Source: Couchioplanes caeruleus (lineage in GTDB: Bacteria; Actinomycetota; Actinomycetes; Mycobacteriales; Micromonosporaceae). Taken from it: a stretch of 64,000 nucleotides of DNA. The stretch is taken from the NCBI RefSeq assembly GCF_023499255.1, contig NZ_CP092183.1, forward strand, positions 6,878,501 through 6,942,500, read 5' to 3'. This document shows positions 1-64,000 of this stretch, piece after piece (the first letter of the stretch is position 1; every line of letters begins with the position of its first letter). Below the pieces are notes generated by a model. It made no database searches. It was not told the DNA's origin and worked only from the letters and a program-made list of their open reading frames with translations. The translations under genes were made by a program, and so were the position numbers.

Positions 1-663
1 CAGCCGGTACGCGTGCACGGTCCGCAGTCCCTGCATGCTCTCCACGAGCAGCTGGGAGCGTTCCGCCACGGCCGCGCGCTCCTGGGCGTACCGGGGTGCC
101 GACCGCGGCAGGTACCAGCGCAGCGCGATCACGTACAGCGGGACGGCCACCGCGCCGGCCAGGCCGAGCCGCCAGTCGATGCCGGCCATGGCGGCCAGGC
201 TGAGCACGGCGAGCAGGAACGCCGAGATCACCTGCGGCAGCACGTCCGAGACCGCCTTGCCGATGGCCGCGATGTCCGCGCCGGCCCGGGACAGCAGGTC
301 GCCGCGCCCGGCCCGGTCCAGCACGAGCGCGGGCAGCCGCAACGCCGTCGCCACGGTGCTCTCGCGCAGGTCGGCGAGCATCCGAGCGCCCAGCCGGCCG
401 ATCAGGTACGTGGACATCCCCATCGCCGCCCCGCCGACCAGCGCGGCCACCACGATCACGATCGCGACGGGCACGATCGCCGGCGCGCCGGCACCCGCGC
501 GGACCCGGTCGACCAGCAGGCCGAGGGCGTACACGGGCACGATCGAGGCGGCGGCCGCGAGCACGCCGGCCAGCAGCGTGCCGGTCGCCTCGGCCCGGCG
601 GCCGCGCAGCTCGGCCCGCAGCCAGGCGCGGCTCTCCCGCGCGGTGGCGATCGGCAGGGTCAT
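1..663 (-). CDS. ABC exporter half-transporter, N-terminal part (C-terminus outside window)
   Basis: Reading back from ATG at 663, the frame stays open to the window edge (221 residues). It encodes an ABC exporter transmembrane domain: hydrophobic spans around residues 28-50 and 63-85, a short intracellular part containing DLRESTVATALRLP, then further spans near 140-180. The ATG overlaps the stop of the preceding ABC gene (ATGA), so the two are probably co-translated and form a heterodimer. With mbtH and FecCD-type siderophore uptake genes upstream, the likely job is moving a siderophore or its precursor across the membrane. The nucleotide-binding domain is not in the window, so whether this partner carries the intact ATPase motifs cannot be judged. 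An IrtAB-like importer is also possible. Confidence 0.85.
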   Translation of the reverse strand, partial: MTLPIATARESRAWLRAELRGRRAEATGTLLAGVLAAAASIVPVYALGLLVDRVRAGAGAPAIVPVAIVIVVAALVGGAAMGMSTYLIGRLGARMLADLRESTVATALRLPALVLDRAGRGDLLSRAGADIAAIGKAVSDVLPQVISAFLLAVLSLAAMAGIDWRLGLAGAVAVPLYVIALRWYLPRSAPRYAQERAAVAERSQLLVESMQGLRTVHAYRL

Positions 664-2327
664 CGGAGCACCATCCGGCGGTAGGAGTCGTGCGTGCCGC
701 TCAGCTCGGCGTGCCCGCCCTCGGCGGCGACCTCGCCGTCGCCCAGGACCACGACCCGGTCGGTGGCGGCGAGCAGCACGGGGCTGGTGGTGATCACGAT
801 CGTGGCGAAGGCCGAGCCCGGGCCGTGCCGCAGCGCCCGGATGCCCTCCGCGACGGCGTGCTCGGTGACGGCGTCCACGGCGGTGGTCGGGTCGTGCAGG
901 ACGAGCACGGGCGGCCTGGCGAGCAGGGCACGGGCCAGGGCGAGCCGCTGGCGCTGGCCGCCGGAGAGGCTGGCGCCGCGCTCGGCGACCTTCGTGTCGA
1001 GGCCGGCGACCTCGTCGGCCGCCGCCGCGCTGAGCGCCTCCGCGAGCCCGTCGTCGCCGCGCAGGGCCACATTCCCCGCGATCGTGCCGGTGAAGAGGTC
1101 CGCGTGGTGCGGCTCCACCAGCAACAACCTGCGGGCGTGTGCCCGGTCGATCGTCTCGAGCGGCTCACCGCCCAACAGCACGTCCCCCTCGTACCCGGCC
1201 GGTACGGCGAGCAGCCGCACCAGCGCCTCCGCGTCGGCGGGCCGGCGGGCGGCCACGCCGACGAACTCTCCCGGCCGTACGTGCAGGTCCAGGCCGGCGA
1301 GCGGGCCGTGCCGCACCCCGGTCAGGCGCAGGTCGCAGCCGTCCGCCGCGGGAGTCGCGATGCCCTCCGGCAGCACCATCCCGGCGGCGGTCACCTGCGC
1401 GACCCGGTCGGCCGACGCGCGCGCCTCGGCGATCCAGCTCGGGACGACCGCCAGCAGCCCGAACGGCTCGACGAGGAACTGGGCGGAGCCGATGACGGTG
1501 ATGAACTGGCCCACGGTGATCCGGCCGGTCAGCGCGAACCAGCCGGCGAGGATCGCGACGCCGCAGGCCAGCAGCGTGCTCAGGGTGGTGGAGGCGGCGA
1601 GGTAGCCGCCCTGGGTCCGGGCCGCGCGCAGGGTCGCGGCCAGCGACCGCCGGCTCACCGCGCGGTAGCGCCCGGCGGCCGCATCCTGGGCGCCGATGCC
1701 GCGCAGCGGCCGCAGGCCGGTGACCAGGTCGGTGGCGAGCGAGGTGGCGCGGCCGGCCTGCTCCTGCTGGTCGGCGACGCGCCGGGTGATCACCGGCGAG
1801 CTGACCTGCAGCACCACGAGCACGAGCGGCGTGGCGACCAGCACGGCCAGCCCCAGCGGTACGGAGATCAGCAGCAGCGTCACCGCGCTGACGGCGGTGG
1901 CCACGACCGCCCCGGCGATCCGGGGCACGTAGTCCAGCAGGTACGACGTGTTGTCGGCGTCGCTGGTGGACACCGTGAGCAGGTCGCCGGTGCGCATGCC
2001 GGTACGGGCCCCGCGCGGGTGCAGGATCTTCGCCGCGACCTCGAGCCGCAGCAGGTGCGCCTCCTCGGCGATGGCCCTCATGAGCTGCCGTGCCCCCAGC
2101 CGGTACGCCGTCGTCAGCAGCACGAACAGCACGCCCAGCGCCGCCACCCACAGCGCGAGCGCGGTCCCGTCGCCCGGCGTGACGGCGGTGTCGACCACCA
2201 CGCCGATGAGGATCGGGATGGCGGCCTCGCAGGCCTGGTGCACGCCGATCAGCGCGGTGCCCGGCCAGAGCCGCCGGCCGTTGCGGGTGATCGCCCGGCG
2301 CAGGATGCGACCGCCGGAGAGGCTCAC
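660..2327 (-). CDS. ABC exporter half-transporter with degenerate ATP-binding domain
   Basis: This 555-residue protein has an ABC exporter transmembrane domain (about residues 15-310) followed by a nucleotide-binding domain (about 330-555). The signature motif [16 protein letters not shown] is intact. The Walker A region reads [19 protein letters not shown] and lacks the GxGKS/T lysine. The Walker B end reads [10 protein letters not shown], with no catalytic Glu after Asp. The H-loop position reads VITTSPVLL without His. In heterodimeric exporters of the TM287/288 kind, one degenerate site is usual, but loss of Walker A as well is more extreme. The start overlaps the mbtH stop (ATGA) and the stop overlaps the next ABC gene, so all three are in one operon. 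A siderophore-related substrate is inferred from context. Confidence 0.88.
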
Positions 2328-2536
2328 CGGGCCATGCTGTCGCGCAGGCTCTTCGGGCGCAGGTCGGTCCAGTGCTCGTCCACGTAGTCCAGCGCCTCCT
2401 GCCGCGACGAGGGGCCGAAGACGCTGCGCCAGCCCGACGGGATCTCCTTGAACGCCGGCCAGAGGGAGTGCTGCTCCTCGTCGTTCACCAGGACGTGGAA
2501 GGTGCCGTTCTCGTCGTCGAACGGGTTGCTGGACAC
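2324..2536 (-). CDS. MbtH-like protein (NRPS accessory)
   Basis: A 70-residue protein with the MbtH family marks: N-terminal [19 protein letters not shown], then SLWP, PSGW, and the C-terminal [14 protein letters not shown]. MbtH proteins bind the adenylation domains of non-ribosomal peptide synthetases and are needed for their solubility or activity. No NRPS is inside the window, so the synthetase genes probably lie beyond the left edge. The stop overlaps the start of the downstream ABC gene by ATGA. The start lies 27 bases below an iron box, so expression is probably iron-repressed. Length and motifs are typical and the family call is firm. Confidence 0.95.
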
Positions 2537-2562
2537 GCTGACTCCTTCGGTGGGCTCAGTAC

Positions 2563-2581
2563 CGAGGTAAGGCTAGCCTAA
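2563..2581 (-). promoter_or_regulatory. Iron box (DtxR/IdeR/DmdR-type operator) overlapping the end of the siderophore ATPase gene
   Basis: On the minus strand these 19 bases begin TTAGGCTAGCCTTACC and match about 15 of 19 positions of the DtxR/IdeR consensus, with a near-perfect central palindrome. The site contains the last codons and TAG stop of the upstream ATPase gene and sits 27 bases before the mbtH ATG. It probably controls an internal iron-repressed promoter for mbtH and the two ABC genes. Match counting was by eye. Confidence 0.75.
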
Positions 2582-3355
2582 TCTCGACCGCGGGATGACC
2601 ATAGGGGTGTGCGTCTCCGGGTCGTCGATGATCCGGCAGCCCAGCCCGAACACCCGCTCGACCAGGGCCGCGGTCAGCACCTCGCGCGGATCGCCCTGGG
2701 CCACCACGGCGCCGGAGCGCATCACGACGAGGTGGTCGGCGTACCGGGCCGCCTGGTTCAGGTCGTGCAGCACCGCCACCATCGTCGTGCCCTGGTCGCG
2801 GTTGAGGCGTACGCACAGCTCCAGCAGCTCGATCTGATGGGCGATGTCGAGGAACGTCGTGGGCTCGTCGAGCAGCACGATCGGGGTCTGCTGGGCGAGC
2901 ACCATGGCCACCCAGACGCGCTGGCGCTGCCCGCCGGAGAGCGTGTCGACCAGCTCACCGGAAAGGTCACCGACGCCCGTGGCGGCCATCGCGGCGACCA
3001 CGGCCGCCTCGTCCTCCGGCGACCACTGCCGGATCAGCCTCTGGTGCGGGAAGCGGCCCCGGGCGACCAGCTCCGCCACCGAGATGCCGTCCGGCGCGAT
3101 CGACGACTGCGGCAGCAGCCCGAGCCGGCGCGCGACCTCCCTGGCGGGGCGCGCGTGGATGTCCCGCCCGTCCAGCAGCACCGCGCCGGCCGACGGCTTG
3201 AGCAGCCGGGACAGCGCGCGCAGCAGCGTCGACTTCCCGCACGCGTTCGGGCCGATGATCGCGGTGAACCGGCCGGCCGGCAGGTCCAGATCGAGATGCT
3301 CGGAGATCGTCCTGCGGTCGTAGCCGATCGTGATGTCGCGCGCTGCCAAAGTCAC
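2573..3355 (-). CDS. Ferric-siderophore ABC transporter ATP-binding protein (FepC-like)
   Basis: A 260-residue ATPase that energises import of an iron-siderophore complex through the two FecCD permeases encoded just upstream. Walker A is GPNACGKST (about residues 35-43), the signature is [18 protein letters not shown], Walker B is IVLLDEPTTFLD, and the H-loop is VAVLHDLNQAARY. All are intact, unlike those of the neighbouring exporter. The start is GTG at 3355 with a GAGGGGG ribosome-binding site 4 bases ahead. It follows the second permease by 10 bases. The last codons lie inside an iron box. No substrate-binding lipoprotein is seen in the window. Confidence 0.93.
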   Translation of the reverse strand: MTLAARDITIGYDRRTISEHLDLDLPAGRFTAIIGPNACGKSTLLRALSRLLKPSAGAVLLDGRDIHARPAREVARRLGLLPQSSIAPDGISVAELVARGRFPHQRLIRQWSPEDEAAVVAAMAATGVGDLSGELVDTLSGGQRQRVWVAMVLAQQTPIVLLDEPTTFLDIAHQIELLELCVRLNRDQGTTMVAVLHDLNQAARYADHLVVMRSGAVVAQGDPREVLTAALVERVFGLGCRIIDDPETHTPMVIPRSRLG

Positions 3356-3365
3356 GGTTGCCCCC

Positions 3366-4454
3366 TCACCGACGGGCCTGGCGCGCCAGCAGCCAGACGA
3401 AATAGACCCCGCCCACCGACACGGTCACCACGCCGACCGGCAGCTGGGTGGGCGCGAACGCCCGCTGCGCGAGCCAGTCGCTGAGCATGAGCAGGAAGGC
3501 GCCCATCGCCGCGGACGGGAGCAGGGCGATGCCCGGCGTACGGGTCAGCCGCCGCGCCAGCTGCGGGGCGGCCAGCGCGACGAACGAGATCGGCCCGGCG
3601 GCGGCCGTCGCGACCGCGGTCAGGGCCACCCCGATGACCAGGTACGCGAGCCGCACGGCCCCGGCCCGTACGCCCAGCGAGGCCGCAGCGTCCTCGCCCA
3701 TCTCCAGCAGCGCCAGACGTGGCCCGTACGCGACAAGGGCCAGGCAGAGCGCACCCAGCGCGACCGCCACCGGGGTGACCTGCGCCCAGCCGAGCCCGTT
3801 CAGGCTGCCCTGACCCCACAGCGCCGCGGCGAAGGCGGCCTGCAGATCGGCCTCGGCGATGAACCACTGGTTGGCGGAGCCGAGCATGGCGCTGATCGCG
3901 ATGCCCACGATGATGAGCCGGAAGCCCTGCACCCCGCGCCGGAACGCGAGCAGGTAGACGACCACCGCGGTGGCCAGGCCGCCCACGAGCGCGCCGGCCG
4001 CGATCGGGTAGTAGCCGTTGCCGGCGACGACCGTCACGACGAGCACACCCGTGTACGCGCCGGTGTTGAAGCCGATGACGTCCGGGCTGCCCAGCGGGTT
4101 GCGGGTCAGCGCCTGGAAGATCGCCCCGGCCAGCCCCAGCGCCGCGCCGATCATCAGGGCGAGCAGCACCCGCGGCAGCCGCCATTCGACGACGACCAGC
4201 CGGGCGGCCCGGGTGCCCTCGCCGGCCAGCGCCCGGACCACCCGGTCCGGGGGCAGGGTGAACTCGCCCGTACCCAGCGCCAGCACGGCGATCGTCAGCG
4301 CGGCGAGGGTGAGCAGGCCGCAGACGAGCGCGGGCCTGACCGCGATCCGGCCGCTGACGTGCCGGCCGGCGCGGACCGTCAGGACCCGCCGCCCGAAGTC
4401 CACCCGTTCCGCCCGCCGGGCGTTGTCCGCCTCGGGCGGCGCACCCACCCTCAC
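3366..4454 (-). CDS. FecCD-family siderophore ABC permease (FepG-like)
   Basis: An integral membrane permease of about 362 residues with roughly nine or ten hydrophobic spans and typical FecCD family segments: LMIGAALGLAGAIFQALTRNPL-type sequence near residue 95 (GAIFQALTRNPLGSPDVIG) and AGPISFVALAAPQLAR near 280. It pairs with the upstream permease to form the channel of an iron-siderophore importer. I placed the start at GTG 4454, which overlaps the upstream TGA as GTGA. A longer open frame begins at 4484 but would overlap the previous gene by 34 bases. Confidence 0.9.
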   Translation of the reverse strand: MRVGAPPEADNARRAERVDFGRRVLTVRAGRHVSGRIAVRPALVCGLLTLAALTIAVLALGTGEFTLPPDRVVRALAGEGTRAARLVVVEWRLPRVLLALMIGAALGLAGAIFQALTRNPLGSPDVIGFNTGAYTGVLVVTVVAGNGYYPIAAGALVGGLATAVVVYLLAFRRGVQGFRLIIVGIAISAMLGSANQWFIAEADLQAAFAAALWGQGSLNGLGWAQVTPVAVALGALCLALVAYGPRLALLEMGEDAAASLGVRAGAVRLAYLVIGVALTAVATAAAGPISFVALAAPQLARRLTRTPGIALLPSAAMGAFLLMLSDWLAQRAFAPTQLPVGVVTVSVGGVYFVWLLARQARR

Positions 4455-5506
4455 AGCCCGCTCACCGCGCGGCGGCGCACCCACCAGATCAGCACCGGCG
4501 CCCCGACGAACGCGGTGACCACCCCGACGCGCAGCTCGCCCGGACGCACCACGAGCCGTCCCACGATGTCGGCGACCAGCAGCAGCACCGGCCCGAGCAC
4601 CACGGTGTACCCGAAGATCCAGCGCTGATCCGGCCCGACGATCCAGCGCACGAGGTGCGGCACCATCAACCCGACGAACCCGATCGGGCCCACCGCCGCC
4701 GTGGCCGCGCCGGCCAGCAGCATCACCGACCCGGTCGCGAGGATCCGGGTGCGCCCCACACCCGCGCCCAGCGTCCGCGCGAGGTCGTCACCGAGCGCCA
4801 CGGCGTTCAGCGAGCGGGCCACGAGCAGGGCGAGCACCGTGCCGGCGGCCACGAACGGCAGGATCGTCACGGCCACGTCGGCGGGCCGCCCGGCCAGCGA
4901 GCCGATGTCCCAGAACCGCAGGTAGTCGAAGGCGCGCGGCCGGACCAGCCGGATGCCGCCGGAGATGCCGTCCATCACCGCGCCCAGCGCCACCCCGGCC
5001 AGGGTCAGGCGTACGGGCGTGGCACCGGCCCGCCCCGCGGAGCCGAGCAGGTAGACCAGCGTCAGCGCGAACGCGACGCCGGCGAAGCCGAACCACAGGT
5101 ACTGCGACAGGCTGGTCAGGCCGAGCACGCCGACCGCGAAGACGACGAAGAGCCCGGCGCCGGAGTTGATGCCGAGGATCTGGGTGTCGGCGAGCGGGTT
5201 GCGGGTGACGGCCTGGATCACCGCGCCAGACAGTCCGAACGCGACCCCGGCGAGCAGGCCCAGCACGGTCCGCGGCACGCGCAGATCCCGCACGATCGAC
5301 TGGTCGTCGGTATCCGCGTAGTGGAACAACGCGTCCCACACGGTCTGCGGCGAGACGTTGCGGGTGCCCAGCGCGATGCTCAGCACGCACACCACGGCCA
5401 GCACGCCCAGGCAGACGAGCAGTCCCGCGCCCCGGCGTGCCCGGGTCCGCGCGAGCCCACCGGCCGGTCGCGGACGCGTGGGCACCGGCGTACGCGTCAC
5501 GACCAT
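4451..5506 (-). CDS. FecCD-family siderophore ABC permease (FepD-like)
   Basis: A 351-residue multi-span permease, the first gene of the uptake operon. Family segments include GVAFGLSGAVIQAVTRNPLA near residue 95 and GPIGFVGLMVPHLVRWIVG near 270. It is predicted to be the partner of the next permease in a heterodimeric channel for a ferric siderophore. Its ATG lies only 5 bases from an iron box and no good ribosome-binding site separates them. The mRNA could therefore be leaderless or the true start could be slightly internal (a GTG lies at codon 3). Transcription is probably repressed by an iron-loaded DtxR-type regulator. Confidence 0.92.
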   Translation of the reverse strand: MVVTRTPVPTRPRPAGGLARTRARRGAGLLVCLGVLAVVCVLSIALGTRNVSPQTVWDALFHYADTDDQSIVRDLRVPRTVLGLLAGVAFGLSGAVIQAVTRNPLADTQILGINSGAGLFVVFAVGVLGLTSLSQYLWFGFAGVAFALTLVYLLGSAGRAGATPVRLTLAGVALGAVMDGISGGIRLVRPRAFDYLRFWDIGSLAGRPADVAVTILPFVAAGTVLALLVARSLNAVALGDDLARTLGAGVGRTRILATGSVMLLAGAATAAVGPIGFVGLMVPHLVRWIVGPDQRWIFGYTVVLGPVLLLVADIVGRLVVRPGELRVGVVTAFVGAPVLIWWVRRRAVSGL

Positions 5507-5511
5507 GCGGG

Positions 5512-5530
5512 TGAGCTTAGGCTACCCTTC
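5512..5530 (-). promoter_or_regulatory. Iron box upstream of the siderophore uptake operon
   Basis: On the minus strand the site reads GAAGGGTAGCCTAAGCTCA, which agrees at about 14 of 19 positions with the DtxR/IdeR consensus and keeps the central AGCCTAA core. It lies immediately before the first permease gene. By analogy with known iron boxes, iron-loaded repressor would block transcription of the three import genes. Matches were counted by eye. Confidence 0.7.
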
Positions 5531-5538
5531 CTTCGCGG

Positions 5539-6273
5539 TCACCATCGGTCCAGCCGTACCGACAACACCGCCAGCGCCGCGACCCCGGCCGTCGACGTTC
5601 GCAGCACCGAGTCCCCGAGCTTGACCGGCTGCGCCCCCGCGGCCACGAACGCACCCAGCTCCTGGTCGCTGATCCCGCCCTCGGGCCCGACGACCAGCAC
5701 GACCTCGCCCGACTCGGGCAGCTTCGCGGCGCTGAGCCGGTCGGTCGCCTCCTCGTGCAGCACGAACGCCACCGCGGCGCGGCCCAGCCGGGCGGCGACC
5801 TGCTTGGTGGAGACGTCCGGATCACCGGAGACCTCCGGGAGCCACGGGCGGCGGGACTGCTTGGCGGCCTCCCGCGCGGTGGCGATCCACTTCTCGCGGG
5901 CTCGTACGCCCCGGTCGCCACGCCACTGCGCCACCGACCGGGACGCCGCCCACGGCACGATCTCGTCCACGCCGGTCTCGGTCATCGCCTGCACGGCGAG
6001 CTCACCCCGGTCACCCTTGGCGATGCCCTGCACCACGACCAGGCGCGGGTCCGCGGCGGGGGCGTACGACCGCTCGCCCACGGCGACGTCCACGCTGCCC
6101 CGGCCCACCGCGGTGACCTCGGCCCGGACCGAGCCGCCCCGGCCGTCGGCCAGCACGATCTCCTCGCCCGGGCGTACCCGTTGCACGTCGGCGGCGTGAT
6201 GGCCCTCCTTGCCGGCCAGCGTGTGGCGCGGCCCGGCCGGCAGGTCCTCCACGAGGAACAGCGGAGCCGACAC
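5539..6273 (-). CDS. rsmE: 16S rRNA (uracil-1498-N3)-methyltransferase RsmE
   Basis: A 244-residue SPOUT-class methyltransferase that methylates U1498 of 16S rRNA. The N-terminal PUA-like part carries GKEGHHAADVQRVRPGEE. The SAM-binding trefoil knot carries VLVVGPEGGISDQE and LGDSVLRTSTAGVAAL, both diagnostic for RsmE. It starts 2 bases after the dnaJ stop, so it belongs to the hrcA-dnaJ-rsmE operon, an arrangement common in Gram-positive bacteria. The next gene downstream is the iron-regulated permease, after the second iron box, so the heat-shock operon probably ends here. Confidence 0.95.
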   Translation of the reverse strand: MSAPLFLVEDLPAGPRHTLAGKEGHHAADVQRVRPGEEIVLADGRGGSVRAEVTAVGRGSVDVAVGERSYAPAADPRLVVVQGIAKGDRGELAVQAMTETGVDEIVPWAASRSVAQWRGDRGVRAREKWIATAREAAKQSRRPWLPEVSGDPDVSTKQVAARLGRAAVAFVLHEEATDRLSAAKLPESGEVVLVVGPEGGISDQELGAFVAAGAQPVKLGDSVLRTSTAGVAALAVLSVRLDRW

Positions 6274-6275
6274 GG

Positions 6276-7421
6276 TCAGTGGCCGTTGAACGCGTCACGC
6301 ATGCGCGAGAAGAAACCACCCTGCTTGCTGAGCTCGGCCACGTCCTCCCCGCGGGTCTTGGCGAAGTCGCGCAGCATCCGCTCCTGGTCCGGCGTCAGCT
6401 TCGTCGGCGTCTTCACGTCGAGGTGCACGAAGAGGTCACCGCGGCCCTGCCCCCGCAGGTGCGGCACGCCCTTGCCCCGCACGCGCAACGTCGACGACGG
6501 CTGCGTGCCGGGCTTGACCTCGATGTTCTCCTCGGAGTCGAGCGTCTTGATGGTCAGCCGGGTGCCGAGCGCCGCGGCGGTCATCGGCAGGGTGACCCGG
6601 CAGTGCAGGTCGTCGCCCTTGCGCGAGTACACGTCGTGCGGCCGCTCGTGGATCTCGACGTACAGGTCGCCGGCCGTGCCGCCGCCCGGACCGACCTCGC
6701 CCTGCTGGGCCAGGCGGATGCGCATGCCGTCCTCGACGCCGGCCGGGATCTTCACCGTCAGCGAGCGGCGGGTCCGGATGCGGCCGTCGCCGGCGCAGGT
6801 CGGGCAGGGGTGCGGGATGACCGTGCCGTGCCCCTGGCAGGTCTGGCACGGACGGGAGGAGACGACCTGGCCCAGGAACGTACGCTGCACCGACTGCACC
6901 TCGCCCCGGCCGCCGCACGTCTCACAGGTGGCCAGGTGGGTGCCGGGCGCGGTGCCGGCGCCGGAGCACTGGGTGCACAGCACGGCGGTGTCCACGGTGA
7001 TCGGCGCCTCGACGCCGAACGCCGTCTCCACCAGGTCCAGCTCCAGGCGCAGGATCGCGTCGGCGCCGGGCCGGGTGCGCGGGCGCGGTCCCCGGGCGCC
7101 GCCGCCGGCGGTCGTGCCGAAGAAGGCGTCCATGATGTCCTGGAAGCCCACGAACGGGCCCGCGCCACCGGGACCACCGGGGCCGCCCGCCCCACCGCCG
7201 CCGGGCGCCAGGGGGTCGCCGCCGAGGTCGACGATCTGCCGCTTCTGGTCGTCGGAGAGGACCTCGTACGCGGCGTTGATGTCCTTGAACTTCTCGTGCG
7301 CCTCGGGGTCCGGGTTCACATCCGGGTGGTACTGACGGGCCAGCTTGCGGTAGGCGCGCTTGATCTCGTCGTCGGTGGCTTCGCGGCTGACGCCGAGAAT
7401 TCCGTAGTAGTCCTTGGCCAC
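6276..7421 (-). CDS. dnaJ: Chaperone DnaJ (second, HrcA-linked copy type)
   Basis: Co-chaperone that stimulates DnaK ATPase activity. The J domain begins [17 protein letters not shown] and has the HPD motif ([10 protein letters not shown]). A Gly-rich linker follows ([15 protein letters not shown]). All four zinc-binding CxxCxGxG repeats are present ([32 protein letters not shown]), and the C-terminal substrate-binding domains are complete. I favour GTG at 7421, which has GAGGA 11 bases upstream, over ATG at 7439, which has no good site. The protein is then about 381 residues. It lies 65 bases downstream of hrcA and should be induced by heat through the CIRCE element. Confidence 0.95.
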
Positions 7422-7486
7422 AGGGTTTCGAGTCCTCATGTCTGCCCCGCGCTGTGCGCTGGAGACCGTCGTCCGTCGCTTGTCCG

Positions 7487-8509
7487 TCAGTTCTGTGCGA
7501 GCAGATCGCCAACGTAGCGTGCCACGGCACGCACGGTCGCGATGGTGCCGGGGTAGTCCATCCGGGTCGGCCCCAGCACGCCGAGCCCACCAACGATTGT
7601 GGTACCCGGTCCGTAACCGGTGCTCACCACCGATGCCGCCCGGAGATTGTCGATCTCGTTCTCGTCGCCGATGCGGACCCGGGTCGTGCTGGGCTCCACC
7701 TCGCCGATGAGCTTGAGCAGGATGACCTCTTCCTCGAGGGCCTCGAGCACCGGCCGCAGCGAACCCTGGAAGTCCAGCACGCCGCCGCGGGTGAGGTTGG
7801 CGGTCCCGGCCAGGGCGAGGCGCTCGTCACTGCGCTCGACCAGGGTCTCCAGCAGCACCGACGCGACGCACGTCATCGTGTTGCGCTTCTCCGGGGCGCA
7901 CTCGTCGACCAGCGCCTGCACCAGCGGGGGCGCGTCGACGAGCCGCTCGCCGGCGAGCTTGGCGTTGACCTTGCGGCGCATGTCCAGCACGTCGTCGCTG
8001 TCGGTGGGGCCGGGGAGCTCGACGAGCCGCTGCTCCACCCGGCCGGTGTCGGCGATCATCACCAGCATGAGCCGGGTCGTGGAGATCGGCACCAGCTCGA
8101 GGTGCCGCACCGAGGAGCGGGAGAGGCTCGGATACTGCACGACGGCGACCTGGCGGGTGAGCTGGGCGAGCAGCCGCACCGTGCGGTGCACGACGTCGTC
8201 CAGGTCGACCGCGCCGGCGAGGAACCGCTCGATCGCCCGCCGCTCGGCCGGGCTCAGCGCCTTGATCCGGGACAGCCGGTCGACGAAGAGCCGGTAACCG
8301 GCGTCGGTGGGCACGCGCCCGGCGCTGGTGTGCGGCTGCCGGATGTAGCCCTCCTCCTCGAGGACCGCCATGTCGTTGCGGACGGTCGCCGGGGAGACCC
8401 CCAGCTGATGCCGTTCCACCAGGGCCTTGCTGCCCACCGGCTCCTGGGTGGCGACGTAGTCCTCGACGATGGCCCGGAGCACCTCGAGCTTGCGGTCATC
8501 GAGCGGCAT
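7487..8509 (-). CDS. hrcA: Heat-inducible transcription repressor HrcA
   Basis: A 340-residue repressor that binds CIRCE elements and controls chaperone genes; GroEL activity normally tunes it. The N-terminal winged helix contains [20 protein letters not shown] and [20 protein letters not shown], both typical of HrcA. The GAF-like central part and the C-terminal [13 protein letters not shown] are also typical. The ATG at 8509 has an excellent ribosome-binding site (GGGGGAGGGG). The open frame extends 19 codons upstream but without family similarity. A perfect CIRCE lies 51 bases upstream, indicating autoregulation of hrcA-dnaJ-rsmE. Confidence 0.96.
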
Positions 8510-8559
8510 GACCCCTCCCCCTGATCGTCTGCAGGAACTCCTGCCGTCTGCGCAAACTC

Positions 8560-8586
8560 CTGGCACTCCGGTAAGTCGAGTGCCAG
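8560..8586. promoter_or_regulatory. CIRCE element (HrcA operator)
   Basis: Perfect inverted repeat: CTGGCACTC, a 9-base spacer, then GAGTGCCAG. This is the standard 9-9-9 layout of CIRCE, differing from the Bacillus consensus only in the outer bases (CTG instead of TTA). It lies between hrcA and the divergent DUF4870 gene, so HrcA very probably represses its own operon from here. Confidence 0.93.
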
Positions 8587-8716
8587 TCTACGTCGCCGCG
8601 CGCCCGCGCGCGATGATCGGCCGGTGGTCCGGGTGTACTTAGCCGAGTGTCTATTCTCCGACCTCACCAGGGTGTTGCCCTCGCCACGTTCGACCGGCGG
8701 TCCTACCGTGTTGCCC

Positions 8717-9436
8717 ATGACTGAACCGCCGCGTCCGCCCGGTGAGGGAAATCCCTCGGACCCCACCGCGCCGATCAACCCATATCCGGGCAACGACCCG
8801 ACCCCGCCGCCGCCGGCGTACGGCTCTCCCCAGCCGCCGAGCTACGGCACCCCGCCGCCCACGTCCGGCGCCGGTGGGTACGCCCCGCCGCCCTCGTCCG
8901 GTGCCGGTGGGTACGCCCCGCCGCCCTCGTCGGGTGCCGGCGGCTACGGCCCGCCCCCGTCGTCCGGCGCCGGCTACGGCCAGCCCCCCTCCTCCGGCGC
9001 GGGTGGCTACGGCACCCCGCCGCCCGGGTACGGCACCCCGCCGCCCGGCGCGTACGGCCAGCCCGGCTACCCGCCGCAGGGCTACGGCCAGGGCGGCGGC
9101 GACGACAAGACCTGGATCCTCGTCGCCCACTTCGGCGGCGCGGCCGGCGCGTTCCTCGGCGGCGGCTGCTCCGGCTGGATCGCGCCGCTGATCGCCCTGC
9201 TCGCCAAGGGCAACCAGTCCCCGGCGGTGCGCGCGGAGGCGGTCAAGGCGCTGAACTTCCAGATCCTCTGGTCGATCATCGCGGTGGTGGGCTGGATCCT
9301 CAGCTGCATCGTCATCGGCATCTTCATCGGCATCGCCGCATGGCTGATCGCCACGATCGTCGGCGTCATCGCGGGCGTGAAGGCCAACAACAACGAGCCG
9401 TACAACTACCCGATGACGGTCTCGATGATCAAGTGA
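8717..9436 (+). CDS. DUF4870-domain membrane protein with Pro/Gly/Tyr-rich N-terminus
   Basis: A 239-residue protein. Residues 1-130 are a disordered Pro-Gly-Tyr-Ser region with repeats of the [10 protein letters not shown] kind. Residues 130-239 match the DUF4870 pattern: an entry segment [21 protein letters not shown], a conserved [13 protein letters not shown], then two strongly hydrophobic spans. DUF4870 proteins are small membrane proteins of unknown function; some carry similar Pro-rich tails. The ATG at 8717 is chosen because similarity and a sensible N-terminus ([10 protein letters not shown]) begin there; no clear ribosome-binding site is visible. It is divergent from hrcA. Confidence 0.85.
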
Positions 9437-9443
9437 CCGCACG

Positions 9444-9472
9444 GCGGCGCCGGGCTCTCGACGGCGCCGCCC
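9444..9472. terminator. Bidirectional hairpin terminator between convergent genes
   Basis: A perfect 10-bp stem (GGCGGCGCCG with CGGCGCCGCC) and a 9-base loop lie between the stops of the DUF4870 gene and the convergent subtilase gene. There is no U-tract, which is common in GC-rich actinobacteria. Confidence 0.7.
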
Positions 9473-9497
9473 GCCCGGTCCCGCACCGGGCCGCCGG

Positions 9498-11306
9498 TCA
9501 CCCGACCCGGATCGAGCGGCTGGTCCGGACGACCCGGCCGTTGTGGTCGACGGCCTGCAGGCTCAGCGTCCCGGTCCGCGCACCCTGCACGGGCAGCACG
9601 GAGAACGACGCGTCGTCGCCCTTGCTCACCCGCACCGAGGCCAGCACGACGGTCCGCGTCGACTTCCGATACGCGTACGTCTCCCGCACCACGACCGTGC
9701 TCCCGGGCCGCAGGGACGTGCCGCGCACGACGATCCGGCCCTTCTTGAGCACCGACGTCCGGTTCACCGACAGCCCGGCGGCCGCCCAGCGCGCCGTACC
9801 CACCGCGCTGACCTGCGCCGACGTGCCACCGGCCCCGAAAGCCTCCACGGCGTACGTGTACGCGACCCCGCCGTCCACCGCGTCGGTGAAGCTGGTCCCG
9901 GCGAGCGTGGCCCGCAGCATCCCGTTGCGGTAGAGCCGGTAGCCCTCGACCGGCGCGGTGTCCGTGCCGGCGACGGCAGCCCAGGTCACCCGCAGCGCCT
10001 CGGTCTGCGCGAGCACCTTCACCGACGCGGGCGCGACGGGCGCCACCAGCGAAGGAGCGGGCGCCGGCGCCGGCGCCGGCGCCGGAGCCGGATCGTCCAC
10101 CACCGGAGCGGGCGCCGGATCTTCGACGACGGGCGCCGGGTCCTCGACCACGGGCGCCGGAGCCGGCGTCAGAAGCTCGTAAGGGTTCACCAGCCCGTAC
10201 CCGAACTGATTGTCGAAGCCGGTCGCCCCCAGATCGGTGGCCGTGGCGATCAGGGCGCTGCGCAGCTGCTCGACCGTGCCACCGGGGTGCGCCGCCAGCC
10301 ACAGCGCGGCGACGGCCGCCACGTGCGGGCTCGCCATGGAGGTGCCGCTCATGTAGACGTACGGCGTGCCGGGCGTGGTGTGCTTGACGTCCATGCTCAG
10401 GATCCGGCTGCCCGGGGCCGCGATGAGCGCGGTGCCGCTGCTGTTGCTGTAGTACGCCGAGTCGCCGCCGGCCTCGGTGGCCGCGACCGCGATGACGCCG
10501 GGCGCCGCCGCCGGCCACTGCGGGGCGTTCCCGGTCAGGCGGTTGTTGCCGTTCGCCACGACCACGGGCACCCGGTGGCCGGCCGCGTACGCGACAGCCG
10601 CGTCGTACGCACCGGACTGCGGCCCGCCGATCGACATGTTGATCACTGTGGCGCCGTGGTCGACGGCCCAGACGATGCCCCGCGCGATGTCGATGTCGCC
10701 GCCGGAGCCGGAGGCGTCCAGCGCCCGTACGGGCAGGATCTGCACCCCGCCCGCGACCCCGGCCATCCCGATGCCGTTGCCCGCGACCGCCCCGATGGTC
10801 CCGGCGACGTGGGTGCCGTGTCCGTGCGGGTCGACGCATCCGGTGCCGCCACTCGACGCCGTGTACGCGTCGCCCACCACGTCCGTGCCGAGGTCGCAGC
10901 GCACCTGGCCGGACGCCCAGTCCTCCTCGGTGGCGCTCACCCCGGTGTCGATCACCGCCACGAGCTGCCCCGCGACCGCGGGCCGGGGGGTGATGTCGTC
11001 GATGCGCAGCGCGTCGTTGTCCCACTGCAGGGAGCGCAGCGGGTCGGCGGAGGCCGCGCCGGCGATCGTGACCGGGGCCTCGACGGCCGCGCCGACCGAG
11101 CCCGGCAGGCTCTGCGCCTTGCGGATCTCCTGCGCCACGGTGGGCGCCTCGACCTCGACGTACGTGGGGCGCCCGGACGGGCCGACGATCGTCGCGTACG
11201 TGTCGGCGGTCTCGCCGTCGGCCGCGACGGCCGGGCTGGCCCCGCCGAGGACGACCACGCCGCCCGCCACCGCCGCCGTCAGCCACCGCCGGGTTCCCAC
11301 TCGCAT
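9498..11306 (-). CDS. Secreted subtilisin-family serine protease
   Basis: A 602-residue exported S8 peptidase. A signal peptide occupies residues 1-29 (RR near the start, hydrophobic core, AVAA end). The catalytic domain shows Asp120 in VAVIDTGVS, His163 in HGHGTHVAGT and Ser323 in MSGTSMASPH, a complete triad, plus the oxyanion region VVVANGNN. An acidic Pro-Ala-Val linker follows, made of near-repeats of APVVEDPAP and PAPAPAPAP. After it come a fibronectin-III-like domain (VLAQTEALRVTWAAVAG and following) and a beta-rich C-terminal domain. The ATG at 11306 has a strong GGGAGGGG site. The likely role is extracellular protein degradation. The target is unknown. Confidence 0.93.
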   Translation of the reverse strand: MRVGTRRWLTAAVAGGVVVLGGASPAVAADGETADTYATIVGPSGRPTYVEVEAPTVAQEIRKAQSLPGSVGAAVEAPVTIAGAASADPLRSLQWDNDALRIDDITPRPAVAGQLVAVIDTGVSATEEDWASGQVRCDLGTDVVGDAYTASSGGTGCVDPHGHGTHVAGTIGAVAGNGIGMAGVAGGVQILPVRALDASGSGGDIDIARGIVWAVDHGATVINMSIGGPQSGAYDAAVAYAAGHRVPVVVANGNNRLTGNAPQWPAAAPGVIAVAATEAGGDSAYYSNSSGTALIAAPGSRILSMDVKHTTPGTPYVYMSGTSMASPHVAAVAALWLAAHPGGTVEQLRSALIATATDLGATGFDNQFGYGLVNPYELLTPAPAPVVEDPAPVVEDPAPAPVVDDPAPAPAPAPAPAPSLVAPVAPASVKVLAQTEALRVTWAAVAGTDTAPVEGYRLYRNGMLRATLAGTSFTDAVDGGVAYTYAVEAFGAGGTSAQVSAVGTARWAAAGLSVNRTSVLKKGRIVVRGTSLRPGSTVVVRETYAYRKSTRTVVLASVRVSKGDDASFSVLPVQGARTGTLSLQAVDHNGRVVRTSRSIRVG

Positions 11307-11377
11307 GCCGACCCCTCCCCTGGCGCCCGGAGCTTCCGGCACCAACGGACAATCGGCAGACCTTTTGCGGCGGAAAG

Positions 11378-12577
11378 CTAAACCAGCGTGCGAACCACCA
11401 CATCTGCGAGCAACCGACCACGCAGGGTGATCACGGCGCGGCCGCGGGCGTACGCCTCGGGCTCCAGCAGACCGTCGGCGAGCGCCTGCCGGGCCCCCGC
11501 CGGGTCGGCCAGCTCGAGCGGCAATCCCTCGGCGAGGCGCAGCCGCAACATGACCTCCTCGACTCGGCGGTCCTCGCCCGTCAGCACCTCGCGCCCCAGC
11601 CCCGGCGAAACGCCCTCGGCCAGCCTCTTCGCGTACGCGGAAGGGTGTTTGACGTTCCACCACCGCACCCCGCCCACGTGGCTGTGCGCGCCCGGCCCGA
11701 GCCCCCACCAGTCGCCGCCGGTCCAGTACAGGCGGTTGTGCCGGCACTGCGCGGCGGGTGAGGTGGACCAGTTGGAGACCTCGTACCAGGAGAACCCGGC
11801 GGCGCCCAGCGCTGCCTCCGCGGCCAGATAGCGGTCCGCGGCGATGTCGTCGTCCGGGTACGGGAGCTCCCCGCGCCGCATCCGGGCCGCGATGCGGGTG
11901 CCGTCCTCGACGATCAGCGAGTACGCGCTGACGTGGTCCACCCCCGCCCGGACCACCGCGTCCAGCGAGGCGGCGAAGTCGTCGGCGGTCTCCCCCGGCG
12001 TCCCGTAGATGAGGTCGAGGTTGACGTGGTCGAAGCCGGCCTCCCGCGCCTCCGCGGCGGCCCGGGGCGCACGCCCGGCGGTGTGCCGGCGGTCGAGGAT
12101 CGCCAGCACGCCCGGCGAGGCGGACTGCATGCCCAGCGAGATCCGGTTGTAGCCGGCCTTGCGCAGCGCCTGCAGGGACGCCGGCGTCACCGACTCCGGG
12201 TTGGCCTCGGTGGTGATCTCGGCGTCGGCGGCGAGCCCCCACGTGCGGTCGATGCCCTCGAGGATGCGGCCGAGGTCGCGCGGCTCGAGCAGGGTCGGTG
12301 TGCCGCCGCCGACGAAAACCGTGTCGACCCGGGCCTGCAGGATGCCCCCGGCCAGCGCCAACTCCCGCAGCACGGTGTCCGCGTACTCGTCGCGGCTCGC
12401 CCCGCCGCCCAGCTCCGCGGCCGTGTACGTGTTGAAGTCGCAGTAGCCGCAACGACTGGCGCAGAACGGCACGTGCACGTACACCCCGAAGCCGTTGCGG
12501 CCCACGTCGTGCAGCGCGGACGCGGGCAGCGAGCCGTCACTCGGTACGGGCTCACCCTCGGGCATGGGACCAGGCAT
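11378..12577 (-). CDS. hemW: Radical-SAM heme chaperone HemW
   Basis: A 399-residue protein of the HemW family, long misannotated as oxygen-independent coproporphyrinogen oxidase; HemW is thought to deliver heme to target proteins. The FeS-binding motif is CASRCGYC (Cys39, Cys43, Cys46), preceded by GVYVHVPF as in HemW. It lacks the extra N-terminal Cys of true HemN. Other family motifs are FVGGGTPTLL, ITTEANPESVTPA, NRISLGMQSA, NLDLIYGTPGE and GLGPGAHSHVGG. The C-terminal HemN domain is complete. ATG at 12577 is used; another in-frame ATG lies at 12565 and no strong ribosome-binding site decides between them. Confidence 0.94.
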   Translation of the reverse strand: MPGPMPEGEPVPSDGSLPASALHDVGRNGFGVYVHVPFCASRCGYCDFNTYTAAELGGGASRDEYADTVLRELALAGGILQARVDTVFVGGGTPTLLEPRDLGRILEGIDRTWGLAADAEITTEANPESVTPASLQALRKAGYNRISLGMQSASPGVLAILDRRHTAGRAPRAAAEAREAGFDHVNLDLIYGTPGETADDFAASLDAVVRAGVDHVSAYSLIVEDGTRIAARMRRGELPYPDDDIAADRYLAAEAALGAAGFSWYEVSNWSTSPAAQCRHNRLYWTGGDWWGLGPGAHSHVGGVRWWNVKHPSAYAKRLAEGVSPGLGREVLTGEDRRVEEVMLRLRLAEGLPLELADPAGARQALADGLLEPEAYARGRAVITLRGRLLADVVVRTLV

Positions 12578-12615
12578 CCGTCAAGTGTGCCCGGGTGCCG
12601 TTAGGGTCTTGTCAC

Positions 12616-13386
12616 ATGGCTCTGGTCCGTACCGTCACCGCCGCCGGCGTGACCACCCTCACGCTGGACAGTCCCGCCAACCGCAACGCGCTGTCCTCGC
12701 CGCTGATGCGCGAGCTGCTCGACGGCCTCACCGCCGCCCTGACCGACCCCGCGGTCCGCGCGGTCGTGATTTCCCACACCGGACCGGTGTTCTGCTCCGG
12801 CGCCGACCTGAAGGAGACCGCCGAGGCGCGGGAGAACGGCCGGGTGCCCGCCGAGATGATCGCCGACGTGCTGGCCGCGATCTGGGAGTTTCCCAAGCCG
12901 GTCGTGGCGCGCATCGCCGGGCCGGCCCGCGCGGGCGGCCTGGGCCTGATCGCGGCGGCCGACATCGCCGTCTGCGCCCGCGAGGCGACGTTCGCCTTCT
13001 CCGAGGTGCGCCTCGGCGTGATCCCGGCGGTGATCAGCGCCACTGTGCTGCCCCGGCTCGCCCCCCGGGCGGCCGCCGAGCTGTATCTGACCGGTGACGT
13101 GTTCGACGGCGACCGGGCGGCACAGATCGGCCTGGTCACCGCGGCGGTCGCCGCGGACGGGCTCGACGCCGCGGTGCAGGCGTACTGCGACTCCCTGGTC
13201 CGGGGCGGCCCGCTCGCCCTGGCCGGCACCAAGCAGCTGCTGCGCCGCCCGGCCGCCGAGTCGATCCGCGCCGACCTGGCCGATCTGTCCGCGCGCTCCG
13301 CCGGCTACTTCCGATCGGCCGAGGGACGCGAGGGCGTGGCCGCGTTCCGCGAGAAGCGTCCGGCGAGCTGGGTGCCGCTCGCGTAA
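12616..13386 (+). CDS. Enoyl-CoA hydratase/isomerase family protein
   Basis: A 256-residue crotonase-fold protein. The oxyanion-hole segment FCSGADLKE and the second Gly-rich segment GPARAGGLGLIAAADIAV are present. Both catalytic Glu positions of hydratases appear conserved: FSEVRLGVIPA and AAAELYLTGD. The family mostly hydrates 2-enoyl-CoA in fatty acid or branched-chain acid breakdown, but substrates cannot be told from sequence. ATG at 12616 begins the conserved region. It is divergent from hemW, with 38 bases between the two starts, so the promoters must overlap or one mRNA is leaderless. Confidence 0.88.
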   Translation: MALVRTVTAAGVTTLTLDSPANRNALSSPLMRELLDGLTAALTDPAVRAVVISHTGPVFCSGADLKETAEARENGRVPAEMIADVLAAIWEFPKPVVARIAGPARAGGLGLIAAADIAVCAREATFAFSEVRLGVIPAVISATVLPRLAPRAAAELYLTGDVFDGDRAAQIGLVTAAVAADGLDAAVQAYCDSLVRGGPLALAGTKQLLRRPAAESIRADLADLSARSAGYFRSAEGREGVAAFREKRPASWVPLA

Positions 13387-13436
13387 GTCGCGAGTGATCG
13401 TTGTCTAGGCTTGTGCGACGACGAGGAGGTGCCCGG

Positions 13437-14270
13437 GTGAAGAAGCCGATCGCGATCATCGCGGTGGCCGTGCTGCTCGGTGCCCTCGGACTGATCGTCA
13501 GCTCGTCCTTCGGCGGCGGCCTCAAGCTGCCCCACCTCGGCCCGGAGTGCACGGTACGCGCCGACGGCGAGGTCACCCTCGACGCCGTGCAGATGGCGAA
13601 CGCGGCGACGATCTCCGCGGTGGGCATCCGCCGCAAGATGCCCGAACGCGCCGTGGTCGTGGCCCTCGCCACGGCGCTGCAGGAATCCAAGCTGGAGAAC
13701 CGCGACGACGGCGACCGGGACTCCGTCGGCCTGTTCCAGCAGCGTCCCAGCCAGGGCTGGGGGTCGGCGGCGGAGATCCAGGACCCGAGGTACGCGGCGG
13801 AGAAGTTCTACTCGGCCCTCAAGAAGGTCAAGGGCTGGAAGAAGATGCGGGTCACCGACGCCGCCCAGAAGGTGCAGCGCTCGGCCTACCCGAACGCGTA
13901 CGAGAAGTGGGCCGACGAGTCGGCGGTACTGGCCCGGGCGCTGACCGGGCGGGCCACCGGCGCCGTCGCCTGCACGGTGTCCGGGGAGCCCGCCCTGCGC
14001 GGGGCCGCCGCCACCGCCGCGCTCGCCGAGGGCTTCGAGCTGGACTGGGGCATCCCGGCGGCGCAGGTGGCCGGGCTCAAGGTGACCGTCGAGAACCCGA
14101 GCTCCGGCTGGCGGTACGCGCACTGGCTCGTCTCGCACGCCAAGACCACCGGACTCGAACGGGTACGTTTCGCGGATCTGGAGTGGACCGCGCCGGACGG
14201 GAAGTGGCAGCCCGTAACCGGGGACCGCCGGGTCGGCAACGACACGGTGGTGGCCGAGGTGTTCCGCTGA
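13437..14270 (+). CDS. Membrane-anchored protein with lysozyme/SLT-like domain
   Basis: A 277-residue protein starting at GTG 13437 with an ideal AGGAGGT site. Residues 4-24 form one membrane span or an uncleaved signal, and the rest is extracytoplasmic. The central part has ALATALQESKLEN followed by GDRDSVGLFQQRPSQGWG, which resembles the transglycosylase signature, with Glu83 in the position of the catalytic acid. The pattern is common in Micromonosporaceae proteins, some of which are mislabelled as heavy-metal transporters. Activity on peptidoglycan is inferred, not shown. The C-terminal about 100 residues carry no motif I recognise. Confidence 0.7.
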   Translation: MKKPIAIIAVAVLLGALGLIVSSSFGGGLKLPHLGPECTVRADGEVTLDAVQMANAATISAVGIRRKMPERAVVVALATALQESKLENRDDGDRDSVGLFQQRPSQGWGSAAEIQDPRYAAEKFYSALKKVKGWKKMRVTDAAQKVQRSAYPNAYEKWADESAVLARALTGRATGAVACTVSGEPALRGAAATAALAEGFELDWGIPAAQVAGLKVTVENPSSGWRYAHWLVSHAKTTGLERVRFADLEWTAPDGKWQPVTGDRRVGNDTVVAEVFR

Positions 14271-14407
14271 GCTGGGGGCTTTCCCGACCCGGTCTCGTAT
14301 TCACGTTCGTCCACGTCGCTGGATGTGGTCACCGGCGGCCGCCCTGGTCATTGCGCTGCGTATACATCGACATGGACAGACAGCGACCGTGCTGGTACTA
14401 GTTATTC

Positions 14408-16156
14408 GTGCTCCAAGCCCTCGAATGGATCCTCTTCGGAGCCGTGAGCGTCGGCGCCGTGGTCGCCGGGATCAGCCGGCACCGACCCGCCCGGATCGGT
14501 CCCTGGCTGATGCTGGCCGCCTCGGTGGCCTGCCTCGCCGTCGGTGACGTCTTCTACGCGTTCGCGAAGTTCACGGCCTCCGACGTCTGCTACCTCACCA
14601 TGTTCGTGTTCGTGGTGCTGGCGCTGCTGCAGTTCACCCGGGGCGGCGCGGCCCTGCTGAGCCGCGCACGCCTCATCGACCTGCTGGCCTGCGCCAGCTC
14701 GGCGCTGCTGGTGGTGTGGGTCTTCGGCATCGGCCCCAACGAGCAGTTCGCCACGATCTCCGCGTCGGACGTGATCGGCGGCCTGCTGCTCGTGATCGTC
14801 GCCGCCCGCCTGGCCGCGGCCACGTGGCTGAACTGGTCGGCCGTGCTGCTGTGCACCGGCGCCATCGCGATGCTGATGAGCGACATCGCGTACCCGCTCG
14901 CCCCCGGCCCGCTCGCCGAGACCGGCTACATGGTCCTGTACCTGAGCTGGGGCGCGGCGGCCCTGCACCCGTCGATGGCCCGCCTCACCGACCCCGCATC
15001 GGCCCGCCCGGTCCCCTGGGACGGCCGCTGGGCGGCGCTGCTGGGTCTGTCCGTGGCGACGCCGCCGCTGGTCCTGCTCACCGAGGCGGTGTCGGGCACG
15101 GTCACCGACGGCGTCGTCATCGCCGTCACCGGGCTGATCACCCTGGTCCTGACCATCACCCGCCTCGCCGACTCGGTCACCCAGAACAGCCAGTCGCTGA
15201 CCCGCGAACGGGCCCTGCGGGAGGCCAGCGAGGCCCTGGTCGCGGCGGCGGACGAGGCCGCCGTCGGCACCGCGGTCCGCGCGGCCGTCGCGCAGCTCCT
15301 CCCGCCGGGCACGATCCACCGCATCGACTTCGCCACCGACGACCGCCAGCTCACCGTGAAGCCACCACCGGCGGCATCCCCCGGCACCGGCCAGCGCAGC
15401 TGGTGGGCCCCCGCCGACACCGTGGTCCTCCCACCGCCCGCGGCTTCTCCTCCACCCGCGCCCTCTTCGCCATCCGCAGTGTCTTCTGCTCCCGCACCGG
15501 CTGCCGTCGGCGTCTCCCCTGAACAGCCGGCCCCGCAGGACGCCACCCTGGTCTGCCCGCTCTGGCTGGAACCCCTCGCGGTGGCCCGCCCCAACGGCGG
15601 CGCCCTGATCCTGGCGGGCCGCCGCGACGTCCTGGCGGCCGGCCGCGACGTCCTCGAGGTGCTGGCCGGCCAGGCGGCCCTCGCCCTGGACCGCATCGCC
15701 CTGGTCGAAGCGGTAGGCCGCCGCGACAGCGACCTGTACCTGCGAGCGGTCATCCGCAACACCGCGGACCTCATGCTGGTCATCGACGAGGACCAGGTCA
15801 TCCGCTACGCCAGCCCGGCCCTGAAGAAACTCCTCGGCACGGACGGGCTCCCCCCGTTCGCCACCCTGCCGGACATCGTCCACCCGGACGACAGCAGCCA
15901 GGTCCGCCGCGCCCTGCGCGAAGAGGGCGACGGCATCCTCCACTGCGCCCTGCGCCGCCCCGACGACACCCAGATCCTGGTCGAAGCCACCTACCGCGAC
16001 CTGCGAAAAGACCGCCTGGTCCAAGGCTTCGTCGTGACCCTGCGCGACGTCACCAAGGCCCACGACCCGCTCGAAAGAGTCCCCCACCTCGAGCACGTCG
16101 ACGAACTCCCGGCCTGGGTGAACCGCCGCAGCGCCCAGCACAAATTCCGCTACTGA
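14408..16156 (+). CDS. Membrane sensor protein with PAS domain, no output domain
   Basis: A 582-residue protein starting at GTG 14408. Residues 1-245 contain about eight or more membrane spans, like the N-terminus of actinobacterial GGDEF/EAL proteins. A coiled linker (SLTRERALREASEALVAAADE) and a GAF-like region broken by a Pro/Ala/Ser stretch (near 320-375) follow. A PAS domain (about 440-550) begins DLYLRAVIRNTADLMLVIDED and ends FVVTLRDVTKAHDPLERV. In relatives the PAS end runs straight into GGDEF (often HDPLTGLPNR). Here the protein stops 30 residues later. No GGDEF or EAL sequence lies downstream in any frame, so this is not a simple frameshift. Confidence 0.8.
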   Translation: MLQALEWILFGAVSVGAVVAGISRHRPARIGPWLMLAASVACLAVGDVFYAFAKFTASDVCYLTMFVFVVLALLQFTRGGAALLSRARLIDLLACASSALLVVWVFGIGPNEQFATISASDVIGGLLLVIVAARLAAATWLNWSAVLLCTGAIAMLMSDIAYPLAPGPLAETGYMVLYLSWGAAALHPSMARLTDPASARPVPWDGRWAALLGLSVATPPLVLLTEAVSGTVTDGVVIAVTGLITLVLTITRLADSVTQNSQSLTRERALREASEALVAAADEAAVGTAVRAAVAQLLPPGTIHRIDFATDDRQLTVKPPPAASPGTGQRSWWAPADTVVLPPPAASPPPAPSSPSAVSSAPAPAAVGVSPEQPAPQDATLVCPLWLEPLAVARPNGGALILAGRRDVLAAGRDVLEVLAGQAALALDRIALVEAVGRRDSDLYLRAVIRNTADLMLVIDEDQVIRYASPALKKLLGTDGLPPFATLPDIVHPDDSSQVRRALREEGDGILHCALRRPDDTQILVEATYRDLRKDRLVQGFVVTLRDVTKAHDPLERVPHLEHVDELPAWVNRRSAQHKFRY

Positions 16157-16723
16157 AAACCGACTCCACACGTACGGGCACAGCCAAGTCCCGTGCCACA
16201 CACCCGGCCCGAGCGGCCGGTCCAGGCCGTAACGGGCCCGCCGGGCTCACCCGCTACCTCCCGCCGGGCTCACCCGCTACCTCACAGACCCGTTCACGCG
16301 CCTCGCCTGCGCCTTGCCTGCGCCCTAGCCGCGTCTGACCGGCCCCTCGCCTGCGCCCTGCCCCGCGTCTGACCGACCCCATACCTACCGCCCCACCCGC
16401 GTCCAGCAGGCTTTTTGCCTGCGCCCTGCCCCGCGTCTGACCGACCCCATACCTACCGTCCACCCGCGTCTGGCCGGCCTTTGCCTGCGCGCCACCCGGG
16501 TCTGCCGGCTCTTGCCTACGCCCTACCCGCGTCCGGACGGACCCTTCCCGCGCCGTACCCGGCTCCATTCCCGCCTCGCCGCGCCGTCGCCCGTCGTTTC
16601 CGCGGCCATCCGGGCCCTTTCTCCCAGAGCCGTCCGCACCCTTTCCTGCGCCCTGCCCGACCGTTCCCCGGGCTTTGCCCGGTCCCTTTCCCGACCCTTT
16701 TCCTCGGACCTTTTCCGGACATG
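16157..16723. repeat. Gene-free GC-rich stretch with direct repeats
   Basis: About 570 bases between two convergent genes. I see no credible gene. It contains an identical 42-base direct repeat at 16349-16390 and 16417-16458 (period 68), degenerate relatives on both sides, and an earlier tandem copy of about 20 bases around 16239-16284. Much of the stretch alternates C-rich runs with short purine interruptions. Several open frames cross it but encode only low-complexity Pro/Arg/Ala. Confidence 0.8.
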
Positions 16724-16760
16724 CAGAACGCCGGGCTCCCGTGGGAGACCCGGCGTTCTG
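16724..16760. terminator. Strong hairpin terminator
   Basis: A 12-bp perfect outer stem (CAGAACGCCGGG with CCCGGCGTTCTG) encloses a second short CTCCC/GGGAG stem. It lies 38 bases beyond the stop of the glsB-type gene on the minus strand. It probably also stops transcripts coming from the repeat region. No U-tract is present. Confidence 0.75.
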
Positions 16761-16798
16761 TGGCAGTGCGGTTCCTGCGGGCCGCGAGGGCCCGAAGG

Positions 16799-17074
16799 TC
16801 AGCGGTTGTAGCTGCGGCGACCGCCGATGCCGGCAACCAGCGCGACACCGATGGCGGCGAGAACAACCTGGAACAGCAGCTCAGTCCAGTCGAGGCCGTC
16901 CGTGTCGGCGAGGCCGACGGCGCGGGCGATCACGGTGCCCAGCAGCGCGGCGACGACACCGATGACCATGGTCAGCCAGATCGGGATGTTCTGCTTGCCC
17001 GGTACGACCAGTCGGCCCAGCGCGCCGATGATCAGACCGACGATGAGCGCGGTGATGATGCCGGTGACAGTCAT
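16799..17074 (-). CDS. GlsB/YeaQ/YmgE-family stress membrane protein
   Basis: A 91-residue protein with three hydrophobic segments (TVTGIITALIVGLIIGALG, then NIPIWLTMVIGVVAALLG, and LLFQVVLAAIGVALVAGIG) and the family signature GALGRLVVPGKQ between the first two. Members of this transglycosylase-associated family are small inner-membrane proteins induced by stress in many bacteria; the molecular function is unknown. ATG at 17074 has a textbook site (GAGGAGG, 6 bases ahead), so the 50 upstream codons in the same frame are excluded. It stands alone between repeat-rich stretches. Confidence 0.9.
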   Translation of the reverse strand: MTVTGIITALIVGLIIGALGRLVVPGKQNIPIWLTMVIGVVAALLGTVIARAVGLADTDGLDWTELLFQVVLAAIGVALVAGIGGRRSYNR

Positions 17075-18019
17075 GGGTGTTCCTCCTCGGGGGTGGAGCA
17101 TTCGTTGCGTCCGTCGAACGGCAGATTTCCCGACCGCCCCGAAAATCAAACCGCCGATTTCGCAGGAACCTCTCAGCCAACCGCCCCAAGATCCCCACCC
17201 AGGGACAAACCCGCAGGTCAGCACCCTTCACCCCGGTCCCAACCCCGGCCGGTCCGCCGCCAAGATTGATCCGCAGACAACCCACCGGGCTTCCCCACCG
17301 GCCCCACAGCTCCCGCACAACCCCCTGGCAACGGCGCCCACGGGCACGCACCGCGACCCGCCGGCCGCCGGCCCGCCGCCGGTTCGCACGCCCTCCCGCG
17401 ACTCATCCAGGCGCCCACGCACCGCCCGACCAGACGCCCACACACCGCCCGACCAGACGCCCACACACCGCCCGACCAGCCGCCCACTCACCGCCCGACC
17501 AGCCGCCGCACCCACGCACCCGCCGAGCCACCGCACCAGCCCAGCCGCCGCACCCACCGAGCTGCCGCACCCTCGCGCTGCCGCACCCTCGCGCTGCCGC
17601 ACCCTCGCGCTGCCCAGCCGCCACGCCCACGCGTTGCCCAGCCGCCGCGCCCACGCGTTGCCCAGCCGCCGCGCCCACGCGTTGCCCAGCCGCCGCGCCC
17701 ACGCATTGACCAGCCACGCGCCGCCCAGTCCAGCCACGCGCCGCCCAGTCCAGCCGCGTGCCGCCGAGCCATCGCCGCCCAGCCACGCGTCACCCAGCCG
17801 CGTCCCGCTTAGCCCCGCCGCGCCCCGCTTAGCCCAGCCGCGCGCCACTGAGCCGCACCACCGAGCCGCGCGCCACTGAGCCGCACCACCGAGCCACGCG
17901 CCACCGAGCCACGCGCCACTAAACCGGGCGCCACCGAGCCACGCTCTCGCCGCCAGCCGACCGCCCGGCCGGCCTCCTCCAGCCACCCGCGCCGAACCCG
18001 GCCGGCGTGGCCGGGCCCT
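17075..18019. repeat. Long gene-free stretch with three tandem repeat families
   Basis: About 945 bases with no credible gene. Three successive families are visible. A 23-base unit occurs about 3.7 times at 17422-17507. A 16-base unit (GCTGCCGCACCCTCGC) occurs exactly three times at 17561-17608. A 24-base unit occurs four times at 17615-17710, with one, none, none and two differences. Degenerate CAGCCACGCGCC-type relatives continue to about 17940. Open frames across it (up to 252 codons on the minus strand) give only Arg/Ala/Trp/Gly repeats, as expected from the DNA repetition. Confidence 0.85.
17997..18015 (-). terminator. Hairpin terminator after lepA
   Basis: CCCGGCC and GGCCGGG form a 7-bp stem around a 5-base loop, starting 4 bases past the lepA stop on the minus strand. 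It is short but entirely G-C paired. Confidence 0.55.
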
Positions 18020-19897
<1,878 letters not shown>

Positions 19898-20166
19898 GTT
19901 CGTCCGTTCTTCTCACTCAAGATCTGGCCTACCGACCGGCAGGTTCTCCCCGCCGAACTGGCAACCGGTCACAACACCGGCCCATCTATCGTCCCACGCC
20001 GCGAACCCCACCCCGGACGAGACCCGAGCCACCCCCCGAACCACGCGCTACCGGACCGGGCCGACAGCCGGTCACCGCAGCCACCGTCGGTCCGTCACCG
20101 CACCCACCGGCAGCGCCGGACATCACATCGGGCAACGGCCGGTCGCCGCACCTGGGAGCGAGTCGG

Positions 20167-20982
<816 letters not shown>

Positions 20983-21066
20983 GGCCCCACCCTGTCCACC
21001 GTCGCCGCCCTTTCTCGACCCCATTTCCCGCCCAGTGGCGAGCGGCGCAATCACCAGCCGCCCAGC

Positions 21067-21156
21067 AGCGCAGCACCGCCGACCAGCGCAGCACCGCCAA
21101 TCAGCGCGGCACCGCCAAGCGACACAGCACCGCCAAGCGACACAGCACCGCCGATC
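21067..21156. repeat. 18-base tandem repeat, five copies
   Basis: Five contiguous 18-base units built on AGCGCAGCACCGCC plus a variable last four bases lie in the 248-base gap between the DUF4240 and MOSC genes. No gene is credible in this gap. Confidence 0.85.
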
Positions 21157-21230
21157 AGCCCGGCAGCACGCAGCCGCTCGTCCAGCACGGCCCCGTCACA
21201 CAACGCAGCCAAGAGATCCAGGTCCGAGAG

Positions 21231-21764
21231 CTACTCCGGCGGCTCCAGGAACAGCGACGACAACCGGGGCAGCCGCCGCTGCATCTCCTCTTCGTCGTCG
21301 AAGTCCCAGAGCATCGCGGCGTCCGGCCGAGCAGGAGGCGCCTCGCTGGGCGGCATCGCCTCGCCGGTCGCCTGCTGGTACGCCATCTGGGCGATCGTGA
21401 GCACTTCCTCGGCCTCGAACACCGCGCCGGTGCTCGCGGCGGAGCGGACGGCGGGGACGTCGGCCAGCGAGTCGGGGTCGCGGACCGCTCGGGCCAGGAC
21501 GTCCCGGCCGTTGGCGATCAGCCAGCCGCGGAAGTGGTCGAAGCCGTCGTCGGAGCAGCCTCCGTTGATCAGGTAGGCCGCCGCCCACAGGTCCTCCTTG
21601 CCGGAGGCGCTCATCACCTTGTCGAGGTGGCGGCCCCAGGCCACGATCTCGGCGGGGTCGCGCCCGGCCAGCTCGGCTGCCGCCCGTTTCGCCACCTCGT
21701 CCGGCGAGGCCGGCCGGTCGGCGGTCGCCCGGTCGATGACCGCCCAGAAGTCGTCCGTTCTCAT
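21231..21764 (-). CDS. DUF4240-domain protein
   Basis: A 177-residue soluble protein matching the DUF4240 pattern: FWAVIDRA at the start, the central DLWAAAYLINGGCSDDGFDHFRGWLIANGRDVLARAV, and an acidic C-terminus (WDFDDEEEMQRRLPRL). The family is widespread in actinobacteria and its function is unknown. Some members sit near toxin or immunity genes, but no such neighbour is seen here. The start at ATG 21764 gives the conserved N-terminus MRTDDFW. An upstream ATG at 21794 would add 10 residues. It is divergent from the kinase-fold gene at 21818. Confidence 0.8.
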   Translation of the reverse strand: MRTDDFWAVIDRATADRPASPDEVAKRAAAELAGRDPAEIVAWGRHLDKVMSASGKEDLWAAAYLINGGCSDDGFDHFRGWLIANGRDVLARAVRDPDSLADVPAVRSAASTGAVFEAEEVLTIAQMAYQQATGEAMPPSEAPPARPDAAMLWDFDDEEEMQRRLPRLSSLFLEPPE

Positions 21765-21817
21765 GTCCGACAGCCTGCCAGCCGGGTACGACAAAACCGG
21801 GGAGGCAGGATGGGGGC

Positions 21818-22780
21818 ATGCGCCCGGTATCGCTGCCCGAGATCGCTTACGGCGCTACCGCCGTACGTCCGGATTGGGATGATCTGCCGCCCGCGGTGCG
21901 GGCGGCCATCAACGACCGGCTCGGCTCTCCGGTCGTTTCCGCGATCACCGCCGGAGGCGGCTTCACCAGGGCTTTCGCGGCCATCGTCGAGACCGCGGCC
22001 GGCGAACGGGCCTTCCTCAAGGCGGCGCCGCTGACAAACCCCGCATTCGACGCGTACGCCCGTGAGGCGGCCATCACACAGGCCCTGCCGCCCGAGGTCC
22101 CCGCCGCCCGCCCGTGCTGGACCCTCCTCGCCGAAGGTCACTACGTGCTCTGCCTTGAGGCGATCCGCGGGCGCGTGCCCGAGCTGCCTTGGAAGCCGGA
22201 CGACCTCTCCTCGGCGTTGCAGGCGTGGCAGCGGGCAGCAACCGCGCTTGCCGTCTCACCGATGGCGGCCCTGCCCCGGCTGAGCGACATCGTCCGCGGA
22301 GAGCTGTCGTGGTGGTCGGAGATCGCAGCGGGACGCGCACCGATCCCCCCGGCGCCCGCGTGGGTCCGTAGTCACCTCGACGACCTCGCGCGCCTGGAAC
22401 AGGGCCTTCCCGCGCTGGTCGAGGGCCCGGGCATGCTCCACGGCGACCTCAGGATCGACAACATCATGATCGATGCGTACGGGAAGAGCTGGCTGTGCGA
22501 CTGGACGTGGCCCTGCCTGGGTGCACCGTGGTTCGACACCGTCACGTTGCTCGTCACCGCGTACGCGAGCGGCCTGGACACCGACCGTCTGCTGGAGCCG
22601 TGGGGTGCTCCGGCAGCCGGCGTGGACGGCACGCTGGCCGCGATGAGCGGCTACTGGCTGACCCGGGCGGCCGGCGGTCCGAGCAGCGCCTCGCCGCACA
22701 GCCGGCAACACCAACGATTCAGCGGCGGCCAGGCGCTGGCGTGGCTCGCGTCACGCCGGGGCTGGCGGACAACGGGCTGA
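21818..22780 (+). CDS. Aminoglycoside phosphotransferase-family kinase-fold protein
   Basis: A 320-residue protein with the APH fold. The N-lobe has AGGGFTRAFAAIVETAAGERAFLK, where the last Lys would bind ATP. The catalytic loop is LHGDLRIDNIMI (Brenner-type HGDxxxxN), and the metal-binding Asp lies in LCDWTWPCLG. The CDWTWP form is typical of a large actinobacterial clade with unknown small-molecule substrates, not of proven resistance enzymes. Antibiotic resistance should therefore not be assumed. It lies 54 bases from the divergent DUF4240 gene and ends 144 bases before rpsT. Confidence 0.85.
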   Translation: MRPVSLPEIAYGATAVRPDWDDLPPAVRAAINDRLGSPVVSAITAGGGFTRAFAAIVETAAGERAFLKAAPLTNPAFDAYAREAAITQALPPEVPAARPCWTLLAEGHYVLCLEAIRGRVPELPWKPDDLSSALQAWQRAATALAVSPMAALPRLSDIVRGELSWWSEIAAGRAPIPPAPAWVRSHLDDLARLEQGLPALVEGPGMLHGDLRIDNIMIDAYGKSWLCDWTWPCLGAPWFDTVTLLVTAYASGLDTDRLLEPWGAPAAGVDGTLAAMSGYWLTRAAGGPSSASPHSRQHQRFSGGQALAWLASRRGWRTTG

Positions 22781-22805
22781 GCTGCTGCGCCGTCCCCGAC
22801 TGGAT

Positions 22806-22835
22806 TTGGGGACGCCGGAGCGAGCCTGATACATT
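22806..22835 (+). promoter_or_regulatory. Possible promoter for rpsT
   Basis: TTGGGG at 22806 and TACATT at 22830 are spaced 18 bases apart, a passable sigma-70-type pair, about 90 bases upstream of the rpsT start. This is a visual match only. Confidence 0.35.
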
Positions 22836-22924
22836 GGTTCGTCGCGTGTGGTGACGCGCTGCTACCTGCTGCGCCCGCCACCGTCCGAGTACATCATCCG
22901 AACTAGTCAGGACAAGGCTGTCGC

Positions 22925-23191
22925 GTGGCGAACATCAAGTCCCAGATCAAGCGCAACCGGCAGAACGAGAAGGCCCGGCTGCGCAACAAGTCGGTCAAGT
23001 CGTCGCTGAAGACCGTGATCCGCAAGCTGAACGAGGCGAGCGAGGCCGGCGACACCGCGACGGCCACCACGCTGCTGCGTGACGCCTCGCGTCAGCTCGA
23101 CAAGGCCGCGAGCAAGGGCGTCATCCACAAGAACCAGGCGGCGAACCGCAAGTCGGCCATCGCCAAGCGGATCGCCTCGCTGTCCGCCTGA
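22925..23191 (+). CDS. rpsT: 30S ribosomal protein S20
   Basis: An 88-residue basic protein, complete and typical: [20 protein letters not shown] at the start and [18 protein letters not shown] near the end. S20 binds 16S rRNA early in 30S assembly. The start codon is GTG at 22925, with AGGACAAGG-type purine-rich sequence 9-17 bases ahead. In many actinobacteria rpsT sits beside holA as a separate transcript; here the two run in the same direction, separated by about 1.06 kb of repeat-containing DNA. Confidence 0.97.
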
Positions 23192-23271
23192 CCTGCGCCG
23201 CCCCGCGCCCGCCGCGGAGCAGCACAACGGCCGCCACCTCCGGGTGAGCGGCCGGGTCGAGGACCATACTC

Positions 23272-23308
23272 CAGGCACCGCCGGACCCCTCAGGTCCAGC
23301 GGTGCCTG
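23272..23308 (+). terminator. Hairpin terminator after rpsT
   Basis: A long near-perfect stem: CAGGCACCG with CGGTGCCTG, continued inward by CGGACC with GGTCC and a CCTCA loop, 80 bases after the stop. It is the clearest terminator in this part of the window. Confidence 0.8.
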
Positions 23309-24250
23309 AGTCATATCCCGACCCAGCCCGGCCCCATCCCGCTCCTCCGGACCGGTGAGAGTGGGCGCCAGCACACGGGCGGGGCGAGCGCGGCCACGGT
23401 GAACGTGACGAGCACCGCTCGCCTTCGCCGCACCCGCCCAGCCCCGGCGAGTTCCGGCAGACCGGACCACGCCTGATTGCGGGCGGCCGGCCACCGGACG
23501 ACGGGCGACGCGACGTCCCATGAGCGACGGGCGACGCGACGTCCCATGGGCGACGGGCGACGCGACGTCCCATGAGCGACAGGCGACGCGACTGGCCCAC
23601 GGACACAGCGAGGCGACTGGCCCATGAGCGACGGGCGACGCGACCCGGCTCATGAGCGCCAGGCGACACGACCTGGCCCATCAGCGACAGACCACGGGCC
23701 ACGGGCCCTTGGCCGCTGCCGCCGCCCAGGGCCCACAGGCGATGGGCCAACGCGCCGCGGATCTGCGCGCGAGCGGGCGTGTCCACGGCCGTGGGCCTAC
23801 CGGGCGGCCGGCGACGCGGACCGGCCGACGGATGCGGCCCGCGATCGGTTCCTCCCGCACAGGAAGCACCGGCCGGCACGGCGGCCGACGACGCACCTTT
23901 GCTGCCGGGGCCGGCGTTGCACTCAAGCCCGGATGCGGGCGCGACCAGGCCGGGACGGCACATGCCGGGCCGTGCGCCACGGGACCAGGCTCTAGCCGTA
24001 CTTATATAAAAGAGCAACCGGACACGCCCGGGTTAGGCCGTCTGTGCGATTCGACCCTCAGCGATCGGTTCGGATGTGCGTCGGATCACGTCGGCCTCGT
24101 GGGGCAGACATCCAGCCTGATCGAGTACGTCGCGCCTGGGGCGGGCATGGTGGTTCGCCGATATGTCTGGTTTCGCGTTCCCCGGTCAGAGGGATGCGCG
24201 CAGGAGTGAGCCGTGCGGAAGTGTCGGACCAGCGTGCGAAGATTCTCGGC
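23309..24250. repeat. Gene-free stretch with 26-base tandem repeat and an AT-rich spot
   Basis: About 940 bases between rpsT and holA. A 26-base unit starting GACGGGCGACGCGACG occurs three times in a row at 23500-23577 (one base differs), followed by decaying copies to about 23695. The rest is GC-rich with no credible gene. Around 24000-24013 there is an unusually AT-rich patch (TTATATAAAAG) that could be a promoter -10 region or remnant DNA. The 5' part of the holA frame crosses 24044-24250 without family similarity. Confidence 0.75.
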
Positions 24251-25222
24251 GTGAACAGCGCGCCTCCCTCCCTGCTCCTTGTCGTCGGCGACGAGGAGTT
24301 GCTCGCCGCCCGGGCGGTCGTCGCGGCGGTCGAGGCGGCTCGGGCGGCCGATCCCGGCGCGGACGTCCGGGAGTACGAGGGCGGTCAGCTGGCCGCCGGC
24401 GAGGTGGCCGAGATGCTGAGCCCGTCGCTGTTCGGCGGGCGGCGGGTGCTGGTGATCCGCAGCGGGCAGGACGCGCGGAAGGATCTGATCACCGCTCTGC
24501 TCGCGTATGCGAAGAATCCCGACCCCGACGTGACGTTGATCGTCACGCACCTCGGCGGCGCGAAGGGCAAGGCGCTGGCCGACGGGTTGAAGTCCGCGGG
24601 GGCGGCAGTGGTGGCCGCCGCGAAGCTCAAGGGTGATCGGGAACGGACAGCGTTCGTGCGTGACGAGTTCCGGCGCAACGGCGGGCGGTGTGACGAGCCG
24701 GCCGCCGCGGCGCTGCTCCAGGCCGTCGGCACCGACCTGCGTGAGATCGCCGCCGCGTGCTCGCAGCTGCTCGCCGACACCGACGGCAAGATCACCCCCG
24801 CGGTGGTCGCGCGGTACTACAAGGGCCGGGCGGAGGTCAGCGGGTTCGCGGTGGCCGACGCCGCGATGATCGGCGACGTGCCCGGGGCGCTCGAGGCGCT
24901 GCGGTGGGCCCTGCACGTCGGCGTCGACCCCGTGCCGATCGCCGACGCGATCGCTGACGGCGTGCGTACGGTCGCTCGGGTGGCCTCGGCGGGCCGGGGC
25001 AATCCGTACCAGATGGCGAGTTCGCTGGGCATGCCCGCCTGGAAGATCCAGAAGGCGCAGGAGCGGGCGCGCGGCTGGTCCCCTGAAGGCCTGGTCGACG
25101 CGATGCGCGCGGCCGCCGAGTGCAACGCCGCGGTCAAGGGCGGCGGCGAGGACCGGGGGTACGCCCTCGAGCAGGCCGTGTTCGCCGTGGCCGAGGCCCG
25201 CCGTTCCGGAGGAACCCGGTGA
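24251..25222 (+). CDS. holA: DNA polymerase III delta subunit
   Basis: The clamp-loader subunit that opens the sliding clamp. About 323 residues from GTG 24251: SLLLVVGDEELLAARAV at the start, GGQLAAGEVAEMLSPSLFGGRRVLVI, LREIAAACSQLLAD, and the C-terminal WKIQKAQERARGWSPEGL, all typical of actinobacterial HolA. The start is uncertain: the frame is open from 24044, and in-frame starts also exist at 24194 (ATG) and 24221 (GTG), the latter with AGGAG 14 bases ahead. I chose 24251 because conserved sequence begins there. The stop overlaps the next gene as GTGA. Confidence 0.92.
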   Translation: MNSAPPSLLLVVGDEELLAARAVVAAVEAARAADPGADVREYEGGQLAAGEVAEMLSPSLFGGRRVLVIRSGQDARKDLITALLAYAKNPDPDVTLIVTHLGGAKGKALADGLKSAGAAVVAAAKLKGDRERTAFVRDEFRRNGGRCDEPAAAALLQAVGTDLREIAAACSQLLADTDGKITPAVVARYYKGRAEVSGFAVADAAMIGDVPGALEALRWALHVGVDPVPIADAIADGVRTVARVASAGRGNPYQMASSLGMPAWKIQKAQERARGWSPEGLVDAMRAAAECNAAVKGGGEDRGYALEQAVFAVAEARRSGGTR

Positions 25223-26787
25223 CCCGCTCGCGCCGCGCCGGCCTCTCCCGCGACGAGGCCCGCCGCCAACCCCTGTACGCCCGCATGCTCGGCCTGCAGT
25301 ATCTGGCCCCGAGCGGCTTCCTGTGCTTCGTGTTCCTGGAAGGCGCGATCGCCCTCGGCATCCTGCTGGCGCTGGCCGAGCTGGTCAGCTGGTGGGGTGT
25401 GCTGGTGCTACCGGTCACGGTCGCGGTGATGGTCAAGCTGAACGATGCGGTGGCGGGTGCGTTGACCCGGGCTTCCACGGGGGCGTCCCGGCCTGCTTCG
25501 GGCGCTCGCGGGGCCGGGTCTGCCGGGCGTGGCCCGGGTGGGCGACGTTCTGCATCGGCCGGCCGCGCAATCGGTGGGCGGGAAGCCGGCGAGCTGGGAG
25601 TGATGAGCTCCGATGCGGAGTTCCGCTCCGCCGGGCTGGGTGACGCCGGGCATGGCGTGGCGGTGGCTGAGGCTGGGCTGTGCGACATCGGGCTGGGCCC
25701 GGAGCCGACTGACGCCGCGCGCGAGCTGGACGTGCTCGGCGAGATCGGGTTCCCCGTGCGCGATGACGATGGCGTCGGTGGCTCCGGTGTGTACGCGAGC
25801 AGCAGGGCGAAGTCCCAGGACGCCGGGTTGACACGTCGCAAGGCCGCAGCAACCGGCTCCGATGACGCGACACAACGGCTGTCAAGGCGCCGGTCACATG
25901 GAGTGCAGACGGTGCGGCTCCCACCCTCCGTGATCGCGCAGGCCGGCCGGGACGCCGGCCACGACCAGTCGGCGTACGGCACCCGAGCAACCGACCGTCC
26001 CGTCACGCCGGAGTCGGAGTCGGAGTCAGCCGAGCCGGGGATTGATCTGTCCACTCAGGAGCTGGACCGCTTTTCGCCTGGGCGGCCGCGCCGTTTCGCG
26101 CCGGAGCCGGACGAGATTGACCCGTTCCCGGCGGACCGGAGCCGCTTAGCGCCGGAACTCACCGCGTTCGCGCCCGAGGCCGGATCGTTCGTCCCGGAAT
26201 CATTCACCTCGGCACCGCTCGAGCCCGAGCCGCTCGCCTCGGCACCGTTCAAGACCGAGCCGTTCACTTCGGGACCGTTCAAGACGGAGCCGTTCACCTC
26301 GGCACCACTCGAAGCCGATTCATTCGCTCCGGTGCCGCTCGAGGCCGATCCCTTCGCCCCGGCGCAACGCACGCCCGAGCCCTTCGCGCCGGCGCCGCTC
26401 ACATCGGAGCCTTTCGCGCCGGAGGCCGACCGCTTCTCCGCAGCCTCTGATCCGTTCTCGTCGGAGCCCTATCCGCTCCGCCCCGGCTACGGCAGCCCCT
26501 CCTCCACCGGGCCGGACGCCATGCCCGACGAGAGCGCGGGCCCGCGTCCACCGGCTGGGCGCAAGCGCTGGACGACCCGCGACGACGACTACCTTCCGCC
26601 CGCTGCCGGCGGATTCCGCAGCGGCCAGGACGCGACGGAACCGGAACTGTTCCCGGCCACAGACCCGTCGACGTTCCCGACCGATCCCTCAGCCATCAAC
26701 GGGCCGCGCGCCACCACCCCCTGGCCGGCGCAACTCGACGACCAGGACCAACGCACCCGCCAGTCAGCATCCCGCCGCTACGAATAA
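25219..26787 (+). CDS. Membrane protein with long disordered tail and decapeptide repeats
   Basis: A 522-residue protein, unrecognised beyond its holA-linked position. GTG 25219 overlaps the holA stop and has an ideal GGAGGA site, so it is translationally coupled. Residues about 35-75 form two hydrophobic spans (FLCFVFLEGAIALGILLALA, then GVLVLPVTVAVMV). After residue 85 it is a charged, Pro/Ser/Glu-rich region predicted to be disordered, including a decapeptide repeat block at residues 327-406. The C-terminus is polar (RKRWTTRDDDYLPP). The coding character is supported by coupling and frame length rather than by homology, and the repetitive tail leaves the exact C-terminus less certain. Confidence 0.7.
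   Translation: MTRSRRAGLSRDEARRQPLYARMLGLQYLAPSGFLCFVFLEGAIALGILLALAELVSWWGVLVLPVTVAVMVKLNDAVAGALTRASTGASRPASGARGAGSAGRGPGGRRSASAGRAIGGREAGELGVMSSDAEFRSAGLGDAGHGVAVAEAGLCDIGLGPEPTDAARELDVLGEIGFPVRDDDGVGGSGVYASSRAKSQDAGLTRRKAAATGSDDATQRLSRRRSHGVQTVRLPPSVIAQAGRDAGHDQSAYGTRATDRPVTPESESESAEPGIDLSTQELDRFSPGRPRRFAPEPDEIDPFPADRSRLAPELTAFAPEAGSFVPESFTSAPLEPEPLASAPFKTEPFTSGPFKTEPFTSAPLEADSFAPVPLEADPFAPAQRTPEPFAPAPLTSEPFAPEADRFSAASDPFSSEPYPLRPGYGSPSSTGPDAMPDESAGPRPPAGRKRWTTRDDDYLPPAAGGFRSGQDATEPELFPATDPSTFPTDPSAINGPRATTPWPAQLDDQDQRTRQSASRRYE
26197..26436 (+). repeat. 30-base (decapeptide) coding repeat, eight units
   Basis: Eight consecutive 30-base units encode decapeptides such as EPFTSGPFKT, EPFTSAPLEA, DPFAPAQRTP and EPFAPAPLTS. 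The consensus is an acidic residue, Pro, Phe, two small residues, Ala/Gly, Pro, hydrophobic, and two polar residues. The units are diverged at the DNA level, so the array is not freshly expanded. Confidence 0.85.
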
Positions 26788-27409
26788 GCCGCCCGGTCAA
26801 GACGCGCGAATTCGCCGCGCAGAACGAGCCGCGCAGAACGAGCCGCGCGGAACGAGCCGCGCAGAACGAGCCGCGCGAATTGGCCCCGCGGAAGGAGCCG
26901 CACGGAACAAGCCGCGCGAATTGGCCGCGCTCTGCCGTGCCGATCCACCGCCGGCGCGGCACCGCCGGCGCGGCACGCCGGGTTGCAGGCGGGCTCGCCG
27001 TGGACCAACGCTGAGCTGAGGAAACGTCCGGGGGAACGGCGGAACGCCATCCCACCAGCACGATGAACGCCACCCCAACCGGCGCAGCGGGACGCCATCC
27101 AAGAAGGCACGTCTCCCAAGCGCGGCGGGACACCCGTCCAAGGAGCCACCCCCACCGAGCGCGGCGGGACGCCCGCCCGAAGAGCCACCCCCACCGCAGC
27201 ACGGTGAGACGCCCGACCGACGAGCCCACCCGCACCGCAGCACGGTGAGACGCCCGACCGACGAGCCACCCCACCGCAGCGCGGCGGGACGCCGGTCGGA
27301 GAGCCACCCGCATCGCAGCGTGCCGGGACGCAGCCCGAGCGCGCACCTACCGCTCCGCCGGCCTTGCAGCTCCACCCCGAACCGGCCGGCCCAGCAACCC
27401 CCAACCCCG
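26788..27409. repeat. Gene-free stretch with two tandem repeat families
   Basis: About 620 bases between convergent genes. A 14-base unit (CCGCGCAGAACGAG) occurs four times at 26815-26870 with a single difference. A second family has a period of about 41 bases, best seen as two identical 35-base segments at 27192-27226 and 27233-27267, with degenerate copies from about 27070 to 27340. Overlapping open frames encode only Arg/Gly/Trp/Ser repeats. I see no gene. Confidence 0.8.
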
Positions 27410-29827
27410 TCAGTGATCCCGAGGCAGATCACCAGGAGCGGTAGCCCATCCCGTATCCGCCTCCGCTCCCAGCGCAAACCCCACCGTCCCACCCCGCTGC
27501 ACGAACGACTCCGGCAGCCACGACTTCTTCAGCACCGCCCCGTTCAACCGCACCCCCCGCACGTACGTCTCCGTCCCGTCGGCGTTGATCGTCAGCCGCA
27601 CCCCATTACCGCGGTCGATCTCGATGCGGGTGAACACCGGGCTGCCGAGCAGCAGTTCCGCCCTGCCCGGCACCTGCGGGAACAGGCCGATGGCCGCGAA
27701 CACGTACCAGGCGCTCATCGTGCCCAGGTCGTCGTTGCCGGGGAGACCGGCCGGGCCGGTGCCGTACGCGGTGTCCACGATCTGCCGTACGGTTTCCTGC
27801 GTCTTCCACGGCTGTCCGAGCGCGTTGTACAGCCACGGCGCGTGGATGCCGGGCTCGTTCGTTGGGTCGTAGCGCAGCGCGTTGCCGCCGAGGACCGCCC
27901 AGTTGCCGTTCTCGTCGTGGAAGAAGCCGTCGAGCCGGGTGGCCGCCGCCGTCCGGCCGCCCATGAGGCCGGCCAGGCCGGACACGTCCTGCGGCACCAT
28001 CCACGTGTACGTGGCGCTCGACCCCTGCGCGAAGCCGGCGTCCGTGGCCGGGGTGAAGCCGCTCTGCCAGCTCCCGTCGGCCCGGCGCGCCGCCTGGTAG
28101 CCGACCGCGGGGTTGAAGGTGTTCTTCCAGTAGTCGCCGCGCGGGAGCAGCTGGCGGTACAGGTCGGTACGCCCGGCCCGCTGCGCCCACATGGCGAGGG
28201 AGAAGTCGGCGAGGGAGTTCTCCAGCGTCTCCGCGGCCCCGCCCCAGCAGTGGCAGATGTCGTTCGCGGCGTACTTGAGGGCGAGGTACGTGTCGAGCGT
28301 CGGCCGCTGTCCCAGGCACTGGCCGGGGCAACCGGCGTCGGAGAGCGCGTCGGGGTTCTGCACGGTGGCCTGCTCGACCAGCGAGTCGAGGGCGCCGCGG
28401 ACGTCGAAGTTGCGGACGCCCATCGCGTAGTACGTGGCGAGCGTGGGCGCCGCCGGGTCGCCGGTCATGACGTGGGTCGGGGCGCCGAGGTGCAGCCAGC
28501 GGTCCCAGATGCCCCGGTTCTGCGCGGCGAAGTCCATCATCGACTGCGCCATGTCACCGGCCACGTCCGGGCGCAGGATGGCCAGCAGCTGGATCTGCGC
28601 ACGGTACTGGTCCCAGCCGGAGAACGTGCCGTACACGGCTTTCTGTCCCGGGCGGAGGCTGTGGATCTGCAGGTCGGCGCCGAGGTAACGGCCGTCGATG
28701 TCGTTCATGGTCTGCGGCTGCATGAGCGAGTGGTAGACGGCGGTGTAGAAGGCCGTCGTGCGAGCCTCGGTGCCGCCGCCGACGCGGATCCGCTTCAGCT
28801 CGGTGGTCCAGGCCGCGCGGGTGGCGGCCGCGACCGAGTCGACGGTCGCGCCGTCGGGCACTTCCGCCTCCCGGTTGGCCGCGGCGCCGGCGAGGCTGAC
28901 GTACGAGATCCCGATGCGCATCCGCACGTCGGTGTCCGTACCGGTGTCGAAGCCCACCCACCCGCCGGAGCCGCGACCGGCCCGGTCGGCGCCGGTCAGG
29001 TAACCTTCGCCGCCGCTGGCCGAGGTACCTCCGGGGGTGACCGCCGAGTCCTTCCACGTGCCGGTCCGCGCGAAGTCACGGTCGAACACCGCGCTGAAGT
29101 AGAGCCGGTAGTACGAGCGCCGGTTCGGGTTGGAGGCGCCGCCCCCGTTGCCGCGCCGTCCGCAGAAACCCCCGGTCAGGACCGAGCCGTTCACCGTACG
29201 GGCGGCGGCGTCGATGCTGACCTCGGCGTCCTCGCTGCCGTTCAGCGAGTTCGACGTGCGGAACAGCAGGTTGGCGGCCGCCCCGGCGGGGAACGAGAAG
29301 TCCCCGATGCCCGCCCGGGTGCTCACCGCCAGGTCGGTGCGCGCGCCGGAGTCGAGCGTGACCGTGTACCGCCCCGGGCTCGCCGACTCGTTGGCGTGCG
29401 AGAACGTGGCCGCGTACTTGGCGTCGCGGGTGTCGGCGGTCGGTGAGGTGTCCACGTCACCCACGTACGGCATGATCGGCACGTCACCCGCGGCGCCCGG
29501 ATTGCACCCCGCGCCGTTGACGTGGGTGAGGCTGAACCCGCGCACCTTCGTGACGTTGTACTCGTACCCGTTGGCGGCGCCGGTGCTGGTCTGGTCGCCG
29601 GTGGTGCTGGTCGGGCTCCACGCGATCATGCCGAACGGCCGGGTGGCTCCGGGCCAGGTGTTGCCGCCCCGCGAGCTGCCGATGAACGGGTCGACGTACG
29701 CGGCGGGGTCCGCCACGAGCGGCACGGGCGCGGGTGCGGCTTCCGCCCGTACGGCCGGGGCCCCGGAAACGACCAGAAGCGTTCCCACGGCCGCGGCCAG
29801 CAGGGAACGGACACGAGACTTCGACAT
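27410..29827 (-). CDS. Secreted GH92-family alpha-mannosidase
   Basis: An 805-residue exported glycosidase. The signal peptide is about residues 1-30 (MSKSRVRSLLAAAVGTLL, cleavage near VRAEA). GH92 motifs are AAYVDPFIGS, GGNTWPGATRPFGMIAWSP, GFSLTHVNGAGC, FSGWDQYRAQIQLLA, PTHVMTGDP, NEPGIHAPWLYNALGQPWKT and GNDDLGTMSAWYVFAAIGLFP. The family consists of calcium-dependent inverting exo-alpha-mannosidases; linkage (1,2, 1,3 or 1,6) cannot be read here. No carbohydrate-binding module is attached. It stands next to repeat-rich DNA on one side and an oxidoreductase gene on the other, with no sugar regulator or transporter nearby. Confidence 0.92.
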   Translation of the reverse strand: MSKSRVRSLLAAAVGTLLVVSGAPAVRAEAAPAPVPLVADPAAYVDPFIGSSRGGNTWPGATRPFGMIAWSPTSTTGDQTSTGAANGYEYNVTKVRGFSLTHVNGAGCNPGAAGDVPIMPYVGDVDTSPTADTRDAKYAATFSHANESASPGRYTVTLDSGARTDLAVSTRAGIGDFSFPAGAAANLLFRTSNSLNGSEDAEVSIDAAARTVNGSVLTGGFCGRRGNGGGASNPNRRSYYRLYFSAVFDRDFARTGTWKDSAVTPGGTSASGGEGYLTGADRAGRGSGGWVGFDTGTDTDVRMRIGISYVSLAGAAANREAEVPDGATVDSVAAATRAAWTTELKRIRVGGGTEARTTAFYTAVYHSLMQPQTMNDIDGRYLGADLQIHSLRPGQKAVYGTFSGWDQYRAQIQLLAILRPDVAGDMAQSMMDFAAQNRGIWDRWLHLGAPTHVMTGDPAAPTLATYYAMGVRNFDVRGALDSLVEQATVQNPDALSDAGCPGQCLGQRPTLDTYLALKYAANDICHCWGGAAETLENSLADFSLAMWAQRAGRTDLYRQLLPRGDYWKNTFNPAVGYQAARRADGSWQSGFTPATDAGFAQGSSATYTWMVPQDVSGLAGLMGGRTAAATRLDGFFHDENGNWAVLGGNALRYDPTNEPGIHAPWLYNALGQPWKTQETVRQIVDTAYGTGPAGLPGNDDLGTMSAWYVFAAIGLFPQVPGRAELLLGSPVFTRIEIDRGNGVRLTINADGTETYVRGVRLNGAVLKKSWLPESFVQRGGTVGFALGAEADTGWATAPGDLPRDH

Positions 29828-29873
29828 GGACCGACCCTACGGTGACGTCGACGATCACCGATACGTCTGAGGA

Positions 29874-30632
29874 TCATCCCCGCGGTGAATGCTCGGCGAA
29901 CCCGCCCGCCTCGGCCAGCCATGCGTCGAACGTCTGCGCCCCGCGCGGCCCCGGGCCGGTCGGCAGCAGTCCGCCGGTACGCATCGGACCGGGCAGCCAG
30001 AGGGGTACCACCGGCCGGCGCCGGGCAAGCCCGGCCCGGATCACCCGCCGGGCCATGTCGACCAGGGACTCGACGCGCGGCCCGGCCAGGTCCCCCGCCA
30101 TGCCCTTCGGCTCCCCGGCGGCCAGCTCCACCAGCGCCTCGGCGACTTCCCTGACGGCGATCGGCTGCACCTTCATCGCGGGCACCAGCGCCACCGGTCC
30201 CGGGAGCCGGTCGAGGATCTGTCCGGGGAACTCGTGGAACTGCGTGGCCCGCAGCACGCTCCACGGCACCCCGCCCTCGCGCACGACCGCCTCCTGGCGC
30301 AGTTTCCCCTGGTAGTAGCCGGTCTTCACGCGGTCGATGCCGACGATCGAGAGGGTGACGTGGTGTCGTACGCCGGCCCGCGCCTCCGCCTCCAGCAGGG
30401 TGCGCCCGGCCCTGTCGAAGAAGCCGACGGCGGCTTCCCGCTTCATGGTGGTGACGTTGCTGACGTCGATCGTCGTCTCCACCCCGGCCAGCGCCGCGTC
30501 GAGCCCGGAGCCGGTGAGCAGGTCGACGCCCGCCGCCCGGGACAGCGGAACCGGCTCGTGCCCCGCGCGGCTCAGCAGCTCGACCACGTGCCGCCCGGTC
30601 AGGCCGGTGCCGCCCGCGACTGCAACCTTCAT
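29874..30632 (-). CDS. NmrA-like NAD(P)-binding SDR-family protein
   Basis: A 252-residue atypical short-chain dehydrogenase. The Rossmann motif is MKVAVAGGTGLTGRHVV; HHVTLSIVGIDRV and the downstream GYYQGKLRQE take the place of the usual catalytic Tyr-Lys region, and VPWSVLRATQFHEF is typical of NAD(P)H-binding/NmrA-like proteins. Relatives sense the NADP(H) redox state or reduce small molecules. ATG at 30632 has a good GGAGGGAG site, which excludes the 17 upstream codons. It lies 46 bases upstream of the GH92 gene on the same strand and could be co-transcribed. Confidence 0.88.
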   Translation of the reverse strand: MKVAVAGGTGLTGRHVVELLSRAGHEPVPLSRAAGVDLLTGSGLDAALAGVETTIDVSNVTTMKREAAVGFFDRAGRTLLEAEARAGVRHHVTLSIVGIDRVKTGYYQGKLRQEAVVREGGVPWSVLRATQFHEFPGQILDRLPGPVALVPAMKVQPIAVREVAEALVELAAGEPKGMAGDLAGPRVESLVDMARRVIRAGLARRRPVVPLWLPGPMRTGGLLPTGPGPRGAQTFDAWLAEAGGFAEHSPRG

Positions 30633-30707
30633 CGTTCGCTCCCTCCGAGGACCACCGCATGTCTCGCACAGGGGACGAGACACCGATCCGGAACGTGACA
30701 GGGCGGC

Positions 30708-33059
30708 TCAGGACGGCGGGTCACCACGTGCCACCACAGCCAGCCCTCCTCCGGTACGGACCGCCGCCAGATCGCCTCCTTCATCGGTACGCAGCACCTT
30801 GGCCCCGTCGCGCCCGAGCTTCGCGAGCAACGACGCGTTCGGGTGCCCGTAGTCGTTGTGCAGGCCCACGGACACCAGCGCAACGGCCGGGTCGACGGCG
30901 TCGACGAACTCGGGCGACTGGTACGCGCTGCCGTGATGCGCCACCTTCAGCACGTCGGCCCGTACCGCACGAGCGCCGACGTGCCGGAGCACCTCGTCCT
31001 GCTCCTCCGTCTCCGCGTCGCCCGGCAGCAGCACCGTCCGGCCGTCCACCCGGGCCAGCAGGATCAGCGAGTTGTTGTTGGGGTCGGAGTTCGTCCCGTG
31101 CAGCGGCTCGAACGGCCCGATGACGGTCATCTCCAGCCCGCCGGCCGCGTACCGCCAGCCCGGTCCGACGGCGGTCATGGGCACCCGCGCGGCGCCGGCC
31201 TCGGCGGCGACGGCTGCCCGGCCGGCGGGCGGCTCCGGCCAGTCCGGCGTGACGACCGCGCCGACGGTACGCCCGCGGAACACCCCTTTCACCCCGCCGA
31301 TGTGGTCCACATGGAAGTGGCTGACGACGAACAGCACGACCTGCCGTACGCCCAACCGCCGCAGGCAGTGGTCCACCGCGTCCGGCTCGGGCCCGGCGTC
31401 CACGACAACCGCCTGTCCCCGGCCCACCGGCAGCACCACGGCGTCGCCCTGGCCCACCGCGCAGGTCACGACGATCCAGCGCGGCGGCGGCCATCCCGAG
31501 GCGAGCAGCCGTACGGGCAGCGCCCCCAGCATCGCCCCGGCCGCGACCACCGCCGCCAGCCGCCGTACGACGGGCCTGCGCGCCGCCACCAGCAACGCCA
31601 CGGTGAGCGCCCCCAGCAGCACGGCACCGCCCACGCCACCGGGCCACGGCAGCGCGCCCGCGGGCACCCTCGCCCCGTACGTCGCCACGACCACGAGCCA
31701 CCGCGTGGGCCACTGCCCCACCCACGCCGTGAACTCGGCGCCGGCCGGCCACACCGGTGACAGCACGGCGGCCGACACCCCGAGCAGCGTCGCGGGCGCG
31801 ATGGCCGGCACGACCAGCAGGTTCGCCGGCACGGCCACGAGGCTGACGCTGGCGGACAGCCCGGTCACGACGGGCCCGCAGGTGACCTGGGCCGCGGCGG
31901 GCACGGCCAGCGCCTCCGCCGCCCAGGACGGCCAGCCCCGCCGCACCAACGCGTCCCGCCACCCCGGTGCCACGAGGAGCAGACCGGCGGTGGCCAGCAC
32001 GGACAGCGCGAACCCGGGATCCCCGGCGAGCTCCGGGTCGGCGACGATCAGCGCGCCCACTCCCGCCGCCAGCGCGGGCACGGCGGCCCGTGACCGCCCC
32101 GTAGCCAGCCCTGCCAGCCCGATCGCCCCCATCGCCGCGGCCCGTACGACGCTCGGCGACGGCCGGGCCAGGATCACGAACCCGACCAGCCCACCGGCGC
32201 AGATCACCGCGGTGAGGACCGGTCCGGCCCGCGTCCGCCGGACGGCGAACAGCACCACGCCGAGGATGATCGCCACGTTCGCGCCGCTCACCGCGTTGAG
32301 GTGGGTCATGCCGGTGGTGCGGAAGTCCTCCTCGAGCGTGGGCTGCAACCGGCTCGTGTCCCCCACGACCAGCCCCGGCAGCAGCCCACCGACGTCGTCG
32401 GGCAGCGGTTCGCACGCGCGTTGGAGCCCGGCCCGCAGCGAACCGGCGGCGCGCTGCGACCACGACGGCCGACCGTGCAGCACCGGAGCGTCCTTGACGG
32501 ACAGCACGGCGGCGCGCAGGTCGCCGCCCCGCGGGGCGAGGAGCTTGCCGGTCGCCGAGAGCCGCTGCCCCGGCAGCAACGGCCGCCACGCCGGGTTCTT
32601 CCCGAGCACGATCGCCCGCGCCGACAGCCGCATCGCGGGGGCGTCCTCCGGCTGCAGCCCGTTCAGCTCCACCGAGACCAGGTACGTGGGCGGCAGGCCC
32701 GGCGACCCGTCGAGCGCCCGGGGGTCGTCCCGCACGACCAGCTCCGCCCGTACGGTGGCCCCGGCGGCGACCAGAGCGGCCAGCGGACCCGCCTCGCGCA
32801 CACTGACCCGGGCGGCGGTGGCGACGGCCCCGCACCCGGCACCGAGCAGCACGGCCGCGACCACCCACCGCCCGCCGTCCCGCCACAGCCGGCCGGCCCA
32901 CCCGCCGAGGGACGAAGCCGGCGCGATGGCAGCGGCGACAGCAGTGAGCAGGGCGATTCCCCCCACGGCGAGTCCCACCCGGAACGGCAGGTGGAGGGCC
33001 GCCAGCGCGGCCAGCCAGCATCCGACGGCGAACCCGGCGAGCCGCAGGTCCGCCCTCAT
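30708..33059 (-). CDS. comEC: ComEC/Rec2-family DNA-uptake channel protein
   Basis: A 783-residue polytopic membrane protein. The N-terminal part has two or three spans and an OB-like region. The central competence domain (about 215-490) contains LLPGLVVGDTSRL and MTHLNAVSGANVAIILGVV, typical of ComEC, with about eight spans. The C-terminal metallo-beta-lactamase-like domain (about 530-783) has SHFHVDHIGG and KVAHHGSAYQSPEFVDAV. ComEC translocates single-stranded DNA in transformable bacteria and its C-terminal domain is a proposed nuclease. The start overlaps the comEA stop (ATGA). Actual competence in this organism is unknown. Confidence 0.95.
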   Translation of the reverse strand: MRADLRLAGFAVGCWLAALAALHLPFRVGLAVGGIALLTAVAAAIAPASSLGGWAGRLWRDGGRWVVAAVLLGAGCGAVATAARVSVREAGPLAALVAAGATVRAELVVRDDPRALDGSPGLPPTYLVSVELNGLQPEDAPAMRLSARAIVLGKNPAWRPLLPGQRLSATGKLLAPRGGDLRAAVLSVKDAPVLHGRPSWSQRAAGSLRAGLQRACEPLPDDVGGLLPGLVVGDTSRLQPTLEEDFRTTGMTHLNAVSGANVAIILGVVLFAVRRTRAGPVLTAVICAGGLVGFVILARPSPSVVRAAAMGAIGLAGLATGRSRAAVPALAAGVGALIVADPELAGDPGFALSVLATAGLLLVAPGWRDALVRRGWPSWAAEALAVPAAAQVTCGPVVTGLSASVSLVAVPANLLVVPAIAPATLLGVSAAVLSPVWPAGAEFTAWVGQWPTRWLVVVATYGARVPAGALPWPGGVGGAVLLGALTVALLVAARRPVVRRLAAVVAAGAMLGALPVRLLASGWPPPRWIVVTCAVGQGDAVVLPVGRGQAVVVDAGPEPDAVDHCLRRLGVRQVVLFVVSHFHVDHIGGVKGVFRGRTVGAVVTPDWPEPPAGRAAVAAEAGAARVPMTAVGPGWRYAAGGLEMTVIGPFEPLHGTNSDPNNNSLILLARVDGRTVLLPGDAETEEQDEVLRHVGARAVRADVLKVAHHGSAYQSPEFVDAVDPAVALVSVGLHNDYGHPNASLLAKLGRDGAKVLRTDEGGDLAAVRTGGGLAVVARGDPPS

Positions 33060-34114
33060 ACCGTCACCAGGTCCTTGAGCTGCTCGAAGCGCGCGTCCCC
33101 GATGCCGTCGACCTTGCGCAGGTCCGTGACGGCCTTGAAGCCGCCCTGGGCGTCCCGGGCGTCGAGGATCCGCTGGGCGAGTACCGGACCCACCCCCGGC
33201 AGCGTGTCGAGGTCGGCGAGCGTCGCGGTGTTCAGGTTGACCGGCCCTCCGCCGCCCGCCGGTCCCGGGCCGGCCGGTGCGGTCGGTGCGGCGCCGGGCG
33301 GCGGCGTGACACCGACCATGATCAGCTCACCGTCGACGACCTTGCGGGCCAGATTGAGCGGGGCGACGTCGACGCCGGGCACCGCTCCCCCGGCGGCCCG
33401 CAGGGCATCGGCCACCCGCGCCCCGGACTTCAACTGCACGAGCCCGGGCCTTCGCACTCTGCCCCCGACCGCCACCACCACCTCGGCCGCTGCGGACGGG
33501 GAGGCCGGGGCGCCGGTGACGGCCTCGATCGAGGGTACCGGTACCGGCTCCACCCGCGGCCGCGACCGCCACGCGATCAGAGCGGCGACCAGCACGACCA
33601 CGGCCGCGACGGCAGCGAGCGCCTTGACGCCCCGCCGTCCCGGATCGAACGCCCCCAACCGCGACGTCGCACCCGCGCCGAACACCCCCGGACCGGGCGC
33701 GGGGCCCTCCTCGCCGGCCGATCGCAGCGGCGTGTCCGAAGCGGACCAGGCGGGCCGGCAAGCAAGATCCCCCGGCCCGCTCGGCGCGGGACTCACGGGT
33801 TCCCCCGCCGAGGGCAGCGTCACATCATCCGGCCAGCCAGGCGCATCAGGCGGCCAGCCCGGCACAGCCTCCGACCACCCGGGCACCACATCCACCCAGC
33901 TGAGCCGTGACCCACCCGGCGCGGGCCACCCCGGCGCAGAAGGCGAGGCCGGCGAAGAAGGCGACGAGGGGGGAGGAACAGCGTCCCCGGGCGGCGCAGC
34001 CCACGGCGACCCGGGTCGAAACCCGGAGGACTCGGCAGGTGGCACCGCCGCCCGCGCCAGGACCGTGCTGAGCCTGGCACGTACGGCCGCTTCGGATTCG
34101 TTCGCCTCAGACAC
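33056..34114 (-). CDS. comEA: ComEA-like helix-hairpin-helix DNA-binding protein
   Basis: About 352 residues from GTG 34114. The N-terminal 140 residues are Pro/Ser/Gly-rich, followed by one membrane span (ALAAVAAVVVLVAALIAW), a SLBB-like domain (VAVGGRVRRPGLVQLKSG) and a C-terminal helix-hairpin-helix pair (VNLNTATLADLDTLPGVGPVLAQRILDARD-type; key pieces LDTLPGVGPVLAQRIL and LRKVDGIGDARFEQLKDLV). ComEA binds incoming DNA at the membrane. The frame can be extended to TTG 34183, but that would run 69 bases upstream and overlap the divergent gene's leader region. It is coupled to comEC by ATGA. Confidence 0.93.
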   Translation of the reverse strand: MSEANESEAAVRARLSTVLARAAVPPAESSGFRPGSPWAAPPGDAVPPPSSPSSPASPSAPGWPAPGGSRLSWVDVVPGWSEAVPGWPPDAPGWPDDVTLPSAGEPVSPAPSGPGDLACRPAWSASDTPLRSAGEEGPAPGPGVFGAGATSRLGAFDPGRRGVKALAAVAAVVVLVAALIAWRSRPRVEPVPVPSIEAVTGAPASPSAAAEVVVAVGGRVRRPGLVQLKSGARVADALRAAGGAVPGVDVAPLNLARKVVDGELIMVGVTPPPGAAPTAPAGPGPAGGGGPVNLNTATLADLDTLPGVGPVLAQRILDARDAQGGFKAVTDLRKVDGIGDARFEQLKDLVTV

Positions 34115-34194
34115 GCCGCGACCGTAGGGTTTCGGCGGCGAGGAGCGCCGGAGCGCCTGTGGACGGCGGCGCAGTGTGGACAACCGGGAGATCG

Positions 34195-34968
34195 ATGAAA
34201 TCTGTGGTACAGCCCGAGGTCGTGGAGCGGCTGCGCGCCGCCGGCTGCGTGTTCGCCGAAGACGAGGCAGCGGTCCTCACGCAAGCCGCTCCCGACGCCG
34301 CCACGCTGGGGGAACTCGTCCGCCGCCGGGTCGAGGGCGAGCCGTTGGAGCAGGTCGTCGGCTACGCGGACTTCTGCGGCGTCCGGGTCCGGCTACGCCC
34401 CGGCGTCTTCGTCCCCCGCTTCCGCAGCGGCCTGCTGGTCACTCTGGCGGCGGCGCACGCGGGAGCGCGGAGCACGGTCCTGGACCTCTGCTGCGGCTCC
34501 GGAGCCCTCGGGATGGCCGTTCGTCACCGCGTACCGTCCATCACCCTGCACGCCGCGGACGCCGACCCCGCCGCCGTGGCCTGCGCCCGCGACAACCTCG
34601 GCGGCGACGTGCACCGCAGCGACCTCTTCACCGGCCTGCCCGGCCACCTGCGGGGAACCGTCGACGTCCTGCTCGCGAACGTCCCGTACGTCGCCACCCG
34701 CCACCTCCCGTTCCTCCCGGCCGAGGCCCGATTGCACGAGCCCCGCACGGCCCTGGACGGCGGCGAGGACGGCCTCGACCTGTTCCGCTCCGTCGTGGCC
34801 GAGGCTCCGGCCTGGCTGGCCCCCGGCGGCCTGCTGCTCTCCGAGGTCACCGAGGCGCAGGTACCGGCGGCCGTCGATGCCGTGCGTGCGGCGGGTCTGC
34901 GGGCCGCCGTGCATTCCGATGACGACCTTGATGCGACGGTCGTGACAGGCGCGTCCCCGAGGCGATAA
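34195..34968 (+). CDS. PrmC-related putative protein-(glutamine-N5) methyltransferase
   Basis: A 257-residue SAM-dependent methyltransferase. The SAM-binding motif is VLDLCCGSGALGMAV, with the acidic end of strand 2 in LHAADADPAAVACARDN. The catalytic motif reads LLANVPYVATRHLP. True PrmC/HemK enzymes, which methylate release factors, have NPPY. The NVPY form matches a PrmC-related family of unknown target (TIGR03704-type, from memory). ATG at 34195 has GGGAG 4 bases ahead. It is divergent from comEA. The genome should carry a separate prmC elsewhere. Confidence 0.85.
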   Translation: MKSVVQPEVVERLRAAGCVFAEDEAAVLTQAAPDAATLGELVRRRVEGEPLEQVVGYADFCGVRVRLRPGVFVPRFRSGLLVTLAAAHAGARSTVLDLCCGSGALGMAVRHRVPSITLHAADADPAAVACARDNLGGDVHRSDLFTGLPGHLRGTVDVLLANVPYVATRHLPFLPAEARLHEPRTALDGGEDGLDLFRSVVAEAPAWLAPGGLLLSEVTEAQVPAAVDAVRAAGLRAAVHSDDDLDATVVTGASPRR

Positions 34969-35008
34969 GGTCGGCGGCCGACCGACACGCGGGGAGGGCA
35001 CGAGCGCC

Positions 35009-36034
35009 GTGGGGCTGTTCCGCAGTGTTGCCCGGGCGCGCCTGGCGAGCCAGGTTCTCCGGCGCCTGCGCCGGGCCGGCGTGCCGGATGCCCGCTACCA
35101 CCGGGCCTCGTTCACGGTGCACGCGACGCGGCCGGGCGACGGCGAGCCGAGCGTGCTGCGCCTCGACGAGGTGGTCCGCGGCCGGGCGGCCGAGTTCGTC
35201 ACCGCGTTCCTGCGGGCGCCGGGGCTGCCGGCGACCTGGGCGCAGGCCCGGCCGCTGCTGCGCCCGGTGCTGCGCGGGGCGGTTCCGCCGGCCGAGGTCG
35301 GCGCCCCGCTGAGCCGGCCCGCGTTCCCGTTCCTCGCCGAATACGTGGTGGTGGACCAGCCGGACACGATGACGTACGTGAACGCCGCGCACGGCTGGGG
35401 CGTGACCGACGACGAGGTGTTCGCCGCCGCGCGCGCCAACCTGTCCGGGGCGACGCTGGTGGGTGCCGCCGATGAGCCGGTGGTGGTGCAGTTCGTGGAC
35501 GACGGCGACTCGTACTGGACGTCGCACCTGCTGCTCGACGGCTGGCTCGCGGGGCTGGCCGGGCAGGTGGGCGGCCGGCCGGTGGCGTTCGCGCCGGAGC
35601 GGGGCACGCTGCTGGTCACCGCGGACGGCAGCGACCTGCTCCCGGGGCTGTTCGCGCAGGCCGAGGCGGCCTTCCTGGCGTCGCCGCGGGCCATCACCCC
35701 GATGGCGTACGTGTCCGACGAGCGTGGCCGGACCGTGCCGTATCCGGGGTCGCCGGGCTCACCTCTGGAGGTCTGCGTGCGGCGGGCCGAGGCCGTTCTC
35801 GCGGCCCGGGCGTACGAGCGCCAGGCGGAGAGCCTCCCGCTCGCGGCCGAGCTGCTCATCACGAGCCACGGGCGCACGCGGGCCGTGTGGGCCTCGGACG
35901 GCCCGGCGCTGCTGCCCCGGGCGGACGAGGTCCAGTACGGCGACACGGTCAAGCCCTGGGACGAGGTCGAGCCGCACCTGATCGCGCAGGGCCTCAACCC
36001 GGAACGCTGGCGCGCCGAGAAGTGGCCGGTCTAG
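35009..36034 (+). CDS. DUF1444-like hypothetical protein
   Basis: A 341-residue soluble protein starting at GTG 35009 with GGGAGG 11 bases ahead. The segment FLAEYVVVDQPDTMTYVNAAHGWGVTDDEVFAAARANL resembles DUF1444/YtpQ proteins, whose function is unknown. The C-terminal part repeats features such as LLITSHGRTRAVW and AEVLEVQYGDTVKPWDEV-like sequence (VQYGDTVKPWDEV). No catalytic motif, signal peptide or membrane span is visible. Its stop codon overlaps the stop of the convergent DegV gene by 4 bases. The family assignment is tentative; the gene itself is well supported by length and codon bias. Confidence 0.7.
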   Translation: MGLFRSVARARLASQVLRRLRRAGVPDARYHRASFTVHATRPGDGEPSVLRLDEVVRGRAAEFVTAFLRAPGLPATWAQARPLLRPVLRGAVPPAEVGAPLSRPAFPFLAEYVVVDQPDTMTYVNAAHGWGVTDDEVFAAARANLSGATLVGAADEPVVVQFVDDGDSYWTSHLLLDGWLAGLAGQVGGRPVAFAPERGTLLVTADGSDLLPGLFAQAEAAFLASPRAITPMAYVSDERGRTVPYPGSPGSPLEVCVRRAEAVLAARAYERQAESLPLAAELLITSHGRTRAVWASDGPALLPRADEVQYGDTVKPWDEVEPHLIAQGLNPERWRAEKWPV

Positions 36035-36879
36035 CCGCGCCGGTGCACGACCACCCCGGCCACCCCCGGGCCGACGTGGGCGGCCACCACGGCTCCGATC
36101 TCGGTGATGTAGCAGTCCCGTAGCCGGTCCCCCAGCCGCATCGCGACCGCGTCGGCGAGCGCCGTGGCCCGGTCGGCGCTGCCCAGGTGGTGCACCGCGA
36201 TGTCGACGTCGCCGGTGCCGGCGGCCTCCACGGCGAGGTCCACGAGCCGGGCGAGCGCGCGGCCGGCCGTACGGACCTTGTCGCGGACGACGATCGACCC
36301 GTCGAGCACGTGCAGGATGGGCTTCACCGACAGCGCGGTGCCGAGCAGGGCCGAGGCGGCGCCGATCCGGCCGCCCCGGCGCAGGTGCTCGAGGGTGTCG
36401 ACGTAGAACAGCGTGCTCACCTGCGCGGCGTTGTCGGCCGCGGACCGGCGTACCTGCTCCAGCGTGCCGCCCGCGCGGGCCGTGCTGGCCGCGGCGAGCG
36501 CCGCGAAGCCCAGCCCCATGCCGGTGGTGCCGCTGTCGACGACCTGGACCTGCGGCCCGACCTCGCCGGCCGCCAGGACCGCGGCGTCGTACGTGCCGGA
36601 CAGCCGCGACGACAGGTGCACGGACACGACGCCGTCCGCCCCGGAGTCGAGCAGCTTGCGGTACGCGGCGGCGAACTGCCCGGGCGCGGGGCGGGAGGTG
36701 CTGACGGTGAAGCGCCGGCCGCCGAGCGCGCGGGCCACCTCGGCCGGCGAGATCTCCAGCCCTTCGAGCCCTTCGTCGCCGTTGATGACGACGGTGAGCG
36801 GGACGACGGTCAGGTCGTACGTCCCGCTCAGTTCGGGGGGAAAGTACGCGGTGGAGTCGGTGACGACCGCGACGGGCAT
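36031..36879 (-). CDS. DegV-family fatty-acid-binding protein
   Basis: A 282-residue protein complete for the DegV family: VAVVTDSTAYFPPEL at the start, TVSTSRPAPGQFAAAYRKLL, VVSVHLSSRLSGTYDAAVLAA, VVDSGTTGMGLGFAALAAA, YVDTLEHLRRGGRIGAA and SVKPILHVLDGSIVVRDKVR. DegV (FakB) proteins bind fatty acids and, with the kinase FakA, feed exogenous fatty acids into phospholipid synthesis in Firmicutes. No fakA is seen in the window. Gene order beside comEC and the rsfS group is conserved in actinobacteria. It overlaps the convergent gene by 4 bases. Confidence 0.93.
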   Translation of the reverse strand: MPVAVVTDSTAYFPPELSGTYDLTVVPLTVVINGDEGLEGLEISPAEVARALGGRRFTVSTSRPAPGQFAAAYRKLLDSGADGVVSVHLSSRLSGTYDAAVLAAGEVGPQVQVVDSGTTGMGLGFAALAAASTARAGGTLEQVRRSAADNAAQVSTLFYVDTLEHLRRGGRIGAASALLGTALSVKPILHVLDGSIVVRDKVRTAGRALARLVDLAVEAAGTGDVDIAVHHLGSADRATALADAVAMRLGDRLRDCYITEIGAVVAAHVGPGVAGVVVHRRG

Positions 36880-36903
36880 GCGGGCACGGTAGCCGATGCG
36901 GGG

Positions 36904-37284
36904 CTAGTTCGCGCGGATCGAGGTCACCACGAACGGCGTGCCCTGCATGCAGGTGGTCATCGTGCCGGGCTGGGAGCGTCCGGTGACGGTGACGGAGGCG
37001 CCGTCCTTGGCGGCCGGGCGCAGCTTCTCGTCCCGGATGATCAGCAGGTTGTCGTCGAGCATGAGGCAGCCGGGTTCGACGCCCGCGCTGATCGTGCCGG
37101 AGATCGTCCGGGTGCTGGTGTCGACGGGCGTGCTGGTCTCTTCCGTGGGAACGGCGGAAGAGGCGGGTGCCTGCGGGGCGGGCGCTCCGACCGGTTCGGC
37201 GGGACCACCGCCTCCGTTGGCGCAGCCGGCGACGGACAGCGCCAGCGCGGTCGCGGCGAGCAGAGTCGTGCGTCGGATCATCAT
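36904..37284 (-). CDS. Putative lipoprotein of unknown function
   Basis: A 126-residue protein with a lipoprotein signal: RR at positions 4-5, a hydrophobic core, and lipobox LSVAGC with Cys21 as the predicted lipidated residue. A Pro/Ala/Thr-rich linker follows to about residue 60, then a small beta-rich domain (TRTISGTISAGVEPGCLML and VTVTGRSQPGTMTTCMQG) with two Cys that could pair. It resembles small OB-like domains but I do not recognise the family. It lies 24 bases upstream of degV on the same strand. Confidence 0.78.
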   Translation of the reverse strand: MMIRRTTLLAATALALSVAGCANGGGGPAEPVGAPAPQAPASSAVPTEETSTPVDTSTRTISGTISAGVEPGCLMLDDNLLIIRDEKLRPAAKDGASVTVTGRSQPGTMTTCMQGTPFVVTSIRAN

Positions 37285-37331
37285 GGCCCTTGGACGCTAC
37301 CGGCCCGCCGATCCGTTCCGGGCGGAGGTGG

Positions 37332-37970
37332 TCAAACCGGCGGCGGGACCGGCCGCTCGGAGAACGGCCCCACGTTGTACGCCGCGAGCTGCCACCCGCG
37401 CGATTCGTCGTGGGTGAGCTCCGCCCAGTGGCAGTTCTGCAGCGCACGCAGCGTCCGCAGCTGCTCGCGGGGCCAGCCGAGCAGGTTGCCGATCCCCTGG
37501 CGGCCCGCGGCACCGTGGGTGGCCACCACGACCGTGCCGCCCTCGGGCACGGAGCCGGCGGCCTCCTGGAACGCGTCGGCGACCCGTTTGCCCATGGCGT
37601 CGAGGGTCTCGATGTCGCCGCCGATGACGTCCTCGCCGGCCTTCCAGCGGGCGTGCTCGCGGGGGCGGGTCTCGGCGACCTCGTCCATCGTCAGGCCCTG
37701 CCAGGCGCCGAAGTACCGCTCCCGGAGGCGCTCGTCGTGGCGCACGGAGTGCCCGGTCAGCGCGGCCAGGGCGGCCGCCGTGTCGGCGGCGCGGCGCAGG
37801 TCGCTGGAGACCAGGGCGGCGGGGCGCAGCCGGACGAGCAGCTCGGCCGCGTCGACGGCCTGCTGCTCGCCGAGCCCGTTGAGCGGCACGTCGGACTGCC
37901 CCTGGACGCGGCCGGCCGCGTTCCAGTCGGTGTTGCCGTGCCGCCAGACGATGAGGCGGGTCGTGGTCAT
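37332..37970 (-). CDS. Histidine phosphatase family protein (glucosyl-3-phosphoglycerate phosphatase-like)
   Basis: A 212-residue phosphoglycerate-mutase-fold phosphatase. The catalytic motif is LIVWRHGNTDWNAAGRVQGQ, with the second His in VVVATHGAAGR and the acidic residue in LRERYFGAWQGL. In Mycobacterium the protein at this conserved position after rsfS is GpgP, which dephosphorylates glucosyl-3-phosphoglycerate during methylglucose lipopolysaccharide synthesis. Synteny supports the same role here but sequence alone does not prove it, so no symbol is given. ATG at 37970 overlaps the rsfS stop (ATGA). Confidence 0.88.
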   Translation of the reverse strand: MTTTRLIVWRHGNTDWNAAGRVQGQSDVPLNGLGEQQAVDAAELLVRLRPAALVSSDLRRAADTAAALAALTGHSVRHDERLRERYFGAWQGLTMDEVAETRPREHARWKAGEDVIGGDIETLDAMGKRVADAFQEAAGSVPEGGTVVVATHGAAGRQGIGNLLGWPREQLRTLRALQNCHWAELTHDESRGWQLAAYNVGPFSERPVPPPV

Positions 37971-38365
37971 GCCACGCCGGAGGAGTCGGCCTCGACCATG
38001 TCGCGGTCGACGAATTCGATCGTCGGGCAGTCCTTCCACAGCCGGTCGAGCGCGTAGAACTCCCGCTCCTCGGTGTGCTGGATGTGCACGACGATGTCGA
38101 CGTAGTCCAGCAGGACCCAGCGGCCCTGGCGTTCACCCTCGCGGCGGACCGGCTTCGCCTTCTCCGGGAGGTTGATCAGGGCCTCCTCGATGGCGTCGAC
38201 GATCGCGACGACCTGCCGCTCGTTGGAGGCCGACGCGATGACGAACGCGTCGGTGATGTACAGCTGCTCGGCCACGTCGATGATGACGATGTCCTGAGCT
38301 TTCTTGTCGGCGGCGGCCTGCGCTGCCGTCAGCGCGAGCTCGCGGGCGCGGTCGGTGACGGGCAC
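37967..38365 (-). CDS. rsfS: Ribosomal silencing factor RsfS
   Basis: A 132-residue protein that binds L14 and blocks 50S-30S joining under nutrient limitation. Family motifs: AQDIVIIDVAEQLYITDAFVIAS, ASNERQVVAIVDAIEE, RWVLLDYVDIVVHIQ and REFYALDRLWKDC. GTG at 38365 with GAGGGGAG 4 bases ahead gives the normal length; the open frame continues upstream but only as the shadow of nadD. It is the middle gene of nadD-rsfS-phosphatase, a widely conserved actinobacterial trio. Confidence 0.95.
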   Translation of the reverse strand: MPVTDRARELALTAAQAAADKKAQDIVIIDVAEQLYITDAFVIASASNERQVVAIVDAIEEALINLPEKAKPVRREGERQGRWVLLDYVDIVVHIQHTEEREFYALDRLWKDCPTIEFVDRDMVEADSSGVA

Positions 38366-38454
38366 CGGTCTCCCCTCGTCGGGTTTCTTGTCGGGTTCAA
38401 GCCTCTCACACCGGTATGACAACCCGATCCGGACAGAGCACCCGAAAGCGGTCG

Positions 38455-39042
38455 TCAGTCGCGATAAAGATGGCGCTTGGCGATGTACTGCACCACACCA
38501 TCGGGTACCAGGTACCAGACGGGGTGCCCCTTCGCGACCCGGGCCCGGCAGTCGCTGGACGAGATCGCCATCGCCGGCACCTCCACCAGCGTCACGCTGT
38601 CGGCCGGCAGATGGGCGGCGGAGAGCTCGAAGCCCGGCCGGGTGACGCCGACGAAATGCGCCAGCGAGAGCATCTCCAGCGCGTCCTTCCACGACAGGAT
38701 CCGCTCCAGCGCGTCGGCGCCGGTGATGAAGTACAGATCGGTCTCGGACCCGTAGATCGCGCGCAGGTCCCGCAGGGTGTCGATCGTGTACGTCGGCCCG
38801 TCCCGGTCGATGTCCGCGCGGCTCACATGGAAGCGCGGATTCGACGCGGTCGCGATCACCGTCATCAGGTAGCGGTCCTCGGCCGGGCTGACCGCGCCCT
38901 TCTGCCAGGGCTGACCGGTCGGCACGAACACCACCTCGTCGAGGTCGAAGCGGCTCTGCACCTCGCTCGCCGCCACCAGGTGACCGTGATGGATCGGGTC
39001 GAACGTCCCGCCCATGATCCCGATCCGCCGACGCCTGTCCAT
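38455..39042 (-). CDS. nadD: Nicotinate-nucleotide adenylyltransferase
   Basis: A 195-residue enzyme that adenylates nicotinate mononucleotide in NAD synthesis. The nucleotidyltransferase motif [19 protein letters not shown] and the C-terminal [13 protein letters not shown] are intact, as is [10 protein letters not shown], which helps bind substrate. Length is typical. It lies 89 bases upstream of rsfS on the same strand. In many actinobacteria proA and proB lie just upstream; here a hybrid histidine kinase gene does. Confidence 0.96.
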
Positions 39043-39068
39043 CGGCGAATCCTAGATCAATCGCCCGA

Positions 39069-40592
39069 TCAGCTGTCGAGGCGCTTGCGGACCGCGGCCA
39101 GCAGATCCTCCGCGGTGAAGGGCTTCTCGAGCAGCGCCACGCCCGGGTCGAGGGTGCCCTGCGAGGCCAGGACCGGCTGGGCGTACCCGGACATGTAGAG
39201 CACCCGGGTCTCGGGCCGTACGCCGGTGAGCCGCTCGGCCAGCTCCTTGCCCAGCATGCCGGGCATCACGACGTCGCTGACCAGCAGGTCGATCGTGCCC
39301 TCGTGCAGCGCCGCCACCTCGAGCGCCCGGGTGCCGCCGTCGGCCGACAGCACGTGGTAGCCCGCCCCGGACAGGATGCGCCCGGCCACGTCCCGCAGCG
39401 CCGCCTCGTCCTCGACCACGAGCAGCGTCTCGCCGTGCCCGAGGGTGGCGGCGGGCTCCGGTTCGGCCGGCTCCTCCGGGGCCTCCCCCTGCGAGGCCGG
39501 CAGCAGCACGGTGACGGTGGTGCCCACGCCCGGCTCCGAGGCGATGCCGACGCTGCCGCCGGCCTGGGTGGCGATGCCGTAGACCGTCGCCAGGCCCAGC
39601 CCGGCCGCCTCGTGGTTGGGCTTGGTGGTGAAGAACGGCTCGAACGCCCGCTCCACCACGTCCGGCGTCATCCCGCGGCCCGAGTCGCAGACCCGCAGCC
39701 GTACGTAGTCGCCGGAAGTCAGCTCCGGGTGCTCGCCGGGCGACAGGTGCGCGGCCGCGGTGTCGATGACGAGGCTGCCACCGCCGGGCATCGCGTCGCG
39801 GGCGTTCACGGCGAGGCTGACCAGCAGCTGCTCGATCTGACCCGGGTCACAGGTCACCGTGGGCAGCGTCGCGGCCGGGTTCGTGACCAGCCCGATGTGT
39901 TCGCCGAGCGTACGGCGCAGCAGCTCCTCGACCTCGCGGAGCACCTCGTTCAGGTCCAGCACCTGCGGCCGGATCACCTCGCGGCGGGCGAACTTCAGCA
40001 GCTGATGGGTGAGGCCGGTGCCCCGTTCGCCGGCCTTGACCACCTGGCGCGCGTCGGCCGCGATGGTGGCCACGTCCGGGCTGGGCGACTCGGCCTCCTC
40101 GATGACGAAGTGGGCGTAGTTCACGATCACGCCGAGGAGGTTGTTGAAGTCGTGCGCGATGCCGCCGGCTAGCTGCCCCAGTGCCTCCAGCCGCTGACTG
40201 CGGTGCCCCTGCGCCGCCGCCTCCAGCTGCCGGCGCTCGGTGACGTCGCGGACCACCGCCACGGTCAGCTCACCCTGCGCGGTGGAGACGACGGCCAGCG
40301 ACGCCTCGGCGGGGAACTCCGTGCCGTCGCGCCGGAGCACGCGCAGGGAGACCGTGCCCATCGGCCCGGCACCCATTCCCCGGCCCGAGCGCTTGGCCTC
40401 CTCGGGAAAGGCGTCCCGCGCGGCCTCGGTGAGCAACACGTCGGCGTGCTTGCCGAGCAGCTCGTCGCGGGGCCAGCCGAAGATCTCCTCGGCCCGGTCG
40501 TTGAGCAGGACGATCCGCCCCTCGTCCATGACGACGATGGCATCCGGGGCAGCCTGCAGAAGACCGCCGGACAGCTCCTCGGACCACTCCAC
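39069..40592 (-). CDS. Soluble PAS hybrid histidine kinase with receiver domain
   Basis: A 507-residue cytosolic signalling protein. A PAS domain spans about residues 8-120 (APDAIVVMDEGRIVLLNDRAEEIFGW). The phospho-acceptor is His147 in GGIAHDFNNLLGVIV. The ATPase domain shows N-box VSLAVNARDAMPGGG, DSGRGMTPDVVERAFEPFFTTK and GLGLATVYGI. The C-terminal receiver has EDE near 395 and phospho-Asp440 in LLVSDVVMPG. The order matches PAS-HisKA-HATPase-REC hybrid kinases. No membrane span, partner regulator or phosphotransfer gene is adjacent. GTG 40592 has GGGGTGAG ahead. It ends 26 bases before nadD. Confidence 0.93.
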   Translation of the reverse strand: MEWSEELSGGLLQAAPDAIVVMDEGRIVLLNDRAEEIFGWPRDELLGKHADVLLTEAARDAFPEEAKRSGRGMGAGPMGTVSLRVLRRDGTEFPAEASLAVVSTAQGELTVAVVRDVTERRQLEAAAQGHRSQRLEALGQLAGGIAHDFNNLLGVIVNYAHFVIEEAESPSPDVATIAADARQVVKAGERGTGLTHQLLKFARREVIRPQVLDLNEVLREVEELLRRTLGEHIGLVTNPAATLPTVTCDPGQIEQLLVSLAVNARDAMPGGGSLVIDTAAAHLSPGEHPELTSGDYVRLRVCDSGRGMTPDVVERAFEPFFTTKPNHEAAGLGLATVYGIATQAGGSVGIASEPGVGTTVTVLLPASQGEAPEEPAEPEPAATLGHGETLLVVEDEAALRDVAGRILSGAGYHVLSADGGTRALEVAALHEGTIDLLVSDVVMPGMLGKELAERLTGVRPETRVLYMSGYAQPVLASQGTLDPGVALLEKPFTAEDLLAAVRKRLDS

Positions 40593-40651
40593 CGCTCACC
40601 CCCGTGCTCTCGAGGCTATCCTCTCGAACCGGGAGCAAGGGGCGAAATTCT

Positions 40652-43162
40652 CTATCCGCGGGCGTGCAGCGCGCGGCGGACGTCGTCGTCGCCGTCCGTG
40701 ACCACCCGGCGCAGGATCGCCGAGAGATCGCCGCGGCCCAGCAGCCCGGCCGCGAGCTCCCGGGTGCGCTCGGCCACCACCACCGACGGGTACGCCGTGA
40801 CGGCCAGCCGCTCCCCGCTCATGCCGGTCCGGCGCGCGAGCATCCCCGGCATGTCGGCGAAGTACCGCTCGGCGTACGGCTCGACCAGCGGGAGCTGCTC
40901 CGGCTGCCAGAAGCCCTGTGCGGTGGCCTCGAGGATGCGGTTGGACGCGTCCGGATCCGAGATCACGAACTCCCAGGCGCGCGCCTTCGCCTCCGGGTCG
41001 GGCAGCGCCGCGCGGCACCGGGCCGCCGCCTGCTCACCCTGGGCGCTGCGGTCGCGCGCCAGCTCGGCCTCGATCCGCTCCGGCCCGGCCGCGCCCAGCA
41101 CCACCAGGCGCTGCAGGATCAGCCAGCGCAGGTCGGCGTCCACGGCCACGCCGTCGGGCACGTTCTCGCCGTCGAGCCAGCCCTGCAGGCGTGCCGTGTC
41201 GACGCTCGAGCCGATCAGCCCGCGCACCCCGGCGAGCTGGCGCGAGCTGCCCGGCTCGGCGGCGGCGACCAGCCGGTCGCAGGCCTGCGCGAGCATCTCC
41301 AGCGCGGCGGGCCGGGCCTCCGGCGTCGGATAGCGGTCCACCAGCGCCCGGGTCATCCGCAGCACGTCCTCGACGATGACCACCTCGCGCTCCACCGGCA
41401 GCGCGGCCAGCACCAGCGTGACCAGCTCGGCGACCGGCCGTTCGCCGTCGGTGACGGCGTCCAGCATCCCGCTCCACAGCACCGCGCGGGCGAGCGAGTC
41501 GTCCAGGAGCGGCAGGATCGCGGGCACGGCGGCGGCCGACTCGGGGTCGAGCCGGATCTTCGCGTACGCGAGGTCACCGTCGTTGACGAGCAGCAGGTCG
41601 GCGGCGGGCTCCCCGGCCAGCTCCGCGATCACGGTCCGGGCGCCGTCGGTCTCCGGGTCCACGTCGACCTCGATCATCCGGCGCCGGGTCACCGCACCGT
41701 CCGCGCCGCGGTCGTAGAGCCCCAGGCAGAGCTTGTGCGGGCGCAGCACCGGATGACCGTCCGGAGCGGTCTGCACGAGGGTGACCTGTTCATACCGGCC
41801 GTCGTCGGTGCGCTCGACCTCGGCGCGCAGCGTGTTGACCTGTTCGCGGCGCAGCCACACGTCGGCCCACCCGCCGAGGTCGCGGCCGCTGGCCCGGGAC
41901 ACGGCGGCGAGCAGGTCGGCCAGCGTGGCGTTGCCGTACGCGTGCGCCGCGAAGTGCTCGTTGAGCCCCGCGAGGAACGCCTTGTCCCCCACGTACGCGA
42001 CGAGCTGCCGGAGCACGGCGGCGCCCTTCGCATACGAGATGCCGTCGAAGTTGAGCAGCGCCAGCGCGGTGTCGTCGACGTCGGCCGGCGCGACCGGATG
42101 CGTCGAGGGGCGCTGGTCGGCGCGCATGCCCCACGCCTTGCGCTGCATCGCGAAGGTCGTCCAGGTCTCGGTGAACCGGGTGGCCTCGGCGGTGATCCGG
42201 GTGCCCAGGTATTCCGCGAACGACTCGTTGAGCCACAGGTCGTCCCACCACGCCATGGTCACCAGGTCGCCGAACCACTGGTGGGCCATCTCGTGGGCCA
42301 CGACCATCGCCCGCTGCTCGCGCTGGCCGTCGGTGACCGCGGAGCGGTAGATGAACTCGTCGCGGAACACGACGATCCCCGGGTTCTCCATCGCGCCGAA
42401 GTTGAACTCCGGCACGAACGCCTGCCCGTAGTGACCGAACGGGTATCGCACGTCGAAGAGCTCGTGATAGCGGTCCAGGCACTGCTTCGTGACCGTGAAC
42501 AGCTCGTCCGCCTGCTCGTCGAGGTGCTCGGCGAGCGCCTGCCGGCAGTACAGGGCCAGCGGGATGCCGTCGTGCTCGTCGGTCACCGCGTGGTACGGCC
42601 CGGCGATCAGCGACACGAAATACGTGGCCAGCGGCTTGGTCTGCGCGAACTCCCAGCGCCCGCCGCCCGCCGCACCCATCCGTTCGCCGTTGGCCGCCAC
42701 CAGCCAGCCCTCGGGCGCGGTGACCGCCAGCGTGAACGGCGCCTTGAGGTCCGGCTGGTCGAAGCAGGGGAAGATGCGCCGGGCGCCGTCCAGGAACATG
42801 TGCGCGTACAGGTAGACGCGGTCGTCGGCCGGGTCGACGAAGCGGTGCAGGCCCTCGCCGGTGTTCGAGTAGCGCATCTCCGCCTCGGCCACCAGCTCGT
42901 TGGTGGCGGCGAGCCCGGTCAGCGTGAGCCGCTCGCCGGCCAACGCGGACGGCTCCAGCCGGGTGCCGTTGAGCGTCGCCGAGATCAGTGAGGCGGGCTC
43001 CCACTCGACGAACGTCGAGCCGCCCGGCTCGGCGGAGAACGTCAGCACCGTCCGCGACCGGAACGTGTCACCGGGTGCGGTGATGTCCAGGTCGACGGCG
43101 TAGTCCGTGACGGTGATGGCGGCGGCCCTCTCGGTGGCCTCGGCGCGGGTCAGGCTCGGCAT
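40652..43162 (-). CDS. pepN: Aminopeptidase N (M1 metallopeptidase)
   Basis: An approximately 836-residue cytosolic zinc aminopeptidase of the actinobacterial PepN type. The substrate-binding motif is FGAMENPGIVVF. The zinc motif HEMAHQWFGDLVT (about residue 290) is followed by the third ligand Glu in LWLNESFAEYLG, and all ligands are present. The C-terminal ERAP1-like domain is complete. The start is uncertain: MPSLTRAEATERA (ATG 43162) fits the family, while GTG 43192 and ATG 43186 lie in frame with a weak GAGAAG site nearby. It is divergent from the pilin-like gene 71 bases away. Confidence 0.94.
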   Translation of the reverse strand: MPSLTRAEATERAAAITVTDYAVDLDITAPGDTFRSRTVLTFSAEPGGSTFVEWEPASLISATLNGTRLEPSALAGERLTLTGLAATNELVAEAEMRYSNTGEGLHRFVDPADDRVYLYAHMFLDGARRIFPCFDQPDLKAPFTLAVTAPEGWLVAANGERMGAAGGGRWEFAQTKPLATYFVSLIAGPYHAVTDEHDGIPLALYCRQALAEHLDEQADELFTVTKQCLDRYHELFDVRYPFGHYGQAFVPEFNFGAMENPGIVVFRDEFIYRSAVTDGQREQRAMVVAHEMAHQWFGDLVTMAWWDDLWLNESFAEYLGTRITAEATRFTETWTTFAMQRKAWGMRADQRPSTHPVAPADVDDTALALLNFDGISYAKGAAVLRQLVAYVGDKAFLAGLNEHFAAHAYGNATLADLLAAVSRASGRDLGGWADVWLRREQVNTLRAEVERTDDGRYEQVTLVQTAPDGHPVLRPHKLCLGLYDRGADGAVTRRRMIEVDVDPETDGARTVIAELAGEPAADLLLVNDGDLAYAKIRLDPESAAAVPAILPLLDDSLARAVLWSGMLDAVTDGERPVAELVTLVLAALPVEREVVIVEDVLRMTRALVDRYPTPEARPAALEMLAQACDRLVAAAEPGSSRQLAGVRGLIGSSVDTARLQGWLDGENVPDGVAVDADLRWLILQRLVVLGAAGPERIEAELARDRSAQGEQAAARCRAALPDPEAKARAWEFVISDPDASNRILEATAQGFWQPEQLPLVEPYAERYFADMPGMLARRTGMSGERLAVTAYPSVVVAERTRELAAGLLGRGDLSAILRRVVTDGDDDVRRALHARG

Positions 43163-43233
43163 GCCGACCATCATGCCCGAGAACATCGTCACGGCTTCTC
43201 ACAGACTGCTGACCGATGCCGACTGAAGGGGTC

Positions 43234-43812
43234 ATGCGGCTCAGCAGCGGGCGGCCCGCCGACGACGGGTTCACGATCATCGAGGTGATGGTCGCGCTCG
43301 CCCTCATCAGCACGGTGATGGCCGCGCTCGGCACGTACTTCGTGTCGTCGACGCGTACGAGCCGCTATCAGGCCCAGATCCAGACCGCGACGCGCCTCGC
43401 CCAGAGCGGGATGGAGGCCGCTCGCGGATTCGGCGGGCCGACCCTGCTGGTGGGGCGCGCGCAGTGCGGCGGCTGCACCGACGTGAGCGGCTTCGACTCC
43501 CTGGGCTACCTGTCCGACACCGTGCGCTGGGACGCGCCCGTCGCGGCGGTGACGGCGACCGTGCCGCTTCCGGACGTCGCGGAGATCACCTCCGTCAACG
43601 GGGTCTCCTACTACCGCTACTACTTCGTCGGACGCTGCTGGCAGGCGGCCGGCGGCGGCCGGTGCGGCGTGAACGACGCGCTGCCCGCGGCCATGATCCG
43701 CCTCGTCGTCGGCGTCGCCTGGCGCTCCCCCGACTGCCGAGACGCCGTCTGCATCCGCGCCGCCACCTCGCTGTTCAGCGCGGACCCGTCCGACCCGGTG
43801 TTCGCGCAGTGA
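43234..43812 (+). CDS. Type IV pilin-like (pseudopilin/PilV-like) protein
   Basis: A 192-residue protein with a class III signal: a short charged leader ending in ADDG, then FTIIEVMVALALISTVMAAL, that is a prepilin-peptidase site (G before F, Glu at mature position 5) and a hydrophobic helix. The mature domain is Cys-rich (QCGGCTD, CWQAAGGGRCG, SPDCRDAVCIR) and so probably disulfide-bonded outside the cell. ATG 43234 is used because GAAGGGG lies just ahead; ATG 43216 is the alternative. The stop overlaps the next gene (GTGA). No pilus ATPase, platform protein or prepilin peptidase is in the window. Confidence 0.8.
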   Translation: MRLSSGRPADDGFTIIEVMVALALISTVMAALGTYFVSSTRTSRYQAQIQTATRLAQSGMEAARGFGGPTLLVGRAQCGGCTDVSGFDSLGYLSDTVRWDAPVAAVTATVPLPDVAEITSVNGVSYYRYYFVGRCWQAAGGGRCGVNDALPAAMIRLVVGVAWRSPDCRDAVCIRAATSLFSADPSDPVFAQ

Positions 43813-45401
43813 TCCGCCGGTTCGTCTCCCGGGCCACCGGCGACCGCGGGTCGCTGCCCATGGCGATGCTGCTGATCCTCGTCGGCGTGTCGCTCAGCGG
43901 CCTGCTCGCCGCGGCCGTGTCGGCGCAGATCTCCGGCACCCGCGCGACCGTGCACAGCTCCGAGGCCCTGGACGCGGCACAGTCCGGGATCGACGTCGCC
44001 CTGGGTCAGATCCGTCTCGCCGTGACCGACGGCGCGGGCGACCCGGCGAAGCTGCCCTGCGGCCCGTTCACCGGCACGGTCAACACCGCCACCGACCAGT
44101 CCTACACCGTCGCCATCCACTATCTGCGCACGCAGCCGCCCGCGGGCGACGTCGGCTGGGCGCAGGCCAACAAGATGACGTGCACGGGCAGCCACCTGTC
44201 CGGCGCGGAAACCCCCGTCTACGTCCTGCTCTCGTCGACCGGTCGCGCTCTGGACACCGGAGGAACAACTGCTCCACGTACGGTCACAGCGACGTACACG
44301 CTGCACAGCGCCACCCGGGAGAACGTCGCCGGCGGACTCGTACACGTTCTCGGGCAGAACAACCCCGACCTGTGCTTCTCCGCGCCCGCAGGCACGCTGG
44401 TGGCCGGTGCGCCACTCACCCTGCAGGTCTGCGACAGCAACGACGACCGGCAGAAGTTCGCGTACGTGTCGAACCTGAACCTGGTCCTGGTCGCCTCCCG
44501 CGCGGACGGCTCGAAGGGCATGTGCCTGGACGCCGCGCCGGTGCACGGCGAGCAGGTCGTCTTCCGCGCCTGCGCCGAGCCGACCGCGGAACGGCAGCAG
44601 TGGAGCTTGAACGACCGCGCGAACTTCGAGGGCACCAAGAACGCCGCGCGCGACCAGCAGTGCTTCCACGTGGTCAGCCCCGGCATCGCCGGGAGCACGA
44701 TCGTGCTGCACGCGGCCGCCAGCGACCCGGCCGGTGTCTCGCAGTACGACAAGGCCTGCGGCGACGAATACACGGTCACCCGCAGCTTCCAGCCGGAGGC
44801 GGCCGTCGGCACCGGCGGCGCGGGCGCCAAGAGCAACCAGTTGGTGAACTTCCAGCAGTTCGGCCGCTGCTTCGACGTCTCCGGCAACGACGTGACGGCC
44901 CCGTACATGGTCATCTGGCCGTGCAAGCAGAGCCCCAACGGCATCGTGCAGTGGAACCAGGTCTGGCACCTGCCGGCGATCCCGGACGGCCACAGCAGCG
45001 GTGCGGGCGTCATCTGGCTGCACAGCGACCAGGACAACGGCACCTACTGCCTCAGCAGCCCCGGGCGGCTCAACCCGCCGGGGTACGACCCGGCGACCGC
45101 GTCGTACCCGAAGCTGGTGACGTGTGACCCGACGGCGCCGGCCACCCCCGCGACCACGTGGACGCGCCGCGGCGCCACGGGCGTGTTCGCCACCGCCTAC
45201 CGGATCGAGACCACGTACGGCGCCCCGACCGGGACCACCTGGTGCCTCGCCCCCACCGACACCGCACACGACTACTGGTACACGGGCAACAAGGACGTCA
45301 GCAAGGGCACGCTGGCGGTCTGCGACGGCACCCGCGGCCAGAAGTGGAACGCGGACCCGATGGTGCTCAGCTCGGCGGTGAGCGACGTCAGCGAGAAGTG
45401 A
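43809..45401 (+). CDS. PilX-like anchored protein with ricin-B-type lectin region
   Basis: A 530-residue protein beginning at GTG 43809, coupled to the pseudopilin gene. Residues about 14-45 form a hydrophobic segment (SLPMAMLLILVGVSLSGLLA) followed by an Ala-rich helix, as in PilX-type minor pilins, though without a clear prepilin cleavage site. Residues about 180-530 contain repeated Cys-containing units with Q-x-F/W patterns (DDRQKFAYVS, ERQQWSLND, IVQWNQVWHL, RGQKWNADPM), like a ricin-B beta-trefoil lectin. The likely place is the outer surface, possibly at a fibre tip, where it may bind glycans. That role is inferred. The stop region overlaps the convergent GNAT gene by 14 bases. Confidence 0.75.
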   Translation: MIRRFVSRATGDRGSLPMAMLLILVGVSLSGLLAAAVSAQISGTRATVHSSEALDAAQSGIDVALGQIRLAVTDGAGDPAKLPCGPFTGTVNTATDQSYTVAIHYLRTQPPAGDVGWAQANKMTCTGSHLSGAETPVYVLLSSTGRALDTGGTTAPRTVTATYTLHSATRENVAGGLVHVLGQNNPDLCFSAPAGTLVAGAPLTLQVCDSNDDRQKFAYVSNLNLVLVASRADGSKGMCLDAAPVHGEQVVFRACAEPTAERQQWSLNDRANFEGTKNAARDQQCFHVVSPGIAGSTIVLHAAASDPAGVSQYDKACGDEYTVTRSFQPEAAVGTGGAGAKSNQLVNFQQFGRCFDVSGNDVTAPYMVIWPCKQSPNGIVQWNQVWHLPAIPDGHSSGAGVIWLHSDQDNGTYCLSSPGRLNPPGYDPATASYPKLVTCDPTAPATPATTWTRRGATGVFATAYRIETTYGAPTGTTWCLAPTDTAHDYWYTGNKDVSKGTLAVCDGTRGQKWNADPMVLSSAVSDVSEK

Positions 45402-45840
45402 GCGCCAGCGACTTCTCGAAGCACACGCTGTACGGATTCCCCACGTACTCCCCGTACACCGGGATCGGCACGTAGCCCGCGGAGCGGTACAGCGCGATGG
45501 CCGCCGGCAGGTAGGTGCCGGTCTCCAGGCGCAGCACCGGCCGGTCCGCCGCCAGCGCCTCCTCCTCGAGCGCCACGATCAGCTGCCGGGCGATCCCCCG
45601 CCCCCGGTACGCCGGCCGCACGTACATCCGCTTGAGTTCGGCGACACCCGGCTCCAGGGGCTGCCACGCCCCGCACGCCACGACCCGCCCGTCCACCACC
45701 ACGACCAGGTACGCCACGCCGTGGTGGGTGAGGTAGACCTGACCGTCCTGTCCACCGTCGGCCTCGGCGAGCTCCCGCTGCTGCGCGACGAGCAGCGCGG
45801 CCAGCTCGGGATCGGTGGCGGTACGGGACTCGATCAGCAT
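45388..45840 (-). CDS. GNAT-family N-acetyltransferase
   Basis: A 150-residue acetyltransferase. The acetyl-CoA-binding motif A is VAELKRMYVRPAYRGRGIARQLI (Q/RxxGxG/A seen in YRGRGIA), and the end shows AIALYRSAGYVPIPVYGEYVGNPYS as in small actinobacterial GNATs. The substrate is unknown. It is convergent with the lectin gene and the two coding regions overlap by 14 bases. It lies downstream of obg on the same strand, with 59 bases between. Confidence 0.88.
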   Translation of the reverse strand: MLIESRTATDPELAALLVAQQRELAEADGGQDGQVYLTHHGVAYLVVVVDGRVVACGAWQPLEPGVAELKRMYVRPAYRGRGIARQLIVALEEEALAADRPVLRLETGTYLPAAIALYRSAGYVPIPVYGEYVGNPYSVCFEKSLALTSR

Positions 45841-45899
45841 CCCGCCAACCTAGATCGCGCCCGTTTCCAGCACGTTGCGCCGATCTGGACGGGAGCCGA

Positions 45900-47399
45900 T
45901 CACTCGTCGTCCAGGTCGTCGTCGTCCGTGACGAGGACGGGCTTGGCCGACATCGAGACCGTCGACACCGTGCCGTCCTCCGACATGTGCAGCAGCTCGT
46001 CGTCCGAGCGGATGCGGCGCGCCTTGCGGGCGGCCAGGCGCTCCGCGGCCGAGGCGCGGCCCGTGACGTCCTCGAGGCGGGCGTCCGTGCCGCGCGGGCC
46101 GGAGACGAACTCGCCCGCGTTGGGCTGCCAGTCGAACTCCTGCTCGGCGATGCGCACCGGGTCGCCGGCCTTCGCGCCCTTCTTCGCCAGCGCCGCCTCG
46201 ACCCCGACGCGCTCGAGCCGGTCGGACAGGTAGCCGACGGCCTCGTCGTTGTCGAAGTTCGTCTGGCGGATCCAGCGCTCGACCTGGACGCCACGGACGA
46301 CGTACACGCCGTCGGCGTCCTGCTCGATCGTGAAGCCCTTCTCGTCCACCGCGCGGGGGCGGACCACCGTACGCGTGGGCTCGATGACCGGGGTGGCCAG
46401 GCGGTGCGCGGCGACGGCCTCGGCCAGCGCGTACGTGAACTCCTTGAGCCCTTCCCGGGTGACCGCGCTGACCTCGAAGACGCGGTAGCCGCGGGCCTCC
46501 AGGTCGGGGCGGACCATCTCGGCCAGGTCCCGCCCGTCCGGGATGTCGATCTTGTTGAGCACCACCATGCGCGGCCGCTCCTCCAGCCCCCCGTACGCGG
46601 CCAGCTCCGCCTCGATGGCCTCCAGGTCGGCGATCGGGTCGCGTTCGATCTCGGGCGCCGCCGCGTCGAGAACGTGGACCAGCACCGAGGTGCGCTCGAT
46701 GTGCCGCAGGAACTCCAGGCCCAGCCCCTTGCCGGTGGCCGCGCCCGGGATCAGGCCGGGCACGTCGGCGACCGTGAAGGTCTCCTCGCCGGCCTGCACG
46801 ACGCCGAGGTTCGGCACCAGCGTGGTGAACGGGTAGTCGGCGATCTTCGGCTTCGCCGCGGAGATGACCGAGATCAGCGACGACTTGCCGGCCGACGGGA
46901 ACCCCACCAGCCCCACCTCGGCGACACTCTTGAGCTCCAGGACCACGTCGAACCGGTCGCCGGGCTCGCCGAGTTCGGCGAAGCCGGGCACCTTGCGCCG
47001 GGTGTTGGCCAGCGACGCGTTGCCGCGCCCGCCCCGGCCGCCACGGGCCACCTCGAAGGTGGTGCCCTCCCCGACGAGGTCGGCGAGGACCTCGCCCTCG
47101 GGGGTCTGCACGACCGTGCCGTTGGGCACCTTCAGGACCAGGTTCGCGCCGTTCGCGCCGTCCCGGTTGGCGCCCATGCCCCCGGTGCCGTTCTGCGCCT
47201 TGACGTGCGGGCGGAAGTGGAAGTCGAGCAGGGTGTGCTGCTGCGGGTCGACGGCGAGGGTGATGCTGCCGCCGTGGCCGCCGTCGCCGCCGTCGGGCCC
47301 GCCGAGGGGCTTGAATTTCTCCCGGCGTACGGAGACACAGCCGTGGCCGCCGTCACCTGCCTGCAGGTGCAGCACGACCCGGTCGACGAACGTAGCCAC
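45900..47399 (-). CDS. obg: GTPase Obg/CgtA
   Basis: A 499-residue ribosome-assembly and stress GTPase. The Gly-rich Obg fold covers about 1-158 ([33 protein letters not shown]). The G domain follows with G1 GFPSAGKSS, the G2 region [15 protein letters not shown]3 DVPGLI, and G4 NKID. The C-terminal OCT domain ([35 protein letters not shown]) is complete and is followed by an acidic tail ending DDDDLDDE. It lies downstream of rplU-rpmA, the standard order. Confidence 0.97.
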
Positions 47400-47480
47400 T
47401 TGGTAACTCCCACCTCAAACGCTGTGTCTTCCCCTGCCAGAACACCAGCACGGCCGTGCGGCTTCCCGATGGGGAAACGC

Positions 47481-47518
47481 CAGCGGGCCGCGGACCCCGT
47501 AAGGTCCACGACCCGCTG
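47481..47518 (-). terminator. Hairpin between rpmA and obg
   Basis: Outer stem CAGCGGG/CCCGCTG and inner stem GGACC/GGTCC, with a second G-C hairpin around 47528-47545, fill the 150-base gap between rpmA and obg. This may be an intrinsic terminator or attenuator that lets ribosomal protein genes be expressed more strongly than obg. Confidence 0.55.
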
Positions 47519-47549
47519 CGATGCTGTCGGCCGCCACGGCGGCCGGGTC

Positions 47550-47822
47550 TTACTCTGCCGAGGCCGAAGCCGCGACCGGCACGATGCTGATGGTCTTGCG
47601 GCCACGCTTGTGACCGAAGAGCACGTTGCCCGCGGCGAGCGCGAACAGCGTGTCGTCGCCACCGCGGCCGACCAGGTCGCCCGGGTGGAACTTCGTGCCG
47701 CGCTGCCGGACGATGATCTCGCCCGCGTTCACCAGCTGGCCGCCGAACCGCTTGACACCGAGCCGCTGGGCGGCGGAGTCACGGCCGTTCCGAGAGCTGG
47801 ATGCACCCTTTTTGTGAGCCAT
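47550..47822 (-). CDS. rpmA: 50S ribosomal protein L27
   Basis: A 90-residue ribosomal protein located near the peptidyl-transferase centre. It starts [16 protein letters not shown] and continues [23 protein letters not shown], which is diagnostic. There is no Firmicutes-type N-terminal cleavage extension. It lies 12 bases after rplU and ends with an Ser/Ala-rich tail (PVAASASAE). Confidence 0.98.
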
Positions 47823-47834
47823 GGCGGTTCGTCC

Positions 47835-48149
47835 CTACTTCCCGCTGGAGATGCCGGTCACCTTGACGAGGGTCAGCGGCTGACGGTGACCCTGGCGCTT
47901 GTGGTAGCCGGTCTTGTTCTTGAACTTGTGGATCCGGATCTTCGGACCCTTGGTGTGCTCGGCGATCTCGCCGGACACCGTCACGTTGGCAAGCTTGGCC
48001 GCATCGGTCACCAGGTTGTCACCGTCGACGAGGAGGACCGCGGCGAGCGTCAGCGAGTCGCCGGGCACACCCGCGAGCTTCTCGACCTCGATCACGTCGC
48101 CCTCGGCAACCTTGTACTGCTTGCCGCCGGTCTTGACGATCGCGTACAT
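47835..48149 (-). CDS. rplU: 50S ribosomal protein L21
   Basis: A 104-residue ribosomal protein, first gene of rplU-rpmA(-obg). The N-terminus is [20 protein letters not shown], and the conserved region [21 protein letters not shown] is near the C-terminus. It binds 23S rRNA domain I. Its 5' leader holds a small stem-loop that could serve in autoregulation. Confidence 0.98.
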
Positions 48150-48174
48150 GGGACGCGGACTCCCTGAGACTTAC

Positions 48175-48191
48175 GCAGCGAGGATCGCTGC
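48175..48191 (-). promoter_or_regulatory. Stem-loop in the rplU leader
   Basis: GCAGCGA and TCGCTGC form a 7-bp stem with a 3-base loop, 25 bases before the rplU ATG. Ribosomal protein leaders often bind their own product, but no known L21 leader structure is recognised here. Confidence 0.4.
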
Positions 48192-48348
48192 TTGGCGGAT
48201 GAAACTCGGTCCCGGCCCCGCAGGTCTCTGTCATGGCAGAAGCTCGCTCATGGCAGATCACTGCGTCACGCACGGGAACATGGCGCCATGAAAATGCGCC
48301 GTCAGAAAGAGTACTTCATGAGACTGCCGCTGCCCAAACCGGGGAGCG

Positions 48349-48879
48349 TCAGTCGGTCCCGCAGGCCTTCGACAGCGTCTCCTGCAGGCCGTCCAGCTTC
48401 TCGGCGTCGAGCTTGCGCACGTCGCCCTTGAGCGCCGACACCTGCTTGCTCATCACGCCCAGGGCCTTCTTCAGCTGCGGGTCCGAGGCCAGCTTCGCCA
48501 TGTCGCCCAGGGCGAAGGAGTAGTTCTGCACGTCCCGGGTCGTCTTCGCCTTGGCGGCGGCGACCGCGGCCTTGTCCTGCGCCGACTCGGCGTCGATCAG
48601 CAGCTTGAGGTCCTGGGCGAAGTTCTTCGCGGCGTCACCGCCGGTCTTCGCGGCCTGGTCGCAGATCGCCTTCGTGTTGCCCTTGAGCGCGGCGTCGCCC
48701 TTGCCGGCCGCCGACGAGCGGGGTGCCGGTGAGCCGCCGGAGGCGGGCGCCCCGGCCGAGGAGCTGCCCGCACCCGCCACGGGCGTACCCGCGGCCGAGG
48801 GCTCGGCGGACTTGTCGGTCGAGCAGGCGGTGAGCAGGAGAGCGCTGCTCAGGACCGCCGCGCACAGAAGGCGTCGCAT
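48349..48879 (-). CDS. Putative lipoprotein with helical C-terminal domain
   Basis: A 176-residue exported protein with lipobox LLTAC (Cys19). A Ser/Ala/Gly/Pro-rich linker runs to about residue 62 and is followed by an alpha-helical domain with two Cys, at CDQAAKTGG and KACGTD near the end. The pattern resembles small actinobacterial lipoproteins of unknown function. The gene is between rplU and the RNase E/G gene on the same strand, but with 199 bases to rplU, so it is probably a separate transcript. Confidence 0.78.
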   Translation of the reverse strand: MRRLLCAAVLSSALLLTACSTDKSAEPSAAGTPVAGAGSSSAGAPASGGSPAPRSSAAGKGDAALKGNTKAICDQAAKTGGDAAKNFAQDLKLLIDAESAQDKAAVAAAKAKTTRDVQNYSFALGDMAKLASDPQLKKALGVMSKQVSALKGDVRKLDAEKLDGLQETLSKACGTD

Positions 48880-48998
48880 GATGCTCCTACAGGGGGATGA
48901 GCGGGGGGATCACGAGACTAGCCGACATAGATCATCGGACATGGAGCGGGCGGCCCCAGCAGCACTTTCTGCCAGGACCGCCCGGAACGCCACACTTC

Positions 48999-51900
48999 TC
49001 AGGGTCGCGTACGCCGCCGTGCGCCACCGCGCCGGGAGCGACGCCGTCCGCCGGCGCCCGCGCCGACGGACCCGTCGTCGTCCTCGTCCTCGTCCTCGTC
49101 GGCCGCGTCCGGGTCGTCCGCACCCGTCAGCTGCAGCGGCTCCGTGCCGTCGGCCTCGTACCGCGACAGGTCGTAACCGCTGATGTCGTAGTCGTCGTCA
49201 TCGTCGTCCGGGGAGAGCTTCGGCGCGGGGCTGATCACGCCCGAGCCGGCCGCGACGATCCCCGAGCCGGCCGGGGGCAGCCCCGCCGTTTCGGCCGCCG
49301 GGTCGTCGGCCACCGCCTGCACGGTCACCGGCTGCTCCGCGATCGGCTCCTCGGCCGCCACGACCTCGGTCTCGGCCGGGGCCTGCTCGCCGCCACCGCC
49401 GCGACGGCGCCGCGACTTGGCCGGCTGGGGCGGGGCCTCCGTACGCGCGGCCGCCGCCACCGCCTTCACCTGGTTGCCCGCACCCGTACCGGCCGAGCGC
49501 TTCTCCGGCACCGGCTCGGTGTGGATGATCACGCCACGGCCCTTGCAGTGGTCGCAGGTCTCGCTGAACGCCTCGAGCAGCCCGGCGCCGATCCGCTTGC
49601 GGGTCATCTGCACGAGCCCCAGCGAGGTGATCTCGGTGACCTGGTGCTTCGTCCGGTCCCGGCCCAGGCACTCGGTGAGCCGCCGCAGCACCAGCTCGCG
49701 GTTGCTCTCCAGCACCATGTCGATGAAGTCGATCACCACGATGCCGCCGATGTCGCGCAGCCGCAGCTGCCGGACGATCTCCTCGGCCGCCTCGAGGTTG
49801 TTGCGGGTGACCGTCTCCTCGAGGTTGCCGCCGGCGCCCGTGTACTTGCCGGTGTTCACGTCGACGACGGTCATCGCCTCGGTACGGTCGAAGACCAGGT
49901 GGCCGCCCGAGGGCAGGAACACCTTGCGGTCCAGGCCCTTGAGGATCTGCTCGTCGATGCGCTTGTCCGCGAACACGTCGCCCCCGCCGGTGTAGCGGTG
50001 CATCCGCTCGACCAGGTCGGGCGAGACCGAGTTCAGGTAGTTCTCCAGCTCGCCGTACGCCTGGTCGCCCTGCACGATCAGCTCGCGGAAGTCCTCGTTG
50101 AAGAGGTCGCGGACGACGCGGATGACCAGGTCGGGCTCCTCGGAGAGCGGACGCGGCGCGGCACCCTCGGCCGCCTTCGCCTGGATCTCCTCCCACTGCG
50201 CCTGCAACCGCTTGACGTCGCGGGCCAGCTCGTCCTCGCTGGCGCCCTCGGCCGCCGTGCGCACGATCACGCCGGCGCCGTCCGGTACCAGCTTCTTCAG
50301 CACGTCGCGCAGCCGCTTGCGCTCGTTGTCGGGCAGCTTGCGGCTGATGCCGGAGGCGTTCCCGTTCGGTACGTACACCAGGTGCCGGCCGGAGAGCGCG
50401 ATGTGGCTGCTCAGCCGGGCACCCTTGTGCCCGATCGGGTCCTTGGTGACCTGGACCAGCACCGAGTCGCCGGAGCGCAGCGCCTGCTCGATCGAGCGCG
50501 CGCGCCCCTCGAGCCCGGTGGCGTCCCAGTTGACCTCGCCGGCGTAGAGGACGGCGTTGCGCCCCCGGCCGACGTCGACGAACGCGGCCTCCATGCTCGG
50601 CAGCACGTTCTGCACCTTGCCGAGGTACACGTTGCCGACCATGGTGCCGGAGGTCGACCGGGAGACGTAGTGCTCGACCAGGATCCCGTCCTCGAGCACG
50701 GCGATCTGCGTACGGTCGGGCTTCTGCCGGACGACCATGACCCGGTCGACGGCCTCGCGGCGGGCCAGGAACTCCGACTCGCTCAGGATCGGCGGGCGGG
50801 TCCGGCGCTGCTCGCGGCCGTCCCGGCGGCGCTGCCGCTTGGCCTCCAGCCGGGTGGAGCCGGAAACGCCCTGCACCTCGTCGCTGCGGCGCGGCTCGCG
50901 CACCCGCACGACCGTGTGCACGCCGTCCTCGACCCCGCCGGACTCGGCGTCGCCCGAACCCTTGCGGCGCCGGCGCCGGCGGCGGCGGGTGACGCCGTCG
51001 CCCTCGTCGGCGTCGTCCTCGTCGCCCTCGGCCTCGGCCTCGGCGGCGTCCTCGGGCTGCTCGGCAGCGCCGTCACCCTCGTCGGCCTCGTCGGACGGGC
51101 CCTTGCCGCGGCCACGGCCCCGGCGTCCCCGGCGTCGCCGCCGGCGGCCGGCGCTGTCCTCGTCGTCGTCGTCCTCGTCGGCGCCGTCCTCGACGTCGTC
51201 GGCGCTCTCGTCGGTCTCCTCGAGCAGGGGAGCCTCGACGGCCTCGACCGCGGTGCTCTCCTCGGCCTCGGCCGCGGCGCCACCCCGGCGGCGGCGCCGG
51301 CTCTTGCGGGCGCCCTCGGCGGGCTCCTCCGCGGCGGCGGGCGCCACGGGCTCGGCGACGGCCTCGGTGGTCTCGGCGACCGGCTCGGCGGCGGCAGCGG
51401 CGGCTCCGCGCCGGCTGCGGCGGGTCGTCGGCGCGGGCTCGGCCTCCGGGTCCGGCGGCATGAACAGCACGGCGGGCGGCAGGGCGGCCTTCCGGCCGCG
51501 GCGCGGCTTCGGCTCCTCCTCGACGAAGTCGTCGTCGAGCGGCAACACCCCGATGACGGGTACGCCGGCAGCAACGTCCTGCCCGTTCTCGTCCTCGTCC
51601 TCGGCGACCGGCTCCTCGACGGCGGGAACCGGAACCGGCGTGGACACGGCCGGCGTGGACACGGCCGGCGTCTCGTCCGCGGAAGCGGCCGGCGGCTCGG
51701 CGGGCGCGGCGGCCGGCACGGCCTTCTTGCGCGCCCGGCTCCGGGTGGCCTTCACGGGTGCGACCGGCTCGGCGTCGCTGAGCAGGCTCTCCGCGACGGC
51801 GGCGGGGTCCTCCGCCAGCGCCTCGGCAGCAGCCGGAACGGCCTTCTTGCGCGCCCGGCTCCGGGTGGCCTTCACCGGGGGTGCGGCAGCGGGCTCCGCC

Positions 51901-52103
51901 GCGGCCGCGGCGTCGCTGGCGTTCGCCGCCTCGTCGGCGGCGCCGGGCTCCGCGCCGGGCGCGTCCACCGGCACAGCCGGCGGCGTGGCCTTGCGGCGCG
52001 GGGCGCGGGTGCGGCGCGCAGGGGCAGCGGTCTCGGTGGCTTCAACGGTGGGAGGCGTACCCGCCTCGTCCCGTTCACCACCCTGTGGCTCGTTATCGAG
52101 CAT
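48999..52103 (-). CDS. rne: Ribonuclease E/G family endonuclease
   Basis: A 1034-residue RNA decay enzyme. The catalytic core lies near residues 440-900: S1-like region (GNVYLGKVQNVLPSMEAAFV), SVLVQVTKDPIGHKGARLSSH, the DNase-I-like metal site VVDVNTGKYTG (about 745) and the Zn-link CDHCKGRG. About 430 residues precede the core, rich in Ala/Pro/Glu with acidic and Arg-rich patches (GRRRRRRGRRGRGRGKG), and a tail of about 130 residues follows. Such flanking disordered arms are normal in actinobacterial RNase E and recruit RNA or partners. ATG at 52103 with GGAGAG is chosen; 37 more codons upstream are open. Confidence 0.95.
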   Translation of the reverse strand: MLDNEPQGGERDEAGTPPTVEATETAAPARRTRAPRRKATPPAVPVDAPGAEPGAADEAANASDAAAAAEPAAAPPVKATRSRARKKAVPAAAEALAEDPAAVAESLLSDAEPVAPVKATRSRARKKAVPAAAPAEPPAASADETPAVSTPAVSTPVPVPAVEEPVAEDEDENGQDVAAGVPVIGVLPLDDDFVEEEPKPRRGRKAALPPAVLFMPPDPEAEPAPTTRRSRRGAAAAAAEPVAETTEAVAEPVAPAAAEEPAEGARKSRRRRRGGAAAEAEESTAVEAVEAPLLEETDESADDVEDGADEDDDDEDSAGRRRRRRGRRGRGRGKGPSDEADEGDGAAEQPEDAAEAEAEGDEDDADEGDGVTRRRRRRRRKGSGDAESGGVEDGVHTVVRVREPRRSDEVQGVSGSTRLEAKRQRRRDGREQRRTRPPILSESEFLARREAVDRVMVVRQKPDRTQIAVLEDGILVEHYVSRSTSGTMVGNVYLGKVQNVLPSMEAAFVDVGRGRNAVLYAGEVNWDATGLEGRARSIEQALRSGDSVLVQVTKDPIGHKGARLSSHIALSGRHLVYVPNGNASGISRKLPDNERKRLRDVLKKLVPDGAGVIVRTAAEGASEDELARDVKRLQAQWEEIQAKAAEGAAPRPLSEEPDLVIRVVRDLFNEDFRELIVQGDQAYGELENYLNSVSPDLVERMHRYTGGGDVFADKRIDEQILKGLDRKVFLPSGGHLVFDRTEAMTVVDVNTGKYTGAGGNLEETVTRNNLEAAEEIVRQLRLRDIGGIVVIDFIDMVLESNRELVLRRLTECLGRDRTKHQVTEITSLGLVQMTRKRIGAGLLEAFSETCDHCKGRGVIIHTEPVPEKRSAGTGAGNQVKAVAAAARTEAPPQPAKSRRRRGGGGEQAPAETEVVAAEEPIAEQPVTVQAVADDPAAETAGLPPAGSGIVAAGSGVISPAPKLSPDDDDDDYDISGYDLSRYEADGTEPLQLTGADDPDAADEDEDEDDDGSVGAGAGGRRRSRRGGARRRTRP
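51718..51875. repeat. Duplicated 38-base segment in the RNase E/G N-terminal arm
   Basis: 38 identical bases at 51718-51755 and 51838-51875, exactly 120 bases (40 codons) apart, encode VKATRSRARKKAV twice. The basic motif pair may be an RNA-binding or nucleoid-binding patch. Identity at all third positions suggests a recent duplication or gene conversion. Confidence 0.9.
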
Positions 52104-52235
52104 GGGGCGCTCTCCAGTTCTGGCGGCCCCGGGCGCGGGTGAGCGCTGCCACGCAGGGTCGCCGCAAGTTTTTCGGTCCCGACCGTCGTCGGACGGGCTT
52201 CCGAAGTCTGCCAACGCGGGCGCCGGCCGAACCGG

Positions 52236-53009
52236 TCAACGCCCTCCGATGGGTGCGTCCTCGCGATCCGCGTCCAACGGATCGACGATCTCCCCCTGCG
52301 GGGTGAGCGAGCCCTGGGCCAGCCGGGTCACCCGTGGGGGCACCGGCGGCTCCAGGCCGGCCACCACATGCAGGCCGGACAAGACGTCATCGGGCCGTAC
52401 GGCGGGCGTGACCTGCCGCACGACAAGGTCGATTATCGCACACCGTGCCGCCCCGGCCCCGGAAGGTGCGCCAGACTGCTCGGTCACAGCGAAGAACGCA
52501 ACTGCATTTCGGGCGTCGAACGAGCGGCGCCCCTGCTTCGTCATGCGCTCGACCAGCACTTCTTCGGCCGCGAGGAACGCCTCGACGGCCGTGGCCGCCA
52601 CCGCCGGCTCCACCTCGGGCAACTCGATCAGCCACCGGGACGCGTCGATCCGGTCGGCCAGGCTGCCCTCGCGCGCCACCACGGCGTCGAGGACGTCCAG
52701 GCCCGGCGAGAGCGCCGCGTCGAGCGCCGTACGCAACTGCTCCGGGTCCACCTCGGCCTGCAGCCCGATCTCCAGGTACTCCGCCTCGCTCCCGACGCCG
52801 GTCGGCGCGGCACTCGCGTACGAGATCTTGGGGTGTGGGGTGAAGCCCTGGGAGAACGCGATCGGGACCGCGGCACGCCGCAGGGCCCGCTCGAAGGCTC
52901 GCGCGAAGTCGCGGTGCGAGGTGAAACGCAGCGGGCCGCGCTTCGCGTAGCGCAGGCGGATCCGCTGGACGACCGGCGCCTGACCGCCGACGGGCTGGTT
53001 CTTGGCCAT
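52236..53009 (-). CDS. Radical-SAM-linked DUF2344 protein (TIGR03936-type)
   Basis: A 257-residue protein with the family pattern RIRLRYAKRGPLRFTSHRDFARAFERALRRA and PIAFSQGFTPHPKISYASA. These proteins occur beside, or fused to, the B12-binding radical SAM protein found immediately upstream here (1 base between the genes), and may handle its substrate. The biological reaction is unknown; a role in RNA or ribosome-linked modification has been suggested because the pair is next to RNase E/G, L21 and L27 in most actinobacteria. Confidence 0.92.
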   Translation of the reverse strand: MAKNQPVGGQAPVVQRIRLRYAKRGPLRFTSHRDFARAFERALRRAAVPIAFSQGFTPHPKISYASAAPTGVGSEAEYLEIGLQAEVDPEQLRTALDAALSPGLDVLDAVVAREGSLADRIDASRWLIELPEVEPAVAATAVEAFLAAEEVLVERMTKQGRRSFDARNAVAFFAVTEQSGAPSGAGAARCAIIDLVVRQVTPAVRPDDVLSGLHVVAGLEPPVPPRVTRLAQGSLTPQGEIVDPLDADREDAPIGGR

Positions 53010-53010
53010 G

Positions 53011-54954
53011 TCAGGCAGGCACTCCCAGACTCTTGACGGGGGTCAGGGGCAGGAGCTTCTTGCCGGTCGGGCCGATCTGGATCTCCGTGTCCATGGACGG
53101 GCACACGCCGCAGTCGAAGCACGGCGTCCAGCGGCAGTCGTCCTGCTCGTACTCGCCGAGGGAGTCCTGCCAGTCCTGCCAGAGCCAGTCCTTGTCCAGG
53201 CCGGAGTCCAGGTGGTCCCAGGGCAGCACCTCGAGCTGGTCACGCTCCCGGGTCGTGTACCAGTCCAGGTCGACACCGAAGTCCGGCAGGACCTCGGCGC
53301 ACGCCTCGACCCAGCGGGCGTACGAGAAGTGCTCGGACCAGCCGTCGAAACGCCCGCCCTTGTCCCAGACGCGCCGGATGACCTTGCCGACCCGGCGGTC
53401 GCCGCGGGAGAGCAGGCCCTCGATCAGCGACGGCTCGCCGTCGTGGTAGCGGTAGCCGATCGCCCGGCCCAGCGACCGGTCGCTGTTGATCTCCTGCTTG
53501 AGCAGCTTGAGCCGGTGGTCGATGACCTCGGGCCGCTCCATGGCCGCCCACTGGAACGGGGTGTGCGGCTTGGGGACGAACCCACCGATCGAGACCGTGC
53601 AGCGGATGTCCTTGGTGCCCGCGGCGGCCCGGCCGGCCCGGATCACCTCGTGCGCCATCTGCGCGATCTCGAGCACGTCCTCGTCGGTCTCGGTGGGCAG
53701 GCCGCACATGAAGTACAGCTTCACCTGCCGCCACCCGTTCGAGTACGCGGTGACGACCGTCCGGATCAGGTCCTCCTTGGTCACCATCTTGTTGATGACC
53801 TTGCGGATCCGCTCGGAGCCACCCTCGGGCGCGAACGTGAGGCCGGTGCGCCGCCCGTTGCGGGACAACTCCTGCGCCAGGTCGATGTTGAACGCGTCGA
53901 CCCGGGTGGACGGCAGCGACAGCGAGACGTTGGTGTCGGCGTACTGCTGGGCCAGGCCCGAGCACATGTCGCCGATCTCGGAGTGGTCGGCGCTGGACAG
54001 CGAGAGCAGGCCGACCTCGGAGAAGCCGGAGAACTCCAGGCCCTCCTTGACCATCTGCCCCACCGTGGTGATCGACCGCTCCCGCACCGGGCGGGTGATC
54101 ATGCCGGCCTGACAGAACCGGCAGCCCCGGGTGCAGCCGCGGAAGATCTCCACGGCGTACCGCTCGTGGACCGTCTCGGCCAGCGGGACCAGCGGCTTCT
54201 TCGGGTACGGCCAGGCGTCGAGGTCCATGGTCGTGCGCTTGGCCACCCGGAACGGCACGTCGGGGCGGTTCGGCACGACGCGCTGGATCCGGCCGTCCGG
54301 CAGGTAGTCGACGTCGTAGAAGCGCGGCACGTAGATGCTCTCCGTACGCGCCAGACGCAGCAGCAGCTCCTCGCGGCCGCCCGGGCAGCCCTGGGCCTTC
54401 CACTCCCGGATGATGCCGGTGATCTCGAGGACCGCCTCCTCGCCGTCACCGAGCACGGCGGCGTCGATGAAGTCGGCGATCGGCTCCGGGTTGAAGGAGG
54501 CGTGCCCGCCGGCGAGCACGATCGGGTCGTCGTCGCCCCGGTCGGCCGCGTCCAGCGGAATGCCGGCCAGGTCCAGGGCGGAGAGCATGTTGGTGTAGCC
54601 GAGCTCCGTGGCGAACGAGATGCCGAGCACGTCGAATGCCTTCACCGGGCGGTGCGCGTCGACCGTGAACTGCGGGACGCCGCGCTCCTTCATCAGCGCC
54701 TCGAGGTCCGGCCAGACCGCGTACGTCCGCTCGGCCAGCACGTCGGGCTGCTCGTTGAGCACCTCGTACAGGATCTGCACGCCCTGGTTGGGCAGGCCCA
54801 CCTCGTACGCGTCCGGGTACATCAGCGCCCAGCGCACGATGGTCGCGTCCCAGTCCTTGACGACGGCGCCGAGCTCGCCGCCCACGTACTGGATCGGCTT
54901 GCTGACCCTGGGCAGCAGCTGCTCGAGCTGAGGAAAGACGGAAGCGACGCTCAT
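53011..54954 (-). CDS. B12-binding-domain radical SAM protein (TIGR03960-type)
   Basis: A 647-residue protein. The N-terminal cobalamin-binding-like region contains MYPDAYEVGLPNQGVQILYE and VLAGGHASFNPEPIADFIDA. The radical SAM core has the FeS motif CTRGCRFC in VEIFRGCTRGCRFCQAGMI, and LSLSSADHSEIGDM. A C-terminal Cys cluster (CFDCGVC) may bind a second cluster. The substrate is unknown; family members pair with the DUF2344 protein encoded downstream. It begins 19 bases after the STAS gene stop, so it may be transcribed with the stress module. Confidence 0.93.
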   Translation of the reverse strand: MSVASVFPQLEQLLPRVSKPIQYVGGELGAVVKDWDATIVRWALMYPDAYEVGLPNQGVQILYEVLNEQPDVLAERTYAVWPDLEALMKERGVPQFTVDAHRPVKAFDVLGISFATELGYTNMLSALDLAGIPLDAADRGDDDPIVLAGGHASFNPEPIADFIDAAVLGDGEEAVLEITGIIREWKAQGCPGGREELLLRLARTESIYVPRFYDVDYLPDGRIQRVVPNRPDVPFRVAKRTTMDLDAWPYPKKPLVPLAETVHERYAVEIFRGCTRGCRFCQAGMITRPVRERSITTVGQMVKEGLEFSGFSEVGLLSLSSADHSEIGDMCSGLAQQYADTNVSLSLPSTRVDAFNIDLAQELSRNGRRTGLTFAPEGGSERIRKVINKMVTKEDLIRTVVTAYSNGWRQVKLYFMCGLPTETDEDVLEIAQMAHEVIRAGRAAAGTKDIRCTVSIGGFVPKPHTPFQWAAMERPEVIDHRLKLLKQEINSDRSLGRAIGYRYHDGEPSLIEGLLSRGDRRVGKVIRRVWDKGGRFDGWSEHFSYARWVEACAEVLPDFGVDLDWYTTRERDQLEVLPWDHLDSGLDKDWLWQDWQDSLGEYEQDDCRWTPCFDCGVCPSMDTEIQIGPTGKKLLPLTPVKSLGVPA

Positions 54955-54973
54955 GGGACTCCAGGGTACGCGG

Positions 54974-55318
54974 CTACCGGTTCACCTCTTCCGCGGCCTG
55001 CCGCAGGTCCGTGGCCAGAAGATCGTCGCGGAACGCGCACAGCTGCAGCGTCATCCGGGCGGGCCCGGACTCCCCCACCACCAGCCGGATCGGGGTGCCG
55101 TTGCGGTCCAGGTCACCCACGAGGGAGTCGAGCAGCCGCACGCCCGCGCTGTCCAGGAACGAGACGGCGGTCAGGTCGATGAGCACCGCGCCCGCCCGGC
55201 CGGTGTACCGCACGATCTCGCGGCCGATCGCCGGGGCGTTCGCCAGGTCGATCTCACCGGCGAGGCGGACCACCGCGGCCGCGCCGGCCTTCGCGAAGGT
55301 CACCCACTGGTCGGTCAT
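54974..55318 (-). CDS. STAS-domain anti-anti-sigma factor (RsbV-like)
   Basis: A 114-residue single STAS domain. It shows VVRLAGEIDLANAPAIGREI and the phosphorylation-site loop VSFLDSAGVRLLDSL, with the conserved Ser after Asp. In partner-switching systems the unphosphorylated form binds the anti-sigma kinase and frees the sigma factor. Its ATG overlaps the stop of the upstream phosphatase/kinase gene (ATGA), so the phosphatase domain of that protein probably dephosphorylates this one. No sigma factor gene is nearby. Confidence 0.92.
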   Translation of the reverse strand: MTDQWVTFAKAGAAAVVRLAGEIDLANAPAIGREIVRYTGRAGAVLIDLTAVSFLDSAGVRLLDSLVGDLDRNGTPIRLVVGESGPARMTLQLCAFRDDLLATDLRQAAEEVNR

Positions 55319-57816
55319 CGCACCTCTCCGCGGGAACGCCGCATGGTCACCGTCGTCCCGTCCGTACGGTCGAACTTCACGTCGTCCATCACCTGGTGGA
55401 TCAGTTGCAGGCCGCGCCCGCGGGACAGGTCGGCGCCCGCCGCCTGCCAGTCGCCGCGATCGGTCACCCGGATCTCGACGGCCTCCTCGGAGATCGTGGC
55501 GGTGACGTCGACGATGCCGAACGGGTCGTTACGGTACCCGTGCTCGATGGCGTTCGCGACCGCCTCCGAGCCGGCCAGCAGCACCGCCTGGGTGCAGTCC
55601 TCGTCGAGGCCGTGCGACAGCAGCCAGCCGCGCAGGTCCTTGCGGAGCAGCGCTATCTGCACCGGATCGGCGCCGATGGAGCGCTCCAGCCGGTCCTCGG
55701 TGCCGATCGCCAGGCAGAGCAGGCAGACGTCGTCGCCGTGCTCGCGGCCGACCAGGCTCTGCGCCAGGCCCGCGGTGAGGCCGGGCAGCGGGGCGTCGCG
55801 CCGGCCGGCGTACGCCCGGGCCAGCATCTCGAAGCCGGCGTCGATGCGGCGGTTCCGGCGCTCGATCAGCCCGTCGGTGTAGAGCAGCAGCCGGGTGCCG
55901 GCCGCCAGCGGCGTACGGTGCTCGACGCGCGTCCGGCGCCCCGCGTGCGAGCCGAGCGCGCCGGAGCGGCCGTCGAGCAGGTAGCGCGGGGAGCCGCCCG
56001 GCTCGGCGAGCAGCGGCGGCAGGTGCCCCGCGCAGGCGTACGTCATCTCGCGGGTGGTCAGGTCGACCTCGGCGTACGCGACCGTGGCCATGCGCGCCGA
56101 CTCGACCCGTTCGACGAACCGGTCCAGGCGTTCCAGCAGCCGGGCCGGGCCGGCCTCGGCCGAGGCGAGGGCGCGGATCGCGCTGCGCAGCTGGCCCATG
56201 GTGGTGGCCGCGTCGATGCCCCGCCCGACCACGTCGCCGACCACCACGGCCAGCTTGTCCGGGGTGATCAGGAACGCGTCGAACCAGTCGCCGCCGACCT
56301 CGAGGTCGTGGGCGGCCGCCTGGTAGTGGGTCTCCACGGCGAAACGCGGGTCGCTGGGCAGGTCGCCGGTGAGCAGGCTGCGCTGCAGCGTCCGGGCGAT
56401 GGCCCGTTCCTGCTCGTAGAGCCGGGCGTTCTCCAGCGCGAGCGCGGCCCGGTCGGCCAGGTCGGTGAGGAAGGCGGTCTCCTCGGCCGTACGCCGGCCC
56501 GCGGCCGCCCGCAGCGCGAGGGTGCCCAGCACCTTTCCGCCCACGCTCAGCGGCAGCACGGCGCAGTCGAGGGCAGCGGCGGGCTCGGCGAACTCGGCCT
56601 TGCCGTTGGCCACGACGAGGGCGGTCCGCTCCGCGAGCCGGTCGGGGTCGGGCTCGGGACCGCCGGCGTCGGCGACCAGGCCGGCCGGGCCGATCTGCAG
56701 GCGTACGGCGGCCCACTCGGCGATCTCGGGAACCAGCCGCTCGGCCAGCCGCCGGGCCCGGGGCATGAGCCGCTGCAGCTCCTCGAGGGAGCGGGTGGTC
56801 TCGGCGAGGAACGTGGCGCGCGCCTCGCGGCGGCGGGCGGCGTCGTACAGGCGGGCCCGGTCCAGCGCCTGCCCGGCCTGATGGCCCAGGAGCCGGACGA
56901 CGCGCAGCTCGCTGTCGCTGAGCTCGCGCTCCTCGGCGAAGCCGAAGCAGAGCACCCCGAGCACCTCGGTGCCGATGGCCTCGCCGGTGAAGCCGGTCGT
57001 CAGCGGCAGCATCACCGCGGTGCGGTAGCCGCCCGTGCGCATGGCCGCGGCGAGCGCCGGGAAGTGCTCCTCCGCCTCGGCGATCGAGCCGAAGACGTGC
57101 AGGTCGCCGCGGCGGGCCACCTCGGCGACCGGGCGGGACGAGGAGAGCGGTACGTCCGGGTACACGAGCGCGTCGGAGCCGGCGCCGGCCAGCGCGACGA
57201 GCAGGTCGCGGTCCTCGTCGACGAGCCACACGCTGCTGCCGGCGGCGCCGAAGGCCGCGGCGGGCGCCCCGATCACCGCCTCGGCGACCTCGGCCGCGGT
57301 GGGTGCGGCGGCCAGGTCGGCGACGACCTGCTGCAGCGCGCGTACGCGTTTCTCGGACGCCTCGGCCGCCCGCCGGGCGGTGAGCAGCTCCCGCTCGTAC
57401 TCCCGGCGGTCCGTGGCTTTGAAGATCATGGTCCGCACCACCCGTGGCAGGCCGGCGGGGTCGCGGCCGAGCGCCGAGTTGACCAGGATGGGCAGCTGGG
57501 TGCCGTCCGCACAGATCAGCTCCATCGCCAGCTCGTGGACGCCGTCCTGCATGGCGAGCAGCGGCGCGTAGTGCGTCTCGTAGTAGATCCGGTCGCCGGC
57601 GCCGAGCAGGTCACGGAACCGCCGCCGGCCGACCAGCTCGGCGCGGTCGTAGCCGGACCAGTCCAGGAACGTTCTGTTGACCCGGACGATCGTCCCGTCC
57701 GGCAGGGTCGTCAGATAGCCGCACGGCGCGTTCTCGTAGAGGTCCCCGGGCTCCTCCTCCCAGGGCACACGCAGGTCCTGCGTCACGTCCGGCCCACCAC
57801 CGCCGTTCTCGGTCAT
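55315..57816 (-). CDS. PAS-GAF-GAF-PP2C phosphatase fused to anti-sigma-type HATPase (RsbP/RsbU-like)
   Basis: An 833-residue multi-domain switch. PAS about 20-135 (NAPCGYLTTLPDGTIVRVNRTF); GAF about 165-310 and a second about 325-460; PP2C/SpoIIE phosphatase about 465-690, with EVGGDWFDAFLI, VVVGDVVGRGIDAA and LLYTDGLIERRNR; HATPase_c about 700-833, with AGSEAVANAIEHGY and GRGLQLIHQVMDDV. Metal-binding Asp residues of the phosphatase are present. In Bacillus, RsbP (PAS-PP2C) is activated by the hydrolase RsbQ; here an RsbQ-like gene ends 5 bases upstream. The extra kinase domain could act as an RsbW-type anti-sigma factor in cis. Confidence 0.92.
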   Translation of the reverse strand: MTENGGGGPDVTQDLRVPWEEEPGDLYENAPCGYLTTLPDGTIVRVNRTFLDWSGYDRAELVGRRRFRDLLGAGDRIYYETHYAPLLAMQDGVHELAMELICADGTQLPILVNSALGRDPAGLPRVVRTMIFKATDRREYERELLTARRAAEASEKRVRALQQVVADLAAAPTAAEVAEAVIGAPAAAFGAAGSSVWLVDEDRDLLVALAGAGSDALVYPDVPLSSSRPVAEVARRGDLHVFGSIAEAEEHFPALAAAMRTGGYRTAVMLPLTTGFTGEAIGTEVLGVLCFGFAEERELSDSELRVVRLLGHQAGQALDRARLYDAARRREARATFLAETTRSLEELQRLMPRARRLAERLVPEIAEWAAVRLQIGPAGLVADAGGPEPDPDRLAERTALVVANGKAEFAEPAAALDCAVLPLSVGGKVLGTLALRAAAGRRTAEETAFLTDLADRAALALENARLYEQERAIARTLQRSLLTGDLPSDPRFAVETHYQAAAHDLEVGGDWFDAFLITPDKLAVVVGDVVGRGIDAATTMGQLRSAIRALASAEAGPARLLERLDRFVERVESARMATVAYAEVDLTTREMTYACAGHLPPLLAEPGGSPRYLLDGRSGALGSHAGRRTRVEHRTPLAAGTRLLLYTDGLIERRNRRIDAGFEMLARAYAGRRDAPLPGLTAGLAQSLVGREHGDDVCLLCLAIGTEDRLERSIGADPVQIALLRKDLRGWLLSHGLDEDCTQAVLLAGSEAVANAIEHGYRNDPFGIVDVTATISEEAVEIRVTDRGDWQAAGADLSRGRGLQLIHQVMDDVKFDRTDGTTVTMRRSRGEVR

Positions 57817-57821
57817 GAATC

Positions 57822-58613
57822 TCAGACGTACGCCTTGATGGCGGCCACGGTCTCGGCCGGGGCGCTGAGGTTCGGGCAGTGCCCGGTCGCATTCATGGCC
57901 ACCAGTGTGCTCCCCTTCAGGTGCGCGTGCACGTAGTCGCCGACCGCGGCGGGCGCGATGACGTCGTCGGTGCACTGCAGGATCAAGGCGGGCGTACGCA
58001 CTTTCGCGAGGTCCTCGCGGTTGTCGGACAGAAACGTCACGCGCGCGAACTTCTTGGCGATCTCGGGGTCGGTGGCACAGAAGCTGTTGGTCAGCTCCCG
58101 GCCGAGCTCCGGCCGGTCGGAGTTGCCCATGATGACCGGCGCCATCGCGCTGGACCAGCCCAGATAGTTGCTGTCCAGGGACTCGAGCATCGACTCGATG
58201 TCGCTCGTACGGAACCCGCCGACGTAGTCCGCCGTGTCGATGTACCGGGGCGACGGGCCGACGAGGACGAGCTTGGCGAAGCGGCCGGGTTCCCGTGCGG
58301 CGGCGAGCACCCCGATCATGGCGCTGACCGAGTGCCCGACGAAGATGACGTCGTGCAGGTCGAGGTCGTGGATGATCTCCAGCACGTCGGACGCGTACCC
58401 GTCGAGCGTCGCGTAGCGCTCGTCGTCGTACGCCCGCAGATCCGACCGCCCGGCGCCGACGTGGTCGAACAGCACGACCCGGTGGGTGCCGGTGAACTCC
58501 GGGGCCACGAACCGCCACATGTTCTGGTCGCAGCCGTAGCCGTGGGCGAACAGCATCGGCTGTCCGTCCGGCTTCCCGCTGATGTTGACGGCGTGTCGCT
58601 GAATCGTGCTCAT
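57822..58613 (-). CDS. RsbQ-like alpha/beta hydrolase
   Basis: A 263-residue alpha/beta hydrolase strikingly similar, along its whole length, to Bacillus subtilis RsbQ as I remember it: FAHGYGCDQNMWRFVAPEF, VVLFDHVGAGRSDLRAYD, TLDGYASDVLEI, the nucleophile Ser95 in FVGHSVSAMIG, the Asp near 217 in LQCTDDVIAPAAVGDYVH, and His245 in TGHCPNLSAP. RsbQ makes or supplies a small hydrophobic molecule that activates the PAS domain of RsbP under energy stress. The product gene lies directly upstream of the PAS-PP2C gene, the same pairing as rsbQ-rsbP. Plant KAI2/D14 receptors belong to the same family. Confidence 0.9.
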   Translation of the reverse strand: MSTIQRHAVNISGKPDGQPMLFAHGYGCDQNMWRFVAPEFTGTHRVVLFDHVGAGRSDLRAYDDERYATLDGYASDVLEIIHDLDLHDVIFVGHSVSAMIGVLAAAREPGRFAKLVLVGPSPRYIDTADYVGGFRTSDIESMLESLDSNYLGWSSAMAPVIMGNSDRPELGRELTNSFCATDPEIAKKFARVTFLSDNREDLAKVRTPALILQCTDDVIAPAAVGDYVHAHLKGSTLVAMNATGHCPNLSAPAETVAAIKAYV

Positions 58614-58767
58614 GTACCGGCCACCACGGGGTCACCATACGACTCCGTACCGTCGGCCACATCACCCCCCGTGTCCGTTCCCGCAAGGATCTCCGGCCCG
58701 GCGAGGTGGCGGGGCGCTTCTAACCTGGCGCTACGGGGCCTTGAGCAGAGCGGGAGGAGATCGACGG

Positions 58768-60180
58768 ATGACCGACCAGCAGCCGGGTGATCCGGCGGCG
58801 GGCGAATCCGACCACCACCCGGACGCCGCGGCCCCGGGCGGCACCCCGGACCCGACCCGCATCGACCCGGCCGGCCCGGCGCCCGAGCCACCCACCGCCG
58901 CGGAGCCACCCACCGCCGCCGAGCCGCCCACCGCGGCCGCCGGGGACGTCCCGGAACGCTGGAGCGGATCCGCACCCGTCCCGCCGCCCACGCCGAAGAA
59001 GCCGCGCTGGGGCCGCCGCCGGCCGCAGGAGGACGTGCCGGCGGTGGACCCGTGGGCGGACAGCGAGGACTGGTCGGCGACCCCGCCGGTCGACCCGTGG
59101 GCCGACCACGACACCCCGCTCGACGTCATGGAGCCGTTCCCGGAGGCGCTGCCGCCCACCCGCATCGACGCCCCGCGCGCGGAGATGCCGCCGACCCGCG
59201 TGGAGAGCCCGCTCCCGCCGACCAGGGTCGAAACCCCGGCGGCTCCGGCCCCCACACCCCCTCCGGCCGTGTCCCCGGGCCCGGCGCCCGCCGCACCGGC
59301 CCTGCCCCCGGAACGCCGCCGCGGCTGGCTGCGCAAGCGCCGTACGGAACCCGGCACGGAGAAGACCCGGCCCAGCCCCGCACCGCCGGCGGCGTGGTCA
59401 CCGCCCGGCGCCACTCTCCCGGCCGTCTACGCCGAACGCGCCCGCCCGCTCCCGCCCTCGCCGGTGAAGGGCCGGAAGCGGCACAAGCAGGCCCCACCGC
59501 CGCCGCCCGCCTGGCGTCCGCCGCAGGCCGGCGGTCCGCACCGCCCACCGCACCCGGGCGGACCTCACCGGCCGCTGCCACCGCCGCCGCGCCGCAAGCG
59601 CCGCTGGGGCCGCCGCCTTTTCGTGTTCACCCTGCTCAGCGCCCTGTGCTGCTGCGGCGTACCCGGGTACTTCCTCTGGCCGGCAGCGCAGCAGTATCCG
59701 GTCTCGGCGGTGCTGCCCTCCTCGGTCGCCGACTTCGACCTGCGCGACGACGGCGCGAGCAAGCGGGCCGTGGAACGCCTCGCCGACCAGGTGGGCGGCC
59801 TGAGCCTGGTCTCGGGTGACGCGTTCGCCGGCATGTACGCCGACGGCAACGGCAAACGCGTCACGATCTTCGGCAGCACCGGCCTGCGCCTCACCCCCGA
59901 GGCCGATGTCGAGGCGGAGCTCAGCCACCTCACCGACGAGTACCAGATCAAGGACGTCGAGGCGTACGACCTGGGCGAGACGGGCGCGCACGAGCGCTGC
60001 GGCGTCGGGCGCAGCAGCGGTGACACCGTCGTGGTCTGCGCGTGGGCCGATCACGGCAGCCTCGCCACCGTCCTGCTGACCCGCCGGTCGGCGGCGGAGA
60101 GCGCCCGGCTCACCGGGGTGTTCCGCGAAGCCGTGCTGCATCCGCGGATCGGGAGGAATGCGCAGCTCAGCCAGGGGTAG
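58768..60180 (+). CDS. Pro-rich single-span membrane protein
   Basis: A 470-residue protein with GGGAGGAG 7 bases before ATG 58768. Residues 1-330 are disordered and rich in Pro/Ala/Arg, including three copies of an AAEPPT unit near residue 35 and PPTRxE/D units (PPTRIDAP, PPTRVESP, PPTRVETP) near 130-155. A Lys/Arg stop (RRKRRWGRRL) precedes one membrane span (FVFTLLSALCCCGVPGYFLW). The extracellular part of about 120 residues has paired features (FAGMYADGNGKRVTIFG, HERCGVGRSSGDTVVVCAW). I do not recognise a family; similar Pro-rich anchored proteins are common in Actinoplanes relatives. Confidence 0.75.
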   Translation: MTDQQPGDPAAGESDHHPDAAAPGGTPDPTRIDPAGPAPEPPTAAEPPTAAEPPTAAAGDVPERWSGSAPVPPPTPKKPRWGRRRPQEDVPAVDPWADSEDWSATPPVDPWADHDTPLDVMEPFPEALPPTRIDAPRAEMPPTRVESPLPPTRVETPAAPAPTPPPAVSPGPAPAAPALPPERRRGWLRKRRTEPGTEKTRPSPAPPAAWSPPGATLPAVYAERARPLPPSPVKGRKRHKQAPPPPPAWRPPQAGGPHRPPHPGGPHRPLPPPPRRKRRWGRRLFVFTLLSALCCCGVPGYFLWPAAQQYPVSAVLPSSVADFDLRDDGASKRAVERLADQVGGLSLVSGDAFAGMYADGNGKRVTIFGSTGLRLTPEADVEAELSHLTDEYQIKDVEAYDLGETGAHERCGVGRSSGDTVVVCAWADHGSLATVLLTRRSAAESARLTGVFREAVLHPRIGRNAQLSQG

Positions 60181-60190
60181 AAACGTCGGC

Positions 60191-61660
60191 ATGACGAGGC
60201 GCTGGCTCTTCGCCGACCAGCTCGGCCCGCACTTCCTCGACCACCCGCGGCAGCCGGTGCTTCTGATCGAGTCGAAGGCGGTGTTCCGCCGGCGCCGCTT
60301 CCACCGGCAGAAGGCACACCTGATCCTCTCCGCGCTCCGGCACCGCGCAGCCGAGCTGGGCGACCAGGCGCAGTACGCCCGCGCCGACACGTACGGCGAG
60401 ATCGTCCGCGCGCACCCCGCCGAGCTCAGCGTCTGCCATCCGACCTCCCGGGCCGCCCGCGAGCTGGTGCAGCGGCTGGACGTCGAGCTGCTGCCGCCGC
60501 GCGGTTTCGTCACGGCGCCCGGCGACTTCGTGGCGTGGGCGCAGGGCCGCAAGCACCTGCGGATGGAGGAGTTCTACCGCGACGCCCGGCGCCGGCACGC
60601 GGTGCTGATGGACGGCGACGAGCCCGCGGGCGGCACGTGGAACCTGGACGCGGACAACCGGGAGCCGCCGCCCCGGGGAGCGCAGAAGCTCGGCGTCCCG
60701 CCGCCGCCACGGATCCGCGAGGACGACATCGACGCCGGGGTACGCGCGGATCTCGACCGGTGGGAGCGCGACGACGGCGTCGAGTTCATCGGCCGCGACG
60801 GGCCCCGGCTGTTCCCGGTGACCCGGCGGGAGGCGCTGGCCCGGCTACGCCACTTCGTCACCCATCGGCTGGGCGCGTTCGGGCCGTACGAGGACGCGAT
60901 GCTGGCCGGCGACCCGTGGATGGCGCACAGCATGCTCAGCGCCCCGCTGAACCTCGGCCTGCTGGACCCGCTGGAGATCGTCGAGAAGGCGGAGGCCGCG
61001 TACCGGTCGGGTGCCGCGCCGCTGAGCAGCGTCGAGGGCTTCGTCCGGCAGATCATCGGCTGGCGCGACTTCATCTGGCACCTGTACTGGTACTTCGAGC
61101 CCACCTACCGGGCCTCGAACGAGCTGCACGCCGACGACGGCATCCCGCGGTGGTTCGCCGAGCTGGACGCGGACGCCGTCGAGGCGCGCTGCCTGTCCGA
61201 CGTGCTCGCCGGCGTACGCGACCGCGGCTGGGTGCACCACATCCCGCGCCTGATGGTGCTGGGCAACTACGCGTTGCAGCGGGGCTGGAAGCCGGGCGCC
61301 CTGTCCGACTGGTTCCATCGGGCGTTCGTCGACGGGTACGAGTGGGTCATGACCGCGAACGTGGTCGGCATGAGCCAGTTCGCGGACGCCGGCCGGATGA
61401 GCACGAAGCCGTACGCGGCCGGCGGCGCCTACATCAACCGGATGAGCGACTACTGCGGCGGCTGCCGGTACGACCCGAAGGTCCGCGTGGGTGAGAACGC
61501 GTGCCCGTACACCGCGGGCTATTGGGCGTTCCTGCAGCGCAACGAGGGCCGGCTGCGCGCCAACCACCGCATGCGCCGGCCGATGCAGGGCCTGGACCGG
61601 CTCCCGGACGTCGAGGCGCTCGTCGAGCAGGAACAGGCCCGCGGCGACAGCGCCCCCTAA
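60191..61660 (+). CDS. FeS bacterial cryptochrome/photolyase (FeS-BCP, PhrB-like)
   Basis: A 489-residue protein of the iron-sulfur photolyase family, several members of which repair (6-4) photoproducts. The N-terminus MTRRWLFADQLGPHFL, the segment YRDARRRHAVLMDGDEPAGGTWNLDADNR (split motif: GGTWNLDADNR) and RMSTKPYAAGGAYINRMSDY are characteristic. Four Cys that would hold the 4Fe-4S cluster are visible: one in EARCLSDVLAG, two in YCGGCRYD, one in GENACPYTAG. FAD and a lumazine-type antenna would be expected. ATG 60191 lies 10 bases after the upstream stop. The stop overlaps the convergent acyltransferase stop by 4 bases. Confidence 0.93.
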   Translation: MTRRWLFADQLGPHFLDHPRQPVLLIESKAVFRRRRFHRQKAHLILSALRHRAAELGDQAQYARADTYGEIVRAHPAELSVCHPTSRAARELVQRLDVELLPPRGFVTAPGDFVAWAQGRKHLRMEEFYRDARRRHAVLMDGDEPAGGTWNLDADNREPPPRGAQKLGVPPPPRIREDDIDAGVRADLDRWERDDGVEFIGRDGPRLFPVTRREALARLRHFVTHRLGAFGPYEDAMLAGDPWMAHSMLSAPLNLGLLDPLEIVEKAEAAYRSGAAPLSSVEGFVRQIIGWRDFIWHLYWYFEPTYRASNELHADDGIPRWFAELDADAVEARCLSDVLAGVRDRGWVHHIPRLMVLGNYALQRGWKPGALSDWFHRAFVDGYEWVMTANVVGMSQFADAGRMSTKPYAAGGAYINRMSDYCGGCRYDPKVRVGENACPYTAGYWAFLQRNEGRLRANHRMRRPMQGLDRLPDVEALVEQEQARGDSAP

Positions 61661-62337
61661 GCCCCTTCGGGCGCTGTGCGCGGCGGCGCGTAGCGCGGCA
61701 CGTACTCCTGGCCGGTGAGCTTCTGGATCTCGGCGATGACCTCGTCGGTCAGCGCGCGCAGCTCGGTCCGGTCGTTCGGGCGCCCGGCGACCGGGATCGG
61801 CTTGCCGAACTTCACGACGACCCTGCCCTTGCCGAGCTTCGGGTACGGCTGCCCGATGGGCTGCACCTTGTCCGTGCCCACCATGCCGACCGGGATGATC
61901 GGCACACCGGCCGCCACCGCCAGCCGCGCCACGCCCGTACGCCCGCGGTAGAGCCGCCCGTCCGGGGAGCGGGTGCCCTCGGGGTAGATCGCGACGAGGT
62001 CGCCGGCCTTGAGCACCGGGATCGCGCCGTCGAACGCGGTGAGCGCCGCCCGGCCGCCGGCCCGTTCGACCTTGATCGCGCCGAGGCCCTCCATCACCCA
62101 CTTCGTCGCGTTCGCGCGCAAGCCGCCGCCCCGGAAGTATTCGGCCTTGGCCCAGAACGCGATGTGCCGCGGGACCGTGGAGCCGAGGAACAGCTCGTCG
62201 GCGACGGACAGGTGGTTGCCGGCCAGGATGGCGCCGCCGGTCGCGGGGATGTTGTCGAGGCCTTCGACGTGCGGACGCCAGCCGAGCTTCATCGCGTTGC
62301 CGACTGTGAGTTTGCCGATCGAGTAGAGCAGCGGCAA
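61657..62337 (-). CDS. 1-acyl-sn-glycerol-3-phosphate acyltransferase family (PlsC-like)
   Basis: About 226 residues from TTG 62337. Motif I is GNHLSVADELF (HxxxxD), motif III VAIYPEGTRSPDGRL, and motif IV VPIIPVGMVG. The family makes phosphatidic acid or transfers acyl chains to other lipids. The start needs care: the frame is open to an ATG at 62439, but that ATG lies inside the ileS terminator hairpin. TTG 62337 is preceded by a perfect GGAGGA 5 bases ahead and begins PLLYSIGKLTVGN, which looks like the family N-terminus. GTG 62400 is a third option. Confidence 0.88.
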   Translation of the reverse strand: MPLLYSIGKLTVGNAMKLGWRPHVEGLDNIPATGGAILAGNHLSVADELFLGSTVPRHIAFWAKAEYFRGGGLRANATKWVMEGLGAIKVERAGGRAALTAFDGAIPVLKAGDLVAIYPEGTRSPDGRLYRGRTGVARLAVAAGVPIIPVGMVGTDKVQPIGQPYPKLGKGRVVVKFGKPIPVAGRPNDRTELRALTDEVIAEIQKLTGQEYVPRYAPPRTAPEGA

Positions 62338-62425
62338 CGTGTTCCTCCGGCGGGGGCGTGCAGCGAAAGTGGGGGGCGCAGAGACATTATCCGACGTCAC
62401 GGCCGCCAACCGGTTGATCTTGGAT

Positions 62426-62472
62426 GCCGGGCTCGGCATTTACCGCGCAACACGGCAAATGCCGAGCCCGGC
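62426..62472 (-). terminator. Strong hairpin terminator after ileS
   Basis: A perfect 16-bp stem (GCCGGGCTCGGCATTT with its complement) and a 15-base loop, starting 10 bases after the ileS stop on the minus strand. It separates ileS from the acyltransferase gene. Confidence 0.88.
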
Positions 62473-62482
62473 GAGGTGTGTC

Positions 62483-64000
62483 TCACACGGCGCGGGTCAC
62501 CGAGACGGTCACCGTCTCGCCCTCGCCGGCCTCCCCCGCGAAGCCCCCGGTCACCTCGCCGAAGGTCAGCGCCGTCGCCAGCGTCTCGGCGGCGACGAAG
62601 GCGCGGTGCGCCTCGACCGCCTGCTCGACCGCCGCCGGCCCGGCCACGGTCAGCGCGATGCGGTCCGAGACGTCCAGGCCGGCGTCGCGGCGGGCCTGCT
62701 GCACGACGCGGATGACGTCGCGGGCCAGGCCCTCGGCCGCCAGCTCCGGCGTGACCTCGGTGTCCAGGACGACCACGCCCCGGCCCGCGGGCAGCGGCGC
62801 CGAGTTGTCCGCGTCGGCGGCGACGAGCTTGAGCTCGTACTCGCCCTCCTGCAGGGCGACGCCGGCCGCGACGGGCGCGCCGTCCACCAGCTCCCAGTCG
62901 CCGGCCTTGACGGCCTTGATGACCTGCTGGACCTGCTTGCCCAGGCGCGGGCCGAGGGCCCGCGGCACCACGGTCAGAACCTGCCGGGAGTACGCGCTGA
63001 CGTCGCCACTGAACAGCACGTCCTTGACGTTGACCTCGTCGGCCAGCAGGTCCTTGAACGCCTCGAGGCGCGCGGCGTCCGGGGTGGCCACGGTCAGCTT
63101 GGCCAGCGGCAGCCGTACCCGCAGCGCCTTGGCCTTGCGCAGCGAGAGCGCCGCCGACGCCGCGTCCCGGATCGCGTCCATGGAGGCCACGAGCTCGCGA
63201 TCGGCGGGGAACGCGTCAGCCTGCGGCCAGTCGGTCAGGTGCACCGAACGGCCGCCGGTCAGCCCGCGCCAGATCTCCTCGGTGGTCAGCGGCGCGAGCG
63301 GGGCGAGCACCCGGCACAGGACCTCGAGCACGGTGGCGAGGGTGTCGAACGCGTCGGCGTCGCCGTCCCAGAACCGGTCCCGGGAGCGGCGCACGTACCA
63401 GTTGGTCAGCGCGTCCAGGTACGCCCGCACCGACCCGGCGGCGCTGGAGATGTCGTAGTCGTCCATCTTCGCCTGGACGTCCGCGACCAGCTCGTTCGTC
63501 TTCGCCAGGATGTACCGGTCCAGCAGGTGCGTGGAGTCGGTCCGCAGCGTGGCGGTGTGCCCCGACGCGTTCGCGTACAGGCTGAAGAAGTACCAGACGT
63601 TCCACAACGGCAGCAGGACCTGGCGTACGGAGTCCCGGATCGCCGTCTCCGTCACGGGCATGTCCCCGCCCCGCAGCACCGGCGACGACATGAGCATCCA
63701 GCGCATCGCGTCGGAGCCGTACGAGTCGAAGACCTTGTAGACGTCGGGGTAGTTCCGCAGGCTCTTGGACATCTTCCGCCCGTCCTCGCCGAGCAGGATG
63801 CCGTGGCTGAGGCAGTTGCGGAACGCCGGCCGGTCGAACAGCGCGGTGGCCAGCACGTGCATGGTGTAGAACCAGCCGCGGGTCTGGCCGATGTACTCGA
63901 CGATGAAGTCGCCCGGGTAGTGGTGCTCGAACCAGTCCTTGTTCTCGAACGGGTAGTGCACCTGCGCGAACGGCATCGACCCGGACTCGAACCAGCAGTC
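62483..64000 (-). CDS. ileS: Isoleucyl-tRNA synthetase, C-terminal part (N-terminus outside window)
   Basis: About 505 C-terminal residues of IleRS; the frame continues past the right edge, reading [13 protein letters not shown] at 63955-64000. The class I signature KMSKS is present in [17 protein letters not shown], followed by the anticodon-binding domain ([32 protein letters not shown]). The C-terminal domain contains [15 protein letters not shown] and is of the longer type seen in actinobacterial and eukaryote-like IleRS, without the Zn-finger Cys cluster of Escherichia coli. A strong terminator follows. It lies outside the syntenic block described for the rest of the window. Confidence 0.96.

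Follow-up and report, generated by a model that had tools for sequence, protein, structure and literature searches.

A published relative of the locus considered here is the RsbQ-PAS module, in which the hydrolase RsbQ is coupled to PAS-phosphatases (Nadezhdin, Brody and Price 2011, PMC3183031). That study demonstrates direct contact between RsbQ and PAS, keeps two models on the question whether RsbQ makes a diffusible small molecule, regards 'energy stress' as a cue assumed without experimental support, and, in 2011, called the cue that the module reads mysterious. A kinase, a phosphatase and a STAS domain are found together in Mycobacterium tuberculosis Rv1364c, which, according to a passage of PMC7693655 that cites Greenstein 2009, both phosphorylates and dephosphorylates the STAS domain of its own chain; its kinase activity has also been reported as lost, going by the title of Sachdeva 2008. 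Among the matches listed in our literature search, we found no published account of an RsbQ-PAS partner with a fused kinase.

Organization of the locus

The window analyzed here, a stretch of 64,000 nucleotides from Couchioplanes caeruleus (contig NZ_CP092183.1, positions 6878501-6942500), carries three module genes, all on the minus strand. An RsbQ-type alpha/beta hydrolase of 263 residues (57822..58613) ends 5 bases before the gene of an 833-residue PAS-GAF-GAF-PP2C(SpoIIE)-HATPase_c_2 protein (55315..57816), an RsbP-like phosphatase with a fused RsbW-type kinase domain, whose stop overlaps by 4 bases (ATGA) the start of a gene for a STAS protein of the anti-anti-sigma type (54974..55318; 114 residues). 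Coordinates and Pfam agree on this order and spacing, as given in an earlier reading of the DNA letters (the sequence-only reading). The overlap between partner and STAS is possible from an available start codon at 53/65 kinase-type loci of the genus, counted with a script that took the start codon nearest to a 4-base overlap. A tight array follows on the same strand (48999..54954), consisting of a TIGR03960 radical SAM gene, TIGR03936 and RNase E/G; the radical SAM gene lies on the same strand at 64 of the 65 genus kinase-type loci, with a gap of 19-37 bases after STAS in 56/60 measurable ones, and module and array possibly form one transcript.

RsbQ and its PAS partner

In a PDB phmmer search, the best solved-structure match of the hydrolase among the best 60 of 267 is B. 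subtilis RsbQ (1wom; 309 bits, 1.6e-91), well above the best KAI2/D14 chain (204.7 bits) and the best arylesterase (55 bits); these scores confirm its proposed RsbQ character and rule out a generic hydrolase. The triad predicted for it is in place (Ser95, Asp217, His245) and is kept in 140/140 aligned RsbQ sequences, the window's included. It is the only RsbQ-grade copy in the source genome, where the next hydrolase scores 49 bits, and its AlphaFold2 model has a mean pLDDT of 95.6. The sequence-only reading had also pointed to the plant karrikin and strigolactone receptors; they are indeed relatives, but because the RsbQ match is about 105 bits better than that to the best KAI2/D14 chain, the likeness is one of kinship and extends to nothing beyond it.

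In the partner, Pfam finds PAS_9, two GAF stretches, a SpoIIE-type PP2C domain and HATPase_c_2; it is not the simple PAS-coiled coil-PP2C chain of RsbP, the two GAF domains and the HATPase being extra, and its PP2C domain falls outside a 44-member PAS-PP2C clade (support 0.99). Trees of RsbQ, PAS and PP2C have low support at the nodes that would decide whether the kinase-type partner arose once. The PAS domain is the most N-terminal one (the match begins at about residue 26-31; by residue mapping it spans residues ~24-139, 57400..57747, minus strand), in a gene directly downstream of RsbQ. Mapped against L230, a B. subtilis-group sequence taken for comparison, it carries equivalents of C10, L13, F55, Y59, P62, E72 and P86, the residues at C10/L13/L48/Q53/F55/C56/Y59/E72/P86 being C, L, L, R, Y, Y, H, E and P. 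This fits the consensus of the RsbQ-PAS class as worded in the text of PMC3183031, whose per-position letters are in a figure. The class residues recur in 78/78 kinase-type partners (the window's and 77 others), with C10, L13 and P62 identical, an aromatic residue at F55 and His at Y59.

Both catalytic domains appear intact when the two partners from RsbQ-less genomes are added to these 78. The PP2C metal-site aspartates (D510, D648, D695, D696) are kept in 79-80/80, as are the N, G1 and G2 box residues of the ATP-binding domain (E751, N755, D786, G788, G800, G802), the N-box Asn in 79/80. The best NCBIfam models for the HATPase are the RsbW equivalogs, yet it scores 48.1 bits where the cut-off is 145. 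An RsbP-type PAS domain and an intact kinase domain, both anticipated earlier, are thus borne out by the PAS class residues and the conserved ATP-binding boxes.

The STAS protein and its association with the kinase

The 114-residue protein matches Pfam STAS above the cut-off (7.3e-15) and NCBIfam ant_ant_sig at 48.7 bits, below the cut-off of 53.45. Its phospho-serine motif reads FLDSAG, and the DSxG serine is present in 76/76 others (75 by pattern; the remaining one, L145, reads YLDSAG), in line with the phosphorylatable partner that had been proposed. A STAS gene lies behind 76/77 kinase-bearing partners versus 7/50 kinase-less ones, where it is divergent and sited at the partner stop; the latter count comes from a profile search, with Pfam run on three of the 7, and is 0/50 by single-sequence search. 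The link between kinase and STAS is strong, not exclusive: exclusive linkage is ruled out by these seven, and because a STAS gene can stand at the stop of a partner that has no kinase, it may go with the phosphatase and not with the kinase. One genome (G062) retains the kinase and has lost the STAS gene; a search for a close STAS elsewhere in that genome found none.

Conservation and loss of RsbQ

That the pairing should be conserved in related genomes holds: RsbQ is present in 65/67 genomes of the genus, and the PAS-GAF-GAF-PP2C-HATPase partner in 65/65 of these carriers (window's included in both). The window's own place apart, the same type of partner stands at 65/81 other RsbQ places of the genus, with a STAS gene behind 64 of the 65, and within the named set of RsbQ loci a PAS protein is the chosen downstream frame at 73/80. 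Recurrence across genus genomes and RsbQ loci rules out chance adjacency of the module genes. RsbQ can occur without a PAS partner, since 11 further copies, triad intact, stand alone in 10 genus genomes. At the 12 solo loci (these 11 and L224) we found no neighbor common to most that might substitute for the PAS partner; frames with a GGDEF motif, judged by eye, lie near 5 of them.

Two genus genomes lack RsbQ and retain the remaining module. Their partners depart from the consensus at 6 and 7 of the 62 PAS columns that are at least 95% conserved, where the 65 paired genus members (the window in, L145 out) have a mean of 0.65 departures and a maximum of 5; in the other four domains their counts lie inside the paired range. 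One of them (G010) has Asp at the F55 position and Arg at that of Y59; the other (G061, a draft of 220 contigs) keeps Tyr and His there. Residues 74-94, a stretch picked after the data had been viewed, hold 4/6 and 4/7 of the departures (one-sided P 0.02 and 0.04). PAS drift shows less clearly in mean identity than in the departures counted at conserved columns: in both proteins PAS has the lowest value or nearly so, but low values also occur for GAF2 in G061 (rank 3 of 65) and for the HATPase in G010 (rank 4 of 65), and for PAS minus the other domains the two rank 4 and 2 of 65. Taken with the kinase-STAS association and the conserved active sites, the comparison supports a layout in which RsbQ-PAS contact, for which the departures speak indirectly, would be the input, and a kinase/phosphatase pair acting on one STAS protein the output.

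Sigma factors in the genome

None of the 29 matches to SigB/F/G-type sigma factors, strong or weak, falls within the window, so a linked sigma factor of these types is ruled out as the target, which had been said not to lie nearby; seven SigB/F/G-type sigma factors are encoded elsewhere in the genome, and a skim of short stretches around them assigned none as the target. The genome also holds 16 places that match the RsbP-like protein and 6 that match the STAS query, the window's own among both. A paralogue in the genome (L173) has PP2C, HATPase and STAS matches within a single frame.

Discussion

On balance we favor a reading of the locus as an RsbQ-PAS sensor that drives a PP2C phosphatase and a fused kinase on the adjacent STAS protein. 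Its architecture, its conservation, the kinase-STAS association, the intact active sites and the PAS-specific departures upon RsbQ loss are all read from the sequences. The paralogue L173, with its three matches in one frame, and the two activities described for Rv1364c also speak for this reading. Against it count the seven kinase-less partners with a STAS gene, the loss of STAS in G062, the residues kept at F55 and Y59 in G061, the low mean identities of GAF2 and HATPase in the RsbQ-less proteins, the report of a lost Rv1364c kinase activity and the lack of a linked sigma gene. A bipartite RsbQ-PAS sensor would be joined to a GAF-GAF-PP2C chassis and an RsbW-type kinase, with the substrate gene adjoining. 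RsbQ, its active site occupied by a ligand or substrate, would dock on the F-alpha helix of PAS; the resulting change, together with GAF input, would pass through helical linkers to the PP2C domain, which would dephosphorylate the STAS protein, while in the absence of a signal the C-terminal HATPase of the same polypeptide would rephosphorylate it. Unphosphorylated STAS would bind either this HATPase or a distinct anti-sigma factor, thereby freeing a target encoded elsewhere, most probably among the seven sigma factors. The ligand, the direction of the switch, the action of both activities on this STAS protein and the sigma target are what we infer here; an energy-stress cue and a diffusible RsbQ product, which the sequence-only reading had drawn from Bacillus, are conjectural. 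Only tentatively would we add that RsbQ on PAS toggles a single polypeptide between its kinase and phosphatase states toward the same STAS protein, as in a bifunctional histidine kinase but on serine, the sensor half being detachable, so that the PAS surface drifts upon RsbQ loss while the GAF-PP2C-kinase-STAS switch stays.

Sigma factors are the usual output of partner switching, which counts against the alternative that survives best, namely that STAS acts on another target, for example the radical SAM protein or RNase E of the same array, or a developmental regulator; we consider it unlikely, if a serious contender. It draws on the lack of a sigma gene in the window, on the near-constant position of the module before TIGR03960 at 64/65 genus loci, and on the STAS domains described, in the part of PMC10733313 that deals with them, for a spore-tied sigma/anti-sigma pair of A. 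missouriensis. The radical SAM neighbor is absent from the fetched stretch at 11/12 kinase-type loci outside the genus, however, and the position within it may therefore be an accident of insertion.

We are more doubtful of a Bacillus-like operon in which the fused HATPase serves purely for docking or as an anti-sigma domain, the phosphorylation of STAS being left to a separate RsbW. The shortfall of the HATPase against the RsbW equivalogs would agree with this, as would the many partner-switching genes in the genome and the seven kinase-less partners with a STAS gene of their own, in one case (L162) with a HATPase encoded separately 561 bases further along; against it stand the kinase boxes, intact nearly throughout, and the strength of the kinase-STAS association. 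That the hydrolase serves metabolism and simply shares a transcript with a regulator, as its solo copies might suggest, is very improbable in view of the PAS protein downstream of most RsbQ loci, the PAS-specific departures that accompany RsbQ loss, and the RsbQ-PAS contact seen in B. subtilis by two-hybrid and pull-down (PMC3183031).

With the preferred reading of a sensor-driven phosphatase and kinase, sensor, phosphatase, kinase and substrate would sit in three adjacent genes, and the system could be reconstituted with purified proteins, free of the Bacillus network. From the kinase-STAS association one can predict the substrate among the STAS proteins, otherwise hard to tell in genomes with several of each; the two natural losses of RsbQ indicate PAS positions for probing its contacts; and kinship with KAI2 and D14 adds to the interest of the cue.

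Among known systems, C. difficile RsbZ and S. coelicolor OsaC likewise feed GAF/PAS input via linkers into a PPM phosphatase, with no RsbQ partner in the portion of PMC12143880 that describes them. M. tuberculosis Rv1364c also combines sensor, PP2C, GHKL kinase and STAS, but in one chain (PAS-PP2C-kinase-STAS) with the STAS domain fused; the sections on it describe one N-terminal PAS and mention neither RsbQ nor a GAF pair. Kinase-less arrays (L162-L166, L169, L201) share RsbQ, a PAS-PP2C partner and STAS at the partner stop; they differ in that the partner has neither GAF pair nor kinase, the STAS is divergent (CDSSG), and one has the separate HATPase gene. KAI2 and D14 of plants belong to the alpha/beta hydrolase relatives but match less well than RsbQ, and no PAS partner is known in their pathway. 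B. subtilis RsbQ-RsbP and the RsbQ-PAS module (PMC3183031) come closest, with RsbQ directly upstream, an N-terminal RsbP-type PAS, PP2C output and the characteristic PAS residues; as outputs the text of that study gives phosphatase, histidine kinase and diguanylate cyclase, and the two GAF domains, the C-terminal RsbW-type HATPase and the linked STAS are additions in the present locus. New in this work are the kinase-STAS association, the conservation of the catalytic sites and of the STAS phospho-serine, and the PAS departures in the two genomes that lost RsbQ. The module is an Actinoplanes-type form of the known sensor/phosphatase pair, whose partner also bears a kinase and has the gene for its likely target behind it; RsbQ with a kinase-bearing partner and STAS is a conserved version of a switch whose kind was already known.

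Organization and genomic setting of the module

The module runs from 58613 to 54974 of the window on the minus strand, and its layout agrees with the sequence-only reading: an α/β hydrolase of 263 aa (57822..58613) is followed, after a gap of 5 bases, by a PAS-GAF-GAF-PP2C-HATPase protein of 833 aa (55315..57816; the kinase-type partner), whose gene overlaps by 4 bases that of a STAS protein of 114 aa (54974..55318). The genome is a single 8.42 Mb contig. Directly after the module (45900-54974) comes a tight array from TIGR03960 through TIGR03936 to RNase E/G, then probable L21 and L27 frames (judged by eye) and Obg, which in B. subtilis is required for SigB stress activation. The radical SAM neighbor TIGR03960 is common to 64 of the 65 kinase-type loci of the genus, at 19-37 bases from the STAS gene in 56 of 60 measurable loci (start codons picked by script). 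On the same strand, at 39069-40592, lies a PAS histidine kinase with a C-terminal receiver domain.

Identity of the hydrolase and of the PAS domain

Among PDB entries, the hydrolase sequence matches B. subtilis RsbQ best (1wom; 309 bits, 1.6e-91) and the bacterial protein 3qvm next (235 bits); among the best 60 of 267 PDB matches, the top KAI2/D14 chain reaches 205 bits and the top arylesterase 55 bits, which rules out a generic hydrolase. The triad Ser95, Asp217, His245 is kept in all 140 aligned relatives (the window counted), the predicted structure has a mean pLDDT of 95.6, and the genome holds only this one RsbQ-grade copy, its next hydrolase scoring 49 bits. By these matches the protein is an RsbQ, and the RsbQ character first proposed for it holds.

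Nine PAS residues are reported to set the RsbQ-linked class apart (PMC3183031). At these positions (C10, L13, L48, Q53, F55, C56, Y59, E72, and P86, numbered by the B. subtilis-group RsbP L230) the window has C, L, L, R, Y, Y, H, E, and P. C10, L13, and P62 are identical in all 78 kinase-type partners (the window plus 77), which also all have an aromatic residue at F55, where F55A weakens RsbQ binding (PMC3183031), and His at Y59. By these residues, the window's PAS domain belongs to the RsbQ-linked class.

Distribution of the pairing

Of the 67 genus genomes, 65 (the window's among them) carry RsbQ (E <= 1e-40), at 82 places; the 81 besides the window, all fetched, comprise 65 with a kinase-type partner, 5 with PAS-PP2C, and 11 without a PAS partner. 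The pairing is conserved: all 65 RsbQ-bearing genus genomes have a kinase-type locus. Among 300 genomes sampled from the family (E <= 1e-60), 97 have RsbQ, 65 of them being the genus itself; every one of the 33 places that lie in other genera was fetched, and they divide into 12 kinase-type and 21 PAS-PP2C. The phylum sample has RsbQ in 23 of 396 genomes (the window's counted), and besides the window it has 25 places, all of them fetched: 24 with a kinase-less PAS partner and one with no PAS partner. In the best 80 of at least 593 confirmed named loci, mostly from other phyla, the downstream frame picked by an automatic test was a PAS protein in 73. A rough classification of these gives 22 PP2C on a profile match, 23 GGDEF and 7 histidine-kinase-like on motifs alone, and 21 unclassified; the kinase profile matched none of the 79 downstream frames chosen. 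For 45 RsbQ-PAS pairs, PMC3183031 reports phosphatase, histidine kinase, or diguanylate cyclase outputs. Within the genus, family, phylum, and best-80 named samples, the kinase-fused form was found only in the window's family; among the openly licensed papers listed, none deals with it, judged from titles and abstract openings.

The 11 PAS-less extra copies, with intact triads, lie in ten genus genomes (L085, L089, L090, L095, L096, L098, L101, L113, L114, L120, and L151); ten group in one clade (support 1.0) that is nested close to the RsbQ of the window. These copies are free-standing RsbQ proteins.

Association of kinase and STAS protein

Partners are present at 127 loci, 77 with HATPase and 50 without. 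A STAS gene lies behind 76 of the 77; since these loci are related, they are not independent events. With the window's STAS as sole query, none of the 50 kinase-less partners has a match behind it; by profile, a divergent STAS with a CDSSG motif turns up behind 7 of the 50, starting at most 16 bases from the partner stop (L162-L166 and L169 from genus-g8 genomes of the same class, L201 from the window's family), three checked by Pfam. RsbQ, phosphatase, and STAS can therefore co-occur without a fused kinase, and the association with the kinase is strong, not exclusive. These seven arrays are an unfused counterpart of the window's operon; in L162, HATPase is encoded separately, by a gene 561 bases past the stop of the partner.

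PP2C and kinase retain their catalytic residues in 79-80 of 80 sequences, and the STAS DSxG motif its serine in 76 of 76. One locus (L116, genome G062) has lost the STAS gene and kept the kinase-fused partner; no close STAS was found elsewhere in that genome. In a paralogue in the window's genome (L173), PP2C, HATPase, and STAS matches lie within a single frame.

In the PP2C tree, whose deeper nodes are weak and which leaves out three kinase-less partners without a usable PP2C match, one clade (support 0.99), with no kinase-type partner inside, unites 44 of the 47 kinase-less actinobacterial partners; L154, L156, and L167 are placed nearer the kinase type. The RsbQ-PAS sensor appears to have been joined to a different PP2C chassis, perhaps on more than one occasion, which fits the modular-exchange view put forward in PMC12143880.

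Natural loss of RsbQ

At 1e-40, RsbQ is missing from two genomes of the genus, G010 (2 contigs) and G061 (220 contigs), but both still encode the complete partner and the STAS protein. In G010, the remnant of a decayed RsbQ, split over two frames, lies just upstream of the partner; none was found in the stretch upstream of the partner in G061. These two genomes are the only exceptions in the family sample, where RsbQ is present in 75 of 77 genomes with a partner at E <= 1e-120 (the kinase-type loci of G531 and G569, both with RsbQ, are weaker than this threshold).

Across the 62 PAS columns that are at least 95% conserved, the two RsbQ-less proteins depart at 6 and 7, against a maximum of 5 and a mean of 0.65 in paired genus members (n=65, including the window and leaving out L145, a diverged second copy); in GAF1, GAF2, PP2C, and HATPase, 4 to 65 of these 65 members depart at least as often as the RsbQ-less proteins do. 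The F55 and Y59 positions are occupied by Asp and Arg in G010 and still by Tyr and His in G061. Mean identity gives a softer picture: PAS ranks 0 and 2 of 65 in the RsbQ-less pair, and identity is also low outside PAS (GAF2 of G061 rank 3, HATPase of G010 rank 4). These two genomes are suggestive of a PAS surface maintained by RsbQ, the rest of the switch being retainable without it (n=2).

Proposed mechanism and comparison with known systems

RsbQ would most likely dock on the Fα helix of PAS, and the change would pass via helical linkers to PP2C, which would dephosphorylate the STAS protein; the fused kinase would undo this dephosphorylation. The STAS target is probably one of the seven SigB/F/G-type sigma factors that exceed the family cut-off in the genome; none is linked to the module, in line with the earlier observation that the target is not nearby. 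A role in energy stress is not established, because PMC3183031 itself calls this assumption unsupported.

At locus L014, a SigB/F/G-type sigma gene stands beside a convergent 243-aa frame, a pair whose likeness to SsdA/SipA of A. missouriensis (PMC10733313) is limited to size and layout. In M. tuberculosis, Rv1364c has the domain set of the module in one chain and is reported to phosphorylate and dephosphorylate its own STAS domain (PMC7693655).
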